A stretch of 53,653 bases of DNA from Anaerolineales bacterium (GTDB lineage Bacteria > Chloroflexota > Anaerolineae > Anaerolineales > Villigracilaceae), in the NCBI GenBank assembly GCA_016789365.1, contig JAEURH010000009.1, forward strand, positions 1 to 53,653. The letters run 5' to 3'. The position numbers were made by a program, and so were the translations under genes. The notes under the pieces were generated by a model. It saw nothing but the letters and a program-made list of their open reading frames with translations, was not told the origin of the DNA and made no database searches. Shown piece by piece: positions 1 to 53,653 of this stretch; position 1 is the first letter of the stretch; every line of letters starts with the position of its first letter.

Positions 1-399
1 CAGAAATTAACTGTGTCACGCTTGCAAAGAGATTTATCTGATTCCACAGTCCGCCGCACGTTTGGCTCGGCGTTAGGTCACAGCCTCCTAGCATGGACCA
101 ACTTCCAGCGAGGATTGAAGCGCATTGCTCCTGACGAAGAAAAACTCAAAGCGGAATTAAATGCTCATTGGGAAGTCATATCCGAAGGCGCACAAACTAT
201 CTTGCGTGCAGTTGGAAAATCTGATGCGTATGAAACATTGAAAGAAAAAACTCGTGGACAAGTGCTAACAGAATCAGAATATAAAACTTGGTGCAATTCA
301 ATTGATGTGGATGATGCCACAAGAAAAAAATTACAAAATCTTTCTCCAGAAACCTATATTGGTTTGGCAATTGAATTGACCGAAAAAATTGCTGGATAA
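1..399 (+). CDS. purB: Adenylosuccinate lyase, C-terminal part (5' end outside window)
   Basis: The frame is open from base 1 and reads into SRLQRDLSDSTVRRTFG, which matches the C-terminal domain of E. coli-type PurB (there SRLQRDLTDSTVLRN), so the gene starts upstream of the window. PurB removes fumarate from adenylosuccinate and from SAICAR in purine synthesis, in the cytoplasm. The later segments HWEVISEGAQTI and SPETYIGLAIELTEK also match the family end. Only about 132 residues are visible; the catalytic core lies outside. The first ATG or GTG inside the window is not the real start. The carA leader promoter begins 7 nt after its stop codon. Confidence 0.9.
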   Translation, partial: QKLTVSRLQRDLSDSTVRRTFGSALGHSLLAWTNFQRGLKRIAPDEEKLKAELNAHWEVISEGAQTILRAVGKSDAYETLKEKTRGQVLTESEYKTWCNSIDVDDATRKKLQNLSPETYIGLAIELTEKIAG

Positions 400-405
400 T
401 TTCTA

Positions 406-443
406 TTGACATATTTTGTGGGGATGGTAGAATACCGCCCAAT
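406..443 (+). promoter_or_regulatory. Promoter of the carA leader
   Basis: TTGACA (406-411), a 16-nt spacer and TAGAAT (428-433) form a near-consensus sigma70-type promoter. The predicted start point is about 440-441, only 3-4 nt before the ATG of the leader ORF at 444, so the leader transcript is probably leaderless. The 22 bases from the G before TAGAAT through the second base after the ATG are identical to the argG leader promoter at 5088-5109. Confidence 0.8.
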
Positions 444-560
444 ATGTTCAGACAACTTTGCACACGTCTTACCCGTCGTTCAAAACTAACTTTTCTCGAA
501 AGGTTGGAAGTTTTTGACTTGGCAGGTTCGATTCAGGATTTCATCGAAAACGTTAATTAA
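444..560 (+). CDS. Putative arginine leader peptide upstream of carA (38 aa)
   Basis: The small ORF begins MFRQLCTRLTRRSK and carries Arg at codons 3, 8, 11, 12 and 20, with tandem CGT CGT at codons 11-12. It ends just before an intrinsic terminator that precedes carA. The argG leader at 5105 has the same layout with Arg-Arg at the same codon numbers. There is no Shine-Dalgarno sequence, but the predicted transcription start lies 3-4 nt upstream, so leaderless translation is likely. By analogy with his, trp and leu leaders, slow translation of the Arg codons when charged tRNA-Arg is scarce would favour read-through into carAB. That it is translated is an inference. Confidence 0.6.
   Translation: MFRQLCTRLTRRSKLTFLERLEVFDLAGSIQDFIENVN
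482..514 (+). promoter_or_regulatory. Conserved hairpin just after the Arg codons of the carA leader
   Basis: CTAACTTTT (486-494) pairs with AAAGGTTGG (499-507) around a 4-nt loop, giving 9 pairs including two G-U. AAAA (482-485) and TTTT (511-514) can extend it past a bulge. It starts 6 nt after the CGT CGT codons, so a ribosome stalled there would cover its 5' arm. The argG leader has an equivalent hairpin with different bases in the stem, at the same distance. Confidence 0.6.
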
Positions 561-562
561 AA

Positions 563-592
563 ATAGCCCTCCTTTTGGAGGGTTATTTTTTT
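563..592 (+). terminator. Intrinsic terminator (attenuator) before carA
   Basis: AGCCCTCC, a TTTT loop and GGAGGGTT are followed by a T-rich tract. It lies after the leader ORF and 26 nt before the carA start codon, between the only strong promoter and carA, which fits an attenuator better than a terminator for purB. Confidence 0.8.
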
Positions 593-618
593 GTCTGCAA
601 CCATGAAAGGATTACCAC

Positions 619-1743
619 ATGACGGCAACATTAGTTTTAGAAGATGGCACAATTATTGAAGGCAAAGCTTTTGGTGCAAAAACCGATGCGGTGTTTGAAT
701 TGGTATTCAACACAAGCATGACAGGTTATCAAGAAATTTTGACAGACCCGTCTTATCGTGGACAAGGAGTCTTGTTTACGGTTTCGCACATTGGCAATGT
801 GGGAATCAATTTAGAAGATGATGAATCGGCAAAGCCACAAGTTTCAGCGGCGGTGATTCGTTCGTTGAGTCCAGTGGTATCGAATTGGCGTTCGGCACTT
901 TCATTATCTGAATGGCTTTGTCAACATGATATTCCCGGCATTAGTGGTTTGGATACACGCTATTTGACTCGCAAACTTCGTGATGGTGGTACACAAAAAG
1001 CGGCTCTTTCTACTAAGGGGACACCTGTTGATGTGCTATTGAACATGGTACACACTTGGAGCGGACTCGATGGAAGAGACATGGTCAAGGAAGTGACTTG
1101 TGACGAGTCCTATCATTGGGTGGATGATGAAGGAAGCAAATGGGTGGAACAGAAGGCAAATGGACACAAGAAATTAAATGTTGTTGCTTATGATTTTGGA
1201 ATTAAAGAAAATATTCTCCGACACCTTTCAAGTTATGACGCGAATGTGACGGTTGTTCCAGCAGATACAACTGCAGAAGAAACATTGGCATTGAAACCCG
1301 ATGGAATCTTTTTATCCAACGGACCTGGTGACCCAGCAGGTTTGCCTTATGCGGTGAAAGCAGTTAGCGAATTAATTGAAAGCAACATTCCCATGTTTGG
1401 CATTTGTCTAGGTCATCAACTAATTGGCAGAGCATTGGGAGCAAATACACATAAACTTAAATTTGGTCATCACGGCGGGAATCATCCTGTGCAACATTTA
1501 CCAAGTGGAGAAGTCTTAATCACCGCACAGAATCATAATTATTGCCTCACCGAAGGGGAATTAAATAAAAACGAAGTTGAAATCACATATAAAAGTTTGA
1601 ACGATGAATCACTTGAAGGTTTAAGAATGAAGAATAAACCAGTTTTCAGTGTGCAATTTCATCCTGAGTCTGCACCTGGTCCGCATGATGCACATGATAT
1701 TTTCAGCGAATTTTTTGAAATGATTGGGAATAAAAATAAATGA
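619..1743 (+). CDS. carA: Carbamoyl-phosphate synthase small (glutaminase) subunit
   Basis: CarA hydrolyses glutamine and passes ammonia to CarB, making carbamoyl phosphate for arginine and pyrimidines. The 374 aa are normal for the family. The N-terminal domain (about 1-150) has the conserved [15 protein letters not shown]-like segment, here [16 protein letters not shown]. The class I glutaminase domain (about 187-370) has the nucleophile Cys263 in GICLGHQL and the His348/Glu350 pair in QFHPES. An AAAGGA ribosome site sits about 9 nt before the ATG. The stop overlaps the carB start by 4 nt (ATGA), which suggests translational coupling. Expression is probably set by the attenuator-like leader upstream. 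Confidence 0.97.
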
Positions 1744-4700
1744 AACGAACAGACCTTCACACTATCCTTGTCCCAGGCTCTGGAGCCATCGTCATCGGTC
1801 AAGCCGCGGAGTTTGATTACTCTGGCACGCAAGCCGTCAAAGCATTGAAAGCAGAAGGATATCGAGTTGTGTTGGTTAATTCAAATCCAGCAACGATTAT
1901 GACTGACCCTGAAATTGCAGATGCAACTTATATCGAACCATTAACACCCGAAGCATTGGAAGCCATTATTGCACAAGAAAAACCAGATGCGATGCTCCCT
2001 ACAGTTGGCGGACAAACTGGTTTAAATCTCGCGCTGGCATTAAGTGAAAATGGCGTGCTTGAAAAATATGGCGTGCAATTAATCGGCGCGAATCTCAACG
2101 CTATCAAAGCCGCTGAAGATCGCATGTTGTTCCGCGAGACGATGCAAAAGAATAATATCCCTGTCCCGCGTGGTGGAGCCGCTTATTCCTTGAAAGAAGC
2201 GGAAGAACTTGTCAAAGAAACGGGCTATCCAGTTTTAGTGCGTGCATCATTTGCGATGGGTGGAACAGGTGCATCGTGGGTATATGAATCCAATCAACTT
2301 GCAGAAGCTGTGCGTAGTGCAATTTCTGAATCGCCCATTGGGCAAGCATGGTTGGAAGAATCTGTTTTGGGTTGGAAAGAATATGAACTCGAAGTGATGC
2401 GCGATAAAAAGAATAATTTTGTCGTCGTGTGTTCAATTGAAAATCTTGACCCAATGGGCGTGCATACGGGCGATAGCATCACTGTTGCCCCTGCACAAAC
2501 GTTGACTGACCGCGAATATCAAATTTTGCGTGACCTTGCTCATCAAGTGTTATCTGCAGTGGGAGTTGAAACAGGCGGCTCAAATGTTCAGTTTGGTGTT
2601 GACCCAAAAACGGGTCGTGTCGTCGTTATCGAAATGAATCCGCGTGTGAGTCGTTCGTCTGCGCTGGCATCGAAGGCAACTGGTTTTCCAATTGCAAAAC
2701 TCGCCGCGCTCGTCGCGGTGGGTTACACCCTCGATGAAATCACCAACGACATCACCAAACAAACCAAAGCCGCGTTTGAGCCTTCGCTCGATTATGTCGT
2801 TGTGAAAATTCCGCGTTGGGCGTTTGAAAAATTTCCAGGTGTTGACCCGACTCTTGGTCCGCAAATGAAATCGGTTGGTGAAGCGATGGCATTAGGAAGG
2901 ACGTTCCCTGAAGCATTGAACAAAGCGATTCAATCATTAGAAATTGGCGTGGATGCATTAGACGCTTCTGGACCTAACAAAGAGTTGCTCACTGAACCCG
3001 AAACATTATCTTCACTGAAAATTCCTCGAGCCGATAGATTATTCCGAGTGTATCGTGCGATTCAACAAGGCATGTCCTTAGATAAAATATCAAATGTCAC
3101 TGGTTATGATTTATGGTTCTTAGCGCAAATGAAAGAGATAGTGACTAGAGAATTAGAGATTAGAACTTGCAAGACCGAAGACGAACTCAAACTAGTATTG
3201 CGTTCTGCCAAACAAATGGGATTTGCAGACTCACATATTGCACGGCTCTTAAATTCATCCTTCATCCTTCATCATTCATCATTTAGAGAACTACGAAAAT
3301 CACTTGGCATATTACCTACATTTCAACGAGTCGACACCTGCGCTGCGGAATTTGAATCACAGACACCTTATCTTTATTCTGCTTATGAAATGGATGATGA
3401 ATCACGACCAACAGATAAACAAAAAATATTAATCCTTGGTGGTGGACCGAATCGGATTGGTCAGGGAATTGAATTTGATTATTGTTGTTGTCAGGCGGCG
3501 TTTGCATTATCGAAGATGGGATATGAAACCATTATGTATAACTGCAATCCAGAGACCGTATCCACAGATTACGATACTGCGGACAGATTATATTTTGAGC
3601 CGTTGACTCTTGAACATGTATTAAACGTGATTGACAGAGAAAACCCAATCGGAGTCATCGTGCAATTCGGCGGGCAGACTCCGTTGAATCTCGCGGCGGG
3701 ACTCGAAGCGGCGGGAGTCAAAATTTTAGGGACGTCTCCGCATGCCATTCAACTTTCGGAAGATAGAGAAGAGTTTGCCAAGTTACTAAAAGAATTAGAT
3801 ATTCCACAACCTGAAAATGGAATCGCGCGTTCGTTGGAAGAAGCCAGAGAAGTTGCTCAACGAATCGGCTATCCTGTTTTGGTGAGACCATCTTTTGTTT
3901 TGGGTGGCAGAGCCATGGCGTTAGTGGATTCCGAAACTCATTTGGCAGGATTCATTCAAGGGGCGATTGAGGCGGCTCCTAATCAACCAATATTGATTGA
4001 TAAATTTATGGAAGATGCTTTTGAAATTGATGTCGATGCTTTATCCGATGGTGAACGAGTTGTGGTTGGCGCGGTGATGCAACACATCGAAGAAGCAGGT
4101 GTCCACTCAGGAGATGCGGCGTGTGTTCTTCCTCCGTATAAGGTCAGTGCCTATCATCAAAGCATCATGCGTGGATATACCGAACAATTGGGTCTTGCAC
4201 TTGGAGTCAAAGGCTTGATGAATGTGCAGTTCGCGTTGAAAGATGAAGTTGTATATGTCTTGGAAGTGAATCCGCGTGCATCGCGAACCGTTCCGTATGC
4301 CAGCAAAGCCACAAACTTAAACTTAGCCTACACAGCCGCGCAAGTGATGGCAGGCAAAACATTGAAAGAATTAAATGTAATGGAAGAACCGCGCGTGGAT
4401 GGTTTCTTCATCAAAGAAGCAGTTCTGCCATTCAAGAAATTACCTGGCTCCAGTTCACTGCTTGGACCTGAAATGCATTCGACTGGTGAAGTGATGGGAC
4501 ATGCTTCGCAGTTTGGTCATGCTTTTGCAAAAGCACAAATCGCGGCAGGGACAGGTTTGCCACAAAATGGTTCGGTGTTGATTACCGTCAATGATTATGA
4601 CAAAGGCGCAGGTTTGAAATTTGCACGTGACATGCATCGTTTGGGATTCAAAATCTATGCCACGCCTGGCACTGCTTATATGATTGATAAAGCAGGTTTA

Positions 4701-4973
4701 CCTGTTGAAGTTGTTGAAAAAGCACAAGATGGTTCCACACAAATTGTGGATTTGATTCGCGCGGGAAAAATTCAATTGGTGTTGAATACGCCGTTGGGTC
4801 CACATGCACATACAGATGGTAACGAAATTCGCAAAGCGGCGATTGCGATGAATGTCCCCTTGCTTACAACTCTTTCTGCGGCGAGTGCGGCAGTGTCAGC
4901 AATTCAAGCCATGCGAAAGAAAGAATTGAAATATCGAAGTTTGCAGAGCCATTTTGAGGTAACGGATTTATAA
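1740..4973 (+). CDS. carB: Carbamoyl-phosphate synthase large subunit
   Basis: CarB makes carbamoyl phosphate from bicarbonate, ammonia and two ATP. The 1077 aa contain two ATP-grasp halves (about 1-400 and 550-930), an oligomerisation region between them, and a C-terminal MGS-like allosteric domain (about 945-1077). [18 protein letters not shown] and [15 protein letters not shown] mark the starts of the two halves. In the middle domain, residues 505-515 read [11 protein letters not shown] and are encoded by tandem TTCATCC/TTCATCA units. E. coli CarB has about 8 ordinary residues there and this protein has 12, so a simple DNA repeat has invaded a surface segment without breaking the frame. 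It overlaps carA by 4 nt. Confidence 0.97.
3252..3284 (+). repeat. TTCATCC/TTCATCA tandem repeat inside carB
   Basis: Short units of TTCATCC and TTCATCA run in frame and encode [11 protein letters not shown]. They lie between IARL and RELR of the CarB oligomerisation domain, a position where other CarB proteins have no such sequence. Confidence 0.7.
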
Positions 4974-5051
4974 AGCGGATAAACGGACTTTGTAGCAGAC
5001 TCACGGATGAAAACGGATTTGGTTTGTGACGGTATTACCCAAATGGGTAAT
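4974..5051 (+). repeat. CGGAT-rich repeat remnant and weak hairpin after carB
   Basis: The stretch has several AAGCGGATAAACGGA and ACGGATGAAAACGGAT words, resembling the spacer at 13081-13121. At its end ATTACCC (5034-5040) and GGGTAAT (5045-5051) form a 7-bp hairpin without a good T-tract, perhaps a weak terminator for carAB. I see no gene here. Confidence 0.45.
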
Positions 5052-5066
5052 CTTTCCTCAAAAGCA

Positions 5067-5104
5067 TTGACACATTTCACATTAGTAGTAGAATACCGCC
5101 CAAT
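5067..5104 (+). promoter_or_regulatory. Promoter of the argG leader
   Basis: TTGACA (5067-5072), a 16-nt spacer and TAGAAT (5089-5094) match the carA leader promoter in both boxes and spacing. The predicted start is about 5101-5102, again 3-4 nt before the leader ATG at 5105. From the G before the -10 box to two bases past the ATG, 22 bases are identical to the carA leader. Confidence 0.8.
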
Positions 5105-5215
5105 ATGTTAATCAAGTTTGCGTTACCGCGTACTCGTCGTCCGAAGCCAGCTTCTGTTGAGAAGGTTGGTTCTTTTTGTTTGGATGATAAGGTAATGAAC
5201 GCAAATATGTGCTAA
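5105..5215 (+). CDS. Putative arginine leader peptide upstream of argG (36 aa)
   Basis: The ORF reads MLIKFALPRTRRPKPASVEK and on to a TAA at 5213. Arg codons are CGT at positions 9, 11 and 12; the tandem Arg-Arg at codons 11-12 matches the carA leader exactly, while the rest of the peptide differs. This conservation of Arg codon position but not of sequence points to a regulatory leader peptide rather than a functional protein. It lacks a Shine-Dalgarno site and is probably read from a leaderless mRNA. A terminator follows before argG. Confidence 0.6.
   Translation: MLIKFALPRTRRPKPASVEKVGSFCLDDKVMNANMC
5147..5169 (+). promoter_or_regulatory. Conserved hairpin just after the Arg codons of the argG leader
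   Basis: CCAGCTTCT (5147-5155) pairs with AGAAGGTTGG (5160-5169) around a 4-nt loop, 8 pairs with one internal mismatch or bulge. It begins 6 nt after the CGT CGT codons (5135-5140), the same distance as in the carA leader. AAGGTTGG in the 3' arm is common to both leaders, while the 5' arms differ and still pair. Confidence 0.6.
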
Positions 5216-5243
5216 GTAAATACACACATACAAGTCCACACAA

Positions 5244-5280
5244 ACAGCCCGCTTTCTCAAAGCGGGCTGTTTTTTATTTT
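5244..5280 (+). terminator. Intrinsic terminator (attenuator) before argG
   Basis: ACAGCCCGCTTT, a CTC loop and AAAGCGGGCTGT form a 12-bp perfect stem followed by TTTTTATTTT. It lies between the leader ORF and argG with no other promoter visible after it, so argG transcription must read through it. Confidence 0.88.
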
Positions 5281-5317
5281 GACCTCACCCCAACCCCTCT
5301 CCTAATAAAGAGAGGGG
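5281..5317 (+). repeat. REP-like palindrome between the attenuator and argG
   Basis: GACCTCACCCC leads into CCCCTCTC (5294-5301) and GAGAGGGG (5310-5317). The same element, with the same GACCTCACCCC lead, is found in frame inside argE at 13341-13378. Confidence 0.7.
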
Positions 5318-5338
5318 AGAAAAAACAAGGAGAAAATT

Positions 5339-6610
5339 ATGAATCCGAAATCAAAACAGCAAATAAAGAAAATTGTCTTAGCGTATTCAGGCGGGTTAGA
5401 TACATCTGTGATTGTGCCGTGGTTAAAAGAAAACTATGGCTGTGAAGTGATATGTTTTTGCGCCGATATTGGTCAGGGCGATGAAGATTTATCAGGTTTG
5501 GAGAAGAAAGCCCTTAAGAGCGGAGCGAGTCAGTTCGTCATCCACGATATGAAAGAAGAATTTGCGTCTGAATATCTTTTTCCAATGTTGAAAGCGGGGT
5601 CTGTCTATGAACACAAGTATTTATTGGGCACATCGGTTGCCCGTCCTCTTATTGCAAAACATTTAGTAGAAGTTGCACATCAATTTGGTGCTGATGCTGT
5701 TGCACATGGTGCGACAGGCAAAGGCAATGACCAAGTCCGTTTTGAATTAACCGTTATGGCGCTTGACCCACGATTAAAAATTATCGCTCCGTGGCGTGAA
5801 TGGGATATTCGTTCGCGTGAAGATGCGTTGAATTACGCCGCAAAACATAATGTGCCTGTTACTGCAACAATTAAATCAATTTATTCACGCGATTCAAATC
5901 TTTGGCATCTTTCACATGAAGGTGGCTTGCTCGAAGACCCATGGAATGAACCCGAAGAAGCCATGTATCAAATGTCCACTTCGCCAGAGAACGCACCTGA
6001 TGAAGCCGAATATGTTGAGATTGAATTTGAAAGTGGTAACCCTGTTGCAGTGAATGGAGAAAAACTTTCACCAGCAAAAATTGTACAAAAATTAAATGCA
6101 ATTGGTGGCGCGCATGGTATTGGACGTGTTGATTTAGTTGAGAATCGTTTGGTCGGAATGAAATCACATGGCGTGTATGAAACGCCGGGTGGCACGATTC
6201 TTTTGTTTGCTCATCGTGAACTCGAATCACTTGTGTTGGATAGAGAGACTTTGCATTTCAAAGAAATGGTCGCCGTCAAATATGCTGAACTTACTTACAA
6301 CGGTTTATGGTTTACACCATTGCGCGAAGCGATTGATGCGTTTGTAAATTCCACACAAGGTCCTGTCACTGGCGTTGTTAAATTAAAACTTTATAAAGGC
6401 AACATCATCACAGCTGGTAAAAAATCTCCGTTTAGTTTGTATCGCGAAGATTTTGCCACCTTTGGTCAAGAAGATGTGTACGACCAAAGTCATGCTGAAG
6501 GATTTATTCGATTGTATGGATTGAGCATGAAAGTCCGCGCGTTGAATGGGCTTCCTGTTTCAGGTCTTGATATGCCTAAGCCTGATTATTCAAAATTCAA
6601 GAGAGATTAG
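5339..6610 (+). CDS. argG: Argininosuccinate synthase
   Basis: ArgG joins citrulline and aspartate with ATP to make argininosuccinate, the penultimate step of arginine synthesis. The 423 aa begin with the ATP-binding loop [10 protein letters not shown] (about residues 14-23), typical of the N-type PP-loop family, and carry the conserved [13 protein letters not shown] (about 122-134). AAGGAG lies 6-7 nt before the ATG, which fixes the start; longer readings upstream overlap the terminator and repeat. It is the first structural gene of a long arginine operon controlled by the leader at 5067-5280. argH follows after 1 nt. Confidence 0.97.
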
Positions 6611-6611
6611 C

Positions 6612-7976
6612 ATGACAAAACTTTGGGGCGGACGCTTCGCCCAATCACCCAATCAACTTGCTTTTGAACTCAACGCTTCCCTATCCGTTGATAAACGCAT
6701 GGCGCTTCAAGATATTGATGGAAGCCTGGTGTGGGCAAATGCGATACACAAAGCAGGTATTCTTTCGGATAAAGAACACGCTTCAATCTCGCTTGGGCTG
6801 GATACTGTTCGTAAAGAATTTTCTTCGGGACAGTTTTCTTTCGCCGCTTCGGATGAAGATATTCACACCGCTATCGAAAGAAGATTAACTGAATTAATTG
6901 GTGATGTGGCTGGCAAACTTCATACTGGCAGAAGCCGCAATGACCAAGTGGCTACTGATTTTCGCTTGTGGATGTTAGGCGCGATTCCTGAATTGAAATC
7001 CGCAGTGCAGAATTTACAAACTGCATTCGTTGAACAAGCCGAAAAAGCAAATGAAATCGTGATGCCAGGCTATACCCACTTGCAACGCGCTCAACCGATT
7101 TTATTATCACATTGGTGGTTGAGTCATTATTGGTCGCTACAAAGAGATGTTGAACGATTGCAAGACTTAACCAAACGAGTTTCTGTTCTGCCATTAGGAA
7201 GTGGCGCGTTAGCAGGTGTTCCATTTGAAATTGACAGAATCGAATTAGCAAAGTCACTTGACTTTGCAGAGGTATCACAAAACAGCATTGATGGAGTCTC
7301 TGATAGAGATTTTACGGCTGAATATTTATTCTGTACCACGATAATTGGAATCCACTTAAGTAAACTCGCCGAACAAATTGTTTTGTTTACAACTTCTGAG
7401 TTTGGATTTTTTGAATTAGCAGATGCTTTTTCAACAGGTTCAAGTTTGATGCCACAGAAAAAGAATCCTGATGTGTTTGAGTTAACAAGAGGAAAAGCAG
7501 GAACATTATTAGGTTTGTTAACTGGTCTATTAGTCACGCTCAAAGGTTTACCTTCTACATACGATAAAGATTTACAAGAAGATAAAGCACCTGTTTTTCA
7601 AGCGACGGATACTTTGTTAGCAATTCTGCCAGTCATTGCTGAAGCTTTGAGGACAATCACTGTAAAAGCAGAACGAATGCGAAATGCAATTGATTCATCT
7701 ATGCTGGCAACGGATTTGGCTGATTATTTGGTTGAAAAAGAAGTTCCATTTCGAAAAGCGCATGAGATTGCAGGAAAAGTTGTCCGTGAGGCGGGTGAGA
7801 ATAATGTGTCATTAGAAAAAATGCCGCTCGAAGCGTATCAGGCTTTATGTCCAGCGTTTGAAGCGGATGTATATCAAGTGTTTGACCCGATGAAATCGGT
7901 TGAAAAAAGAAATGCGATTGGCGGCACGAGTCTCCAATCTGTAAAAAATCAAATCAAAAAAATTAAAGGAGAGTAA
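6612..7976 (+). CDS. argH: Argininosuccinate lyase
   Basis: ArgH splits argininosuccinate into arginine and fumarate. The 454 aa start MTKLWGGRFAQ, the usual N-terminus, one base after the argG stop. A longer in-frame reading from 6546 overlaps argG and is not used. Family marks are AGKLHTGRSRNDQVATD, PGYTHLQRAQPILLSHW and the signature loop GSSLMPQKKNPD containing the catalytic Ser. The next gene, lysW, follows 5 nt after the stop, so the genes are cotranscribed. Confidence 0.97.
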   Translation: MTKLWGGRFAQSPNQLAFELNASLSVDKRMALQDIDGSLVWANAIHKAGILSDKEHASISLGLDTVRKEFSSGQFSFAASDEDIHTAIERRLTELIGDVAGKLHTGRSRNDQVATDFRLWMLGAIPELKSAVQNLQTAFVEQAEKANEIVMPGYTHLQRAQPILLSHWWLSHYWSLQRDVERLQDLTKRVSVLPLGSGALAGVPFEIDRIELAKSLDFAEVSQNSIDGVSDRDFTAEYLFCTTIIGIHLSKLAEQIVLFTTSEFGFFELADAFSTGSSLMPQKKNPDVFELTRGKAGTLLGLLTGLLVTLKGLPSTYDKDLQEDKAPVFQATDTLLAILPVIAEALRTITVKAERMRNAIDSSMLATDLADYLVEKEVPFRKAHEIAGKVVREAGENNVSLEKMPLEAYQALCPAFEADVYQVFDPMKSVEKRNAIGGTSLQSVKNQIKKIKGE

Positions 7977-7981
7977 TAAAA

Positions 7982-8152
7982 ATGAGTACTGTAACCTGCC
8001 CTGAATGTGAAGCCCAGATTGAGTTAGCCGCTGGCACTGAAGTTGGTGAAATTTTGGTCTGCTCGGATTGTGGTGTGGATTTGGAAGTGACTGCGCTTGA
8101 GCCTGCCACTGTTCAACTTGCACCTATGGAACAAGAAGATTGGGGTGAATAG
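7982..8152 (+). CDS. lysW: LysW amino-group carrier protein (56 aa)
   Basis: The small acidic protein starts MSTVTCPECEAQIEL, has two Cys pairs (CPEC and CSDC) that should bind zinc, and ends EDWGE, the hallmark C-terminus of LysW. In this family the side-chain carboxyl of the final Glu is joined to the amino group of glutamate (or 2-aminoadipate), which protects and carries the intermediate through ArgX, ArgB, ArgC, ArgD and ArgE. It is too short for usual ORF length cut-offs. It sits between argH and argX with a GGAGAG sequence about 10 nt before the ATG. Its presence explains why no acetyl-transfer enzyme (argA or argJ) is in the cluster. Confidence 0.95.
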   Translation: MSTVTCPECEAQIELAAGTEVGEILVCSDCGVDLEVTALEPATVQLAPMEQEDWGE

Positions 8153-8158
8153 TTTTTT

Positions 8159-8185
8159 GTAGAGGTGAGGTGAACTCGCCCCTAC
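8159..8185 (+). repeat. Short palindromic repeat between lysW and argX
   Basis: GTAGAGGTGAG and CTCGCCCCTAC form an 11-bp stem with two imperfect positions around a GTGAA loop. It fills the spacer of the operon. The ribosome site GGAG for argX begins one base after it. It has no T-tract and does not look like a terminator. Confidence 0.5.
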
Positions 8186-8196
8186 GGAGATAACTT

Positions 8197-9069
8197 ATGC
8201 AGAGAAGACTCAAGATAGGTGTTCTGTATTCGCGTGTGCGCGTGGAAGAGAAATGGATTTTCGGCGCACTTGAAAAACGTGGCATTGATTATGACCGATT
8301 AGATGATCGTGCGATTCATTTTGATTTGAATAACCCAACACCGTGGCAATCGTATGATGCTGTGTTGGAAAGAAGCATTAGCTATAACAGTGGATTGTAT
8401 GCATTGCGATTGCTAAACGCATTTGGTGTGCCAACCGTAAACACTGCATCGGTTGCAGAAATTTGCGGTGATAAGTTAATGACCAGCGCCGCACTTGCAC
8501 GAGATAACGTTCCGCAACCACATAACATCACTGCATTTACACCTGAAGCCGCGTTAGAAGCGATTGAAGCATTTGGTTATCCTGTTGTGTTGAAACCGGT
8601 CGTTGGTTCATGGGGAAGATTGCTGGCAAAAATCAATGACCGTGATGCGGCAGAAGCTGTGTTGGAACATAAATCTACACTTGGGTCTGTGCAACATTCT
8701 GTTTTTTATATTCAAGAATATATTGAAAAACCTGGACGCGATATTCGTGCAATTGTGATTGGTGACAAAGTGTTGACGGCAATGTATCGCAAGTCTGAGC
8801 ATTGGATTACAAACACAGCACGCGGTGGTGAAGGTGAGTTATGTCCCATTACACCTGAGATTGAAGATTTATGTTTGCGAGCTGCAAAATCTGTAGGTGG
8901 TGGTGTGTTAGCTGTAGATTTGGTTGAACATCCTGAAAAAGGATTAGTGGTAAACGAAATTAATCACACCATGGAATTTCACACGATGCAACCTGTGAGT
9001 GGAATTGATATTGCAGGCGAGATTGTTGAATACACGGTTAGTGCAGCGAAAGAAAAGGTAGAAGCATGA
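8197..9069 (+). CDS. argX: LysW-glutamate (or -aminoadipate) ligase, ArgX/LysX
   Basis: This ATP-grasp ligase of 290 aa joins an amino acid to the C-terminal Glu of LysW. It begins with [20 protein letters not shown] and has the conserved GGSWGRL-type loop (here [14 protein letters not shown]), [19 protein letters not shown] and the metal-binding [14 protein letters not shown] near the end. The family uses glutamate for arginine synthesis or 2-aminoadipate for lysine synthesis. The neighbours are all arginine genes, so the glutamate role is inferred; dual use cannot be excluded from sequence. GGAG lies 9 nt before the ATG. The stop overlaps the next ATG by 4 nt. Confidence 0.92.
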
Positions 9070-10037
9070 ACACGCAATTATTACAACCTATTTTGAATCA
9101 GGAATTTGTGATGAAAAAAGATTTTCTGCATATTGCTGATCTTTCTCCAGTGGAGATACAAGATTTATTAGACCTTGCGATTGCTTTGAAGAAAGAATAT
9201 TTCAACGGTGGGAACCCGCCTGTGTTGAAAGGCAAAGCATTGGCAATGGTCTTTCAAAAACCAAGTTTGCGAACGCGCGTTTCTTTTGAAATGGCGATGC
9301 AACATTTAGGCGGTCATGCCATGTATCTTTCGCCTGCAGAGATTGGACTTGGTCAACGTGAATCAATTGCAGATGTGGCCAGAGTTTTATCAGGTTATGT
9401 GCAAGGCATTATGGCGCGCGTTTTTGACCATGAACATATTGTCGAGTTAGCCAAATGGGCGAGTGTGCCTGTGATTAATGGTCTCACTGATTACAACCAC
9501 CCATGCCAAGCATTGGCAGATGCATTAACCATTCAAGAAAAATTTGGTACAGCCAGAGGCTTGAATGTCACGTATATTGGTGATGGAAATAATGTCGCAG
9601 TGTCATTGATGCATGTGTGTGCCAAACTCGGTTGGAATTTTACGATTGCAAATCCAGCTGGGTATGAAATCGCTCCAAGTGCAGTTGAAATTGCAAAGCA
9701 AATCACACCTGAAACAGGTGCAGAGATTTCTTTTTATAACAATCCACATGATGCAGTTAAAGATGCGGATGTGATTTATACCGATACGTGGACTAGCATG
9801 GGTCAAGAAGAAGAAACAGCCAAACGTGAAGAAGCATTTGCAGAATATCAGGTCAATCATCGGTTAGTCAGCGAAGCGAAGAAAGATTCAATTGTCATGC
9901 ATTGTTTGCCTGCACATCGTAATCATGAATTGACAGATGAAGTTGCTGATGGTTCGCAATCTGTAATTTTTCCTCAAGCGCATAATCGTTTGCATGCACA
10001 AAAAGCAATTTTGGCACGCGCCTTTGGAGTTGCATAA
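9066..10037 (+). CDS. argF: Ornithine carbamoyltransferase
   Basis: ArgF transfers the carbamoyl group to ornithine, giving citrulline. Seen motifs are the carbamoyl-phosphate loop [11 protein letters not shown], the [11 protein letters not shown] segment and HCLPAHR, as in true ornithine carbamoyltransferases. The start at 9066 overlaps argX by 4 nt (ATGA) and gives 323 aa. A start at 9111 ([12 protein letters not shown]) has an AGGAA site 8 nt upstream and fits the usual family N-terminus, so it is an equally good choice. The gene sits inside the LysW block, between argX and argC, and consumes the product of carAB. Confidence 0.95.
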
Positions 10038-11071
10038 TGACGAGTGTATCGATTATCGGTGGTTCGGGATACGGCGGTGGTGAGTTAATAAGATTGTTGT
10101 TGGGTCATCCAAATGTTCAAATCAAACAAGTCACATCGCGTTCGCGTGTGGGTGAGTATGTCTATCAAACACATCCAAATTTAAGAAAACGAACGCAATT
10201 GAAATTTAGTGACCCATCTCAACTTGAACCTGTTGATGTTTTGTTTTTGGCACAACCACATGGTCAGGCGCAACATAATATTGAAGCATATGCAAAACTT
10301 GGTACAAAAATTATTGACCTTGCGGCAGATTTCCGTTTGCGTGATGCAAATTTTTATGAGCAATGGTATGGTGAAAAACATGCTGCGCCTGAATGGTTAA
10401 ATAAATTTGTATATGGTTTACCTGAATTGCATCGTGCTGAAATGGCGAATGCAAATTACATCAGTGGTGTGGGGTGTAATGCAACGGCGAGCAACTTGGC
10501 TTTGTTACCTTTAATCAAAGCAGATTTGTTGGATTTATCATCCTCGATTTTTATTGAAATTAAAGTGGGTTCATCTGAAGGTGGTGCTGAAGGAAATTCT
10601 GGTTCGCTTCATGCGGAACGTGCTAACGTCATTCGCACTTTCTCTGCATTTGGTCATCGCCACACTGCGGAAGTGATTCAAGAAATGGGAGTCAAAGATA
10701 TTTCATTGACGATGACTGCTGTGGACTTGGTGCGTGGCGTTTTAGCAACGGCTCATGCTAAGGTGAAAGCTGGTGTGGCGACAAAAGATTTGTGGAAAGC
10801 CTACAGAGCAGTTGCCAATGAAAACCCATTCATTCGCGTGGTCAAAGAACAACGTGGCATTTATCGCGTTCCAGAGCCAAAGATTTTAGCTGGTTCAAAT
10901 TACGCCGATTTAGGTTTTGAATTAGATGAAAGCAATGGTCATATTGTAGCGATGTGTGCGATTGATAATCTAATGAAGGGTGCTTCTGGTTCTGCGGTGC
11001 AATGTATGAATTTGATGATGGGTTGGGATGAAACTCTCGGACTTGATTTTGCAGGGTTACATCCAATTTAA
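10037..11071 (+). CDS. argC: LysW-glutamyl-phosphate reductase (ArgC/LysY)
   Basis: The enzyme reduces the LysW-bound acyl phosphate to the semialdehyde with NADPH. The 344 aa begin with a Rossmann loop SIIGGSGYGGGELIRLL (GxGxxG type) and have the catalytic Cys147 in SGVGCNATAS. The Cys-Asn-Ala version of this motif is that of the ArgC/LysY branch. It overlaps the argF stop by one base (TAATG). In the context of lysW, argX and argB the natural substrate is LysW-glutamyl phosphate. Confidence 0.94.
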   Translation: MTSVSIIGGSGYGGGELIRLLLGHPNVQIKQVTSRSRVGEYVYQTHPNLRKRTQLKFSDPSQLEPVDVLFLAQPHGQAQHNIEAYAKLGTKIIDLAADFRLRDANFYEQWYGEKHAAPEWLNKFVYGLPELHRAEMANANYISGVGCNATASNLALLPLIKADLLDLSSSIFIEIKVGSSEGGAEGNSGSLHAERANVIRTFSAFGHRHTAEVIQEMGVKDISLTMTAVDLVRGVLATAHAKVKAGVATKDLWKAYRAVANENPFIRVVKEQRGIYRVPEPKILAGSNYADLGFELDESNGHIVAMCAIDNLMKGASGSAVQCMNLMMGWDETLGLDFAGLHPI

Positions 11072-11080
11072 GGATATACA

Positions 11081-11902
11081 ATGAGTGATGAATCTTCGAT
11101 TACAGTTGTAAAACTTGGTGGCACAGAAGGTGTAGATTTTTCTGCGATTTGTGCAGATGCAAAAGAATTATTAGGACAAGGCAAACGCCTTGTTTTTGTG
11201 CATGGTGGTTCTGCAGAAGCGAATGCACTTGGCGAAGGCTTGGGTACTCCGCCAAAGATGATTACTTCACCTTCTGGTTATACATCACGATATACAGATA
11301 GAAAAACTTTAGAAATCTTTCTGATGGCAGTCAATGGAAAAGTCAATTCATTGTTGACAGAACAATTACAAATGTTGGGAGTCAATGCTTTTGGATTATG
11401 TGGACTCGATGGCAAGTTAATGCAAGCCACCAGAAAAGATTCCATTCAAAGCATTGAAAATGGCAAACGAAAAATTATTCGTGATGATTACACAGGAAAG
11501 ATCGAAACGATTAATAGCGAATTGTTGTTAATGCTGTTGAATGCTGGTTATCTTCCAGTGATTGCGCCTGTGGCTGTTAGCGAAAAGGGTGAAGCCTTAA
11601 ATGTAGATGCAGACCGTGCGGCGGCGATGGTTGCATCTGCTTTGAAAGCATCGAATCTTTTATTGCTTACAGCAGTGCCTGGGTTGATGAAAAATTTTCC
11701 AGATGAATCAACACTCATTCGGCAACTGCCGCAGAGTCAACTCCCAGCGGCGAGTGAAGCGGCGCAAGGTCGCATGAAGAAAAAAGTTTTAGGTGCAGAA
11801 GAAGCGTTGAAAGGCGGCGTGAGTCGCGTCATCATTGCAGATGGTCGAATTCAAAATCCAATCTCAAATGCCTTGGCAGGAAATGGAACAGTGATTCAAT
11901 GA
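11081..11902 (+). CDS. argB: LysW-glutamate kinase (ArgB/LysZ)
   Basis: A member of the amino acid kinase family (273 aa) that phosphorylates the side-chain carboxyl of LysW-bound glutamate. It begins with VVKLGGTEGVDF, a variant of the KxGG nucleotide-binding start, has the glycine loop FVHGGSAEAN, and later LNVDADRAAAMVA. These are LysZ-like rather than like acetylglutamate kinase (there HGGGPQI). AAGGAT lies close upstream. Its end overlaps argD by 4 nt. Confidence 0.93.
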   Translation: MSDESSITVVKLGGTEGVDFSAICADAKELLGQGKRLVFVHGGSAEANALGEGLGTPPKMITSPSGYTSRYTDRKTLEIFLMAVNGKVNSLLTEQLQMLGVNAFGLCGLDGKLMQATRKDSIQSIENGKRKIIRDDYTGKIETINSELLLMLLNAGYLPVIAPVAVSEKGEALNVDADRAAAMVASALKASNLLLLTAVPGLMKNFPDESTLIRQLPQSQLPAASEAAQGRMKKKVLGAEEALKGGVSRVIIADGRIQNPISNALAGNGTVIQ

Positions 11903-13080
11903 ACACAAATGAAATTATCGAAATCGAAAATAAATATACATCGGGGACATATGCGAAACAGTCGCTTGTGATTGTGCGTGGACAAGGTGCTTCGTTATTT
12001 GATGCGGATGGAAAAGAATATTTGGATTGTTCATCAGGACATGGCGTTGCGAATCTCGGTCATGCTCACCCGAAAATTGCTGAGGCAATCTATAAGCAGG
12101 CGAATACGCTGATAACTCTTTTTGAGTCGTTTCCAAATGACCAACGCGCGATGTTGATGAAAAAAATTACCGCGTTAGTTCCTGGATTAGATAGAGTTTT
12201 TCTTTGTAATTCTGGAACTGAATCTGTGGAAGCGGCATTTAAATTTGCACGCATCTCAACTGGACGAAAAAATATTGTCGCGGCAATGCGCGCATTTCAT
12301 GGACGAACGTATGGTTCATTATCTGCGACATTCAATAAAAAATATCGTGAAGGTTTTGAACCGCTTGTGCCTGGGTTTAGTCATGTATCTTATAACAATA
12401 TTGAAGCGTTAGAGAAAGCGGTCAATGAAGAGACTGCTGCTGTGATTTTAGAAGTGGTGCAAGGCGAAGGTGGCGTGTACCCTGCGACGATTGAATATGT
12501 TCAAGCTGCACGAAGAATTTGTGATGAACGTGGTGCGTTGTTGATTGTGGATGAAATTCAAACAGGCTTTGGTCGCACTGGAAAATTTTTTGCTATTGAA
12601 CATTTTGGAATCACACCTGATTTATTGTGCTGTGCAAAGTCATTGGCAGGTGGTGTTCCAATGGGTGCTGTATTGATTGGAAAAAATGTTAAGAACTTAA
12701 CTCCAGGCGTACATGGCTCAACATTTGGTGGAAATCCGCTTTCATGTGCGGCTGCAAATGCGGCATTGGATGTTATTAAAGAAGAAGATTTAGTTGGGCA
12801 GTCAGAAGCGAAGGGGAAATACTTGATGGAAAAATTGAAAGCGATTCAATCTCCAAATATTCGTGAGATTCGTGGAATGGGTTTGATGGTTGGAATTGAG
12901 ATGAAACAAAAAGTTGCTCCTTATATCAAAGCGTTACAAGAGGCGAATATCATCGCTTTGAATGCGGGAATGACGGTCGTTCGTTTGTTGCCTCCGTTGG
13001 TGATTACTTACGAACAATTGGATCATTTAGTAGATGCATTGACCGAAGTTTTGGTGATGGATTTAAGTTCAGCAGAGTAG
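11899..13080 (+). CDS. argD: LysW-glutamate-semialdehyde aminotransferase (ArgD/LysJ)
   Basis: A class III PLP aminotransferase (393 aa) that converts the LysW-bound semialdehyde to LysW-ornithine, using glutamate as donor. CNSGTESVEAAFKFAR is the phosphate-binding region, Asp218 in IVDEIQTGFGRTG binds the pyridine ring, and Lys247 in CCAKSLAGG forms the Schiff base. It is the usual length for the family and overlaps argB by 4 nt (ATGA), which supports coupled translation. Confidence 0.94.
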   Translation: MNTNEIIEIENKYTSGTYAKQSLVIVRGQGASLFDADGKEYLDCSSGHGVANLGHAHPKIAEAIYKQANTLITLFESFPNDQRAMLMKKITALVPGLDRVFLCNSGTESVEAAFKFARISTGRKNIVAAMRAFHGRTYGSLSATFNKKYREGFEPLVPGFSHVSYNNIEALEKAVNEETAAVILEVVQGEGGVYPATIEYVQAARRICDERGALLIVDEIQTGFGRTGKFFAIEHFGITPDLLCCAKSLAGGVPMGAVLIGKNVKNLTPGVHGSTFGGNPLSCAAANAALDVIKEEDLVGQSEAKGKYLMEKLKAIQSPNIREIRGMGLMVGIEMKQKVAPYIKALQEANIIALNAGMTVVRLLPPLVITYEQLDHLVDALTEVLVMDLSSAE

Positions 13081-13121
13081 CGGATTGCCTTCGGCAAAGC
13101 GGATAAGCGGATTGGAAACGG
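13081..13121 (+). repeat. CGGAT-type spacer repeat between argD and argE
   Basis: The spacer is built from CGGATTGCC, TTCGGCAA, AGCGGATAAGCGGATT and ACGGATG words and contains the small hairpin TTGCC-TTC-GGCAA. The same words occur after carB at 4974-5020, so this is a dispersed repeat. Confidence 0.5.
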
Positions 13122-14198
13122 ATGAGTGATTTTGATACTTTAATTGGTTTGGTCTCACGATACAGCCCTTCGGGAAGTGAACGAAGGGCTGTTGAATGGT
13201 TGGTAGAGCGAATGAAATCGCTTGGCTATGATGAATCTTTTATAGATGAAGTAGGCAATGCAGTTGGCGTGATAGGGAAAGGGGAAAAGCAAGTTATTTT
13301 GTTAGGTCACATTGATACGGTGTCTGGTGAAATTAAAGTTGACCTCACCCCTAACCCCTCTCCTGAGAGGAGAGGGGAAGTTGTATATGGGCGTGGTTCT
13401 GTGGATGCGAAAGGTCCACTGGCGTGTTTCGTGGATGCAGTTGCAAATGTAGGCATCAAAGATGGATGGCAGTTTGTTGTGATTGGAGCAATAGAAGAGG
13501 AAAGAGATTCGGAAGGGGCAAGATTTGTTGTCAATCAATATAAACCAGACTTTGCAATTATCGGTGAGCCAAATCATTGGGACAGAATCGCACTTGGATA
13601 TAAAGGAAGTGCTTGGGCGAATGTGATTGTTAAACGCGAGCAGACTCACACAGCCAGTGGAGAAGAAACTGCGGCAGAAGTGGCTGTGGATGTTTGGTTG
13701 AAAATCAAAGCGTATGTGAATGGATTCAATGAAGATAAGAAAAGAGTATTTGACCAGTTGTTATTGACTTTGCGCGGAATTGATTCAAGTCAAGATGGTT
13801 TTGAGCAACAAGCAACTCTTAAGGTTGGAGTCCGTTTGCCTGTGGAAGTATCACCAGAAGATTGGTATCAACGTTTGAAAGAAATTGTTGGAGATGCAAA
13901 TGTTGAACCAAAAGGTTTTGCAATCCCAGCATGGGCATGCGAGAAAAACACTCAGCTAGTACGAAGTTTCTTAAGCGGAATCAGGTCACAAGGTGGCGAG
14001 CCGCGTTTCGTCTATAAAACAGGAACAGCGGATTTGAATATCGTCGCACCTGTGTGGAAATGTCCAGCAGTTGTGTATGGTCCAGGAGATTCTACATTAG
14101 ATCACACACCGAATGAACATATTGAGTTAGAAGAATATGCAAAGTCAGTGATTGTGTTGAGCGAAACTTTGAAAAAATTAACATCCCCCACACAGTGA
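13122..14198 (+). CDS. argE: LysW-ornithine hydrolase (ArgE/LysK)
   Basis: A zinc-dependent M20-family amidase (358 aa) that frees ornithine from LysW. Metal ligands are seen as His63 in GHIDTV, Asp95 in GRGSVDAKGPLA and the Glu pair in GAIEEERDSEG; Asp65 and Glu125 are the likely catalytic pair. Residues of about 74-86 (DLTPNPSPERRGE) are encoded by the REP-like palindrome at 13341-13378 and have no counterpart in the family, which reads almost directly from HIDTV-GEI to YGRG. The insertion keeps the frame and lies on the loop between the two metal motifs. It is the last gene of the operon and ends 2 nt from the convergent XRE gene. Confidence 0.92.
   Translation: MSDFDTLIGLVSRYSPSGSERRAVEWLVERMKSLGYDESFIDEVGNAVGVIGKGEKQVILLGHIDTVSGEIKVDLTPNPSPERRGEVVYGRGSVDAKGPLACFVDAVANVGIKDGWQFVVIGAIEEERDSEGARFVVNQYKPDFAIIGEPNHWDRIALGYKGSAWANVIVKREQTHTASGEETAAEVAVDVWLKIKAYVNGFNEDKKRVFDQLLLTLRGIDSSQDGFEQQATLKVGVRLPVEVSPEDWYQRLKEIVGDANVEPKGFAIPAWACEKNTQLVRSFLSGIRSQGGEPRFVYKTGTADLNIVAPVWKCPAVVYGPGDSTLDHTPNEHIELEEYAKSVIVLSETLKKLTSPTQ
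13341..13378 (+). repeat. REP-like palindrome inserted in frame in argE
   Basis: GACCTCACCCC leads into CCCCTCTCCT (13355-13364) and AGGAGAGGGG (13368-13377). It is nearly the same sequence as the intergenic copy at 5281-5317. The translated repeat gives LTPNPSPERRGE. Confidence 0.8.
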
Positions 14199-14200
14199 AG

Positions 14201-14881
14201 TTAAGCGCGACTCAAAACCACCCACACAGCCCTTGTTGGTTTGTTACTTTTATTTACAAGGCGATGTGGCGTTGTAGATTCAAAAATAATACTATCGCCA
14301 GCACCTAATGTATAAGACTCAAAACCTAATTCAACAACAAGCTGTCCTTCTAAAATTAAACCAAACTCTCTACCTTCATGATGCGACATATTGTCACCAG
14401 ACATGGCTTGGGGCTCGTAAGTAATTTCCAGAAACTCAGCTCCGCTTTCCGCAAGCGCAGTGAGGCGAGACCACGTCACCCCGCCTTTTAATTGAATCAC
14501 AGGTCGGCTACTGGCATGAACAATAGAGGATGATTGTGTTCGAGGCGGGAATTCTTTAACAACTTCAGCAACTCCTTTTAGGTTTGCATCTCTCATTTCG
14601 CTGGCAGTCATTTCCCCAATCACACCATTCAATGTATTTCCTGAAGAATTGGTTTCGTTTTCTTCGGGGAAAAAATAATCAATCGAAACATTCAATGCCG
14701 AAGCAATGCTATATAAAGAACGCACCGATGGAAAAACCTTCCCCGTTTCAATCTGGCTCAACATGCTCGCACTAATTTCGGCTTTATCTGCTAACTCGCG
14801 CAGGCTCATTTCATGTTCTTGACGAACTGCTCGAAGCTTCTCTCCAATGGCACGGGCTTGATGAGGGGTTGTGTCAGTCAT
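14201..14881 (-). CDS. XRE-family regulator with cupin sensor domain
   Basis: The 226-aa protein has an N-terminal helix-turn-helix (about 12-66: LRAVRQEHEMSLRELADKA, then SASMLSQIETGK) and a C-terminal cupin domain (about 150-224, with MSHHEGREFGLILEGQL and HRLVNKSN). Regulators of this type usually repress or activate an adjacent catabolic or transport operon, the cupin binding a small ligand. It is divergent from the 15057 cluster and the spacer holds three copies of a TTCAGT-type motif, so it probably controls both itself and that cluster. It converges on argE with only 2 nt between the stops and no terminator seen. Confidence 0.9.
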   Translation of the reverse strand: MTDTTPHQARAIGEKLRAVRQEHEMSLRELADKAEISASMLSQIETGKVFPSVRSLYSIASALNVSIDYFFPEENETNSSGNTLNGVIGEMTASEMRDANLKGVAEVVKEFPPRTQSSSIVHASSRPVIQLKGGVTWSRLTALAESGAEFLEITYEPQAMSGDNMSHHEGREFGLILEGQLVVELGFESYTLGAGDSIIFESTTPHRLVNKSNKPTRAVWVVLSRA

Positions 14882-14902
14882 TAGTCACCTAAGCCGATTA
14901 TA

Positions 14903-15021
14903 TTCAGTTATTATGAACAAAGCAAGCCATTTTGAGGCAAATAACCTTAAAATATTCTATTTTTGTTCAGTATTTATTGACAAAACAATTTAATTCAATA
15001 TAATGTGTTCAGTTTAATTAA
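14903..15021 (+). promoter_or_regulatory. Three phased TTCAGT direct repeats, candidate XRE operator
   Basis: Copies start at 14903 (TTCAGTTATTATGAA, itself a TTCA-N7-TGAA palindrome), 14966 (TTCAGTATTTATTGA) and 15008 (TTCAGTTTAATTAA). Their spacings are 63 and 42 nt, that is 6 and 4 turns of 10.5 bp, so they lie on one face of the helix. They flank the promoter of the 15057 cluster and lie just upstream of the regulator gene. Binding by the adjacent XRE protein is inferred. Confidence 0.5.
14977..15004 (+). promoter_or_regulatory. Promoter of the 15057-31051 cluster
   Basis: TTGACA (14977-14982), a 16-nt spacer and TATAAT (14999-15004) are both full consensus boxes. TTCAGT motifs overlap or flank both boxes, so the strong core promoter is probably repressed. 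Confidence 0.85.
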
Positions 15022-15056
15022 AATATCCTGCAAGTATCCCAACGGAGCGTCTGTTC

Positions 15057-15941
15057 ATGGCAAAACTCGGATTTGTTGGTTTGGGCTTGATGGGAAGTCG
15101 AATTGTAAAGCGTTTGTTAGATGCCGGACATGAAGTCTATGGCTATAACCGCACGCGGGCGAAAGCCGAATCTCTGATTCAAGCTGGAATGCGCTGGAAA
15201 AATTCACCGAAAGAAGTGGCTGAAGCCGCCGATATCACGCTGAGTATGGTCGCGGATACGGCGGCTTTGTCGTCCATAACTGATGGAGATAAGGGGATTT
15301 TGGCTGGGCTCTCGACTGGAAAGATTTATGCGGATATGAGTACTGTCAGCCCAGAAACAACCCGCCTCATTGCTAGACGTGTAGCGGATTCTGGCGCGGA
15401 GATGTTAGATGCTCCCGTGTCTGGGAGCGTTTCGGCTGTGGAGGCTGGCAATTTGATTATTTATGTTGGGGGAAACAAAGAAGCCTTAGAAAAAGTTCGC
15501 CCCATTTTTGAGCAATTGAGTCAAAAAGTTATTTATGTTGGCGAAAGTGGTCAAGCCGTTTCGATGAAGATTGCCATTAATCTCAATATTGCTCCGCAAC
15601 TAATTTCTTTATTTGAAGGTGTATTGCTGGCGGAACGAAGTGGTATTCCCCGCGTCGAAGCATTGGATGGATTATTAAGTAGCGTTGCCGCATCTACTGC
15701 CATGAAGTATCGAGCACCATTTGTTTTGAAAATGCCAGAAGAAGTTTGGTTCAGCGCGGCGATGATGAAAAAAGATATTCAATTGGCATTGGATTTAGGC
15801 AAAGAGTTAGGCGTGACGTTAAAAACTGCTGAACTTGCAAATGAAATGCTGACCCAAGCCATTGAAATGGGCTGGGGAGATGAGGATTTTGCAGTCTTGT
15901 TCAAGGTGGTAGAACAACTCTCCCCGAAGAAAGAGGCGTGA
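15057..15941 (+). CDS. NAD(P)-dependent beta-hydroxyacid dehydrogenase (HIBADH/GarR family)
   Basis: The 294-aa protein has an N-terminal Rossmann motif GFVGLGLMGSRI, the substrate loop DAPVSGSVSAVEAGNL (about 118-133) and the catalytic Lys171 with Asn175 in SMKIAINL. The family covers 3-hydroxyisobutyrate dehydrogenase and tartronate semialdehyde reductase; exact substrate cannot be read from sequence. It is the first gene of the cluster behind the XRE promoter and ends one base before E1 alpha. A reductase of this kind next to amidohydrolases and bicupins recalls ureide pathways, where GlxR reduces tartronate semialdehyde, but that link is only suggestive. Confidence 0.88.
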   Translation: MAKLGFVGLGLMGSRIVKRLLDAGHEVYGYNRTRAKAESLIQAGMRWKNSPKEVAEAADITLSMVADTAALSSITDGDKGILAGLSTGKIYADMSTVSPETTRLIARRVADSGAEMLDAPVSGSVSAVEAGNLIIYVGGNKEALEKVRPIFEQLSQKVIYVGESGQAVSMKIAINLNIAPQLISLFEGVLLAERSGIPRVEALDGLLSSVAASTAMKYRAPFVLKMPEEVWFSAAMMKKDIQLALDLGKELGVTLKTAELANEMLTQAIEMGWGDEDFAVLFKVVEQLSPKKEA

Positions 15942-15942
15942 A

Positions 15943-16944
15943 ATGGCTCAAGTGAAAACGAAAAAATCGGAATCTATATCTACTATTGACCGCGAACAAT
16001 TGCTTCACATGTACGAGCAAATGTTCAAGATTCGCGCATTTGAAGAACAAGTCAATGAGTTGTATCAAAGCGCGAAGATGCCCGGCTTAGCACATTTATA
16101 CATTGGTGAAGAAGCGATTGCAGTTGGAGTGTGTGAAGCGTTGAATAAAGAAGATTACATCACCAGCACACATCGCGGGCATGGACATTGTTTAGCAAAA
16201 GGCGCATCGATAGATAAGATGTTTGCCGAATTGCTGGGTAAGGATGCTGGGTATTGTCATGGCAAAGGTGGCTCAATGCACATTGCCGACCAAGATACAG
16301 GAAACCTCGGCGCGAATGCAATTGTTGGCGGAAGTTCTGGGATTGCAACAGGCGCGGCATTTGCTAGCAAACGATTAGGAAATGGACGAGTTGCAGTTTG
16401 TTTTTTCGGTGAAGGTGCATTAGGGCAAGGGCTTGTGTATGAATCAATGAACATGGCACAGTTGTGGAAGTTACCTGTGATTTATGTCTGTGAAAATAAT
16501 TTGTATAACGAATATACACATCATTCGGAATCCACAGCGGGTAGTATGAAAGCACGTGCAGAAGCGTTTGGTATTTTGACAGTAGAAGTAGATGGACAGA
16601 ATGTTCGTGAAGTTCATGAAACCGCAATCAAACTTGTAGAACACGCACGCAAGGGAGAAGGTCCAGCATTTATGTTGTGTAACACCTATCGCTATCACGG
16701 ACATCATGTGGGGGATATTGCTAGAGAGTATTACAGACCCAAAGAAGAAGAATTGAAATGGAAAAATGATAATGACCCGCTCAAGAATTTATCGAGTTGG
16801 TTAACTGAAAATGGTTTGGCAGATGCTGGCATTTTTGAGCAAATTGAGTCTACAGTTTCAAAAGAAGTAGAAGAAGCAGTCAATTTTGCGTTGAATGCCC
16901 CCTTCCCCGCTCCAGAAGAGGTGACGAACCATGTCTATGCCTAA
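15943..16944 (+). CDS. TPP-dependent 2-oxoacid/acetoin dehydrogenase E1, alpha subunit
   Basis: The 333 aa fold as a pyruvate-dehydrogenase-type E1 alpha. The thiamine-pyrophosphate motif starts at GEGALGQG and ends at CENN, with Glu in place of the common Asp of GDG. THRGHGHCLAKGA and GYCHGKGGSMHIAD resemble the AcoA branch that includes acetoin dehydrogenase. With E1 beta it would decarboxylate a 2-oxoacid (or cleave acetoin) and load the acyl group on the lipoyl arm of the E2 at 19424. No E3 gene is in the window. It overlaps E1 beta by 14 nt. Confidence 0.9.
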   Translation: MAQVKTKKSESISTIDREQLLHMYEQMFKIRAFEEQVNELYQSAKMPGLAHLYIGEEAIAVGVCEALNKEDYITSTHRGHGHCLAKGASIDKMFAELLGKDAGYCHGKGGSMHIADQDTGNLGANAIVGGSSGIATGAAFASKRLGNGRVAVCFFGEGALGQGLVYESMNMAQLWKLPVIYVCENNLYNEYTHHSESTAGSMKARAEAFGILTVEVDGQNVREVHETAIKLVEHARKGEGPAFMLCNTYRYHGHHVGDIAREYYRPKEEELKWKNDNDPLKNLSSWLTENGLADAGIFEQIESTVSKEVEEAVNFALNAPFPAPEEVTNHVYA

Positions 16945-17932
16945 TGCAAATGGACGTGAAATATTTTTCGGTGACGCTATTAAAGAAGCCTTAGCCGAAG
17001 AACTTCGTCGCGACCCAACGGTTTTTATGCTTGGTGAAGACATTGCCGAAGCAGGCACAACATTTAAAGTACTAAATGGTTTAGTTGATGAATTTGGTAA
17101 AGACCGTATTTTAGATACGCCAATTTCTGAACCCGGTTTTACAGGTCTTGCAGTTGGTGCGGCAATGACAGGTTTACGCCCTGTTGTTGACATTATGTTT
17201 GGTGATTTCAGCGGCTTGATTATGGACCAAGTTGCCAATCAAGCCGCGAAGATTCATTATATGTCTGGTGGGAAACTCAAAGTGCCGATGGTATTGAGAA
17301 CAACGATGGGAGCAGGTCGTCGTTCTGCGGCGCAACATTCGCAATCGTTGCATGCTTGGTACAGTCACATTCCCGGACTCAAAGTTGTTGTTCCTTCCAC
17401 ACCGTATGATGCTAAAGGATTAATGAAAAGCGCGATTCGTGATGACAACCCAGTTGTCATTCTCGAAGACAAGATGATGTATAAAACGGTCAAGGGATAC
17501 GTTCCGGAGGAAGAATACATTATCCCGATAGGCGTAGCAGACATCAAGCGAGAAGGAAGCGACATTACTTTAATAGCAACAAGCAGTATGGTGTATGTCG
17601 CTTTAGATGCGGCAAAACTTCTTGAAGAAGTTGGTATCAGTGCTGAAGTGGTTGACCCACGCACGTTAGTTCCACTGGATAAACAAACGTTAGTTGAATC
17701 AGTTAAGAAAACTAGTCGTGCCATCATTATTGACGAAGGTTATGAACAATATGGCGTGACGGCTGAGTTGGCTTCTGTGATTGCAGATGAAGCCTTTTAT
17801 TATCTCGATGCGCCAGTCAAACGCATGGGCGCAATGAATGTTCCGATACCTTTTTCACCTGCACTAGAAGACTTAACAATTCCGAATGCCAAAGGTGTAT
17901 TCGAAATGGCAAAGTCACTTTGCAATAAATGA
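16931..17932 (+). CDS. TPP-dependent 2-oxoacid/acetoin dehydrogenase E1, beta subunit
   Basis: The 333-aa protein matches E1 beta: FMLGEDIAEAGTTFKVLNGL, TPISEPGFTGLAVGAAMTG and the RTTMGAGRRSAAQHSQSLH loop with the conserved His. It completes the heterotetrameric E1 with the preceding gene. The start at 16931 overlaps the alpha subunit by 14 nt; ATG at 16937 is an alternative. After its stop there is a 150-nt spacer filled by repeats before the M24 gene, the only large gap in this half of the cluster. Confidence 0.92.
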   Translation: MSMPNANGREIFFGDAIKEALAEELRRDPTVFMLGEDIAEAGTTFKVLNGLVDEFGKDRILDTPISEPGFTGLAVGAAMTGLRPVVDIMFGDFSGLIMDQVANQAAKIHYMSGGKLKVPMVLRTTMGAGRRSAAQHSQSLHAWYSHIPGLKVVVPSTPYDAKGLMKSAIRDDNPVVILEDKMMYKTVKGYVPEEEYIIPIGVADIKREGSDITLIATSSMVYVALDAAKLLEEVGISAEVVDPRTLVPLDKQTLVESVKKTSRAIIIDEGYEQYGVTAELASVIADEAFYYLDAPVKRMGAMNVPIPFSPALEDLTIPNAKGVFEMAKSLCNK

Positions 17933-17940
17933 TTACTCGA

Positions 17941-18063
17941 TGGTCGAGTAGTCCTGAGCAAAGCGAAGGACGTATCGAGACCATAAATAACCGAAGTAAT
18001 TCTTGTTACAAAAATATTTTTGAAAACTGTTGGTCTCGGTACGGGCTTCGCCCACTCGACCAA
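17941..18063. repeat. Pair of TGGTCGAG-ended palindromes in opposite orientation
   Basis: Copy 1 (17941-17983) runs from TGGTCGAG through GTCCT-AGGAC to CGAGACCA. Copy 2 (18030-18063) runs from TTGGTCTCGG through GGGC-TTC-GCCC to CTCGACCAA, in reverse orientation. A third family member is at 43695-43736. The shared ends with variable cores resemble a REP/MITE family. Confidence 0.75.
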
Positions 18064-18082
18064 CGAAACATAAGGAGCCACT

Positions 18083-19414
18083 ATGCCAATCAAAACATTT
18101 GGAACAATGGGGGTCGATTGGGAAGAACGCGTCCACTTTGACCGCTTACGCCACGAGCGCTTGATGCGTATCAAAGCAGAGTTAAAGAAATCAAACATTG
18201 GTGCTTTGTTATGTTTTGACATGGCAAACATTCGTTACATCACCAATACTACGATTGGCACATGGGCAATTGATAAACTCGGTCGTTTTTGTTTATTGCC
18301 ACAAGATACCAATCCAATCAATTGGGATTTTGGAATCGCCGCCAAACATCATGACATGTATTGTTCATGGCTCGGTGAGGGAAATTCTCGGGCTGGTATT
18401 TCTACATTGCGTGGAGCAATGCCACCCGGCGCAAAGCGTGCAGAAGATGTTGCTCGAAAAATCCGCATTGAATTGGAAGAACGTGGTTTGCATAAAGAAC
18501 CAGTGGGTGTTGATGTAATTGAACCACCTGTTTTATTCGCTTTACAAAAAGAAGGCATTACGGTTGTAGATGGTCAACAACTCATGCAAGAGGCACGCGT
18601 CATCAAAACGCAAGATGAAATTTTGCTCCTCGCACAATCTTGTGCATTGGTAGATGCCGCTTACGATGAACTTTATAAATTTATGCGTCCGGGTGTTCGT
18701 GAAAACGAATGCGTTGGACTCGTCAATAATGTTTTATATAGCCTTGGTTCTGAACATGTAGAAGGTGTGAATGCAATTTCTGGTGAGCGTTGTAGCCCTC
18801 ACCCACATATTTTCAGTGACCGTTTGCTTCGCCCCGGTGACTTAGCCTTTTTTGATATTTTACATAGTTACATGGGCTATCGCACTTGTTACTATCGTAC
18901 GCTTGCTGTTGGTTCAGCATCACAATCACAAATTGATGCTTACAAACGCTGTCGTTATTATCTCGATGCCGCCATTGATGCTATCAAACCCGGTGTAACT
19001 ACTGCTGATATTGTCAAGTTATGGCCCAAAGCGGAAGAGTTTGGTGTAGCAAATGAAGAAATGGCTTTCGCGCTTCAATACGGACATGGCGTTGGTCTTG
19101 CCATTTGGGAAAAACCTGTCTTCAGTCGCCTCGTTTCATTTGATAGCCCAGAAGAAATTAAAGAAGGCATGGTCTTCGCACTCGAAACTTACTGGCCCGC
19201 ATCTGATGGTTGGTCTGCCGCAAGAATCGAAGAACAATTAGTTGTCACCAAAGATGGTTGCGAAGTCATCACTCGCTTCCCTGCCGAGCAACTCATGGTA
19301 GTTGGTAAAAAATATTACACAGCCATAGGTCCACTTTCTGAAACACGCGAAACACAATCTCACAAAAATATTGATTACACCGGCGTTGATTACGGCGGCG
19401 CAGGTCTGCCTTAA
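18083..19414 (+). CDS. M24-fold (creatinase/aminopeptidase P-like) protein with altered active site
   Basis: The 443-aa protein has the two-part layout of the family: an N-terminal creatinase domain (about 15-170, with DMANIRYITN) and a C-terminal pita-bread domain (about 180-400). Of the five metal ligands of M24 peptidases, Asp258 (AFFDILHSYMGYRT), His335 (YGHGVGLA), Glu368 (FALETYW) and a Glu at 383-384 (RIEEQLVVT) are present, but the second Asp is Cys269 and the catalytic His is Trp342. So it is probably not an ordinary peptidase; known relatives with changed chemistry include creatinase, ectoine hydrolase and the DMSP lyase DddP. AAGGAG precedes the start. It separates E1 beta from E2. 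Confidence 0.85.
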   Translation: MPIKTFGTMGVDWEERVHFDRLRHERLMRIKAELKKSNIGALLCFDMANIRYITNTTIGTWAIDKLGRFCLLPQDTNPINWDFGIAAKHHDMYCSWLGEGNSRAGISTLRGAMPPGAKRAEDVARKIRIELEERGLHKEPVGVDVIEPPVLFALQKEGITVVDGQQLMQEARVIKTQDEILLLAQSCALVDAAYDELYKFMRPGVRENECVGLVNNVLYSLGSEHVEGVNAISGERCSPHPHIFSDRLLRPGDLAFFDILHSYMGYRTCYYRTLAVGSASQSQIDAYKRCRYYLDAAIDAIKPGVTTADIVKLWPKAEEFGVANEEMAFALQYGHGVGLAIWEKPVFSRLVSFDSPEEIKEGMVFALETYWPASDGWSAARIEEQLVVTKDGCEVITRFPAEQLMVVGKKYYTAIGPLSETRETQSHKNIDYTGVDYGGAGLP

Positions 19415-19423
19415 GGAGTCACT

Positions 19424-20701
19424 TTGGCAAAAGATGTCATCATGCCCGCTTTGGGCATGGCACAAGAAACAGGCACATTGATTCAATGGCTCAAAAAGCA
19501 AGGTGATAACGTCACCAAGGGCGAGCCATTGATGGAAATTGAAACCGACAAAGCCACGGTTGAAATTGAAGCGCCTGCATCTGGAACGTTAGCAAGCATC
19601 ACCGCTCAAGTTGGTGATGTGATTCCAGTAGGTCAACGAATCGCTTTGATTCTCGCGCCCGGTGAATCAGAATCAAATGCAACGCCTCCATCCACGCCTC
19701 AACCTGTTTCAGTTCCATCGACATCTGCTAAGCCCCAAACTTTTTCTGCTACCCCTGTCGCCGCGCGTTTAGCCGCAGAACATAATTTAGATATTACAAA
19801 AATAAAAACCAATGGCGGGCAAGTCCGCAAAGAAGATGTGCTTGCTTATATAGAAGAAAGAGGAAAGAGGAAAGATGTATTTCCATCTCGCATCCTCGCC
19901 TCTCCAAAAGCAAAACGCTTAGCCAAAGAAAATGGCATTGATTTATCCACCATCAAAGGCACAGGACCAGACGGCGCAATCTTAGTCTCCAATCTCCACT
20001 CTCTAATCCTCAATTCACCAATTCCCAATTCCCAAATTACTACTTCTAAAATGTGGCGCGTCATGGCAGACCGCCTCACCCAAGCATGGACGACGATTCC
20101 ACATTTTTACCTAATGCGAGAAGTCAATGCTTCGCGTTTGGTGACGTGGCGAGAAAAAGCCCAAAAGAATTCTACAGAAAAAATTACTTATACAGATTTA
20201 TTAGTCAAGTTAACCGCCGTTGCTTTAAGAAAATATCCACGCCTGAATGCTTCATGGATTAATGAAAACATTATGCTTAATCATGACGTAAATATCGGAC
20301 TCGCCGTTGCAGTAGATGACGGTTTACTTGTTCCCGTAATTCACCATGCCGATGAAATGAATCTTACTGAATTGGCTTCTAGTCGTAGCGGAATTGTCAG
20401 CAGAGCAAAATCTAATAAATTGACTCTTGATGATTTAAGCGGCGGCACATTCACCATTAGCAATCTCGGCATGTACGGCGTAGATACTTTCAATGCAATC
20501 GTCAATCCACCCCAAGCCGCGATTTTGGCTGTCAGCAGAATCGCAGACCGTGTTGTACCAGTCAATGGGCAACCTGCTGTACAACCGATGATGACTTTGA
20601 GTTTATCTTGTGACCATCGCGTGGTAGATGGCGCACGCGGTGCAGAATTTTTACAGACACTTGCAGATTTAATCGAAGAACCTTTGCAATTATTAAATTA
20701 A
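19424..20701 (+). CDS. 2-oxoacid dehydrogenase E2 acyltransferase with two E3-binding domains
   Basis: The start is TTG at 19424, fixed by AAGGAG 6-11 nt upstream and by the immediate lipoyl domain. Order: lipoyl domain 1-78 with Lys43 in ETDKATVEIEA; Pro/Ser linker; a first E3/E1-binding domain about 108-142 (TPVAARLAAEHNLDI); a second about 157-192 (SPKAKRLAKENGIDL); a short repeat-derived segment (about 193-207, with NSPIPNSQ); then the catalytic domain with SCDHRVVDG near the end. Most E2 proteins have one binding domain, so the tandem pair is unusual. 425 aa. It transfers the acyl group made by the E1 pair to CoA. Confidence 0.93.
   Translation: MAKDVIMPALGMAQETGTLIQWLKKQGDNVTKGEPLMEIETDKATVEIEAPASGTLASITAQVGDVIPVGQRIALILAPGESESNATPPSTPQPVSVPSTSAKPQTFSATPVAARLAAEHNLDITKIKTNGGQVRKEDVLAYIEERGKRKDVFPSRILASPKAKRLAKENGIDLSTIKGTGPDGAILVSNLHSLILNSPIPNSQITTSKMWRVMADRLTQAWTTIPHFYLMREVNASRLVTWREKAQKNSTEKITYTDLLVKLTAVALRKYPRLNASWINENIMLNHDVNIGLAVAVDDGLLVPVIHHADEMNLTELASSRSGIVSRAKSNKLTLDDLSGGTFTISNLGMYGVDTFNAIVNPPQAAILAVSRIADRVVPVNGQPAVQPMMTLSLSCDHRVVDGARGAEFLQTLADLIEEPLQLLN
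20000..20041 (+). repeat. Simple AATTC(A/C)C repeat inside the E2 linker
   Basis: TCTAATCC, CAATTCACC, AATTCCC, AATTCCC and AAATTAC units encode ILNSPIPNSQIT, between the second binding domain and the catalytic domain. Such NSxIPNSQ strings are typical of translated short repeats. Confidence 0.5.
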
Positions 20702-20709
20702 GGATAACC

Positions 20710-21540
20710 ATGCATTACGTATCCAAAATTGACGCAAGCACTGCTCAAACACCAAAGTTATATGAAGGTCATAGTGTTGGCTTTCGTTATGCTGGCTATG
20801 TCAATCGTGATATGGGTTCCGTTCACATGGGTACAGGCATTTGTTATTTGGATGCGAATGGAAAAATTGAATCTCATATCCATTCATTTGAAGAAAGTTT
20901 TTACATTCTCGAAGGTGATGTGACACTACAAGTTGGTGAGCAGACTCATCAACTTAGTGCTGGTCATTATGGATTAATCAGTACGGGTGTGAAACATTCT
21001 TTTCATAATGCAAACAATAAACCTGCAAAATGGTTAGAAATGCACTCACCTCAACCCCGCAACATAAATTATGGACGCGACACGTTCTTCGGCGCCTCAG
21101 GCGAAGCGAATGTTTCAGAAAACGGGACCAGTTTTGTCGGTCAATTTGATGAGGCGCAATTGCCAACGCCCGGTGGTGCATCTCAAATGGAAGGATTCAA
21201 TCCCACCACCGGAGTCGCCATCAAAATGTTTGTTGACCGTTCATTTGGTGCAATTCATCAATCATTATTTTTGATTCAATACATGCCCGCCGCAAAAATT
21301 GACCCACATGACCATACCTTTGAAGAATCATATTACATCGTTAGCGGGCGTGTGAAAGCAATTGCCGATGGAAAAGAATATGACCTCGGCGCAAGTGATG
21401 TAATTTGGACAAGCGTTGGTTGTATTCATAGTTTTGAAAATGTTGGTAATGAACCTGTGCGCTGGATTGAAACACAAGCACCATTGCCACCTGCCAAAGA
21501 AGTTTTTCGTTTTGAACGAGATTGGTCTCAATATCAATAA
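20710..21540 (+). CDS. Bicupin protein, first copy
   Basis: The 276 aa form two cupin domains. Domain 1 has the metal motif SHIHSFEESFYILEG and a later KHSFHN; domain 2 has DPHDHTFEESYYIVSG and CIHSFEN. This is the layout of bicupins such as (S)-ureidoglycine aminohydrolase, but the function here is unknown. Each domain keeps a His-X-His and later His set, so both may bind metal. It starts 8 nt after E2 with AAGGAT before the ATG and is followed directly by a second bicupin gene. Confidence 0.85.
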   Translation: MHYVSKIDASTAQTPKLYEGHSVGFRYAGYVNRDMGSVHMGTGICYLDANGKIESHIHSFEESFYILEGDVTLQVGEQTHQLSAGHYGLISTGVKHSFHNANNKPAKWLEMHSPQPRNINYGRDTFFGASGEANVSENGTSFVGQFDEAQLPTPGGASQMEGFNPTTGVAIKMFVDRSFGAIHQSLFLIQYMPAAKIDPHDHTFEESYYIVSGRVKAIADGKEYDLGASDVIWTSVGCIHSFENVGNEPVRWIETQAPLPPAKEVFRFERDWSQYQ

Positions 21541-21551
21541 GAGGATGCGCT

Positions 21552-22460
21552 ATGCAAAAATATCACATTGTTAAAACTGCCGCAGATGCGGATTACAAAT
21601 TACCAAAGGCATATGAAAAAATAAGCAAAGGCTATCGCGTTTGGTCAATTGTGAATCGTGAAACGGGTTCTGTGCATCAAGAATTTAATTTATGTGAATT
21701 AGAACCAGGCGGGAGCATTGATACACATTTGCATACATTTGAAGAAAGTATTTACATCCTTGAAGGTGAATTGATTTGTGCAACAGGTGATGGCACATAC
21801 TTAATGAAAGAAGGTGATTATGGTTTCATTCAAGTTGCCGCACCTCATGCATTAAGAAATGAAAGTAATAAAACTGTCCGTTGGGCAGAGAGTCTCGCTC
21901 CGCAACCACGCATGGGAATGGATGATGTATATCCTGTTACAGAATTGCCGAAAGTTAATCCCATCACAGTAGATGCGCGAGACCCACGCACGCGAGCATT
22001 TGGTCATATCTCTGATGCAAATATGGATCCAACGAAGCAATCGCAAGATTTGTTAGCACTGTCTGCAAGTATGCGCACAGCATTGCTTGTGTATAGCGGC
22101 ATTACTGTCAAGATGATGATTGATAGTGAGTTAGGTGCTCAACTCGCAACGATGTTCATGGTGCAGTATGTGCCCGGTGGTATGGCTAGCCCACATGACC
22201 ATCCGCTTGAAGAAGCATATTTAATTTTAGAAGGCGAAGTAGATAGCAAGTTTGATGGCATTCATTATTTACTCAAGCCCGGTGATGTGGCTTGGTCAGG
22301 TGTTGGTTGCATCCATGAATTTAAAAATAATACAAATGGAATTGTGCGTTGGTTAGAAACCGCTACACCTCAACCATCACGCCGCTATTCATATCGCTTC
22401 TTACGCGATTGGAAATATTTTGAAGAAAAATTAAATAAAAAGGATGGAAGCAATGGCTAA
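21552..22460 (+). CDS. Bicupin protein, second copy
   Basis: The start is set at 21552 (MQKYHIVKTAADAD), with GAGG 8 nt upstream; the longer reading from 21522 overlaps the previous gene. The 302 aa again hold two cupins: DTHLHTFEESIYILEG and SPHDHPLEEAYLILEG, each followed by a later His (PHAL, CIHEF). It is a diverged paralogue of the preceding gene, with a longer inter-domain segment (PVTELPKVNPITVDARDPR). A paired arrangement suggests two related steps or a heteromer. Function unknown; ureidoglycine aminohydrolase-like enzymes are the nearest fold relatives I recognise. Confidence 0.84.
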   Translation: MQKYHIVKTAADADYKLPKAYEKISKGYRVWSIVNRETGSVHQEFNLCELEPGGSIDTHLHTFEESIYILEGELICATGDGTYLMKEGDYGFIQVAAPHALRNESNKTVRWAESLAPQPRMGMDDVYPVTELPKVNPITVDARDPRTRAFGHISDANMDPTKQSQDLLALSASMRTALLVYSGITVKMMIDSELGAQLATMFMVQYVPGGMASPHDHPLEEAYLILEGEVDSKFDGIHYLLKPGDVAWSGVGCIHEFKNNTNGIVRWLETATPQPSRRYSYRFLRDWKYFEEKLNKKDGSNG

Positions 22461-23154
22461 AGGAACTGTTGTTATTGCAGGCGCAACCAATGAATTAGGC
22501 AAAGCACTCGCCAAACATTATGTAGATAAAGGTCATCGTGTGGTTGTAAGTAGCCGCACAATGGAACGCGCTGAGGCACTTGCAAAAGAACTCGGCGGTG
22601 ATTGTGTTCCTGTTGCATTTGATTTAACCGAACCGCATAGCATTGCTCCCGCGCTTGCAAATGTTGATGATGTCTTGCGAGTTGTGGTGATGGGCATTTA
22701 TCGTGACGATAACAAAGTGCGTGAATACAACGTGGATGAAGCGATTAAGTTAGTCACACTCAAATTGGTTGGATATACCGAAGTTGTGCATGTCCTTCAT
22801 TCCAAGATGAGACCAGACGCTTCTATCTTGATTTATGGTGGACTCGCTAAAGACCAGCCTTATCCTGGCTCGACGACTATTACAACAGTCAATGGTGCTA
22901 TGGCTACATTGATTAATTCTTTAGCAATTGAACTTTCACCGATTCGAGCCAATGCCATTCACCCCGGTCAAGTTGGTGATACGCCAGCATGGATGTCTAA
23001 ACCAAAAGAAGTGCTAGATAACTTAAAGTCACGCACCGCCATGGGGCGTTTAGTCACTGTTGCAGAAGTAACCGATGCCGCTGTATTTCTTTTAGAAAAT
23101 GGTGGCGTGAACGGAGTCAACTTGCGCGTTGATGGCGGACGCATGATGAAATAA
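22453..23154 (+). CDS. Short-chain dehydrogenase/reductase-like protein lacking the usual catalytic pair
   Basis: The ATG at 22453 has AAGGA 9 nt upstream; a slightly longer start at 22444 has no room for a ribosome site. The 233-aa protein has an SDR fold: VVIAGATNELGKALA (nucleotide loop), SLAIELSPIRANAIHPG and a C-terminal VNLRVDGGRMMK. Where classical SDRs have Tyr-x3-Lys it reads ITTVNGAM, so Tyr is Ile143 and Lys is Asn147, and the catalytic Ser position is also changed. Such SDRs may work as isomerases, binding proteins or enzymes of other chemistry. It overlaps the bicupin gene by 8 nt and is followed 2 nt later by an amidohydrolase. Confidence 0.82.
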   Translation: MAKGTVVIAGATNELGKALAKHYVDKGHRVVVSSRTMERAEALAKELGGDCVPVAFDLTEPHSIAPALANVDDVLRVVVMGIYRDDNKVREYNVDEAIKLVTLKLVGYTEVVHVLHSKMRPDASILIYGGLAKDQPYPGSTTITTVNGAMATLINSLAIELSPIRANAIHPGQVGDTPAWMSKPKEVLDNLKSRTAMGRLVTVAEVTDAAVFLLENGGVNGVNLRVDGGRMMK

Positions 23155-23156
23155 TT

Positions 23157-24500
23157 ATGGCAAATAAAATTCTGCTTAAGAACGGCATCGTCTTAACCCT
23201 TGATAAAAAAATCGGGAACTTTCATCGCGCCGATGTTTTGATTGAAGGTACAAAAATCTCAGCAGTGAGTCCGAATATCAATGTTGAAGATGCAGAAATG
23301 ATTGATGCTTCAGACATGATAGTGATGCCAGGCTTCATTGATACGCATCGCCATGTCTGGGAAGGGATTCTGCGGAACATTGGAACAGATGTCCCCTTAG
23401 AAGGCGAAGCGAGTTATTTATCTTTCATCTTAAACACACTTGCACCAGTCTATCGCCCAGAAGATGCTTATATAGGAAATCTTGTTGGCTTATACGGCGC
23501 AATTGATGCAGGTATTACCACAATTTTGGATTGGTCTCACATTCAAACCACACGCGACCATGCCGATGCAGTTATTAAAGCATTGAGTGAATCTGGGATG
23601 CGGGCTGTGTTTGCGTATGGTTATCCCTGGTGGAAAAATCCTGATGAACAACAAGAAGCATGGATTCGCGATGTTGCTAAAAAATATTTTTCATCCAAAG
23701 ACCAATTGTTGACGTTTGCCATTGCCCCGCCTGGACCAGAATTTACTCCATTTGATGTAGCCAAATCACAATGGGATTTAGCACGTGAATTAAATGTGCG
23801 AATTACTGTTCATGTCGGCGTTGGTACTGCTGGCAAACATGGAAAACTTGCTGAAATGGGCAAAGCAGGTTTGCTTAAGGATGATACGACGTATATCCAC
23901 TGCACCACATTGAGTGATGATGAAATCAAAATGATTGTTGATACAGGCGGAACAGTTTCACTTGCTTCTCCTGTTGAAATGAATATGGGTCATGGTATGC
24001 CACCCATTCAAAGATTTTTAGACCGCGGATTGAAACCAAGTTTGAGCATTGATGTCGAGACCAATATGCCAAACGATATGTTCACACAAATGCGTTCTGT
24101 TCATTCTCTGCAAAAGACCATGATTTTTGATAAGCAACTTGCAGGCAAACGTGGCTTGCCATCTTTCTTGAATTCACGCGATGTAATTGAGTTTGCAACC
24201 ATCGAAGGCGCACGTGCCAATGGTTTGTTAGATAAGACAGGCACACTCACACCCGGCAAAGAAGCAGACATCATTATGTTGAGAACAGACCGCCCCAATA
24301 TTTTGCCAGTCAACGACCCGATTGGTGCAGTGGTTTGGGGAATGGATACCAGCAATGTTGATTCAGTTTTTGTGGCGGGCAAAGCATTGAAACGAAATGG
24401 AAAGTTATTGAATGTAAATATGGATGATTTACGCAACAAGGCATATCAGTCACGCGATTATGTTGTTGCTCAATCTGGTTTCAAGTTACCAGAATTATAG
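23157..24500 (+). CDS. TRZ/ATZ-type amidohydrolase, stand-alone copy
   Basis: The 447-aa enzyme is of the metal-dependent amidohydrolase superfamily. Ligands are seen as His64 and His66 (DTHRH), a His in ITVHVGVG, a His in YIHCTTL and Asp in SIDVETN; the C-terminal TPGKEADIIMLR is the usual strand after the barrel. The family deaminates or dechlorinates N-heterocycles (guanine deaminase, atrazine and hydroxyatrazine hydrolases) and cytosine-like compounds, but the substrate here is unknown. It is clearly paralogous (about two thirds identity by eye) to the C-terminal half of the fusion protein at 28565. The ABC permease follows 8 nt later. Confidence 0.9.
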   Translation: MANKILLKNGIVLTLDKKIGNFHRADVLIEGTKISAVSPNINVEDAEMIDASDMIVMPGFIDTHRHVWEGILRNIGTDVPLEGEASYLSFILNTLAPVYRPEDAYIGNLVGLYGAIDAGITTILDWSHIQTTRDHADAVIKALSESGMRAVFAYGYPWWKNPDEQQEAWIRDVAKKYFSSKDQLLTFAIAPPGPEFTPFDVAKSQWDLARELNVRITVHVGVGTAGKHGKLAEMGKAGLLKDDTTYIHCTTLSDDEIKMIVDTGGTVSLASPVEMNMGHGMPPIQRFLDRGLKPSLSIDVETNMPNDMFTQMRSVHSLQKTMIFDKQLAGKRGLPSFLNSRDVIEFATIEGARANGLLDKTGTLTPGKEADIIMLRTDRPNILPVNDPIGAVVWGMDTSNVDSVFVAGKALKRNGKLLNVNMDDLRNKAYQSRDYVVAQSGFKLPEL

Positions 24501-24508
24501 GAATTGCG

Positions 24509-25555
24509 ATGAAAAATCTGACAACCTCTCCGCTTCTTACTTCAATTGTGGTTTCGTCCCGCTATTTATCTGTTTGGATTGGTATCTTGTTGCTACTCCT
24601 TGCCTGTTATTGGATTGCTCCAGCCACACTCACGCGCACTTCCTTTACAACGGTTCTACCTCTGACCTCCTTTTTGGCACTTGCCGCACTGGGTCAAATG
24701 TTAGTCGTGATGACAGGCGGTATTGATTTGTCAATTCCCGGCGTGATGACGCTCGCCGCGCTGGTGACGGTCGGCATATCTGGCAATCTTGATGAACGAT
24801 TGCCCGTTGCAATTGCAACAGCATTAGGCGTTTCTCTTTTACTTGGGCTTATCTCTGGCACGCTTGTTGGTGTGCTGAAATTGAATCCGCTTATCGTCAC
24901 GCTGGCAATGGGGCAAATCATTTATGGTGTGGCACTGGCGTATGCTGATAATGTACCAAACGAAGCCTCTGTACCACCAGCCTTTGCCGCATGGATTACC
25001 GCACCATTTCTTGGTTTGAGCAATGTTGTTTGGATGGTTGCCATTATCTCCATCCTTTTAGTGCTGATATTTCGTTACACCGAATTTGGTCGCAAATTTC
25101 AATCAGTCGGTGCCAACCCACACGCCGCATGGATATTAGGCTTGCGGGTCAATGGGTATGTCATCCTTGCTTATATGACTGCTTATCTGTTGTATGGTTT
25201 GAACGGCATAGTGCTAGCGGGATTCCTGCGTAGTCCAAGTTTGGTATTGGGCGCGCCATATCTACTGGGACCAATTGCGGCAGTAGTAATTGCTGGTGCT
25301 TCACTCACAGGTGGGCTGGCAAATGCAATCTCCACTTGGGGAGCGGCTTTCTTCCTTGTCTTGTTGAACCAAATGTTGCGGGTGTTGGGTCTTCCCACCG
25401 CATTGCAATTTACAGTGTTTGGCATTGCGATTATTGGCGGTATGGTCATTTCTGGCGACCGTATCGTCACCCTAATCGAAAACTCGCTGATTGGTATTTC
25501 CCGATTCAAAAAGAATAATGCCGAAGATGAGAAAGGAGGCGTTCAGGCAACATGA
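24509..25555 (+). CDS. Ribose-type ABC transporter permease 1
   Basis: The 348-aa membrane protein has about 8-10 hydrophobic segments and the family mark MTGGIDLSIPGVMTLAALV, equivalent to the GGIDLSVG segment of RbsC. It belongs to the BPD_transp_2 family of sugar and nucleoside importers. The partner permease is the N-terminal half of the protein at 28565, the ATPase is at 26974 and the binding protein at 25635. GGAATTGCG precedes the start. Confidence 0.92.
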   Translation: MKNLTTSPLLTSIVVSSRYLSVWIGILLLLLACYWIAPATLTRTSFTTVLPLTSFLALAALGQMLVVMTGGIDLSIPGVMTLAALVTVGISGNLDERLPVAIATALGVSLLLGLISGTLVGVLKLNPLIVTLAMGQIIYGVALAYADNVPNEASVPPAFAAWITAPFLGLSNVVWMVAIISILLVLIFRYTEFGRKFQSVGANPHAAWILGLRVNGYVILAYMTAYLLYGLNGIVLAGFLRSPSLVLGAPYLLGPIAAVVIAGASLTGGLANAISTWGAAFFLVLLNQMLRVLGLPTALQFTVFGIAIIGGMVISGDRIVTLIENSLIGISRFKKNNAEDEKGGVQAT

Positions 25556-25579
25556 CTCGATGCCCGCTAGTACAGCGGA

Positions 25580-25610
25580 TATCTAAAAATTAAATGTATC
25601 CTTTTAGATA
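25580..25610 (+). promoter_or_regulatory. Inverted repeat before the binding-protein gene
   Basis: TATCTAAAA (25580-25588) and TTTTAGATA (25602-25610) are a perfect 9-bp inverted repeat around a 13-nt loop, and CCGCT-AGTAC-AGCGG (25564-25578) lies just before it. No T-tract follows, so this may be an mRNA-stabilising or processing structure that raises expression of the binding protein, or an operator. Confidence 0.4.
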
Positions 25611-25634
25611 ATAACCAACCTAAGGAGAAGAAAA

Positions 25635-26915
25635 ATGAAACGTGTATATGTAATCAATCTGATGATTATCCTGATGCTAGCACTTGCCGCATGTGGCGGT
25701 GGTGCGGCAACACAAGCACCCGCAGATGCTCCCCCAGCGGATGCACCAGCAGATGCTCCACCTGCTGAATTAGGACCTGGCATTGAAGGCGCTGACCAGT
25801 ATGGTGAACGTTACGATGCCGACCCTGCAGTCTTGACAAAATCCATTGGTACAGCAGATGGAATAAATGAAATTGCAAAAGCGGCCCTTTACCGTGCAGG
25901 GCTACCTGTTGACCAAGCACGCATGGACCTCGCCGTGAAATGCTGGAAAGATAAAGTTTGCGAGACCGGCACTGGTGGTCCAATCACCGTTGCGTTAGCA
26001 GATGGGTTCGGTGAAAACTTCTGGCGACAAATGACCCACATGGAATTCATCTTGCAAGCATTGACCTATCCAGAAATTGGCAAGATTATTTACACCACTG
26101 CCTTCATGTATTCCACTGGTGATGCCGCCCGCTCTATCGCCGATTTCAACAGCCTTATTGCACAAGATGTGGACATTATTGTGTTCTTCCCTGATGCAGG
26201 TGAAGCACTCCTCCCTGCTGTGCGTGAAGCAACTGCACAAGGTATTGTCGCAATTACACATTCATACGGCGCAATTGGCGAACCCGGCAAAGACTATGCA
26301 ACCTTTGTGGCTGAAGATGTCTGTCTTTTAGGTCAACTGTTTGCTGAGACTTTGAATGAAGAAGTTGGTAGTGGCAAAGTTGCATTCCTCGGCGGTACAC
26401 CAGGTAATGCTTTATCTGCCTACTGGCAATCTTGTGAAGAGCCGGCACTCAGTTCAGATATTGAATTGGTCGGACGTGCCGATACAAGTTGGACACGTGA
26501 AGGCACATTGCAAGCAGTCTCTGGTTTCATCAGTGCCAACCCGGATATTAAAGGCTACAGTTACGAAGCCGCTGACTCGTTCATGGGTGGCATTCGTGCT
26601 TACGAGCAAGCAGGTCTTCCATTAGATATTGTTTTGACGCTTCGAACTGATGAAATGAGCCTGTTCTGTGAATGGGAAAAAATTGATAACCCGAACTTCA
26701 AGGTCTTCTATGGGTCGGGTGGCAACTATCAATCCCGCATTGCCCTCACTGCCGCTATGATGAAACTCAAAGGCTACGAACTCCCAGCCGATGGCATCGT
26801 CATTCCTCCGGTCTTGCGTGAGTTGACCAAAGGCACCTGCAACCCTGATGTGCCACAAGAAGGCTCAATCTCATCCATGATTCCGATAGAGATTTTCAAA
26901 GCAATGGGTAAATAG
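25635..26915 (+). CDS. Ribose-type ABC transporter solute-binding lipoprotein
   Basis: The 426-aa protein has a signal peptide with lipobox LAAC (Cys at about 20), a Gly/Ala/Pro/Asp linker (TQAPADAPPADAPADAPP) and then a periplasmic-binding-protein type I fold of the Peripla_BP_4 kind, starting at about residue 114 (GPITVALADGFGENFW). It delivers the substrate to the permease pair. AAGGAGAAG lies 8 nt before the ATG. The lipoprotein form suggests anchoring to the outer face of the cytoplasmic membrane. The substrate is unknown. Confidence 0.92.
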   Translation: MKRVYVINLMIILMLALAACGGGAATQAPADAPPADAPADAPPAELGPGIEGADQYGERYDADPAVLTKSIGTADGINEIAKAALYRAGLPVDQARMDLAVKCWKDKVCETGTGGPITVALADGFGENFWRQMTHMEFILQALTYPEIGKIIYTTAFMYSTGDAARSIADFNSLIAQDVDIIVFFPDAGEALLPAVREATAQGIVAITHSYGAIGEPGKDYATFVAEDVCLLGQLFAETLNEEVGSGKVAFLGGTPGNALSAYWQSCEEPALSSDIELVGRADTSWTREGTLQAVSGFISANPDIKGYSYEAADSFMGGIRAYEQAGLPLDIVLTLRTDEMSLFCEWEKIDNPNFKVFYGSGGNYQSRIALTAAMMKLKGYELPADGIVIPPVLRELTKGTCNPDVPQEGSISSMIPIEIFKAMGK

Positions 26916-26926
26916 GTAAAAAAATA

Positions 26927-26960
26927 GGAGTGGCTTTTTGCAAAAGCAAAAAGCCACTCC
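26927..26960 (+). promoter_or_regulatory. Strong hairpin between binding-protein and ATPase genes
   Basis: GGAGTGGCTTTTTGC, AAAA and GCAAAAAGCCACTCC form a perfect 15-bp stem. No T-tract follows, so full termination is unlikely. Such a structure after a binding-protein gene commonly protects its mRNA and gives more binding protein than ATPase. Confidence 0.65.
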
Positions 26961-26973
26961 GCAATAAATTCTG

Positions 26974-28563
26974 ATGAAAGTGTCCTCTATGCAAACAGAC
27001 TCTCAACAATTTGTCCTTGAACTTCAAGGTATCTCAAAACAATATGGAACAGTACAAGCCTTATCGAAAGTAAGTTTAGATTGCCGCGCAGGCGAGGTTC
27101 ATGCTGTAGTTGGAGAGAATGGGTCTGGAAAGTCAACGCTTCTCGGAATTGCGAGCGGGTTTGTAGAACCTGACCAAGGCACTATATTAATTGGAGGCAA
27201 ACGCCTCCGCAAAGACTCACCTGCACTGGCTCGCCACCTTGGCTTGGGAATGGCATATCAAGACAACTCACAAGTGCTTTCTTTATCGGTAAAAGAAAAT
27301 TTGTTTATATCTGCCCCACCTCATCGCCGCCCGGTTTATTGGAAAATGAAAAAATGGGCGACTGATACGCTGGCTGAATTTGAATTGGATTTATTCCCCG
27401 ATGCGCCGACTATGTTTCTTACACAAGCGCAACGTCAATTATTTGAAGTGGTCAAAGCATTAATGGGCGACCCTAAAGTTCTTTTATTAGATGAACCTAC
27501 GACAGCACTCGGTCCTGATGAAGTTGATTTGTTACATCGAACGATTCAGACGTACGCACAGCGTGGTGTGGGCGTGGTTTATGTGAGTCATCGCCTGCCA
27601 GAAGTGCTGACAATTGCAAATCGCATCACTGTATTAAGAGATGGGAAAAGTCAAGGTACGTATAACGCTTCGGATATGTCTGAAGAAGATTTAGTTTCGT
27701 TGATGATTGGCAGACCATTTCATTCGGCGTTCCCACCTGTTTTGGAAAACCCAGAAAAGGCTGAAAGCGTGATAATGATTACGGGATTCCAGGGACCCTT
27801 GTTTGGACCCATCAACTTGACGGTCAAAAGAGGCGAAATTGTCGGCTTGGCAGGGGCTGAGGGAAATGGTCAAGCAGAATTTTTCAAATGTTTATCAGGG
27901 CAAATTCCTCCGAAAGCCGGCTTGGTGATGTGTGAAGGTAAAGAATTAACTTTGGTCTCGCCAGTAGATGCCGTGCGGGCTGGCATTTTATTATTAGCAG
28001 GCAATCGAAAACACGAAGCGCTTTTTCCCGTGTTAGGCGTGAGAAATAATGCCACCATTCAAGTGTTAGATAAATTTAGTAACTTCGGTTGGGTAAACCG
28101 AAAACGTGAATTTGATAAAGTGACCGATTTGGTAAAACAACTTAAAGTACGCACGCCATCTTTAGAACAACCTGTTCAATTTCTTTCTGGCGGCAACCAA
28201 CAAAAAGTTTCATTAACACGTCCACATTTGCGTGAGTCTGTAAATGTGATTTTGGCTTATGAACCTACCCAAGGTGTAGATGCAGGCGCACGCCTTGATA
28301 TTTATGAAGCCCTGCGTGCCAAAGCAAACGAAGGCGCGGCAGTGATTGTCAAATCGAGTGACCCAATTGAATTAAGCGGATTATGTGACCGTGTGATTGT
28401 CATGTCACGCGGGCAAATCATTGATGAAATTCAACGCGCTGATTTAAGTGAAAAACGAATCATTGAATCAATTGTCGGCGGTATTGGGTTTGGGTTGAAT
28501 GGTCGCCCACGCGTTGCGGGACCGCGTTCCGCAACCAATTTGGATAAAGATAGAGGAGACTAA
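26974..28563 (+). CDS. Ribose-type ABC transporter ATPase with two nucleotide-binding domains
   Basis: The 529 aa are two fused ABC domains, as in RbsA. Domain 1 has Walker A GENGSGKST and Walker B LLLDEPTTAL with a degenerate signature (TQAQRQLFEV). Domain 2 has a degenerate Walker A (AEGNGQAEF, no Lys) but a good signature LSGGNQQKV; its Walker B reads ILAYEPTQG. So one composite site is likely active, typical for this family. An alternative start is ATG 26989. No clear ribosome site is seen before either. It ends one base before the next gene, with GAGGAG for that gene inside its 3' end. Confidence 0.92.
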   Translation: MKVSSMQTDSQQFVLELQGISKQYGTVQALSKVSLDCRAGEVHAVVGENGSGKSTLLGIASGFVEPDQGTILIGGKRLRKDSPALARHLGLGMAYQDNSQVLSLSVKENLFISAPPHRRPVYWKMKKWATDTLAEFELDLFPDAPTMFLTQAQRQLFEVVKALMGDPKVLLLDEPTTALGPDEVDLLHRTIQTYAQRGVGVVYVSHRLPEVLTIANRITVLRDGKSQGTYNASDMSEEDLVSLMIGRPFHSAFPPVLENPEKAESVIMITGFQGPLFGPINLTVKRGEIVGLAGAEGNGQAEFFKCLSGQIPPKAGLVMCEGKELTLVSPVDAVRAGILLLAGNRKHEALFPVLGVRNNATIQVLDKFSNFGWVNRKREFDKVTDLVKQLKVRTPSLEQPVQFLSGGNQQKVSLTRPHLRESVNVILAYEPTQGVDAGARLDIYEALRAKANEGAAVIVKSSDPIELSGLCDRVIVMSRGQIIDEIQRADLSEKRIIESIVGGIGFGLNGRPRVAGPRSATNLDKDRGD

Positions 28564-28564
28564 C

Positions 28565-31051
28565 ATGCTCGAACTGTTTCAACTCGTGCGCCGAAAAATA
28601 AAAAATGCTATCCGCGATGTGCGCAATGGCAGTATGTTATGGCAAAAAATTAAGCATGTATTCCGCGTAAGGGCATGGACTTCTGTTGCACTGCAAATTA
28701 TTTTAATTCTTATCATCGGCAATTACACTGCTTCACAATCGCCCGCCTTCTTATCCGATTTCAACTTAAGAAGTTTATTACTCGCCACCATTCCATTGGC
28801 ATTGGTCACAATGGCACAAGTGAATGCCATGCTGGCTGGCTACCTTGATATTTCCGTTGGCTCAACCATGACGATGGGCATAATTATCGCTTCCTTCATC
28901 ATCGTGGCAGATGCGCCACCAAATATAGTTTTGCTAGGTGTGTTAGCCATTCTCGCTATGGGTATTTTTGTCGGGCTGTTTAATGCCACACTTGTTCGTT
29001 GGGTAAAACTACCCGCCATTATTGCCACATTGGCTACATTAAGTATTTTAGATGGCATTGCCCTCTCATTGCGCCCGATTGCCGCAGGTTTAATTGATTT
29101 TGGATTTTTAAAGACTCTGACCACCAGCGTTGGATTTCTCCCCATAGCATTTATTGTGATGTTTATCGCCGCAATCTTGTGGGATGCTTGGTTATATGCA
29201 ACCCCAGCAGGACTCACGCTCCGAGCAGTCGGCTATGATGCTCAAGCCTCGCGCAGAATCGGTGCGCCAACCACCATGATTCGAGTCGGTGCGTTCGTGA
29301 TGTCTGGGTTGATGGCGGCAGTGGCTTCTTTATTCCTTGCGGCTCAAGTCGGTGTCGGTGACCCACGTGCTGGGTCAAGTTATGCGTTGTCAAGTTTAGC
29401 CGCGGCAGTGTTAGGCGGAACAAGCCTCATGGGTGGACGCGGCACATTTATTGGTGCAATTGTCGCATCATTATTCCTTACGCTTATTATCAACATTCTT
29501 CCATTACTTGGTTTAAGTAATGTTGTCGGTTTAACTGCTATTGGTTTGCTTTTATTAATAGGCTTGGCGTTTTATCAAATTAATGACCTTAAAGAATTAA
29601 TCAAACTCAATTACAAACGTGTGCAAAGGTTAGTCAAGGGTTCACGCTTAAGTCAATTGCGTGATTTACCAAAAGTATATGTCGGTGATGCAACTGCTTT
29701 CCCACCTGAAAAGAAACAAATTGTACTTAAAGGCGGAACCGTTCTCACAATGGATTCGGCTTTAGGAAATTTTAGAAATGCAGATGTGTTAATTGAAGGT
29801 ACAAAAATTAAAGCCGTTGGACCTAATTTGGCTTATAACGGTGCCGAAGTAATTGACGCTTCTAACATGATTGTGATGCCGGGTTTTGTAGATACACATC
29901 GTCACATTTGGGAAGGTTTGTTGAGGAATGTAGGAGCAGATACCCCCTTAGAAGGACGCGAGGGTTACATCCGCTTTGTGTTAGGAAAGTTCGCTCCAGC
30001 CTTCCGCCCACAAGATGCGTACATTGGAAATTTAGTCAGTGCTTTAGGTGCATTGGATGCAGGCATTACGACATTGTTAGATTGGTCACACATTCAAGGT
30101 TCACCTGAACATACTGATGCCGTTATTAAGGCATTGCAAGATTCTGGTATGCGTGGCGTGTTTGCGTATGGCTTCCCATGGTGGGGTGATTGGAATGATA
30201 GACAACCCAGTTGGTTTGTACGCGCCGCCAAAGAATATTTTTCATCGAAAGACCAATTGCTGACGTATGCACTCGCCGCGCCAGGACCTGAGTTTGTTGA
30301 CTTTGAAATTGCACGCGACCATTGGAAACTTGCACGCGAAGTAGATGCACGCATCACGACTCATGTAGGTGTTGGTTCTTACGGCATGGAAGGCAAAGTG
30401 CAAGAAATGGGTGAAGCAGGTTTATTGCGTAATGATACAACTTATATTCATTGCACTACATTGAACCTAACTGAAATTCAAATGATTGTGGATACAGGCG
30501 GTACAGTTTCATTAGCCGCACCCGTTGAAATGATGATGGGACATGGTATGCCACCCATTCAAAAATTCTTGGATAGAGGACTCAAACCTAGTTTGAGCGT
30601 AGATGTTGAAACGAATGTACCTGGTGATATGTTTACACAGATGCGTTCAGTGATGTCATTACAACGCGCTTTATCATTTGAACGTCAACTAGCAGGCGAC
30701 CCCAATGCGCCAGATTTAATTACATCACGAGATGTATTGGAATATGCAACGATTGAAGGCGCACGCGCAAATGGTTTAGCACATAAAACTGGTTCGCTCA
30801 CACCTGGCAAAGAAGCCGATGTGATTATGTTACGCACTGATAAACCCAACGTATTCCCTATCAACGACCCGATTGGCGCAGTGGTATGGGGCATGGATAC
30901 GAGCAATGTTGATTCTGTTTTCGTTGCAGGCAAACCGATGAAACGCAACGGTGAGTTGCTACATGTGGATTGGAATGCCGTTAAGAAATCAGTCAATGAA
31001 GCACGTGATTATGTAATGAGTAAGTCTGGGTTCAAGTTGCCGAAGATATAA
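28565..31051 (+). CDS. Fusion: ribose-type ABC permease plus TRZ/ATZ amidohydrolase
   Basis: The start is ATG 28565 (MLELFQLVRRKIKNAIRD) with GAGGAG upstream; a reading from 28499 overlaps the ATPase gene. Of the 828 aa, residues about 1-345 are a complete RbsC-type permease (MLAGYLDISVGSTMTMG; last membrane segment about 325-345), about 346-382 are a charged linker (LKELIKLNYKRVQRLVKG) and about 383-828 a full amidohydrolase with His445/His447 (DTHRH), further His in HVGVG and HCTTL, and Asp in SVDVETN. No stop, start codon or ribosome site lies at the joint, so the fusion looks real. Its hydrolase half is paralogous to the gene at 23157. The arrangement would hold a cytosolic hydrolase at the exit of the import channel. 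Confidence 0.9.
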   Translation: MLELFQLVRRKIKNAIRDVRNGSMLWQKIKHVFRVRAWTSVALQIILILIIGNYTASQSPAFLSDFNLRSLLLATIPLALVTMAQVNAMLAGYLDISVGSTMTMGIIIASFIIVADAPPNIVLLGVLAILAMGIFVGLFNATLVRWVKLPAIIATLATLSILDGIALSLRPIAAGLIDFGFLKTLTTSVGFLPIAFIVMFIAAILWDAWLYATPAGLTLRAVGYDAQASRRIGAPTTMIRVGAFVMSGLMAAVASLFLAAQVGVGDPRAGSSYALSSLAAAVLGGTSLMGGRGTFIGAIVASLFLTLIINILPLLGLSNVVGLTAIGLLLLIGLAFYQINDLKELIKLNYKRVQRLVKGSRLSQLRDLPKVYVGDATAFPPEKKQIVLKGGTVLTMDSALGNFRNADVLIEGTKIKAVGPNLAYNGAEVIDASNMIVMPGFVDTHRHIWEGLLRNVGADTPLEGREGYIRFVLGKFAPAFRPQDAYIGNLVSALGALDAGITTLLDWSHIQGSPEHTDAVIKALQDSGMRGVFAYGFPWWGDWNDRQPSWFVRAAKEYFSSKDQLLTYALAAPGPEFVDFEIARDHWKLAREVDARITTHVGVGSYGMEGKVQEMGEAGLLRNDTTYIHCTTLNLTEIQMIVDTGGTVSLAAPVEMMMGHGMPPIQKFLDRGLKPSLSVDVETNVPGDMFTQMRSVMSLQRALSFERQLAGDPNAPDLITSRDVLEYATIEGARANGLAHKTGSLTPGKEADVIMLRTDKPNVFPINDPIGAVVWGMDTSNVDSVFVAGKPMKRNGELLHVDWNAVKKSVNEARDYVMSKSGFKLPKI

Positions 31052-31056
31052 AATTA

Positions 31057-31098
31057 AAGAATCAAAAAACACAGCATTTGCTGTGTTTTTTGATTCTT
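31057..31098. terminator. Bidirectional intrinsic terminator
   Basis: AAGAATCAAAAAACACAGCA, TT and its reverse complement form a 20-bp stem with A- and T-tracts inside. It closes the plus-strand cluster ending at 31051 and the minus-strand operon ending at 31097. Confidence 0.88.
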
Positions 31099-32671
31099 AA
31101 TATCCATTCAACCTGCGATAAATATTTTTCATTTGTTTATAAATCAACTTAAATACATCAAACTTATCATCATACAACGCGCGATTTTTTAGTTGTGGCT
31201 GATAAGTTTTTTTGAATTTAACCAACTGTGGAATATCATTAAATTGAATTTCGTTTAATCCAACGGCGGCAATCCAAGCCGCACCGCGTGCATTGGCATA
31301 TAACGGGTCAGTCACTTGTTTGATTTCGACATTCATTACATCCGCAAAGATTTGACACCACACATCTGATTGTGCCCCGCCTCCAACTATGTTGATGCTG
31401 TTGATTTGTTTCCCTAAAAATTTTTCTACGGGAGAGAGCAACCAACGTGTATTAAATGCAATGCCTTCCAAAAATGCGCGGATAATATCTTCTCTTGTAT
31501 TGTTCAACGATAAGTTATACAGCCCAGCCCGAAGTGTAGAGTCCTCAATTGGAGCGCGTTCGCCCCATAACCACGGTGTATACATCACTCCATTCGCACC
31601 AGCAGGCACGCGCTCTGCCATTTGGTCTAGCACTTTAAAAATATTAGGGACATCTGCCTCTTGTAATAGTTCATCTTTATGATAAATCACGTTATCTCGT
31701 AAATAAGTGAGGTTTCCACCAGCAGTGGCTTGTAATGCAGTTAATAAATATTTTCCATGCACAGCGCATGGAATAGATGCAATGCCCGAAGAAATATCTG
31801 TCTTTTTATATGGGACATGAGCGGCAATCCATGATGAAGTGCCAATATATAAATGCAGTTCATTGTCATTGACTGTGCCTGCACCAATAGATGCGGCAGT
31901 GTTATCAATAGCGCCTGCAATTACTTTTACATCTTTTGAAAGCCCAAGTTGATTGGCAACATCAGTTCTTAAATTTCCGATGACTTGTGTGCATGGAACA
32001 ATGTTAGGGAGTTTTTCGCGTTCGATACCTAACGTGCGAATCAAACTATCATCATACTTAATATTTTTCGCATCGCGATTATCTGTCACCCATGATGTGA
32101 CAATGGAGTCATAACTCGCTACAAACTCGCTTGTCAAACGCAAGTTCATGTAATCTAATACATTCAAGAATTTATAAGTATTTTCATATATAGAAGGCTG
32201 TGTATCGCGGATGAACAAGGTATGGGATGCAGGGTCTTTTCCAGTTGAAGAAGGCATCCCCCCCGTTAGATGAATGAAGCGTAAAATCTTAAATAAATCA
32301 ATGCCATCTATGTTAATTAATCCACCCAACTGTTTTTGTAGATTTTGTTTACCCCGCATATCCATCCACAAAATAGCATTGAAAAGTGCGTTGCCTTCTT
32401 TATCAACTGGAATGGTTCCTTCGCCTTGTGTGGAACAACAAATTGCGATTACATTTTTATTTAATTGAGTGCGTTTCAACAACTTTCCTGATGCAGATAA
32501 AAATGCTGACCACCATTCGTTTGGAGATTGTTCCGCTCCGCCATCTGGTGTGATAATGGTTTTAATGGCTTCTTGTTCCCAATCAATCACATTTCCATTG
32601 ATAGTAATTAAAGCAACCTTCATACCCGAAGTTCCAAGGTCAACAGCAAGGATTAATTTCTCGTTGTTCAT
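31097..32671 (-). CDS. FGGY-family carbohydrate kinase (xylulokinase-like)
   Basis: The 524-aa protein starts MNNEKLILAVDLGTSGMKVA, the phosphate-binding start of FGGY kinases, and has INIVGGGAQSDVWCQIFADV near the C-terminus, the second conserved region. It should phosphorylate a sugar or sugar alcohol with ATP; the substrate is not identifiable. As the last gene of an operon with an MFS transporter, an aminotransferase and a class II aldolase, it fits a pathway of uptake, phosphorylation and aldol cleavage. A TATAAT lies 7 nt before the ATG on this strand, perhaps an internal promoter. Confidence 0.9.
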   Translation of the reverse strand: MNNEKLILAVDLGTSGMKVALITINGNVIDWEQEAIKTIITPDGGAEQSPNEWWSAFLSASGKLLKRTQLNKNVIAICCSTQGEGTIPVDKEGNALFNAILWMDMRGKQNLQKQLGGLINIDGIDLFKILRFIHLTGGMPSSTGKDPASHTLFIRDTQPSIYENTYKFLNVLDYMNLRLTSEFVASYDSIVTSWVTDNRDAKNIKYDDSLIRTLGIEREKLPNIVPCTQVIGNLRTDVANQLGLSKDVKVIAGAIDNTAASIGAGTVNDNELHLYIGTSSWIAAHVPYKKTDISSGIASIPCAVHGKYLLTALQATAGGNLTYLRDNVIYHKDELLQEADVPNIFKVLDQMAERVPAGANGVMYTPWLWGERAPIEDSTLRAGLYNLSLNNTREDIIRAFLEGIAFNTRWLLSPVEKFLGKQINSINIVGGGAQSDVWCQIFADVMNVEIKQVTDPLYANARGAAWIAAVGLNEIQFNDIPQLVKFKKTYQPQLKNRALYDDKFDVFKLIYKQMKNIYRRLNGY

Positions 32672-32691
32672 GTTGATAATTATAGTAGAAC

Positions 32692-33891
32692 TTATTTTTG
32701 CGGGTCTTTCATTTTGGTTACAAGAAATGCACTAATACCTAATAATACAATAGCAAGAATTAATGCAGGTGTAAACGAACCATCTGATGTTTTCAGTGCT
32801 TCCATAATATACACAAACACCACCGAAGCCTGACCAAATAATTGAATCAACCCATTCGATGTGCCTTCAGGAGTCGGTTGCGTTATCTCTGAAGCATATT
32901 GCATTCCAATCGGGCTGGTGCTCACGAGGAAAAACCCCATTGCAAATGCAGAAATAAATAAAAGTGTTGCATTGGTTGCATAAGTGATGCCAATTAACCC
33001 AGGGATTGCAAGTAGTAAGCCGAACAAAATATAAGGCTGACGTTTTCGTTGCTTATCCGAAAATGGCGGAATGATAACTGCGCCCAAAATTCCGCCAATC
33101 AACATCAATGCGCCAAGCGTGCCTGCATCTACTGGAGTAAACCCGCGTGGACGAATGATGTTCTCTACCCATGTGGTCGCGCCATTGAAAATTCCCAAGC
33201 CAATAAATGAAACAAACAAATATAACCAAAATGATTTGACTGTAAATGCATGTTTGAGTCCATCTAACATCAAAGCACGCACCTGGCTTCCATCTGGTCC
33301 GGGAGGCGTTGGCGGATTTTCTTTTGCAAATAACAAAAACAATACTGCTGAAAATGCGGTCACACCGCCATAAATCAATTGCACATTTGGAATGGAAATC
33401 GTTTCCGTGAGAATCGGAGTCAAAACCATGCCCAAGGCAGTACCCACTAAGTTAGCCAGTGTCACCAATCCGACAGCGGTGGCGCGTTCTTCAATCGCAA
33501 ACCAGTTGGCGGGTACTTTAGTCCAAGCATTCAATAAAAAAGGTTGTGCAACAGCAATGCCGATGGTGCTCCACAAAACCAAAGAATAATTTTCACCAGC
33601 AAAACCACGTAACAAACCAAAGATACTCATTAAGATGGCACCAATGCTAACGGCGATTCTGAATCCGTATGTATCAATCAACCATGAAACTGGAATGGAT
33701 AATGGAATGAAAGCAATCATAAACGTCATTGCTAAAAAGCCAATTTGCAAATCGGTCACACTATAAAAACTTGCGGCAGGTCCAGTGATGGGAGCATATG
33801 TAATCCATAAGGTTTGGATGGTTAAGTTAATAAACATGAACACAGCCAATACCACCCAACGATAACTATAAAGTTTGTAATTGTTTGCCAT
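32692..33891 (-). CDS. MFS transporter
   Basis: The start is ATG at 33891 (MANNYKLYSYRWVVL), with AGGAG 4-8 nt upstream; the reading from 33906 is 5 residues longer and overlaps the preceding gene. The 399 aa hold about 12 membrane segments in two halves, with the usual central cytoplasmic loop (about residues 185-210, NPPTPPGPDG). It is a proton- or solute-driven carrier, probably bringing in the substrate of the neighbouring kinase and aldolase. Direction and substrate are inferences. Confidence 0.88.
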   Translation of the reverse strand: MANNYKLYSYRWVVLAVFMFINLTIQTLWITYAPITGPAASFYSVTDLQIGFLAMTFMIAFIPLSIPVSWLIDTYGFRIAVSIGAILMSIFGLLRGFAGENYSLVLWSTIGIAVAQPFLLNAWTKVPANWFAIEERATAVGLVTLANLVGTALGMVLTPILTETISIPNVQLIYGGVTAFSAVLFLLFAKENPPTPPGPDGSQVRALMLDGLKHAFTVKSFWLYLFVSFIGLGIFNGATTWVENIIRPRGFTPVDAGTLGALMLIGGILGAVIIPPFSDKQRKRQPYILFGLLLAIPGLIGITYATNATLLFISAFAMGFFLVSTSPIGMQYASEITQPTPEGTSNGLIQLFGQASVVFVYIMEALKTSDGSFTPALILAIVLLGISAFLVTKMKDPQK

Positions 33892-33898
33892 GATGCTC

Positions 33899-35344
33899 CT
33901 ATGCACAAGCCGCTAAAACAGTTTCAAATTTATTTAATGCATCATCTATCACTTCATTCGTATCCGCCATAGATGTATACATGCGTGAACCCGCCAATGT
34001 GATTAATCCTTGCGAGGTATACGCCGCGCCCATTTCTTCCATCATGTGTTTGCGTGGTTTTAATTCTTTCAACAAACGAAATGGATTTCGTAAATCTAAT
34101 AACATCACGCCTGATGTTTCTAAATGCACAATCGAACCTTGGTTATAAGCAACAAATGGCAAATCATATTTTTCAATTATTTTTTGTAAGCCTTGTGCAA
34201 GTCTGTCACCTGCACGCCCCGCAATCACAGGTGCATTTGTTTTTTCCATTTCGAACAATGAGTAATATCCCGCCACACACGAAAGCGGATTTGCTGAAAG
34301 CGTTCCACCAATATAAGCACGTTCACCAATTCCACCAATGCCCGCCGCAAAACGTTGAATCACTTCCGCTCGCCCACCCACACCGCCCGCCATTGGGTAA
34401 CCGCCTGTAATACATTTTCCAAAAACAGTTAAATCTGGTTTTACATTAAAGAAACCTTGAGCACCACCCAAACCAACACGAAAACCAGTAACAACTTCAT
34501 CGAAAATCAGAAGCGCACCAAACTCATCACACAACTCACGAACCTTTTGATTGAAGTCAAACGGCACAGGTCGCGTGCCTGATTCTGGTCCTAATGGTTC
34601 TACAATCACCGCCGCAGTTCCGCCTCTTAATTGATTCAAAATTAATTGACGCTTCAAGGATGCTAAATTGTTTGGAAAAAATTCTTTGGTTGATACACTT
34701 CCACCACGCGGGATGCCAGTCGCTTCTAACCTGCCCGTGCCTGGGATGTGTAACCCATACACCATGCTATCACTCCAGCCATGATACGCTCCGCCCACCT
34801 TGATAACTATTTTTTTCTTTGTATATGCTCTCGCCGCACGAATCGCCGCCATGACGCTTTCAGTCCCAGACCCCAGCATGCGAAACATTTCTACATTGGG
34901 CATGAAGCGATTAATTAATTTTGCTAACTTCAATTCATATTCATGGAACAAACCTGTCACAGGTCCACAAGACTTTAACATCTCAAGAACTTTTTCACGC
35001 ACAGGCTCGTAATTACTGCCTAATACAGTTGGACCGCCTGCTTGTAAAAAATCAATATAACGATTTCCATCGGCATCCCATAAATATGCACCCTCAGTTT
35101 TTTCAATGGCTAACGGGAATGGATAATTAAATGCTAAGTTATGTTGCACACCACCAGGGATATATTTCTTAGCTTCGTCTGTTAATTCTTTTGAGCGTTT
35201 ACATTGCTCATCAAAATAAGATAAAAACTCCGTCATCTTATCGCGTTTGATTGAACGCAATGGCTGACGAATTAAGTTATTTAATTTTTTATAAATTTCA
35301 TTTACATCGTGATATTCACGAATGGCATATCCTTGTTCAGTCAT
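33899..35344 (-). CDS. Class III aminotransferase (glutamate-1-semialdehyde aminomutase-like)
   Basis: The start at 35344 (MTEQGYAIREYHDV) has GGAG upstream; a longer reading to 35422 overlaps the aldolase gene. The 481-aa PLP enzyme has GSGTESVMAAIRAAR, Asp282 in FDEVVTGFR and Schiff-base Lys310 in VFGKCITGGYPMAGG. Besides GSA aminomutases this branch contains aminotransferases of amino-sugar and secondary metabolism. In an operon with an aldolase and a sugar kinase, a catabolic role on an amino or keto sugar is more likely than haem synthesis. A 60-residue N-terminal extension before the family core is unusual. Confidence 0.88.
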   Translation of the reverse strand: MTEQGYAIREYHDVNEIYKKLNNLIRQPLRSIKRDKMTEFLSYFDEQCKRSKELTDEAKKYIPGGVQHNLAFNYPFPLAIEKTEGAYLWDADGNRYIDFLQAGGPTVLGSNYEPVREKVLEMLKSCGPVTGLFHEYELKLAKLINRFMPNVEMFRMLGSGTESVMAAIRAARAYTKKKIVIKVGGAYHGWSDSMVYGLHIPGTGRLEATGIPRGGSVSTKEFFPNNLASLKRQLILNQLRGGTAAVIVEPLGPESGTRPVPFDFNQKVRELCDEFGALLIFDEVVTGFRVGLGGAQGFFNVKPDLTVFGKCITGGYPMAGGVGGRAEVIQRFAAGIGGIGERAYIGGTLSANPLSCVAGYYSLFEMEKTNAPVIAGRAGDRLAQGLQKIIEKYDLPFVAYNQGSIVHLETSGVMLLDLRNPFRLLKELKPRKHMMEEMGAAYTSQGLITLAGSRMYTSMADTNEVIDDALNKFETVLAACA

Positions 35345-35345
35345 T

Positions 35346-36032
35346 TTATTCTCCGCCAGTTGCTTTCTCGCCTTTTTCAATTTTCTTTTGGTCTTTACGC
35401 AATTTCGAAAAGGCAACTTCACGCACAGCCAGCGGAATTTTGCTAATTTTTCTCTCGCTACAAATGGCTAATAAATAAGCAAGCGCACATTTTTCTAAAA
35501 TTTCTACGTTATGAACAGCCCGTTCCATATCGTGACCAAATATCAACGCGCCGTGATTTTGCATCATATAAGCGTTGTTATGATTTTTGACATGCTTCGC
35601 CACCATGTTTTTCAAAAGCGAAGTTCCCGACGGGGCATACGGAATAATATCTACACGACGACCAAGAAAACGGGCTTGTTCGTCAAACAAAGTAGGGATT
35701 GGTGATTTAATTAATGTCAATGCACTTGTATACACTTGATGCGTATGCACAATTGCATTCACATCTTTGCGGACTTGATATACCGCGCCATGCATTGCCG
35801 ATTCGACTGAAGGTTTCAGTTCACCTTCAATGACATTCAAATCAAAATCCAACACACACACATCTTCTGGCTTCATTTTCATGTAATCGTAATTGGAAGG
35901 TGTAATTACAAAAGCATCCTGACCGACTACACGCAACGAAAGGTTGCCACCAGTCGCCATCAAATAGCCTTTGTGTACAAGTTTCTGGGCGGTTTCGACA
36001 ATTTGTTGTTTCAAAGCATAAAAGTCTGACAT
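35346..36032 (-). CDS. Class II aldolase/adducin-family protein
   Basis: The 228 aa match fuculose-phosphate aldolases: ATGGNLSLR for phosphate binding, Glu78 in SVESAMH as the likely acid/base, zinc ligands His96 and His98 in VHTHQ and His160 in QNHGAL. It would cleave a sugar phosphate to dihydroxyacetone phosphate and an aldehyde, or act as an epimerase or decarboxylase, which share this fold. It is the first gene of the minus-strand operon, transcribed from the promoter that overlaps the TetR palindrome. Confidence 0.9.
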   Translation of the reverse strand: MSDFYALKQQIVETAQKLVHKGYLMATGGNLSLRVVGQDAFVITPSNYDYMKMKPEDVCVLDFDLNVIEGELKPSVESAMHGAVYQVRKDVNAIVHTHQVYTSALTLIKSPIPTLFDEQARFLGRRVDIIPYAPSGTSLLKNMVAKHVKNHNNAYMMQNHGALIFGHDMERAVHNVEILEKCALAYLLAICSERKISKIPLAVREVAFSKLRKDQKKIEKGEKATGGE

Positions 36033-36062
36033 AGTTTTTTTCCAGTTTATATTTTCTTCTGC

Positions 36063-36091
36063 ATTTTAGATTGTAATCTTGACACTGTCAA
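36063..36091 (-). promoter_or_regulatory. Promoter of the aldolase operon
   Basis: On the minus strand TTGACA (36091-36086), a 17-nt spacer and TAAAAT (36068-36063) form a good sigma70-type promoter. Its -35 box lies inside the palindrome, so a bound regulator would block it. Confidence 0.7.
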
Positions 36092-36095
36092 GATT
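36075..36095. promoter_or_regulatory. Perfect 21-bp palindrome, candidate TetR operator
   Basis: AATCTTGACA, C and TGTCAAGATT are perfectly symmetric. TTGACA occurs on both strands inside it, one per divergent gene. A further half-like CAAGATTGTCA (36102-36112) lies just before the tetR start. The position between the regulator and its divergent operon is typical for TetR operators. Confidence 0.75.
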
Positions 36096-36114
36096 TTAAG
36101 GCAAGATTGTCATT

Positions 36115-36714
36115 ATGAAATCGAAAACCTACCACCATGGTGATTTGAAAAACGCTTTGATAAAAGCAGGTGTAGAAATTTTGGCAAAAGAAGGCATTGG
36201 AAAATTAAGCCTGCGAAAAGTAGCATTAAAGGCTGGCGTTAGCCACACTGCCCCCTACTCACATTTTTCAGATAAACAATCTCTGATCGCGGCAATTTCA
36301 ACAGAAGGGTTTCAAAGATTATCGAAAGCATTAGATTCTGCAATTAAATCTCATGCAAATAATCCAAAGAAACAGTTAATCGAAGGCGCACAGGCGTATG
36401 TCAAGTTTGCTTTAGCCAACAAAGATATTTTCAAAATTATGTTTTCGAGTGCACTGGAAAAAGAAAAGGATTATCCCGCCTTTGTAGAAGTTTCTCAAAA
36501 AGCATTTATTCAAGTGATAGATATTGTTCGGACATGTCAAGAAGCGAACATAATTAAGTCTGGTGAAGCGGATGTGTTAGCAGTTATTATTTGGGGGCAA
36601 GTACATGGCATCATTGCTCTGGCAATAGAAGGTCAAATATCACATACTGTTTTAGAAAAAAAATCTTTGCAAGAAATTGTTACCCAAGCAATAGAACAAG
36701 CGATAAAGAGTTAA
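36115..36714 (+). CDS. TetR-family regulator
   Basis: The 199-aa protein has an N-terminal helix-turn-helix (about 10-57: ALIKAGVEILAKEGIG, then LRKVALKAGVSHTAPYSHF) and a helical ligand domain of the TetR_C_33/WHG type, with the IIWGQVHGIIALA segment. It most likely represses itself and the divergent aldolase operon through the palindrome at 36075-36095. No ribosome site precedes the ATG, and promoter geometry would allow a leaderless transcript. Confidence 0.92.
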   Translation: MKSKTYHHGDLKNALIKAGVEILAKEGIGKLSLRKVALKAGVSHTAPYSHFSDKQSLIAAISTEGFQRLSKALDSAIKSHANNPKKQLIEGAQAYVKFALANKDIFKIMFSSALEKEKDYPAFVEVSQKAFIQVIDIVRTCQEANIIKSGEADVLAVIIWGQVHGIIALAIEGQISHTVLEKKSLQEIVTQAIEQAIKS

Positions 36715-36742
36715 TTTTTTCAATACTTACGTTGATATTAGG

Positions 36743-39700
36743 TTAACCCTTGTTCATCAACCCTTGATATAAAGTCACAGTCTCAGGCAGGGGTTTAGTA
36801 TTCAGTTCGGTTTGCAGAATCAGGTTGAGGTCAGAAAAGATGCGAGAAACTTCGGCGCGGTTATTGGATTCGGCGTAGGCTTTCATCGCTAGGCAATATA
36901 AATCTTCATTGAGCGGGTCAAGTGGAATCGCTTTTTCAATATGTGCAACGGCTTGTTTTGGATTTTGATTTGTTAAATAAAAAGTTGTCAGTTCTTGCAA
37001 AGCGATGAGATATGATTGCATCAATCTTCTGCGTTCGGGAAAAACCCACTCGTAATATAAATTTTGCAAATATTCGCCGCGATATAAATTGACAGCACGT
37101 TCATACCACTCTGCGCGTTGATTTTGATTATTGATAGCGCGCGCTTGCGCCAATGCAGAATTAAATTCATCCACATCAATTGTGAAGCGCGCGGAATCAA
37201 GCCAATACTCACCCACTTCAACCAAAATCAAACGCGGATTTTCTTCTCCGATTTTTAGTGCATTTCGCAAACGTGATAAAGCAGTATGAAATGCCGTGCG
37301 GCTGGTTGATTCTTTTTCACCCCAAATTGCATCGAAGGCTTTATCGGCTGGCGTTTTTTGTCCGCGCATGGTGACGAAGTAAGCGAGCAAATCTCGTGCT
37401 TTGGCTGAGACCCAACGCTCTTGTGAAATCTCTTCTCCATTTAATAGCACGCGGAAATTCCCGAAGCATTGCACTTGAATCGAAGTACGGTTTGGAATAG
37501 AAACTTGAATTGTTTTTTCTGGTAAGTTTTCTAAAACTTTTTCAAGGAATGGACTTTTTTCGCCCGCATTGATTAATGCTTCAGTGACAATTTGTGAGCG
37601 TACGCCTTGGTCTAAAAACAATTGAAAGACGCGCGATGTTTCAATTAAACGTAATGCTTTTCTTGCATACGTTAATCCACTTTCGTTGCGTTTGGTTTCC
37701 AAATGAATATAAGCCAAACCAAAATACACCATCGCTAACGGAATGCGAAATTGACGGCGTTCGCCTACTTCAATTAATTCTGTAAAAAGCGATTCGGCTT
37801 TTTCTAGTTGACGATTCTCTAATGCCACATCTGCTAACACACTTCGGCAGACATACGCTTCATACGTGTCGGGGTTGCCTATGTAAGACCACAACGCACC
37901 TTCTGCTAATTGACGGGCTTCATCAACACGACCTTGCCCACACAAGTTATATGCTAAAAATCCTGTTGCCATTAATTGTTCATAAGATGCTAAACCCAAC
38001 TGCTGACCAATTTCCATGCCTTGACGCAAACTCGCTTCGGCGCGCGCTGTTTCACCTAAGCGAGTTAATACATTTCCTAAAGCCGTATATGCGCTCGGCA
38101 ATAATTCTTTGAGATGCAACGTTTGTGCAATTTGTAAACCACGTTCGGCATGATGCAATGCTTTATCTAATTCACGCCAATATAAAAATGGAGTCACTAA
38201 ACTAATATAAGCCTGTGCGCTGATTGGAGAAAATTCTTCGGGAGCAATTTGCAACGCTTCTTGACAATATCTAACTGTGGCTTGCGGGTCGCCATGCCAC
38301 CAACAAATTTGACCCAATGATTGTAAAAAATTTGCCCGTGATAAAGGACTAATGTCATTCCATGCTAAGCGTGCTTCTTCAATGGCTCGTTCGGCAATTT
38401 CACGCCCGTTATCCATGCCTGTTAAGAAACCAACACTTTTTGCCAAAGCCATTAATGCTTCAGCCCGCGCGACGTGATTCACATCTGCAAGTGATAAGGC
38501 TTCATTGGATAATGTTTCCGCTTGGCGATAATTGCCTTGCGCGCGATTGATTTCTGCCAAGCGAGTTAATGCACGGCACACGCCACTTGAATTATATTGT
38601 GATGCAAATGAGTAACGCGCTTCTTCATAAGATGCCATTGCCGCACTTGTTTGCCCAAGCCGCCAATGCGTATTGCCATGTTGCAATAATAATTCAGGGT
38701 TGGCTATCATTAAGTCGGCAGGTAAGGCATTCAAATAACGATGCAATACTTCCACACGTCCACGCTCAACATAATCACTCGCAAAGATAGATACCACGCG
38801 TGCGGCGGATTCATAATCCCGCGCATTAAGATAATGACTCAATGCGACTTCCAACTCACCTTGCGATTCATAATGCACGCCCGCGCTTCTTTCTAGGCTG
38901 ATAACTGATTCTGCTTCGACGCGTTGTACTCGGCTGAGAAGAAACTCACGAAACAAATAATGATAGCGATACCATTTTCTGTGCGAATCTAAACTGGAAA
39001 GAAAAAGATTCTGCTTTTCTAATTCTTCTAAAACAGTTTGCGAATCTGTTACATTCGCCACAACATTACAAGCAGAAGCATCCATTTGCCCGAGAATAGA
39101 AGTGCGCAATAAAAATTCTTGCATATCTTCAGGTAAGCGTTTGAACACTTCTTCGGCTAAATAATCAAATACAAATTGTTGTGAACCGCTCAAACCTGAA
39201 AGCATGGCATTGACATCTTGTGCATCACGCCCACTTAACGAAGAACGGATAATTTGCAAAGCCGCCGCCCAGCCTTCGGTCTTTTCACTTAATAAATTCA
39301 AACTTTCGTTTGGCAAACTTGGTAAATCGGATTGCATCCATTTGGTCACTTCATCGTCACGGAAGCGTAAAGCGGAGGCGCGTAATTCTGCCAGTTGACC
39401 ACGCGCGCGTAATTTTGCTAACCCCAGCGGAGGGTCAACGCGTGTTGAAATAATGATGTGCAATCCATCGGGAGCATTTTCAAGAAAAAAATCTATCAGT
39501 TGGTGAACAACGGGGCTAGCAACATAATGATAATCTTCTAAAACGATTATCCATGGCGAAATGATTTGTTCAGCAAGTTCATTAAGTAGAACGGTCAGCA
39601 CCCGTTGTGGTGAAATGGACTCGGCACTATCCAGCAAAGACTGCGCGGTTTGCCCGATGGCGCGGGTAAGCGATTCGGGCGCTTGCTTCATACTCCGCAA

Positions 39701-39967
39701 GGATTCGATGAGGTAGGTTAAAAAAACGGTCGGGTCTGAATCTTGAGCGTCTAGCGTGAACCAACTATAAGCTAGGTCAGAGGCGTTAATAAAGTCAGCT
39801 AGCAAAGTCGTTTTGCCGTATCCTGCTGGGGCTGAGATTAAAGTCAATCTCTTATCGGCGTTGGCTTGAAGCCAATCTAATAGTCGTGGTCGGGGAAGGG
39901 CATCGGCGCGCGGGCGTGGAACGAGAAATTTCGTCCGCAGAAGAATAGATGGTTTCATCTTTTTCAA
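36743..39967 (-). CDS. STAND ATPase regulator with C-terminal SARP/BTAD domain
   Basis: The 1074-aa protein is MalT-like at the N-terminus: P-loop SAPAGYGKTT (about 45-54), Walker B IIVLEDYHYV, and a winged-helix/arm region to about 400. Then come many TPR-like helical repeats (about 400-800). The C-terminus has an OmpR-type winged helix (about 835-930, FGNFRVLLNG, then TAFHTALSRLRNAL) and a BTAD helical domain (about 935-1074). So the DNA-binding part is SARP-type rather than LuxR-type. It is divergent from the dipeptide-type ABC operon and probably activates it through the heptamer repeats in the spacer. An alternative start is 39958. Confidence 0.92.
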   Translation of the reverse strand: MKKMKPSILLRTKFLVPRPRADALPRPRLLDWLQANADKRLTLISAPAGYGKTTLLADFINASDLAYSWFTLDAQDSDPTVFLTYLIESLRSMKQAPESLTRAIGQTAQSLLDSAESISPQRVLTVLLNELAEQIISPWIIVLEDYHYVASPVVHQLIDFFLENAPDGLHIIISTRVDPPLGLAKLRARGQLAELRASALRFRDDEVTKWMQSDLPSLPNESLNLLSEKTEGWAAALQIIRSSLSGRDAQDVNAMLSGLSGSQQFVFDYLAEEVFKRLPEDMQEFLLRTSILGQMDASACNVVANVTDSQTVLEELEKQNLFLSSLDSHRKWYRYHYLFREFLLSRVQRVEAESVISLERSAGVHYESQGELEVALSHYLNARDYESAARVVSIFASDYVERGRVEVLHRYLNALPADLMIANPELLLQHGNTHWRLGQTSAAMASYEEARYSFASQYNSSGVCRALTRLAEINRAQGNYRQAETLSNEALSLADVNHVARAEALMALAKSVGFLTGMDNGREIAERAIEEARLAWNDISPLSRANFLQSLGQICWWHGDPQATVRYCQEALQIAPEEFSPISAQAYISLVTPFLYWRELDKALHHAERGLQIAQTLHLKELLPSAYTALGNVLTRLGETARAEASLRQGMEIGQQLGLASYEQLMATGFLAYNLCGQGRVDEARQLAEGALWSYIGNPDTYEAYVCRSVLADVALENRQLEKAESLFTELIEVGERRQFRIPLAMVYFGLAYIHLETKRNESGLTYARKALRLIETSRVFQLFLDQGVRSQIVTEALINAGEKSPFLEKVLENLPEKTIQVSIPNRTSIQVQCFGNFRVLLNGEEISQERWVSAKARDLLAYFVTMRGQKTPADKAFDAIWGEKESTSRTAFHTALSRLRNALKIGEENPRLILVEVGEYWLDSARFTIDVDEFNSALAQARAINNQNQRAEWYERAVNLYRGEYLQNLYYEWVFPERRRLMQSYLIALQELTTFYLTNQNPKQAVAHIEKAIPLDPLNEDLYCLAMKAYAESNNRAEVSRIFSDLNLILQTELNTKPLPETVTLYQGLMNKG

Positions 39968-39974
39968 TTATATC

Positions 39975-40014
39975 TGCAAACTTTTTGCAAACGGGGCATG
40001 TTAAGATTGCAACA
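39975..40014 (+). promoter_or_regulatory. TGCAAAC direct repeats on an 11-bp period, candidate SARP operator
   Basis: TGCAAAC occurs at 39975-39981 and 39986-39992, and TGCAACA at 40008-40014, so the starts are 11 and 22 bp apart. SARP regulators are known to bind 7-bp direct repeats with an 11-bp period, about 8 bp before the -10 box. Here TTAAGAT (40001-40007) begins 8 bp after the second repeat, and TATAAG (40022-40027) 7 bp after the third. The neighbour gene encodes a SARP-type regulator. Confidence 0.6.
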
Positions 40015-40041
40015 CTACCTTTATAAGAAAGAGGAGAATCT

Positions 40042-41673
40042 ATGAAACGCTTTAATTTGTTCGTGACCGTGTTTGTTTTACTGGCTGTGGCGTTGAGTTC
40101 GTGTGCGCCAGCCGCCACCCAAGCCCCGCCTGAAGCCACAGAAGCGGCGGCAACGGAAGCCCCCACCGAAGCCCCTCCGCCAGCCCCATCCGTGTTGAAA
40201 ATTGCCAACACTGCCAACATCACCACTTGGGACCCGATTGCTTCGTTCTCAACCGAAGCGGCGTATATGGCGAATGTGTATGAGCAGTTGATTCGCATCA
40301 ACCCGCCTGGCTCTGCTGAACAGTACACGCCATTGCTTGCCACAAGTTGGGAATCAAATGAAGATGGTACAGTGTGGACGTTTTACTTGCGCGAAGGTGT
40401 GACTTTCCATGATGGTGAACCAATGAATGCCGATGCTGTGGTTAAATCTTTGGATGCCGCACGCACAGAAGGCGGCGCCTCATTCATTTGGTGGATGGTA
40501 GATAGCATTGAAGCAGTTGATGATTTAACTGTGAGATTCAATTTGAGCGTTGCCGCACCAATTGACTTAATCGCTTCTTCTTTATATGCGGCGTGGATTG
40601 TCAGCCCGAAAGCATTAGATGCCGCCGCGGCAGATGAAAACTACTGGGCAGACGGCAAAGAAGCAGGCACAGGTCCGTATGTAATTGAATCGTATGTGCC
40701 AGACCAAGAAATCGTTTTCCAAGCCTATGAAAATTATTGGGGTGGCTGGGAAGATAATCAATTTGATACTGTGTTAGTGCAAATTGTGCCAGAAGCATTG
40801 ACTCAACAACAAATGCTTGAATCTGGTGACGTTGATTTGGTCACTCGTATTCCAAGCGAAAATTATGTCGCATTCAAAAACAACCCAGATTTTACTTATC
40901 GTGAAGAGCCTTCTTTCTTTAACTATGTTGGCTATTTCAACACTTTGCGCCCGCCATTAGATAATGCCAAAGTTCGCCAAGCACTTTCGTATGCTATTCC
41001 GTATGAAGATATTATCAAAATCGGTGCAAAAGGACTTGGCACTCAAAGCCGTGGACCTGTACCCGCTGGTGTGTTCCCATGGTCAGAAGATGTGCCACAA
41101 TATACCTATGATTTAGACAAAGCCAGAGAGTTATTAAAAGAAGCAGGTTATGAAGGTGGCGGATTTAGTCTGCGCTTAACCTATGCCGCAGAAAATGCCA
41201 CTCACGAAGCCTATGCCCCACTCATCAAAGACTCTTTTGCCCAAATTGGTGTGGATGTGACCATTGAGGCAATTGCCTTTAACCAACAATGGGAAGAAGC
41301 CAAAGCCGACCCAGCCAATGCACAAGATATATTCCTTGTTTTGTATTGGCCCACTTACTCCGATGCAGGTGCAGATAATTTATGGTCTTTGTTCTATTAC
41401 ACCGAAAAACCATTCTTCAATCTCTCCTATTGGAACAATGCTGATTACAATGCTTTGATTGATGAAGCAGGTGCATTGGTTGTCAGCGACCGCGCCGCAT
41501 CACAAGCAAAATATGTTGAAGCGATGAATTTACTATATGAAGAAGCACCCGGTCTCTTCTTCTTCGATACCAAAGCAGTCTTCATCATTCCAAACAGCAT
41601 TGAAGGCTTCCAGTACAATTTGAACTATCCATTTGTTCAATACTTCTTCTATGATTTGAGACCCGCAAATTAA
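40042..41673 (+). CDS. ABC transporter family 5 solute-binding lipoprotein (dipeptide type)
   Basis: The 543-aa protein has a signal peptide with lipobox (ALSSC, Cys at about 21), a Thr/Glu/Ala/Pro linker (TQAPPEATEAAATEAPTEA) and the SBP_bac_5 fold (ITTWDPIASFSTEAAYMANV onward). It captures oligopeptides or similar compounds and delivers them to the permease pair at 41757 and 42781. GAGGAG precedes the start. It is the first gene of a five-gene importer plus amidase operon. Confidence 0.93.
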   Translation: MKRFNLFVTVFVLLAVALSSCAPAATQAPPEATEAAATEAPTEAPPPAPSVLKIANTANITTWDPIASFSTEAAYMANVYEQLIRINPPGSAEQYTPLLATSWESNEDGTVWTFYLREGVTFHDGEPMNADAVVKSLDAARTEGGASFIWWMVDSIEAVDDLTVRFNLSVAAPIDLIASSLYAAWIVSPKALDAAAADENYWADGKEAGTGPYVIESYVPDQEIVFQAYENYWGGWEDNQFDTVLVQIVPEALTQQQMLESGDVDLVTRIPSENYVAFKNNPDFTYREEPSFFNYVGYFNTLRPPLDNAKVRQALSYAIPYEDIIKIGAKGLGTQSRGPVPAGVFPWSEDVPQYTYDLDKARELLKEAGYEGGGFSLRLTYAAENATHEAYAPLIKDSFAQIGVDVTIEAIAFNQQWEEAKADPANAQDIFLVLYWPTYSDAGADNLWSLFYYTEKPFFNLSYWNNADYNALIDEAGALVVSDRAASQAKYVEAMNLLYEEAPGLFFFDTKAVFIIPNSIEGFQYNLNYPFVQYFFYDLRPAN

Positions 41674-41693
41674 TTGACCTTCACCCTATAAAA

Positions 41694-41745
41694 CGTCCCG
41701 CAGGTTGCTCGAATAATATTTTCTATTGTTCAAACCTGCGGGACG
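41694..41745. repeat. CGTCCCGCAGG inverted repeat before the permease gene
   Basis: CGTCCCGCAGGTT (41694-41706) and AACCTGCGGGACG (41733-41745) are exact reverse complements around a 26-nt loop. The same CGTCCCGCAGG word is found at 53366-53376 in another palindrome. Confidence 0.7.
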
Positions 41746-41756
41746 GTTCTTAAGCT

Positions 41757-42779
41757 ATGCGACAACTTGAATTTATCCTCCGCCGTTTGCTCACGTCAAT
41801 ATTTGTTTTGTTTGGCGTATCCATCATCACGTTTTTTATTGCGCGTGTTGTGCCAAACGATGCCGCCGCGTTATACATCGGTCCCAAAGCACGCCCCGAA
41901 GAAATTGAACGCGTGCGCATCAAACTTGGTTTAGACAAACCCCTGCCCACGCAATACGCCATTTACATGAGCGAATTATTACAAGGCGATTTAGGCAATT
42001 CCATTTCCACCAAACGCCCCATCACCGAAGAAATTTCAGGTCGCCTGCCAGCCACACTTGAATTACTTTTCGCAGGTATGTTTCTTGCCACGCTCATCGG
42101 CGTTCCGCTTGGCGTACTCAGCGCACAATGGCAAAACAAACTGCCCGATACATTTGTGCGTTTTATTTCCATCGTTGGCGTTTCGATGCCAGCCTTCTTT
42201 CTCGGACTTATTCTTCAAATTATTTTCTTTCGCAATTTAGATTTACTTCCGCTTGCCGGCAGATTAGATAGCGATATGCGATTCGTTAGCCCGGTGACAG
42301 AGATTACGCGCTTCATCGTTATCGATTCATTCTTGACCCAAAACTGGGTGGCGTTTCAGGATGCTTTGCTTCACCTCATCCTCCCCGCCTTTACCTTAGC
42401 CGCCTACCCCATCGGACTCATCGCCCGCATGACACGCGCCGCCATGCTCGAAGTGCTAGAACAAGATTACATCCGCACTGCCCGCGCTTATGGAATCAAA
42501 AACAACATCATCATTTATTTGTATGCACTCAAAAACGCAATCTCACCAACATTAACTGTGATTGGTTTAACGTTTGCATTTGCATTAACTGGCACATTCT
42601 TTGTTGAAATTATTTTTAACTGGCCTGGCTTAGGTTTATTTACTGTTCGTTCCTTAACCAATTTAGATTATCCCGCCATCATGGGTGTGACTTTATTCGG
42701 CGCACTCGGCTATGTGATGATTAACTTAATCGTTGATTTGCTACAAGCATGGATAGACCCGCGCGTGAGTTTGAATTGA
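41757..42779 (+). CDS. Dipeptide-type ABC transporter permease (DppB-like)
   Basis: The 340-aa membrane protein begins MRQLEFILRRLLTSIFVLFGVSIITFF with the first membrane helix, and has five more helices. The EAA loop contains MLEVLEQDYIRTARAYGI, which contacts the ATPase. It pairs with the next gene. It starts 11 nt after the repeat, without a clear ribosome site. Confidence 0.94.
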   Translation: MRQLEFILRRLLTSIFVLFGVSIITFFIARVVPNDAAALYIGPKARPEEIERVRIKLGLDKPLPTQYAIYMSELLQGDLGNSISTKRPITEEISGRLPATLELLFAGMFLATLIGVPLGVLSAQWQNKLPDTFVRFISIVGVSMPAFFLGLILQIIFFRNLDLLPLAGRLDSDMRFVSPVTEITRFIVIDSFLTQNWVAFQDALLHLILPAFTLAAYPIGLIARMTRAAMLEVLEQDYIRTARAYGIKNNIIIYLYALKNAISPTLTVIGLTFAFALTGTFFVEIIFNWPGLGLFTVRSLTNLDYPAIMGVTLFGALGYVMINLIVDLLQAWIDPRVSLN

Positions 42780-42780
42780 T

Positions 42781-43671
42781 ATGACCAACATTCCTCTCGT
42801 GCTTCCTGTTGAAACAGAAAACACCCGCACCTTTCGGCATGTGGTGGCTGTCATCGTGCGTGATCCGCTTGCTTTAATTAGCACAGTCATCATCATTCTT
42901 TTTATTTTTACTGCTTTGTTTGCAAAACAAATTGCGCCTTACCCCGAAGAAGGTGCAGGTAGAACCAATGCAAGCAATTCGTTATTAGCGCCATCTGCGG
43001 AACACCCGCTTGGTACAGATAAACTCGGTCGTGATTTATTAAGCCGCATTCTCGTCGGTGCCAGACCTGCATTAATCATACCAATCGGTGTTGTTTTCTT
43101 TGCTGTATTAATTGGCGCTCCATTAGGCGCATTGGCTGGCTACAAAGGTGGTTGGCTTGATGAAGTCATCATGCGCATCACAGATTTGTTTTTGGCATTT
43201 CCATCTTTACTTTTGGCAATGGCTATTGCTTCCGCATTAGGGCGCGGATTAGATAAAGCCGCCATTGCATTAGTTATCTCGTGGTGGCCCTGGTACACAC
43301 GCATTGCGCGCGGAGTCGCTGTCAGCTTAAAAGAAAGGTATTTCGTTGAAGCCGCACAAGCAGTCGGAGTCAAAGATGCGGTGATTATCGTCAGGCACAT
43401 TTTGCCGAATACCATCTCCCCTATTTTGGTGCAAGCAACTGTGGATTTGGGAACAGTCATCCTTGCAATGGGTGGGCTGGCATTTTTAGGGCTTGGCACA
43501 CAACCGCCTTCACCAGATTGGGGCTTGATGGTAAGCGAAGGACGCGAATTAATTTTGAATCAATGGTGGGTTGCCACATACCCTGGGCTTGCCATTTTTA
43601 TTGTTGTGCTGGCTTTCAATTTATTAGGCGACACTTTACGAGACATCTTCGACCCGAGGCAATATAGATAA
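42781..43671 (+). CDS. Dipeptide-type ABC transporter permease (DppC-like)
   Basis: The 296-aa protein has six membrane helices after a short cytoplasmic start, LGTDKLGRDLLSRILVGAR typical for DppC, and the EAA loop KERYFVEAAQAVGVKDAVI. It forms the translocation channel with the DppB-like subunit, one base upstream. Confidence 0.94.
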   Translation: MTNIPLVLPVETENTRTFRHVVAVIVRDPLALISTVIIILFIFTALFAKQIAPYPEEGAGRTNASNSLLAPSAEHPLGTDKLGRDLLSRILVGARPALIIPIGVVFFAVLIGAPLGALAGYKGGWLDEVIMRITDLFLAFPSLLLAMAIASALGRGLDKAAIALVISWWPWYTRIARGVAVSLKERYFVEAAQAVGVKDAVIIVRHILPNTISPILVQATVDLGTVILAMGGLAFLGLGTQPPSPDWGLMVSEGRELILNQWWVATYPGLAIFIVVLAFNLLGDTLRDIFDPRQYR

Positions 43672-43676
43672 TTCAT

Positions 43677-43757
43677 GTCATTGCGAGGAGGCGCTGGTCG
43701 AGTTTGCTAAGCAAAGCGAAGCAAGTATCGAGACCAAGCCAACGAAGCAATCTCCCC
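43677..43757. repeat. Nested repeats: a TGGTCGAG element inside a CATTGCGAGG element
   Basis: The outer parts read CATTGCGAGGAGGCG on the left and CAACGAAGCAATCTCC on the right, a common dispersed palindrome. Between them, at 43695-43736, sits a TGGTCGAG...ATCGAGACCA element of the same family as 17941-17983. This looks like one mobile palindrome inserted in another. Confidence 0.7.
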
Positions 43758-43779
43758 GCATGGCATACAAAAATTTTTT

Positions 43780-44808
43780 ATGAGCGAAAATTCATTACTC
43801 ACTGTATCCAATTTGAAACTCGAATTCAAAACATCACGCGGCACATTGAAAGCGTTGAATGGTATTTCATTTGATGTAAAACGTGGCGAAGTATTTGGTT
43901 TGGTTGGCGAAACGGGTTGTGGAAAAACAATCACTGGGCTTTCGATATTAAAACTTTTACCACGTTCCGCTACGATTACAAACGGCGAAATACGATTTGA
44001 TGAAATTAATTTACTTGAACAATCAAACGCCGAAATGCAAGATATACGTGGCGGAAAAATCGCCATGATTTTTCAAGACCCTTCATCATCGTTGAATCCA
44101 GTTTTTTCAATTGGCTCACAAATGATGCGCGTCATTCGTCAGCATACAAACTTAAATGCAATGCAAGCAAACGCACGAGCGAGTGAAATGCTAGAGGCAG
44201 TCGGTTTGCCAGATGTAAAGCGAATCTTAAATTCATATCCACATCAACTTTCGGGTGGACAACAACAACGTGTAATGATTGCCATGGCACTTTCATGTCG
44301 TCCACAATTATTGATTGCTGATGAACCCACGACTGCACTTGATGTCACCATTCAAGCGCAAATTTTGAATCTATTAAAAAATTTACAAAAACAATTTGAT
44401 ATTTCTGTCATTCTCATCACGCACAATCTCGGCGTGGTGGCGCAAACATGCGATAGGCTCGCCGTTTTATATGCGGGTCGTGTGGCAGAAATTGGCACAA
44501 CACAAGATATTTTTAATAACCCACAACATCCTTACACGCGTGGTTTGATGAATGCAATTCCTAAACCACAAATGCGCGGCAAAAAAATGGCGGCGATTTC
44601 TGGCTCTGTGCCATCGAACCCTGGCGTAATCAAAGGTTGTGCATTTGCAGAACGTTGTGAATTTGTTTTTGATAAATGTAAAGTTGAGTCGCCTGCATTG
44701 TTTAACATTAATGAAACTCATCACGCCTCATGCTTTTTAGTTAATGAAAGACCGCAGACCGAAGACCGCGGTCCGTCGTCTGCCGTCAGTGGTCAAATTT
44801 CATTATGA
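43780..44808 (+). CDS. Dipeptide-type ABC transporter ATPase (DppD-like)
   Basis: The 342-aa ATPase has Walker A GETGCGKT, signature LSGGQQQRV, Walker B LLIADEPTTALD and the oligopeptide-type C-terminal Cys-rich domain (GCAFAERCEFVFDKC). The last about 18 residues (ERPQTEDRGPSSAVSGQ) are encoded by an imperfect palindromic repeat and are not part of the family. The stop overlaps the next ATG by 4 nt. Confidence 0.95.
   Translation: MSENSLLTVSNLKLEFKTSRGTLKALNGISFDVKRGEVFGLVGETGCGKTITGLSILKLLPRSATITNGEIRFDEINLLEQSNAEMQDIRGGKIAMIFQDPSSSLNPVFSIGSQMMRVIRQHTNLNAMQANARASEMLEAVGLPDVKRILNSYPHQLSGGQQQRVMIAMALSCRPQLLIADEPTTALDVTIQAQILNLLKNLQKQFDISVILITHNLGVVAQTCDRLAVLYAGRVAEIGTTQDIFNNPQHPYTRGLMNAIPKPQMRGKKMAAISGSVPSNPGVIKGCAFAERCEFVFDKCKVESPALFNINETHHASCFLVNERPQTEDRGPSSAVSGQISL
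44750..44794. repeat. GACCGC palindromic repeat forming the DppD-like C-terminus
   Basis: GACCGCAGACC and GAAGACCGC face GGTCCGTCGTC, TGCCGTCAGTGGTC around the centre GACCGCGGTC. It is read in frame and followed by the shared ATGA stop/start. Confidence 0.6.
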
Positions 44809-45794
44809 CAAATCTAATTGAAGTTCACTCCCTCAAAAAACATTTTCGGTTGCCAGGCGGATGGCTTTCGGGAAATATTCGACACGTCTATGCTGTGGAT
44901 GGCGTTGATTTGAAAATCGCTTCTGGCGAGACGTTCGGCTTGGTCGGTGAATCTGGATGCGGGAAAACTACCTTCGGGCGGATGATTCTACGACTCATCG
45001 AACCTACCTCTGGACAAATTATTTTTAATGATAAAGACATCACCTCCATTGCAAAGCAAGATATGCAACCTATTCGGCGTGAAATGCAAATTGTGTTTCA
45101 AAATCCGCTTTCATCGTTAAGCCCGCGTTTGAAAGTGGAGCAGATTATTGCCGAGCCATTGCTGACTCATAATGTTTTAGAAAAATCTGAAATTAAGAAT
45201 CGCGTCATCGAATTACTAGAGCAAGTTGGTTTGGGTAAGCAACATTTAGATAGATTTCCGCATGAAATGTCTGGCGGGCAATGTCAGCGAGTTGCGATTG
45301 CTAGAGCGTTAGCATTGAATCCAAAATTAATTGTGTTGGATGAACCCACTTCCGCTTTGGATGTTTCGGTACAAGCACAAATTATCAATTTGTTAGATGA
45401 TTTGAAAAAATCACTTGGATTAACGTATTTATTTATTTCACATGATTTGAACGTAGTCGGTCACATCAGCGACAGGATTGGGGTGATGTATTTAGGCAAA
45501 ATGGTGGAAGTAGGCAATGCAAAAGATGTATTTGATGAACCGTTACATCCATATACACAAGCCTTGTTTGGGGCAATTCCGATGCCTGTGGTAGAGAACA
45601 AACGTGAATTAAAAGTTTTAGAAGGCAATGTGCCGAGTCCGGTAAATCCGCCATCGGGTTGTCGGTTTCATACACGATGCCCACTAGCAAAACAAATATG
45701 TCAGGAAACAGAACCAGTTTTACGTCAAGTAAGCGATGCGTTGAGTTCATCGAAACGAGGCGCGAGAGAAGTCGCTTGTCATTTTGTAGATTAA
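44805..45794 (+). CDS. Dipeptide-type ABC transporter ATPase (DppF-like)
   Basis: The 329-aa ATPase has Walker A GESGCGKTTFGR, signature MSGGQCQRV, Walker B LIVLDEPTSALD and the C-terminal domain CRFHTRCPLAKQIC. With the DppD-like subunit it powers import by the two permeases. Confidence 0.95.
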   Translation: MTNLIEVHSLKKHFRLPGGWLSGNIRHVYAVDGVDLKIASGETFGLVGESGCGKTTFGRMILRLIEPTSGQIIFNDKDITSIAKQDMQPIRREMQIVFQNPLSSLSPRLKVEQIIAEPLLTHNVLEKSEIKNRVIELLEQVGLGKQHLDRFPHEMSGGQCQRVAIARALALNPKLIVLDEPTSALDVSVQAQIINLLDDLKKSLGLTYLFISHDLNVVGHISDRIGVMYLGKMVEVGNAKDVFDEPLHPYTQALFGAIPMPVVENKRELKVLEGNVPSPVNPPSGCRFHTRCPLAKQICQETEPVLRQVSDALSSSKRGAREVACHFVD

Positions 45795-45813
45795 TTATTA
45801 TGGAGAATCTTCT

Positions 45814-46725
45814 ATGAGTCGTTTATTTGGAATTGCGGCAGTACAAATGTCTGTGGAGGCGTGGGATATGGATAAGACGTTTGAAAAAATGTCTGACGTG
45901 GCGATGAATATCCATAAGCAATTGCCATGGATTGGGATGGTGGTGTATCACGAGTTGGTGGTGCCTGGTTTGGTGCAATTTAGAACGCCAATTGATGTGG
46001 ATTGGTGGAAAAAAAATAGCGCGCCTGTGCCTAGTTTTCAAACCGAACGGTTATGTGAATTGGCGCGAAAGACACGGCTGTGGTTAATCCCCGGTTCGAT
46101 GTGGGAAACCGAGGGTGACAAAATTTACAACACGTCCGTTGTGATTTCACCAGAAGGTGAGATTGTTGCCAAATATAGAAAGATGTTTCCGTGGTTGCCA
46201 TACGAAGCAAGCACCACAGCAGGCAATCAATTTTGTGTGTTTGATATTCCAAATGTGGGACGATTTGGTTTATGTATTTGTTATGACATGTGGTTTCCTG
46301 AAGTAGCCCGCACGTTAGCGTGGATGGGTGCGGAAGTGATTATTCAACCAACATTGACTCCAACCTCTGACCGACCATTGGAATTGGTGATGGCGCGCGC
46401 GAATGCTTTGTTTAATCAATGTTATTTTGTGAGCGTGAATGGAGTCGGCACTTGGGGCGGCGGACGTTCTTCCATCATTGACCCTGATGGGCGCGTGTTA
46501 CAAGAAGCGGGGACGAATCAAACTTTTATGACGGAGATGATTGATTTAGACCACACCACACGCACTCGTGAATATGGCACGCTGGGTCTTGCTCAAACAT
46601 TGAAACAATTAAGAGATTCGGGGCATCAATTCCCGATTTATGGAAACAATGGGGTTTCAAAGGATGGTTTTGAATCATTGGGCAAATTGGGTTTTCATCG
46701 CAATACAGGTTTGCCAAGTAGATAA
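45814..46725 (+). CDS. Nitrilase-superfamily carbon-nitrogen hydrolase (aliphatic amidase-like)
   Basis: The 303-aa enzyme has the catalytic triad Glu47 (VYHELVVPG), Lys123 (KYRKMFPW) and Cys156 (CICYDMWFPE). The Cys-Tyr-Asp-Met-Trp-Phe-Pro-Glu form is that of aliphatic amidases and formamidases. It should cut an amide taken up by the neighbouring importer. GGAGAAT precedes the ATG. It is the last gene of this operon. Confidence 0.9.
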   Translation: MSRLFGIAAVQMSVEAWDMDKTFEKMSDVAMNIHKQLPWIGMVVYHELVVPGLVQFRTPIDVDWWKKNSAPVPSFQTERLCELARKTRLWLIPGSMWETEGDKIYNTSVVISPEGEIVAKYRKMFPWLPYEASTTAGNQFCVFDIPNVGRFGLCICYDMWFPEVARTLAWMGAEVIIQPTLTPTSDRPLELVMARANALFNQCYFVSVNGVGTWGGGRSSIIDPDGRVLQEAGTNQTFMTEMIDLDHTTRTREYGTLGLAQTLKQLRDSGHQFPIYGNNGVSKDGFESLGKLGFHRNTGLPSR

Positions 46726-46757
46726 TTGAAAGGAGGCGGCACAAGGGATTTCTCTCA

Positions 46758-46886
46758 GAAACTGTTTAAGAATTTTTTAACCAGAGATGAACAAAGATGA
46801 ACGGAGTCGCAAACGCTAGTTTCTAAGATTTTATCTACATTTATCTCCGTGTATCTCTGGTGAATTTTGAATGATTAAACGGTTTC
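46758..46886. repeat. MITE-like nested palindrome
   Basis: Outer arms GAAACTGTTTAA (46758-46769) and TTAAACGGTTTC (46875-46886) differ at one base; inner arms CCAGAGAT (46781-46788) and ATCTCTGG (46853-46860) match exactly. GGAG (46803-46806) and CTCC further inside extend the symmetry. No ORF lies in it. The layout is that of a small non-coding mobile element. Confidence 0.55.
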
Positions 46887-46934
46887 ATAAACATTACTGC
46901 TGATTTGTTTTATTTCATCAAAGGAGAATCAACT

Positions 46935-49229
46935 ATGAAGAAGTCGTTTATCGGCACAAGTATTGCGTTGCTCATTATCCTCTCGTTACTTTTGCCGTAT
47001 CAATCTACGGTATATGCACAATCTACCACCATTTACACTACCAACTTTAACAGCGGGTATTCAGGTTGGACGACCAGCGGAAATGTTTCGGGCGTTGCTT
47101 CGCCTGCCATTCAGCCAAACTCTGTCAGGTTGTTAGGAAGCGGGGCTTCTATCACAAGAACCGTTTCTACTGTTGGGTATACCAACATCAGCGTTACTTG
47201 GAACATGGCGGCAAGTTCGCTTGAAACAAATGAATTTTGCTATGCTGAATACAACACTGGCTCTGGCTGGACTGCGATAGGCACAGTAGCAAACGGACAA
47301 GATAATTCTACGTTTTATAACGGAACTGCCAGCAATATTTCTGGCGCGGGGCAAAATGCAAACTTCCAAGTTCGTTATCGCATTCAAACTGCAAACGCAA
47401 CTGGTGATTACTGCTATGCCGAAGATATAACAGTAACTGGTACGGCTGGCGCGGCTCCGACAAATACGCCTACGCCAACCAACACGCCACAAGGACCAAC
47501 ACCCACACCTCCACCCGGTGGTTCTGTACCTGGCGACCCATTAACTGGGAATGGAAATGTGACGCGCACGTTGCTCACTTACAATGATTTGTTCAACGGC
47601 TCATCTACTGCGCCAGTAGATGACAGCGCGTTTGCTTTGCCTGCCAATGCCGCCATGCCTGACCATGTCTTTGAAGGCCGGCTTGAATTATTGAACGAAG
47701 CCACCAGTGGCGGCTTTTCAGAAATTAAAGACTCTTATGCTTATACAGGCAATGGAGACCACCCACGCAAACATTTGCCTGAATTTAGTTTTGAGTTTGT
47801 GCAAAATGGCAGTCATCTAATTCCAGTCACACAAGGGTTGATTTATACAACACATCAAAATTGGAATTACATTATTGGTCCAGGGCGTGTGTGGAAAGAA
47901 AATTCTGATAACGGTTATTCGCGGGCATCATTCCCATTTGCATTGGTGCAACGTAATGCAAACTGCACGCACAATGGCGTGATGACTTTCTTGTTCAATA
48001 ACAGTGGCGTATCAAAAGTTCGTTATCAAATCACACAAGAGACTTGTGTATATTACAAAGTTAACTTGTGGGGTCAACTCAATGCCACTTACTCCGCTTA
48101 TTCAGTCAGCAATGCGGCGACTTATAAAGCCAATCATGCTACTGAAGTAGGCAATCGCCTCCCGACTAAACCGATAACTGCTCTTGCAACTGATTATCCA
48201 TCTTCGGGGATAAATGTTTCTGTGTTCGGCAGTGGCATCACACCCGCCCACATGACATTTTATGGTGTGGTCTATAACGGTACGAATTATGTTTCAGGTT
48301 GTAATACACGCTATGGAACATACGCCTTCTGTGAAAGTATGCGGGCGGCATCGTATTCAACAGCCAAGTCTGCGTTTGCGGGTATAGCACTCATGCGTCT
48401 CGGTCAAAAATATGGAAGCGGTGTTTACAATCTATTGATTAAAGATTATGTGCCTGAATATACATCCAGCCCTGGCACATGGACGAATGTCACTTTCAAT
48501 CACACGATTGATATGGCGACAGGCAATTATCGTCTTGCTGGTTATCAATCGGATGAAGCAGGCTCATATATGGAGACTTTCTTCTTGGCAGAACCGTATA
48601 GCACAAAAATTACTGCCGCGTTTAATTTCCCATACAAAGTGACGCCTGGCACATTCTGGAACTATCACACTTCCGATACGTTCATCGTCACGCGCGCTAT
48701 GAATAATTATTTACAATCGCAAGAAGGCTCTGGTGCAGATATTTTCAACATGCTGAAAAATGAAGTGTATGCGCCTATCAACTTGAGTACAGGTGTTAGC
48801 ACCATCCGCACTGATAATTCAAACACTGGCGCACCATTTGGTGGATATGGCATGTTCTGGACGCAAGATGACATTGCCAAAGTTGTTAAGTTTTTGAACA
48901 ATGATAATGGCTATGCAAATGGAAGTCAGATTTTGCAAGTTAACATGCTGGCTGACTCTATGCAAAAAAATCCATCAGATAGAGGCGTGGATACGACAGG
49001 GAATACAGGCTTCAAATACAACAACGGCTTTTGGGCAGAAGATTTCACGCCCGCCGCATTCCCACAATATTCATGCACTTTCTACGCACCGTTTATGTCT
49101 GGTTATGGCGGCATTACGGTTGTGATGATGCCCAACGGCGCAACTTATTATTACTTCAGTGATAACGAAGAATTTAATTGGTACAACGCTGTGCATGAAG
49201 CGAATAAACTAAGCCCGCATTGCCCGTAA
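46935..49229 (+). CDS. Secreted beta-lactamase/PBP-fold serine hydrolase with N-terminal beta-sandwich
   Basis: The start is ATG 46935 (MKKSFIGTSIALLIILSLLLP) with AAGGAG upstream. The signal peptide ends at about 29 (VYAQ). Residues about 30-175 look like a beta-sandwich, perhaps carbohydrate-binding (FNSGYSGWTTSGNVSG). A Pro/Thr linker (about 178-210) leads to a C-terminal hydrolase-like domain. There SYSTAKSAFAGIALMRL fits the SxxK motif of class C beta-lactamase-like enzymes, and YHTSDTFIV may be the YxN/YxT motif. 764 aa. Cys-rich stretches (CNTRYGTYAFC) suggest disulfides. Substrate unknown. It has no operon partners. Confidence 0.72.
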   Translation: MKKSFIGTSIALLIILSLLLPYQSTVYAQSTTIYTTNFNSGYSGWTTSGNVSGVASPAIQPNSVRLLGSGASITRTVSTVGYTNISVTWNMAASSLETNEFCYAEYNTGSGWTAIGTVANGQDNSTFYNGTASNISGAGQNANFQVRYRIQTANATGDYCYAEDITVTGTAGAAPTNTPTPTNTPQGPTPTPPPGGSVPGDPLTGNGNVTRTLLTYNDLFNGSSTAPVDDSAFALPANAAMPDHVFEGRLELLNEATSGGFSEIKDSYAYTGNGDHPRKHLPEFSFEFVQNGSHLIPVTQGLIYTTHQNWNYIIGPGRVWKENSDNGYSRASFPFALVQRNANCTHNGVMTFLFNNSGVSKVRYQITQETCVYYKVNLWGQLNATYSAYSVSNAATYKANHATEVGNRLPTKPITALATDYPSSGINVSVFGSGITPAHMTFYGVVYNGTNYVSGCNTRYGTYAFCESMRAASYSTAKSAFAGIALMRLGQKYGSGVYNLLIKDYVPEYTSSPGTWTNVTFNHTIDMATGNYRLAGYQSDEAGSYMETFFLAEPYSTKITAAFNFPYKVTPGTFWNYHTSDTFIVTRAMNNYLQSQEGSGADIFNMLKNEVYAPINLSTGVSTIRTDNSNTGAPFGGYGMFWTQDDIAKVVKFLNNDNGYANGSQILQVNMLADSMQKNPSDRGVDTTGNTGFKYNNGFWAEDFTPAAFPQYSCTFYAPFMSGYGGITVVMMPNGATYYYFSDNEEFNWYNAVHEANKLSPHCP

Positions 49230-49240
49230 AATAAATTAAC

Positions 49241-49276
49241 AAAAAATGCGCCGAGATTACTCGGCGCATTTTATTT
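49241..49276. terminator. Bidirectional intrinsic terminator
   Basis: AAAATGCGCCGAG, ATTA and CTCGGCGCATTTT form a 13-bp stem, with T-runs on both strands. It serves the secreted-protein gene on the plus strand and sucB on the minus strand. Confidence 0.9.
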
Positions 49277-50498
49277 ACCCTTCCACCAACATCCAAGCGG
49301 GGTCTTCCAATAAATTTTTAATATGCACCAAAAATTGAACTGCTTCACGCCCATCCACAATGCGATGGTCATAACTTAATGCTACATACATCATCGGGCG
49401 AATGACAACTTGACCATTCAAAGCAATCGGGCGTTCTTCAATTTTATGCAAACCAAGAATTCCAACTTGTGGCGGATTCAAAATCGGTGTACTCAACAAA
49501 GAACCAAACACGCCACCATTTGTAATTGTAAAAGTTCCGCCACGTAAATCTTCAACCGATAATTTTCCTTGTTGAGTCTTTTCAGAAAAATCTTTAATTG
49601 CTTTTTCAATATTAGCAAACGAAAGTTTATCAGCATCCCGAATCACAGGCACAACTAAACCTTCTTCAGAACCAATCGCCATGCCAATGTCGTAATAATT
49701 TTTGAAGACAATATCATCGCCGTCAATTTCAGCATTGATTTGTGGAAATGCTTTCAATGCACTAATCACCGCTTTTGTAAACAATGACATGAACCCTAAT
49801 TTGATGCCATGCTTTTTCTGAAATTCATCATTGCGGCGTTTTCGCAAATCCATCGTCGCGCTCATATCAATTTCATTGAACGTGGTCAACATGGCTGTGC
49901 TTTGTTTTGCTTCCAACAAACGTTGTGCAATTGTGCGACGCCTGCGTGACATTTTGACTCGTTCTTCATTTCTTGATGATGAATCAACGACTCTTTGAGA
50001 TGATGAAACCTTCGCTTCAGACGTAGCCCTAACTTGGTTTGATGAACCTTGTAAATAGGATTCCACGTCCGCCTTTGTGATGCGCCCATCACTGCCTGTG
50101 CCAACAACTTTGTTAATATCCACATTCATCTCTTTTGCAAAACGAGATGCTACTGGTGAAACTTGTGGAATAGATTCACGTTCAACAACTTCTTCTTTTT
50201 TAACTTCTTGCTTTACTTCAACAGGCTTTGAAATTTCAGCAGGTTGTGATGATGCACTTTGTTTTTCATCAATCATACCTAACACATCACCCACTTTAAC
50301 ATCACTACCTTTGGGAACTTGAATTTTTTGTAGCACGCCAGCACTTTTTGCACCTACTTCAACATTGACTTTGTCAGTCTCTAATTCAACCAACACATCT
50401 CCCATGTTGACGAAATCGCCTTCTTTCTTTAACCATGCAGAGACTGTTGCCTCTAACACTGATTCACCTAATTCAGGGACAATAATTTTCACTGCCAT
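49275..50498 (-). CDS. sucB: 2-oxoglutarate dehydrogenase E2, dihydrolipoyl succinyltransferase
   Basis: The 407 aa have a lipoyl domain (1-78) with Lys43 in ETDKVNVE, a charged linker, one E3-binding domain (about 115-150, [15 protein letters not shown]) and a catalytic domain ending with [16 protein letters not shown]. Succinyltransferase identity follows from pairing with sucA one base upstream. It closes with a terminator at 49241-49276. It differs clearly from the E2 at 19424, which has two binding domains. Confidence 0.94.
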
Positions 50499-50499
50499 A

Positions 50500-53298
50500 T
50501 TAACCTCTTGTTTTCACAACGCTTGACGTCTGTAATTGTTTTTCAAATGCAAAGGCTTGCTCAATTAATAATTGTTGATTAATACGATATAACGTTGAAG
50601 AGCCTTCAGCTGGGCTAGAACTTTCTGGTCTGCCAACATAATGTACAGATAATTTTTCTTCTACCAAATCCTTCAACAATGGACGTAGATAATTCCAAGC
50701 ACCCATGTTGAACGGTTCTTCTTGTATCCAAATCAACCGTTCTAGGTTTGGATATTCATCTAACAATGCTTTTAATTGTTTTTGAGGAAATGGATAAAGT
50801 TGTTCCACTCGAACAATCGCATCATCTTTATTTTCTTTTCGCAATTCACTAGTAACTAAATCTACATAAATACGCCCACTGCATAGGATTAAGTTTTGAA
50901 CATCAGATTTTTTACCAGGCAAAGTTGAATCATCTATCACACGTTGCCATTTTCCTGAGGTAAATTCTTCTATCGAAGAACTCGTTAATGGATGACGCAA
51001 TAAACCTTTTGGTGTGAACACAATTAATGGCAATGGGTCTGTTTTCAATAGCAAAGCCTGACGGCGCAACAAATGAAAATATTGTGCCGCCGTTGTGGGG
51101 TATGCAATCCGAACATTAATCTCAGCGGCTAAGCCAAGAAAACGCTCAATCCGCCCGCTGGAATGGTCTGGTCCCTGACCTTCATTACCATGTGGCAATA
51201 ACAAAACTAAAGAGGGTGTAAAGCCCCATTTGGCACGACCAGAAAGTAAGAACTCATCAATCACGCCTTGTGCATTATTTACAAAGTCACCATATTGCGC
51301 TTCCCAAATGACCAATCGCTCTGGTGCGGCGAGACTATAACCAATTTCAAAACCAATTGCACCTGCTTCACTTAATGGGCTATTCAACACTTCAAAAGCG
51401 GCTTTGGCTTGCGGAATGGTTTGTAATGGAATATGTTTGTCACCAGTTTCTGAATCATAAAAAATAGCATGGCGTTGACTAAACGTCCCACGCGCACTAT
51501 CTTGACCCGTTAAACGAATCGGGATTCCATCTTCAAGAATAGAAGCAAAGGCTAATTCTTCCGCCGCCGCCCAATCAATTTTTGCTTGTGAGTCATTAAA
51601 TAAAGTTTTTCGTTTTTCAATGGCTTTCACCAGTTTCAGGTTAAGGCGAAAACTATCAGGAAACAGTAACAAGTTTCCGTTTAAGTCTTTGAGGCGTTTT
51701 TGCGTCACAGCAGTTTTTACTTTTTGTGCAGCACCACTTGGTGGCGGAGTCGGAATCGGTTCTATCAATTCTTTTTCGGCATCTAATTGTTCGCTGGCTT
51801 GTTGCAAGTTTTTCAAAAAGCCTTGAATAATTTCTTCGGCTTCATTTGGATTTAATAAATTTTCTTCTTCTAATTTTTTTGCCCAAATTTTTCTAACAGT
51901 TGGGTGCTTATCAATTTTGCGATACATGACAGGTTGCGTAAAACGCGGTTCATCGCCTTCGTTGTGACCATAACGACGATAGCCAATTAAATTAATCACA
52001 AAATCTTTTTCAAATTTTTGGCGATATGCAAAAGCAGTTTTGATTGCTTCTAAACAAGCAACTGGGTCATCTGCATTAACATGAATGACTGGAATTTCAA
52101 AACCTTCGGCAAGGTCGCTGGCATGTAAACTACTGCGCGATTCATTTTCATTGGCAGTAAAACCAAGTTGATTATTTGCAACGATATGCAACGTGCCGCT
52201 GGTTTTATAACCTTGCACATGTGAAAAATTTAATGTCTCCGCCACAATGCCTTGACCGATAAATGATGCATCACCATGAATTAAAACTGGCAAAGATGCA
52301 TTTTCATATTTTGGAGCACCGCCTCTATCTACCTTCGTGTTGGTTGCTCTTGCCATACCGACTAGCACGGGGTCAATTTGTTCGAGATGACTCGGATTCG
52401 CTGGCATGTGAATGACGGTATGAATTTCTTTCGCATCACCCACTAATTTTTGTGCGCCTGCATGATATTTGACATCACCCGTCCAACCGAGTTCATCCCA
52501 AGTGGTAGCGCGACCTTTCGGGTCGGCAAATTCTGCTAAGATTTGTGTGTAGGGTTTATGCAAAATATGCGCGAGGACATTTAACCTTCCGCGATGTGCC
52601 ATGCCGATTAATACCTTGGGCATTTTTTCGCGGGCAGAGGCATCTACAATTTCATCCAGCATGGGGATGAGCATATCCAAACCTTCAACAGAAAAACGAG
52701 TCTTGCCCGGGTAAATACGATGCAAAAACAATTCAAATGCTTCTACTTGACTTAATCGTTCTAAAAGTTTTTTCTTGTCAAATGGTTGTTGACGATACAC
52801 ACCACTTTCGGCAGTTTGATATAGCCAATCTCGTTCTTCGGGCGTGCGAATGTGACCGTAATCGTAGCCAATGGTTCCAGAATAAATAGAACGCAATTTT
52901 TCAATCGCTTCGGCGGCGTTGCCATCCATTTGTGTGCCAGAGATACTTAATACACTCGCAGGTAGAGATGCTAAATCTTCTTTTGTTAGTTTATGGAATG
53001 CAAGGCTGACGAGCCGATTCTCTTCTTCTACGTCTTCTAACGGGTTGAGGTTAGCAGAAAGGTAGCCGTAAGAACGGATTGAACGGGCTAAGTGAACTGC
53101 TCCAGTAATAGCAGACAGGTTGACCGTAGGAAGTGAAGCGTTAGTATGAGGTGTAGAGTCTCCATCTAGCGGAGACCAATCTTGAAATAACTTACGGCTT
53201 TCTTCATCTACAGCGTTGGGGTTCGCCTGATATTTTTGGTACAGTTCTAAAATGTAGGCGAGGTTGGGTCCAGTAAATTCTTTTTTGTGATTCATCAA
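50500..53298 (-). CDS. sucA: 2-oxoglutarate dehydrogenase E1
   Basis: The 932-aa single-chain E1 has the TPP region with [12 protein letters not shown]-type motif (here [15 protein letters not shown]), [19 protein letters not shown] and the C-terminal transketolase part with [13 protein letters not shown]. It decarboxylates 2-oxoglutarate in the TCA cycle and passes succinyl to SucB. ATG is at 53298 (MMNHKKEF) with GAAAATTG upstream, no strong ribosome site. Confidence 0.95.
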
Positions 53299-53324
53299 TT
53301 TTCTCGAAAATTTTGTATTGAACC

Positions 53325-53353
53325 TGTATTATATCGCCCAATGTGAAATACGC
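53325..53353 (-). promoter_or_regulatory. Promoter of sucAB
   Basis: On the minus strand TTGGCG, a 17-nt spacer and the perfect -10 box TATAAT lie about 30 nt before the sucA ATG. Confidence 0.65.
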
Positions 53354-53364
53354 CAAAATGCGAA

Positions 53365-53391
53365 ACGTCCCGCAGGGTTGGTGCGGGACGT
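53365..53391. repeat. CGTCCCGCA palindrome upstream of sucA
   Basis: ACGTCCCGCA (53365-53374) and TGCGGGACGT (53382-53391) are a perfect 10-bp stem with a 7-nt loop. It shares CGTCCCGCAGG with the inverted repeat at 41694-41745. It could end transcription of the gene at 53414, but there is no clear T-tract. Confidence 0.65.
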
Positions 53392-53413
53392 GTGTAAAAA
53401 ATGTAAGAAATTG

Positions 53414-53653
53414 TTAAATGTATTTCACCAACTGCCAAATATTTTTTCCCATATCTACTTCGTACCAGACTTCGTCTAAGATATCTTTTTTTGTTTCAGT
53501 TTGTGTCTCAATTTCATTTTCTGATTCAGGCGGCAATAAGTTTTTCGCGGCAATCACACGATGCACAGGAACATCAGAAGGCACACCTTCATCTTGTGTT
53601 TCAATATATACCCCTTTGCCATTATAAGAAATATTGACCGTGATTAATTGCTG
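53414..53653 (-). CDS. Hypothetical protein, C-terminal part
   Basis: The minus-strand frame is open from the window edge to a TAA at 53416-53414, giving the last 79 residues. They read QLITVNISYNGKG, later VPVHRVIAAKNLLPPESENE, and end WYEVDMGKNIWQLVKYI. The final segment, with paired Trp and a turn before VKYI, has some look of a small SH3-like beta domain, but I do not recognise the family. It is codirectional with sucA and lies upstream of its promoter. Confidence 0.6.
   Translation of the reverse strand, partial: QQLITVNISYNGKGVYIETQDEGVPSDVPVHRVIAAKNLLPPESENEIETQTETKKDILDEVWYEVDMGKNIWQLVKYI

Follow-up and report, generated by a model that had tools for sequence, protein, structure and literature searches.

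A putative arginine-sensing transcription attenuator upstream of argG in an Anaerolineales bacterium, and related leaders in its genus

The window analysed here, a whole stretch of 53,653 nt from an Anaerolineales contig, carries argG (argininosuccinate synthase; PF00764, PF20979) at 5339..6610, followed by the remainder of a putative operon (6612..14198) whose genes are probably co-transcribed and bear putative names based on their Pfam domains: argH (6612-7976), a LysW-type carrier (7982-8152), a LysX-type ligase (8197-9069), argF (9066-10037), argC (10037-11071), an argB-like amino-acid kinase (11081-11902), an argD-like class-III aminotransferase (11899-13080) and an argE-like M20 peptidase (13122-14198). 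All genes and leader features given here with window coordinates lie on the forward strand. The leader in front of argG is real, its described features having been verified on the sequence. Its promoter (TTGACA - 16 nt - TAGAAT, 5067..5094) has 10 nt between the -10 box and the ATG of a 36-codon open reading frame (ORF; MLIKFALPRTRRPKPASVEKVGSFCLDDKVMNANMC, 5105..5215), a spacing that is 14 nt in one of 20 same-genus argG leaders and 8-10 nt in the other 19; provided that transcription initiates at the usual distance from this promoter, the ORF would be nearly leaderless. The control codons CGT ACT CGT CGT (Arg-Thr-Arg-Arg) occupy 5129..5140, and the tandem Arg codons among them are contained in a lower helix (5136..5188), in which GUCGUCCGAA (5136-5145) pairs with UUUGGAUGAU (5179-5188); the helix thus runs on below the hairpin into the Arg codons, which corrects the picture given in a preliminary description of this DNA. 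Region 1 (CCAGCUUCU, 5147..5155) forms the 5' arm of hairpin 1:2, and its partner, region 2 (GAGAAGGUUGG, 5159..5169), can pair instead with region 3 (CCCGCUUUCUC, 5248..5258), the 5' arm and loop of the intrinsic terminator 3:4 (5242..5279; stem-loop 5242-5272 and a T-rich tail), giving a scheme of region 1 with 2, 2 with 3 and 3 with 4. A T-rich tract conserved in the alignment lies 3' of hairpin 1:2 (5170..5183); part of it lengthens the antiterminator on folding, and it is possibly an RNA polymerase pause site.

A second leader precedes carA (619-1743, recognised by its Pfam domains), which is followed by an ORF (1740-4973) read as carB from its position and size. Here too a TTGACA - 16 nt - TAGAAT promoter (406..433) has 10 nt between the -10 box and the ATG, and the 19-base stretch running from this box to the ATG is identical in the two leaders; the ORF (MFRQLCTRLTRRSKLTFLERLEVFDLAGSIQDFIENVN, 444..560) contains the control codons CGT CTT ACC CGT CGT (465-479), and hairpin 1:2 (486..507; region 1 486-495, region 2 498-507) and a terminator stem-loop (560..589; region 3 567-576) follow. 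The distance from ATG to CGTCGT is 30 nt in both leaders (5105 to 5135 for argG, 444 to 474 for carA), that from CGTCGT to the upper hairpin is 6 nt (CCGAAG and TCAAAA, respectively) and the loop size is 4 nt (RNAfold), all as first described. The identical geometry that had been claimed from these values holds for the 5' half but not for the 3' half, where leader stop and region 3 are about 31 nt apart in argG and 5 nt apart in carA. The two peptides had been held to agree only in R-T/L-R-R and a Lys; they have more in common than this, via shared nucleotides of region 2 and the T-rich tract. None of 200 shuffles of either leader folds as well as the leader itself (z -4.84 for argG and -3.49 for carA). 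Near-leaderless short ORFs with tandem Arg codons number three in the window, one of them without a terminator, and the two with a downstream terminator are the argG and carA leaders; the full combination was found in none of 40 Markov-simulated windows searched on both strands, which contained 52 such ORFs with tandem Arg. A GC-rich ACCGCCC lies between -10 box and ATG (5095-5101 and 434-440) and recurs in many of the genus's Arg, Thr, His and Lys leaders. A REP- or MITE-like element, CTCACCCC(T)AACCCCTCTCC, occurs at 5284 and 13344 of the window and also 3' of the terminators in loci L003, L004 and L116.

Conservation was assessed in 20 of 21 same-genus argG loci (L021, which begins 6 nt before argG, was excluded, and the argG matches in genomes G007, G011 and G034, for which there was no locus at that stage, lie outside this alignment). 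CGTCGT is present in all 20 leaders and always in frame, at ORF nucleotide 30 in 19 and at nucleotide 42 in the remaining one, and the reading frame of region 2 is 0, 1 and 2 in 3, 4 and 13 leaders; since this frame is not kept, the later peptide appears to be under less selection than the Arg codons and the RNA. The four helices of the form combining 1:2 and 3:4 are 90-98% paired over the 20 sequences. For the hairpins and terminator 95.5% of cells are paired and six pairs are changed on both sides, values reached by 0 of 500 shuffles in each case; with the partners slid by one column as a control, 55.7% of cells are paired and there are still four doubly changed pairs versus six. The lower helix has 95.0% of cells paired, and over the tandem Arg codons three of its pairs vary, on the 3' side only, to G-U or U-G (G-C 12/G-U 8, U-A 11/U-G 9 and G-C 11/G-U 9). 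In terminator 3:4, 97.1% of cells are paired and 4 of 12 pairs are changed on both sides. The seven core 2:3 pairs, scored over 29 argG and carA leaders, are paired in 92.6% of cells, and 21 cells are doubly changed; neither value is attained by any of 2000 shuffles, and with argG and carA shuffled apart they are attained by 16 and 43 of 2000, a modest signal. At one 2:3 position, for example, G000 has G-U and G004 has A-U where 26 others show G-C, and another position varies among A-U, G-C, G-U and C-G. MAFFT alignments place region 2 of G000, G004 and G012 one column off, and hairpin covariation is undercounted there.

The main antiterminator pairs region 2 (5159-5169) with the terminator 5' arm (5248-5258). 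It replaces one proposed earlier, between UUGUUUG (5176-5182) and CAAACAG (5241-5247): both segments are present and do pair, as an outward extension of the main helix and in a shifted register (5175-5179 with 5240-5244), but they are not its core. RNA 5152-5260 of the window folds as an antiterminator in which 5157-5171 pair with 5246-5260 and, as an extension, 5175-5185 with 5234-5244 (z -2.26; 5 of 200 shuffles fold as well), and when region 1 is omitted from the scan, region 2 finds its best partner at a site overlapping the terminator 5' arm in 28 of 29 transcripts. Folding of complete leaders is uninformative about switching, as even a stalled ribosome leaves the terminator ahead of 2:3 in 26 of 29, and was replaced by folding of RNA that ends just before region 4. 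As the completed RNA favours the terminator, the choice has to be kinetic and must fall during transcription, as is general for attenuators of the trp/his class. The switch was modelled in 20 argG and 9 carA leaders, with the ribosome edge 8-23 nt beyond the start of the A-site codon and with footprint and length varied over 18 settings. When the ribosome was placed on the Arg codons, 2:3 was predicted in 24-29 of the 29 leaders (18-20 of 20 argG, 6-9 of 9 carA); with the ribosome beyond region 2, which is then covered, in none; and with no ribosome, in 4-11. In these models the position of the ribosome on the control codons is thus predicted to toggle between 1:2 and 2:3, the logic of a trp-type attenuator.

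The argG leader combines hallmarks of an attenuator, namely clustered cognate codons, an intrinsic terminator before the first gene and an antiterminator that uses its 5' arm. With ORF, codons, terminator, alternative pairings and conservation all observed in the sequence, we consider it very probable that this leader controls the argG operon as a trp/his-type, ribosome-mediated transcription attenuator by sensing charged Arg-tRNA; start site, stalling, termination and the response to arginine are the parts that we infer. RNA polymerase would initiate a few bases 5' of the leader AUG, with the ribosome trailing behind it. When Arg-tRNA is short, the ribosome would stall on CGT-ACT-CGT-CGT, unwind the lower helix and cover region 1, leaving region 2 free to pair with region 3 before region 4 exists, and transcription would continue into argG. 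When Arg-tRNA is ample, the ribosome would cross region 2 and be released 23-54 nt before region 3 (the range over the 20 argG leaders), and the terminator would form. The earlier reading of argG and carA as units under like arginine control is supported.

The 3' half of the carA leader (window 444-590), with its stop codon at the base of the terminator and a conserved ENVN, does not fit a simple attenuator. Of 15 same-genus carA loci, nine have a leader and were used; the gap from leader stop to region 3 is 5 nt in six of these, 10 nt in one and 15 nt in two, and the C-terminal ENVN of the peptide is kept in the six with the 5-nt gap. Region 3 is so near the leader stop that a ribosome ending there would cover the terminator, a difficulty from which the argG leaders, with gaps of 23-54 nt, are free. 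In folds ending before region 4, three to five of the nine carA leaders form 2:3 even without a ribosome. Among the other carA loci, L041, L045, L048 and L049 have no visible leader, L043 is cut by a contig end, and the leader of L044 (genome G015, which shows no argG match) has decayed, having lost the Arg codons and region 2 and kept the promoter and terminator. In seven loci from other families no carA leader was recognisable.

The preliminary description had proposed a covariance-model search for further copies, and the model (R1) was run on 41 same-genus genomes, giving 36 matches of at least 45 bits. Of the 27 matches above 100 bits, found in 26 genomes, 25 precede an intact argG start, one lies at a contig end and one, in G036, precedes an argG start whose frame is broken after about 19 codons. 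The nine matches of 45-70 bits comprise eight before carA and one (G009) before an argD/lysJ-like gene, and the eight of 31-37 bits comprise one before carA, four unrelated terminators and three before ilvD (one identified by HMM, two by reading) that follow Leu/Ile/Val-rich leaders. Those weaker matches that were inspected, a subset, were terminators. Offered 22 Arg leaders from other families and phyla and nine non-Arg leaders, R1 detects 10 of the former and two of the latter (L117, L262) at E up to 1; the wider spread therefore rests on searches for an ORF and a terminator. An ORF with an Arg run and a terminator precede argG in 25 of 29 tested loci of the same family, in 12 of 17 of other families of the order and, outside the order, in 3 of 17 Chloroflexota loci (rest of the class 0 of 6, rest of the phylum 3 of 11), against a background of 36 of 1540 random stretches of the same loci, some of which overlap leaders. 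This test took the 26 loci nearest to the query from a wider search matching 207 genomes, and three loci were excluded as too short. In the four same-family loci that failed it (L010, L024, L026, L155) the leader is present by eye with an imperfect terminator stem. Among 80 named loci the combination was found in 3 of 10 from Chloroflexota, in 2 of 2 from Neomarinimicrobiota (L190, L197) and in one of the remaining 68 (L235), a likely chance case in which ORF and terminator overlap; some of these 68 carry little upstream DNA. In both Neomarinimicrobiota loci the leader ORF before argG is Arg-rich, possibly through transfer of the operon head.

Leaders of similar build precede genes for other amino acids. 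The promoter pattern GTAGAATNNNGCC-N(2,5)-ATG has 42 matches in 37 same-genus genomes (4 for the reversed control), and of the 30 that were read, 4 are no leaders and 26 are. Twelve of these belong to argG and six to carA; three upstream of aspartokinase have Thr runs, one upstream of hisG has a His run, one upstream of chorismate mutase is aromatic, and three upstream of a gene of the isopropylmalate/homocitrate synthase family are Lys/Arg-rich. Ten of the other 12 matches lie at known leaders by position. Another promoter pattern gave 17 matches (6 for the reversed control), of which 5 are leaders and 12 are not. The genome to which the window belongs itself has an aromatic leader before the gene for chorismate mutase and a putative DAHP synthase ORF, a Thr leader before aspartokinase, a Leu/Ile/Val leader before ilvD and a Met-rich leader (MKFKSTFPMVPMTMAMQMEMFNCAKWKA) with a terminator before metG, encoding methionyl-tRNA synthetase (L081, C371:10212). 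The hisG leader MNLIFAHKHHVHHHIPPKDREILCAYLN (L284, G036:C145:19662) has complementary regions 2 and 3 (p 0.01); the Leu/Ile/Val-rich ilvD leaders L116, L117 and L120 have a longer distance from -10 box to ATG, with strong 2:3 pairing in L117 and L120. EAKAKRKP or EARAKRKP is encoded before the synthase family gene in L262, L266 and L273, leaders that we tentatively regard as sensing lysine, as the family search cannot separate homocitrate from isopropylmalate synthase. For 13 further leaders (12 non-Arg, one Arg), the best partner of the terminator 5' arm beats shuffles in 8 (p 0.05 or less) and does not do so in L070, L262, L266, L081 and L113, the third Arg leader, in which 2:3 pairing before the argD/lysJ-like gene of G009 is not significant (p 0.375). 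Whether one near-leaderless promoter-leader cassette (GTAGAATNNNGCC-ATG) has been reused across pathways in this Chloroflexota lineage, with swaps of the codon run (Arg, Thr, aromatic, His and probably Lys) setting the specificity of a translation-coupled attenuation network that replaces amino-acid repressors, seems to us evenly balanced; the promoters of the Met and branched-chain leaders are less similar to the cassette.

Other explanations of the argG leader have points in their favour. It is very unlikely, in our view, that the leader encodes an arginine-sensing arrest peptide, with arginine and the nascent peptide, rather than a shortage of Arg-tRNA, stalling the ribosome as in the fungal arginine attenuator peptide or TnaC. 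The genus does conserve the segment ALPRTRRPKP well, and the fungal peptide, encoded by a short upstream ORF before a carA homologue, does respond to arginine; it acts, however, through arrest by a specific nascent peptide and has no terminator. In other families of the order the peptide differs and the Arg run alone persists (ARRSSRRS, RARRCSRRA, KPRARRIF), the frame is not kept after this run and sister leaders carry runs of other cognate codons, all of which speaks against an arrest peptide. Slightly less probable still is a short ORF and terminator that merely dampen expression, with the Arg codons serving helix pairing and no amino acid being sensed. The tandem Arg codons do lie in a conserved helix, and as 59 of 61 Arg codons in the argG leaders are CGT (97 of 320 in window genes), their conservation may be partly structural. 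The helix nevertheless leaves the complementarity of regions 2 and 3 unexplained, the first Arg codon, which lies outside it, is kept in all 20 argG leaders, and Thr, His, Met, aromatic and branched-chain codons precede matching genes.

We give least weight of all, close to none, to a tRNA- or metabolite-binding riboswitch such as a T-box. T-boxes in Chloroflexi and arginine T-boxes in other bacteria are reported in the available parts of PMC3766115 and PMC1262725, respectively, but a T-box covariance model has no match at E up to 1 and no Rfam family reaches its gathering score in window 1-8200, where the best plus-strand score of the Rfam amino-acid leaders (Trp_leader, Thr_leader, Phe_leader) is 28.3 bits for Thr_leader, with 55 needed; the conserved core is, moreover, an ORF with in-frame control codons.

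The argG leader resembles the classical attenuators of trp, his, leu, thr, ilv and phe genes (Proteobacteria, some Actinobacteria and Firmicutes) in its ORF with cognate codons and its 1:2, 2:3 and 3:4 pairings, and differs from them in its arginine specificity, occurrence in Chloroflexota, nearly leaderless ORF and lack of a match to an Rfam leader family. Published surveys, cited here from their available parts, list attenuator specificities for His, Leu, Thr and Trp, plus Ile/Val and Phe (PMC3766115), leader peptides from Proteobacteria and Actinobacteria and newly from Firmicutes (PMC2965389), His attenuators in Firmicutes (PMC9413887), a Cys-codon leader before cysS (PMC8632094) and no arginine element in Actinobacteria (PMC1262725), and a survey of leader genes rates its own Chloroflexi data as too sparse (PMC4833913). 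Three further systems share single features with those described here, as far as the accessible text of each paper goes. In ORF34 of the Salmonella speF leader two consecutive Arg codons likewise sense arginine via ribosome pausing, but that leader belongs to an inducible ornithine decarboxylase and works through Rho termination, RNase G decay and access to a ribosome-binding site (PMC6386406), whereas the argG leader has an intrinsic terminator before arginine biosynthesis genes. The Pseudomonas carA leader also has a leader peptide and possible attenuation, which is ascribed to pyrimidines, with arginine control placed at the transcriptional level (PMC4997734). In Sinorhizobium meliloti the trpL attenuator leader RNA starts at the ATG of the leader ORF, much as predicted for argG, but concerns tryptophan and an alphaproteobacterium (PMC7298713). 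Searches of full-text literature, outside which most subscription papers lie, brought up neither an arginine-codon attenuator acting on arginine biosynthesis genes nor a description of a leader-peptide attenuator in Chloroflexota, the accessible part of PMC3896937 included. The type of mechanism is already known from trp and his; its arginine specificity and its occurrence in Chloroflexota are without match in the literature searched.

The sister leaders constitute a natural codon-swap series within one genus, in which the contributions of codon identity, near-leaderless initiation and hairpin geometry to attenuator specificity could be tested, and leader codons may be of use in assigning genes to pathways, for instance the argD/lysJ-like gene that follows an Arg leader in G009. 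In well-studied bacteria arginine biosynthesis is tied to the ArgR/AhrC repressor. The ArgR domain (PF01316) was found in none of the 41 same-genus genomes, including 27 good drafts (the draft to which the window belongs is 86% complete), and a control search was positive in 9 of 14 reference genomes. The arginine regulon without a repressor that had been proposed from the argG and carA leaders agrees with this result, though its two units understate a wider set of leaders. In an order of Chloroflexota, an attenuator appears to replace the ArgR/AhrC repressor.
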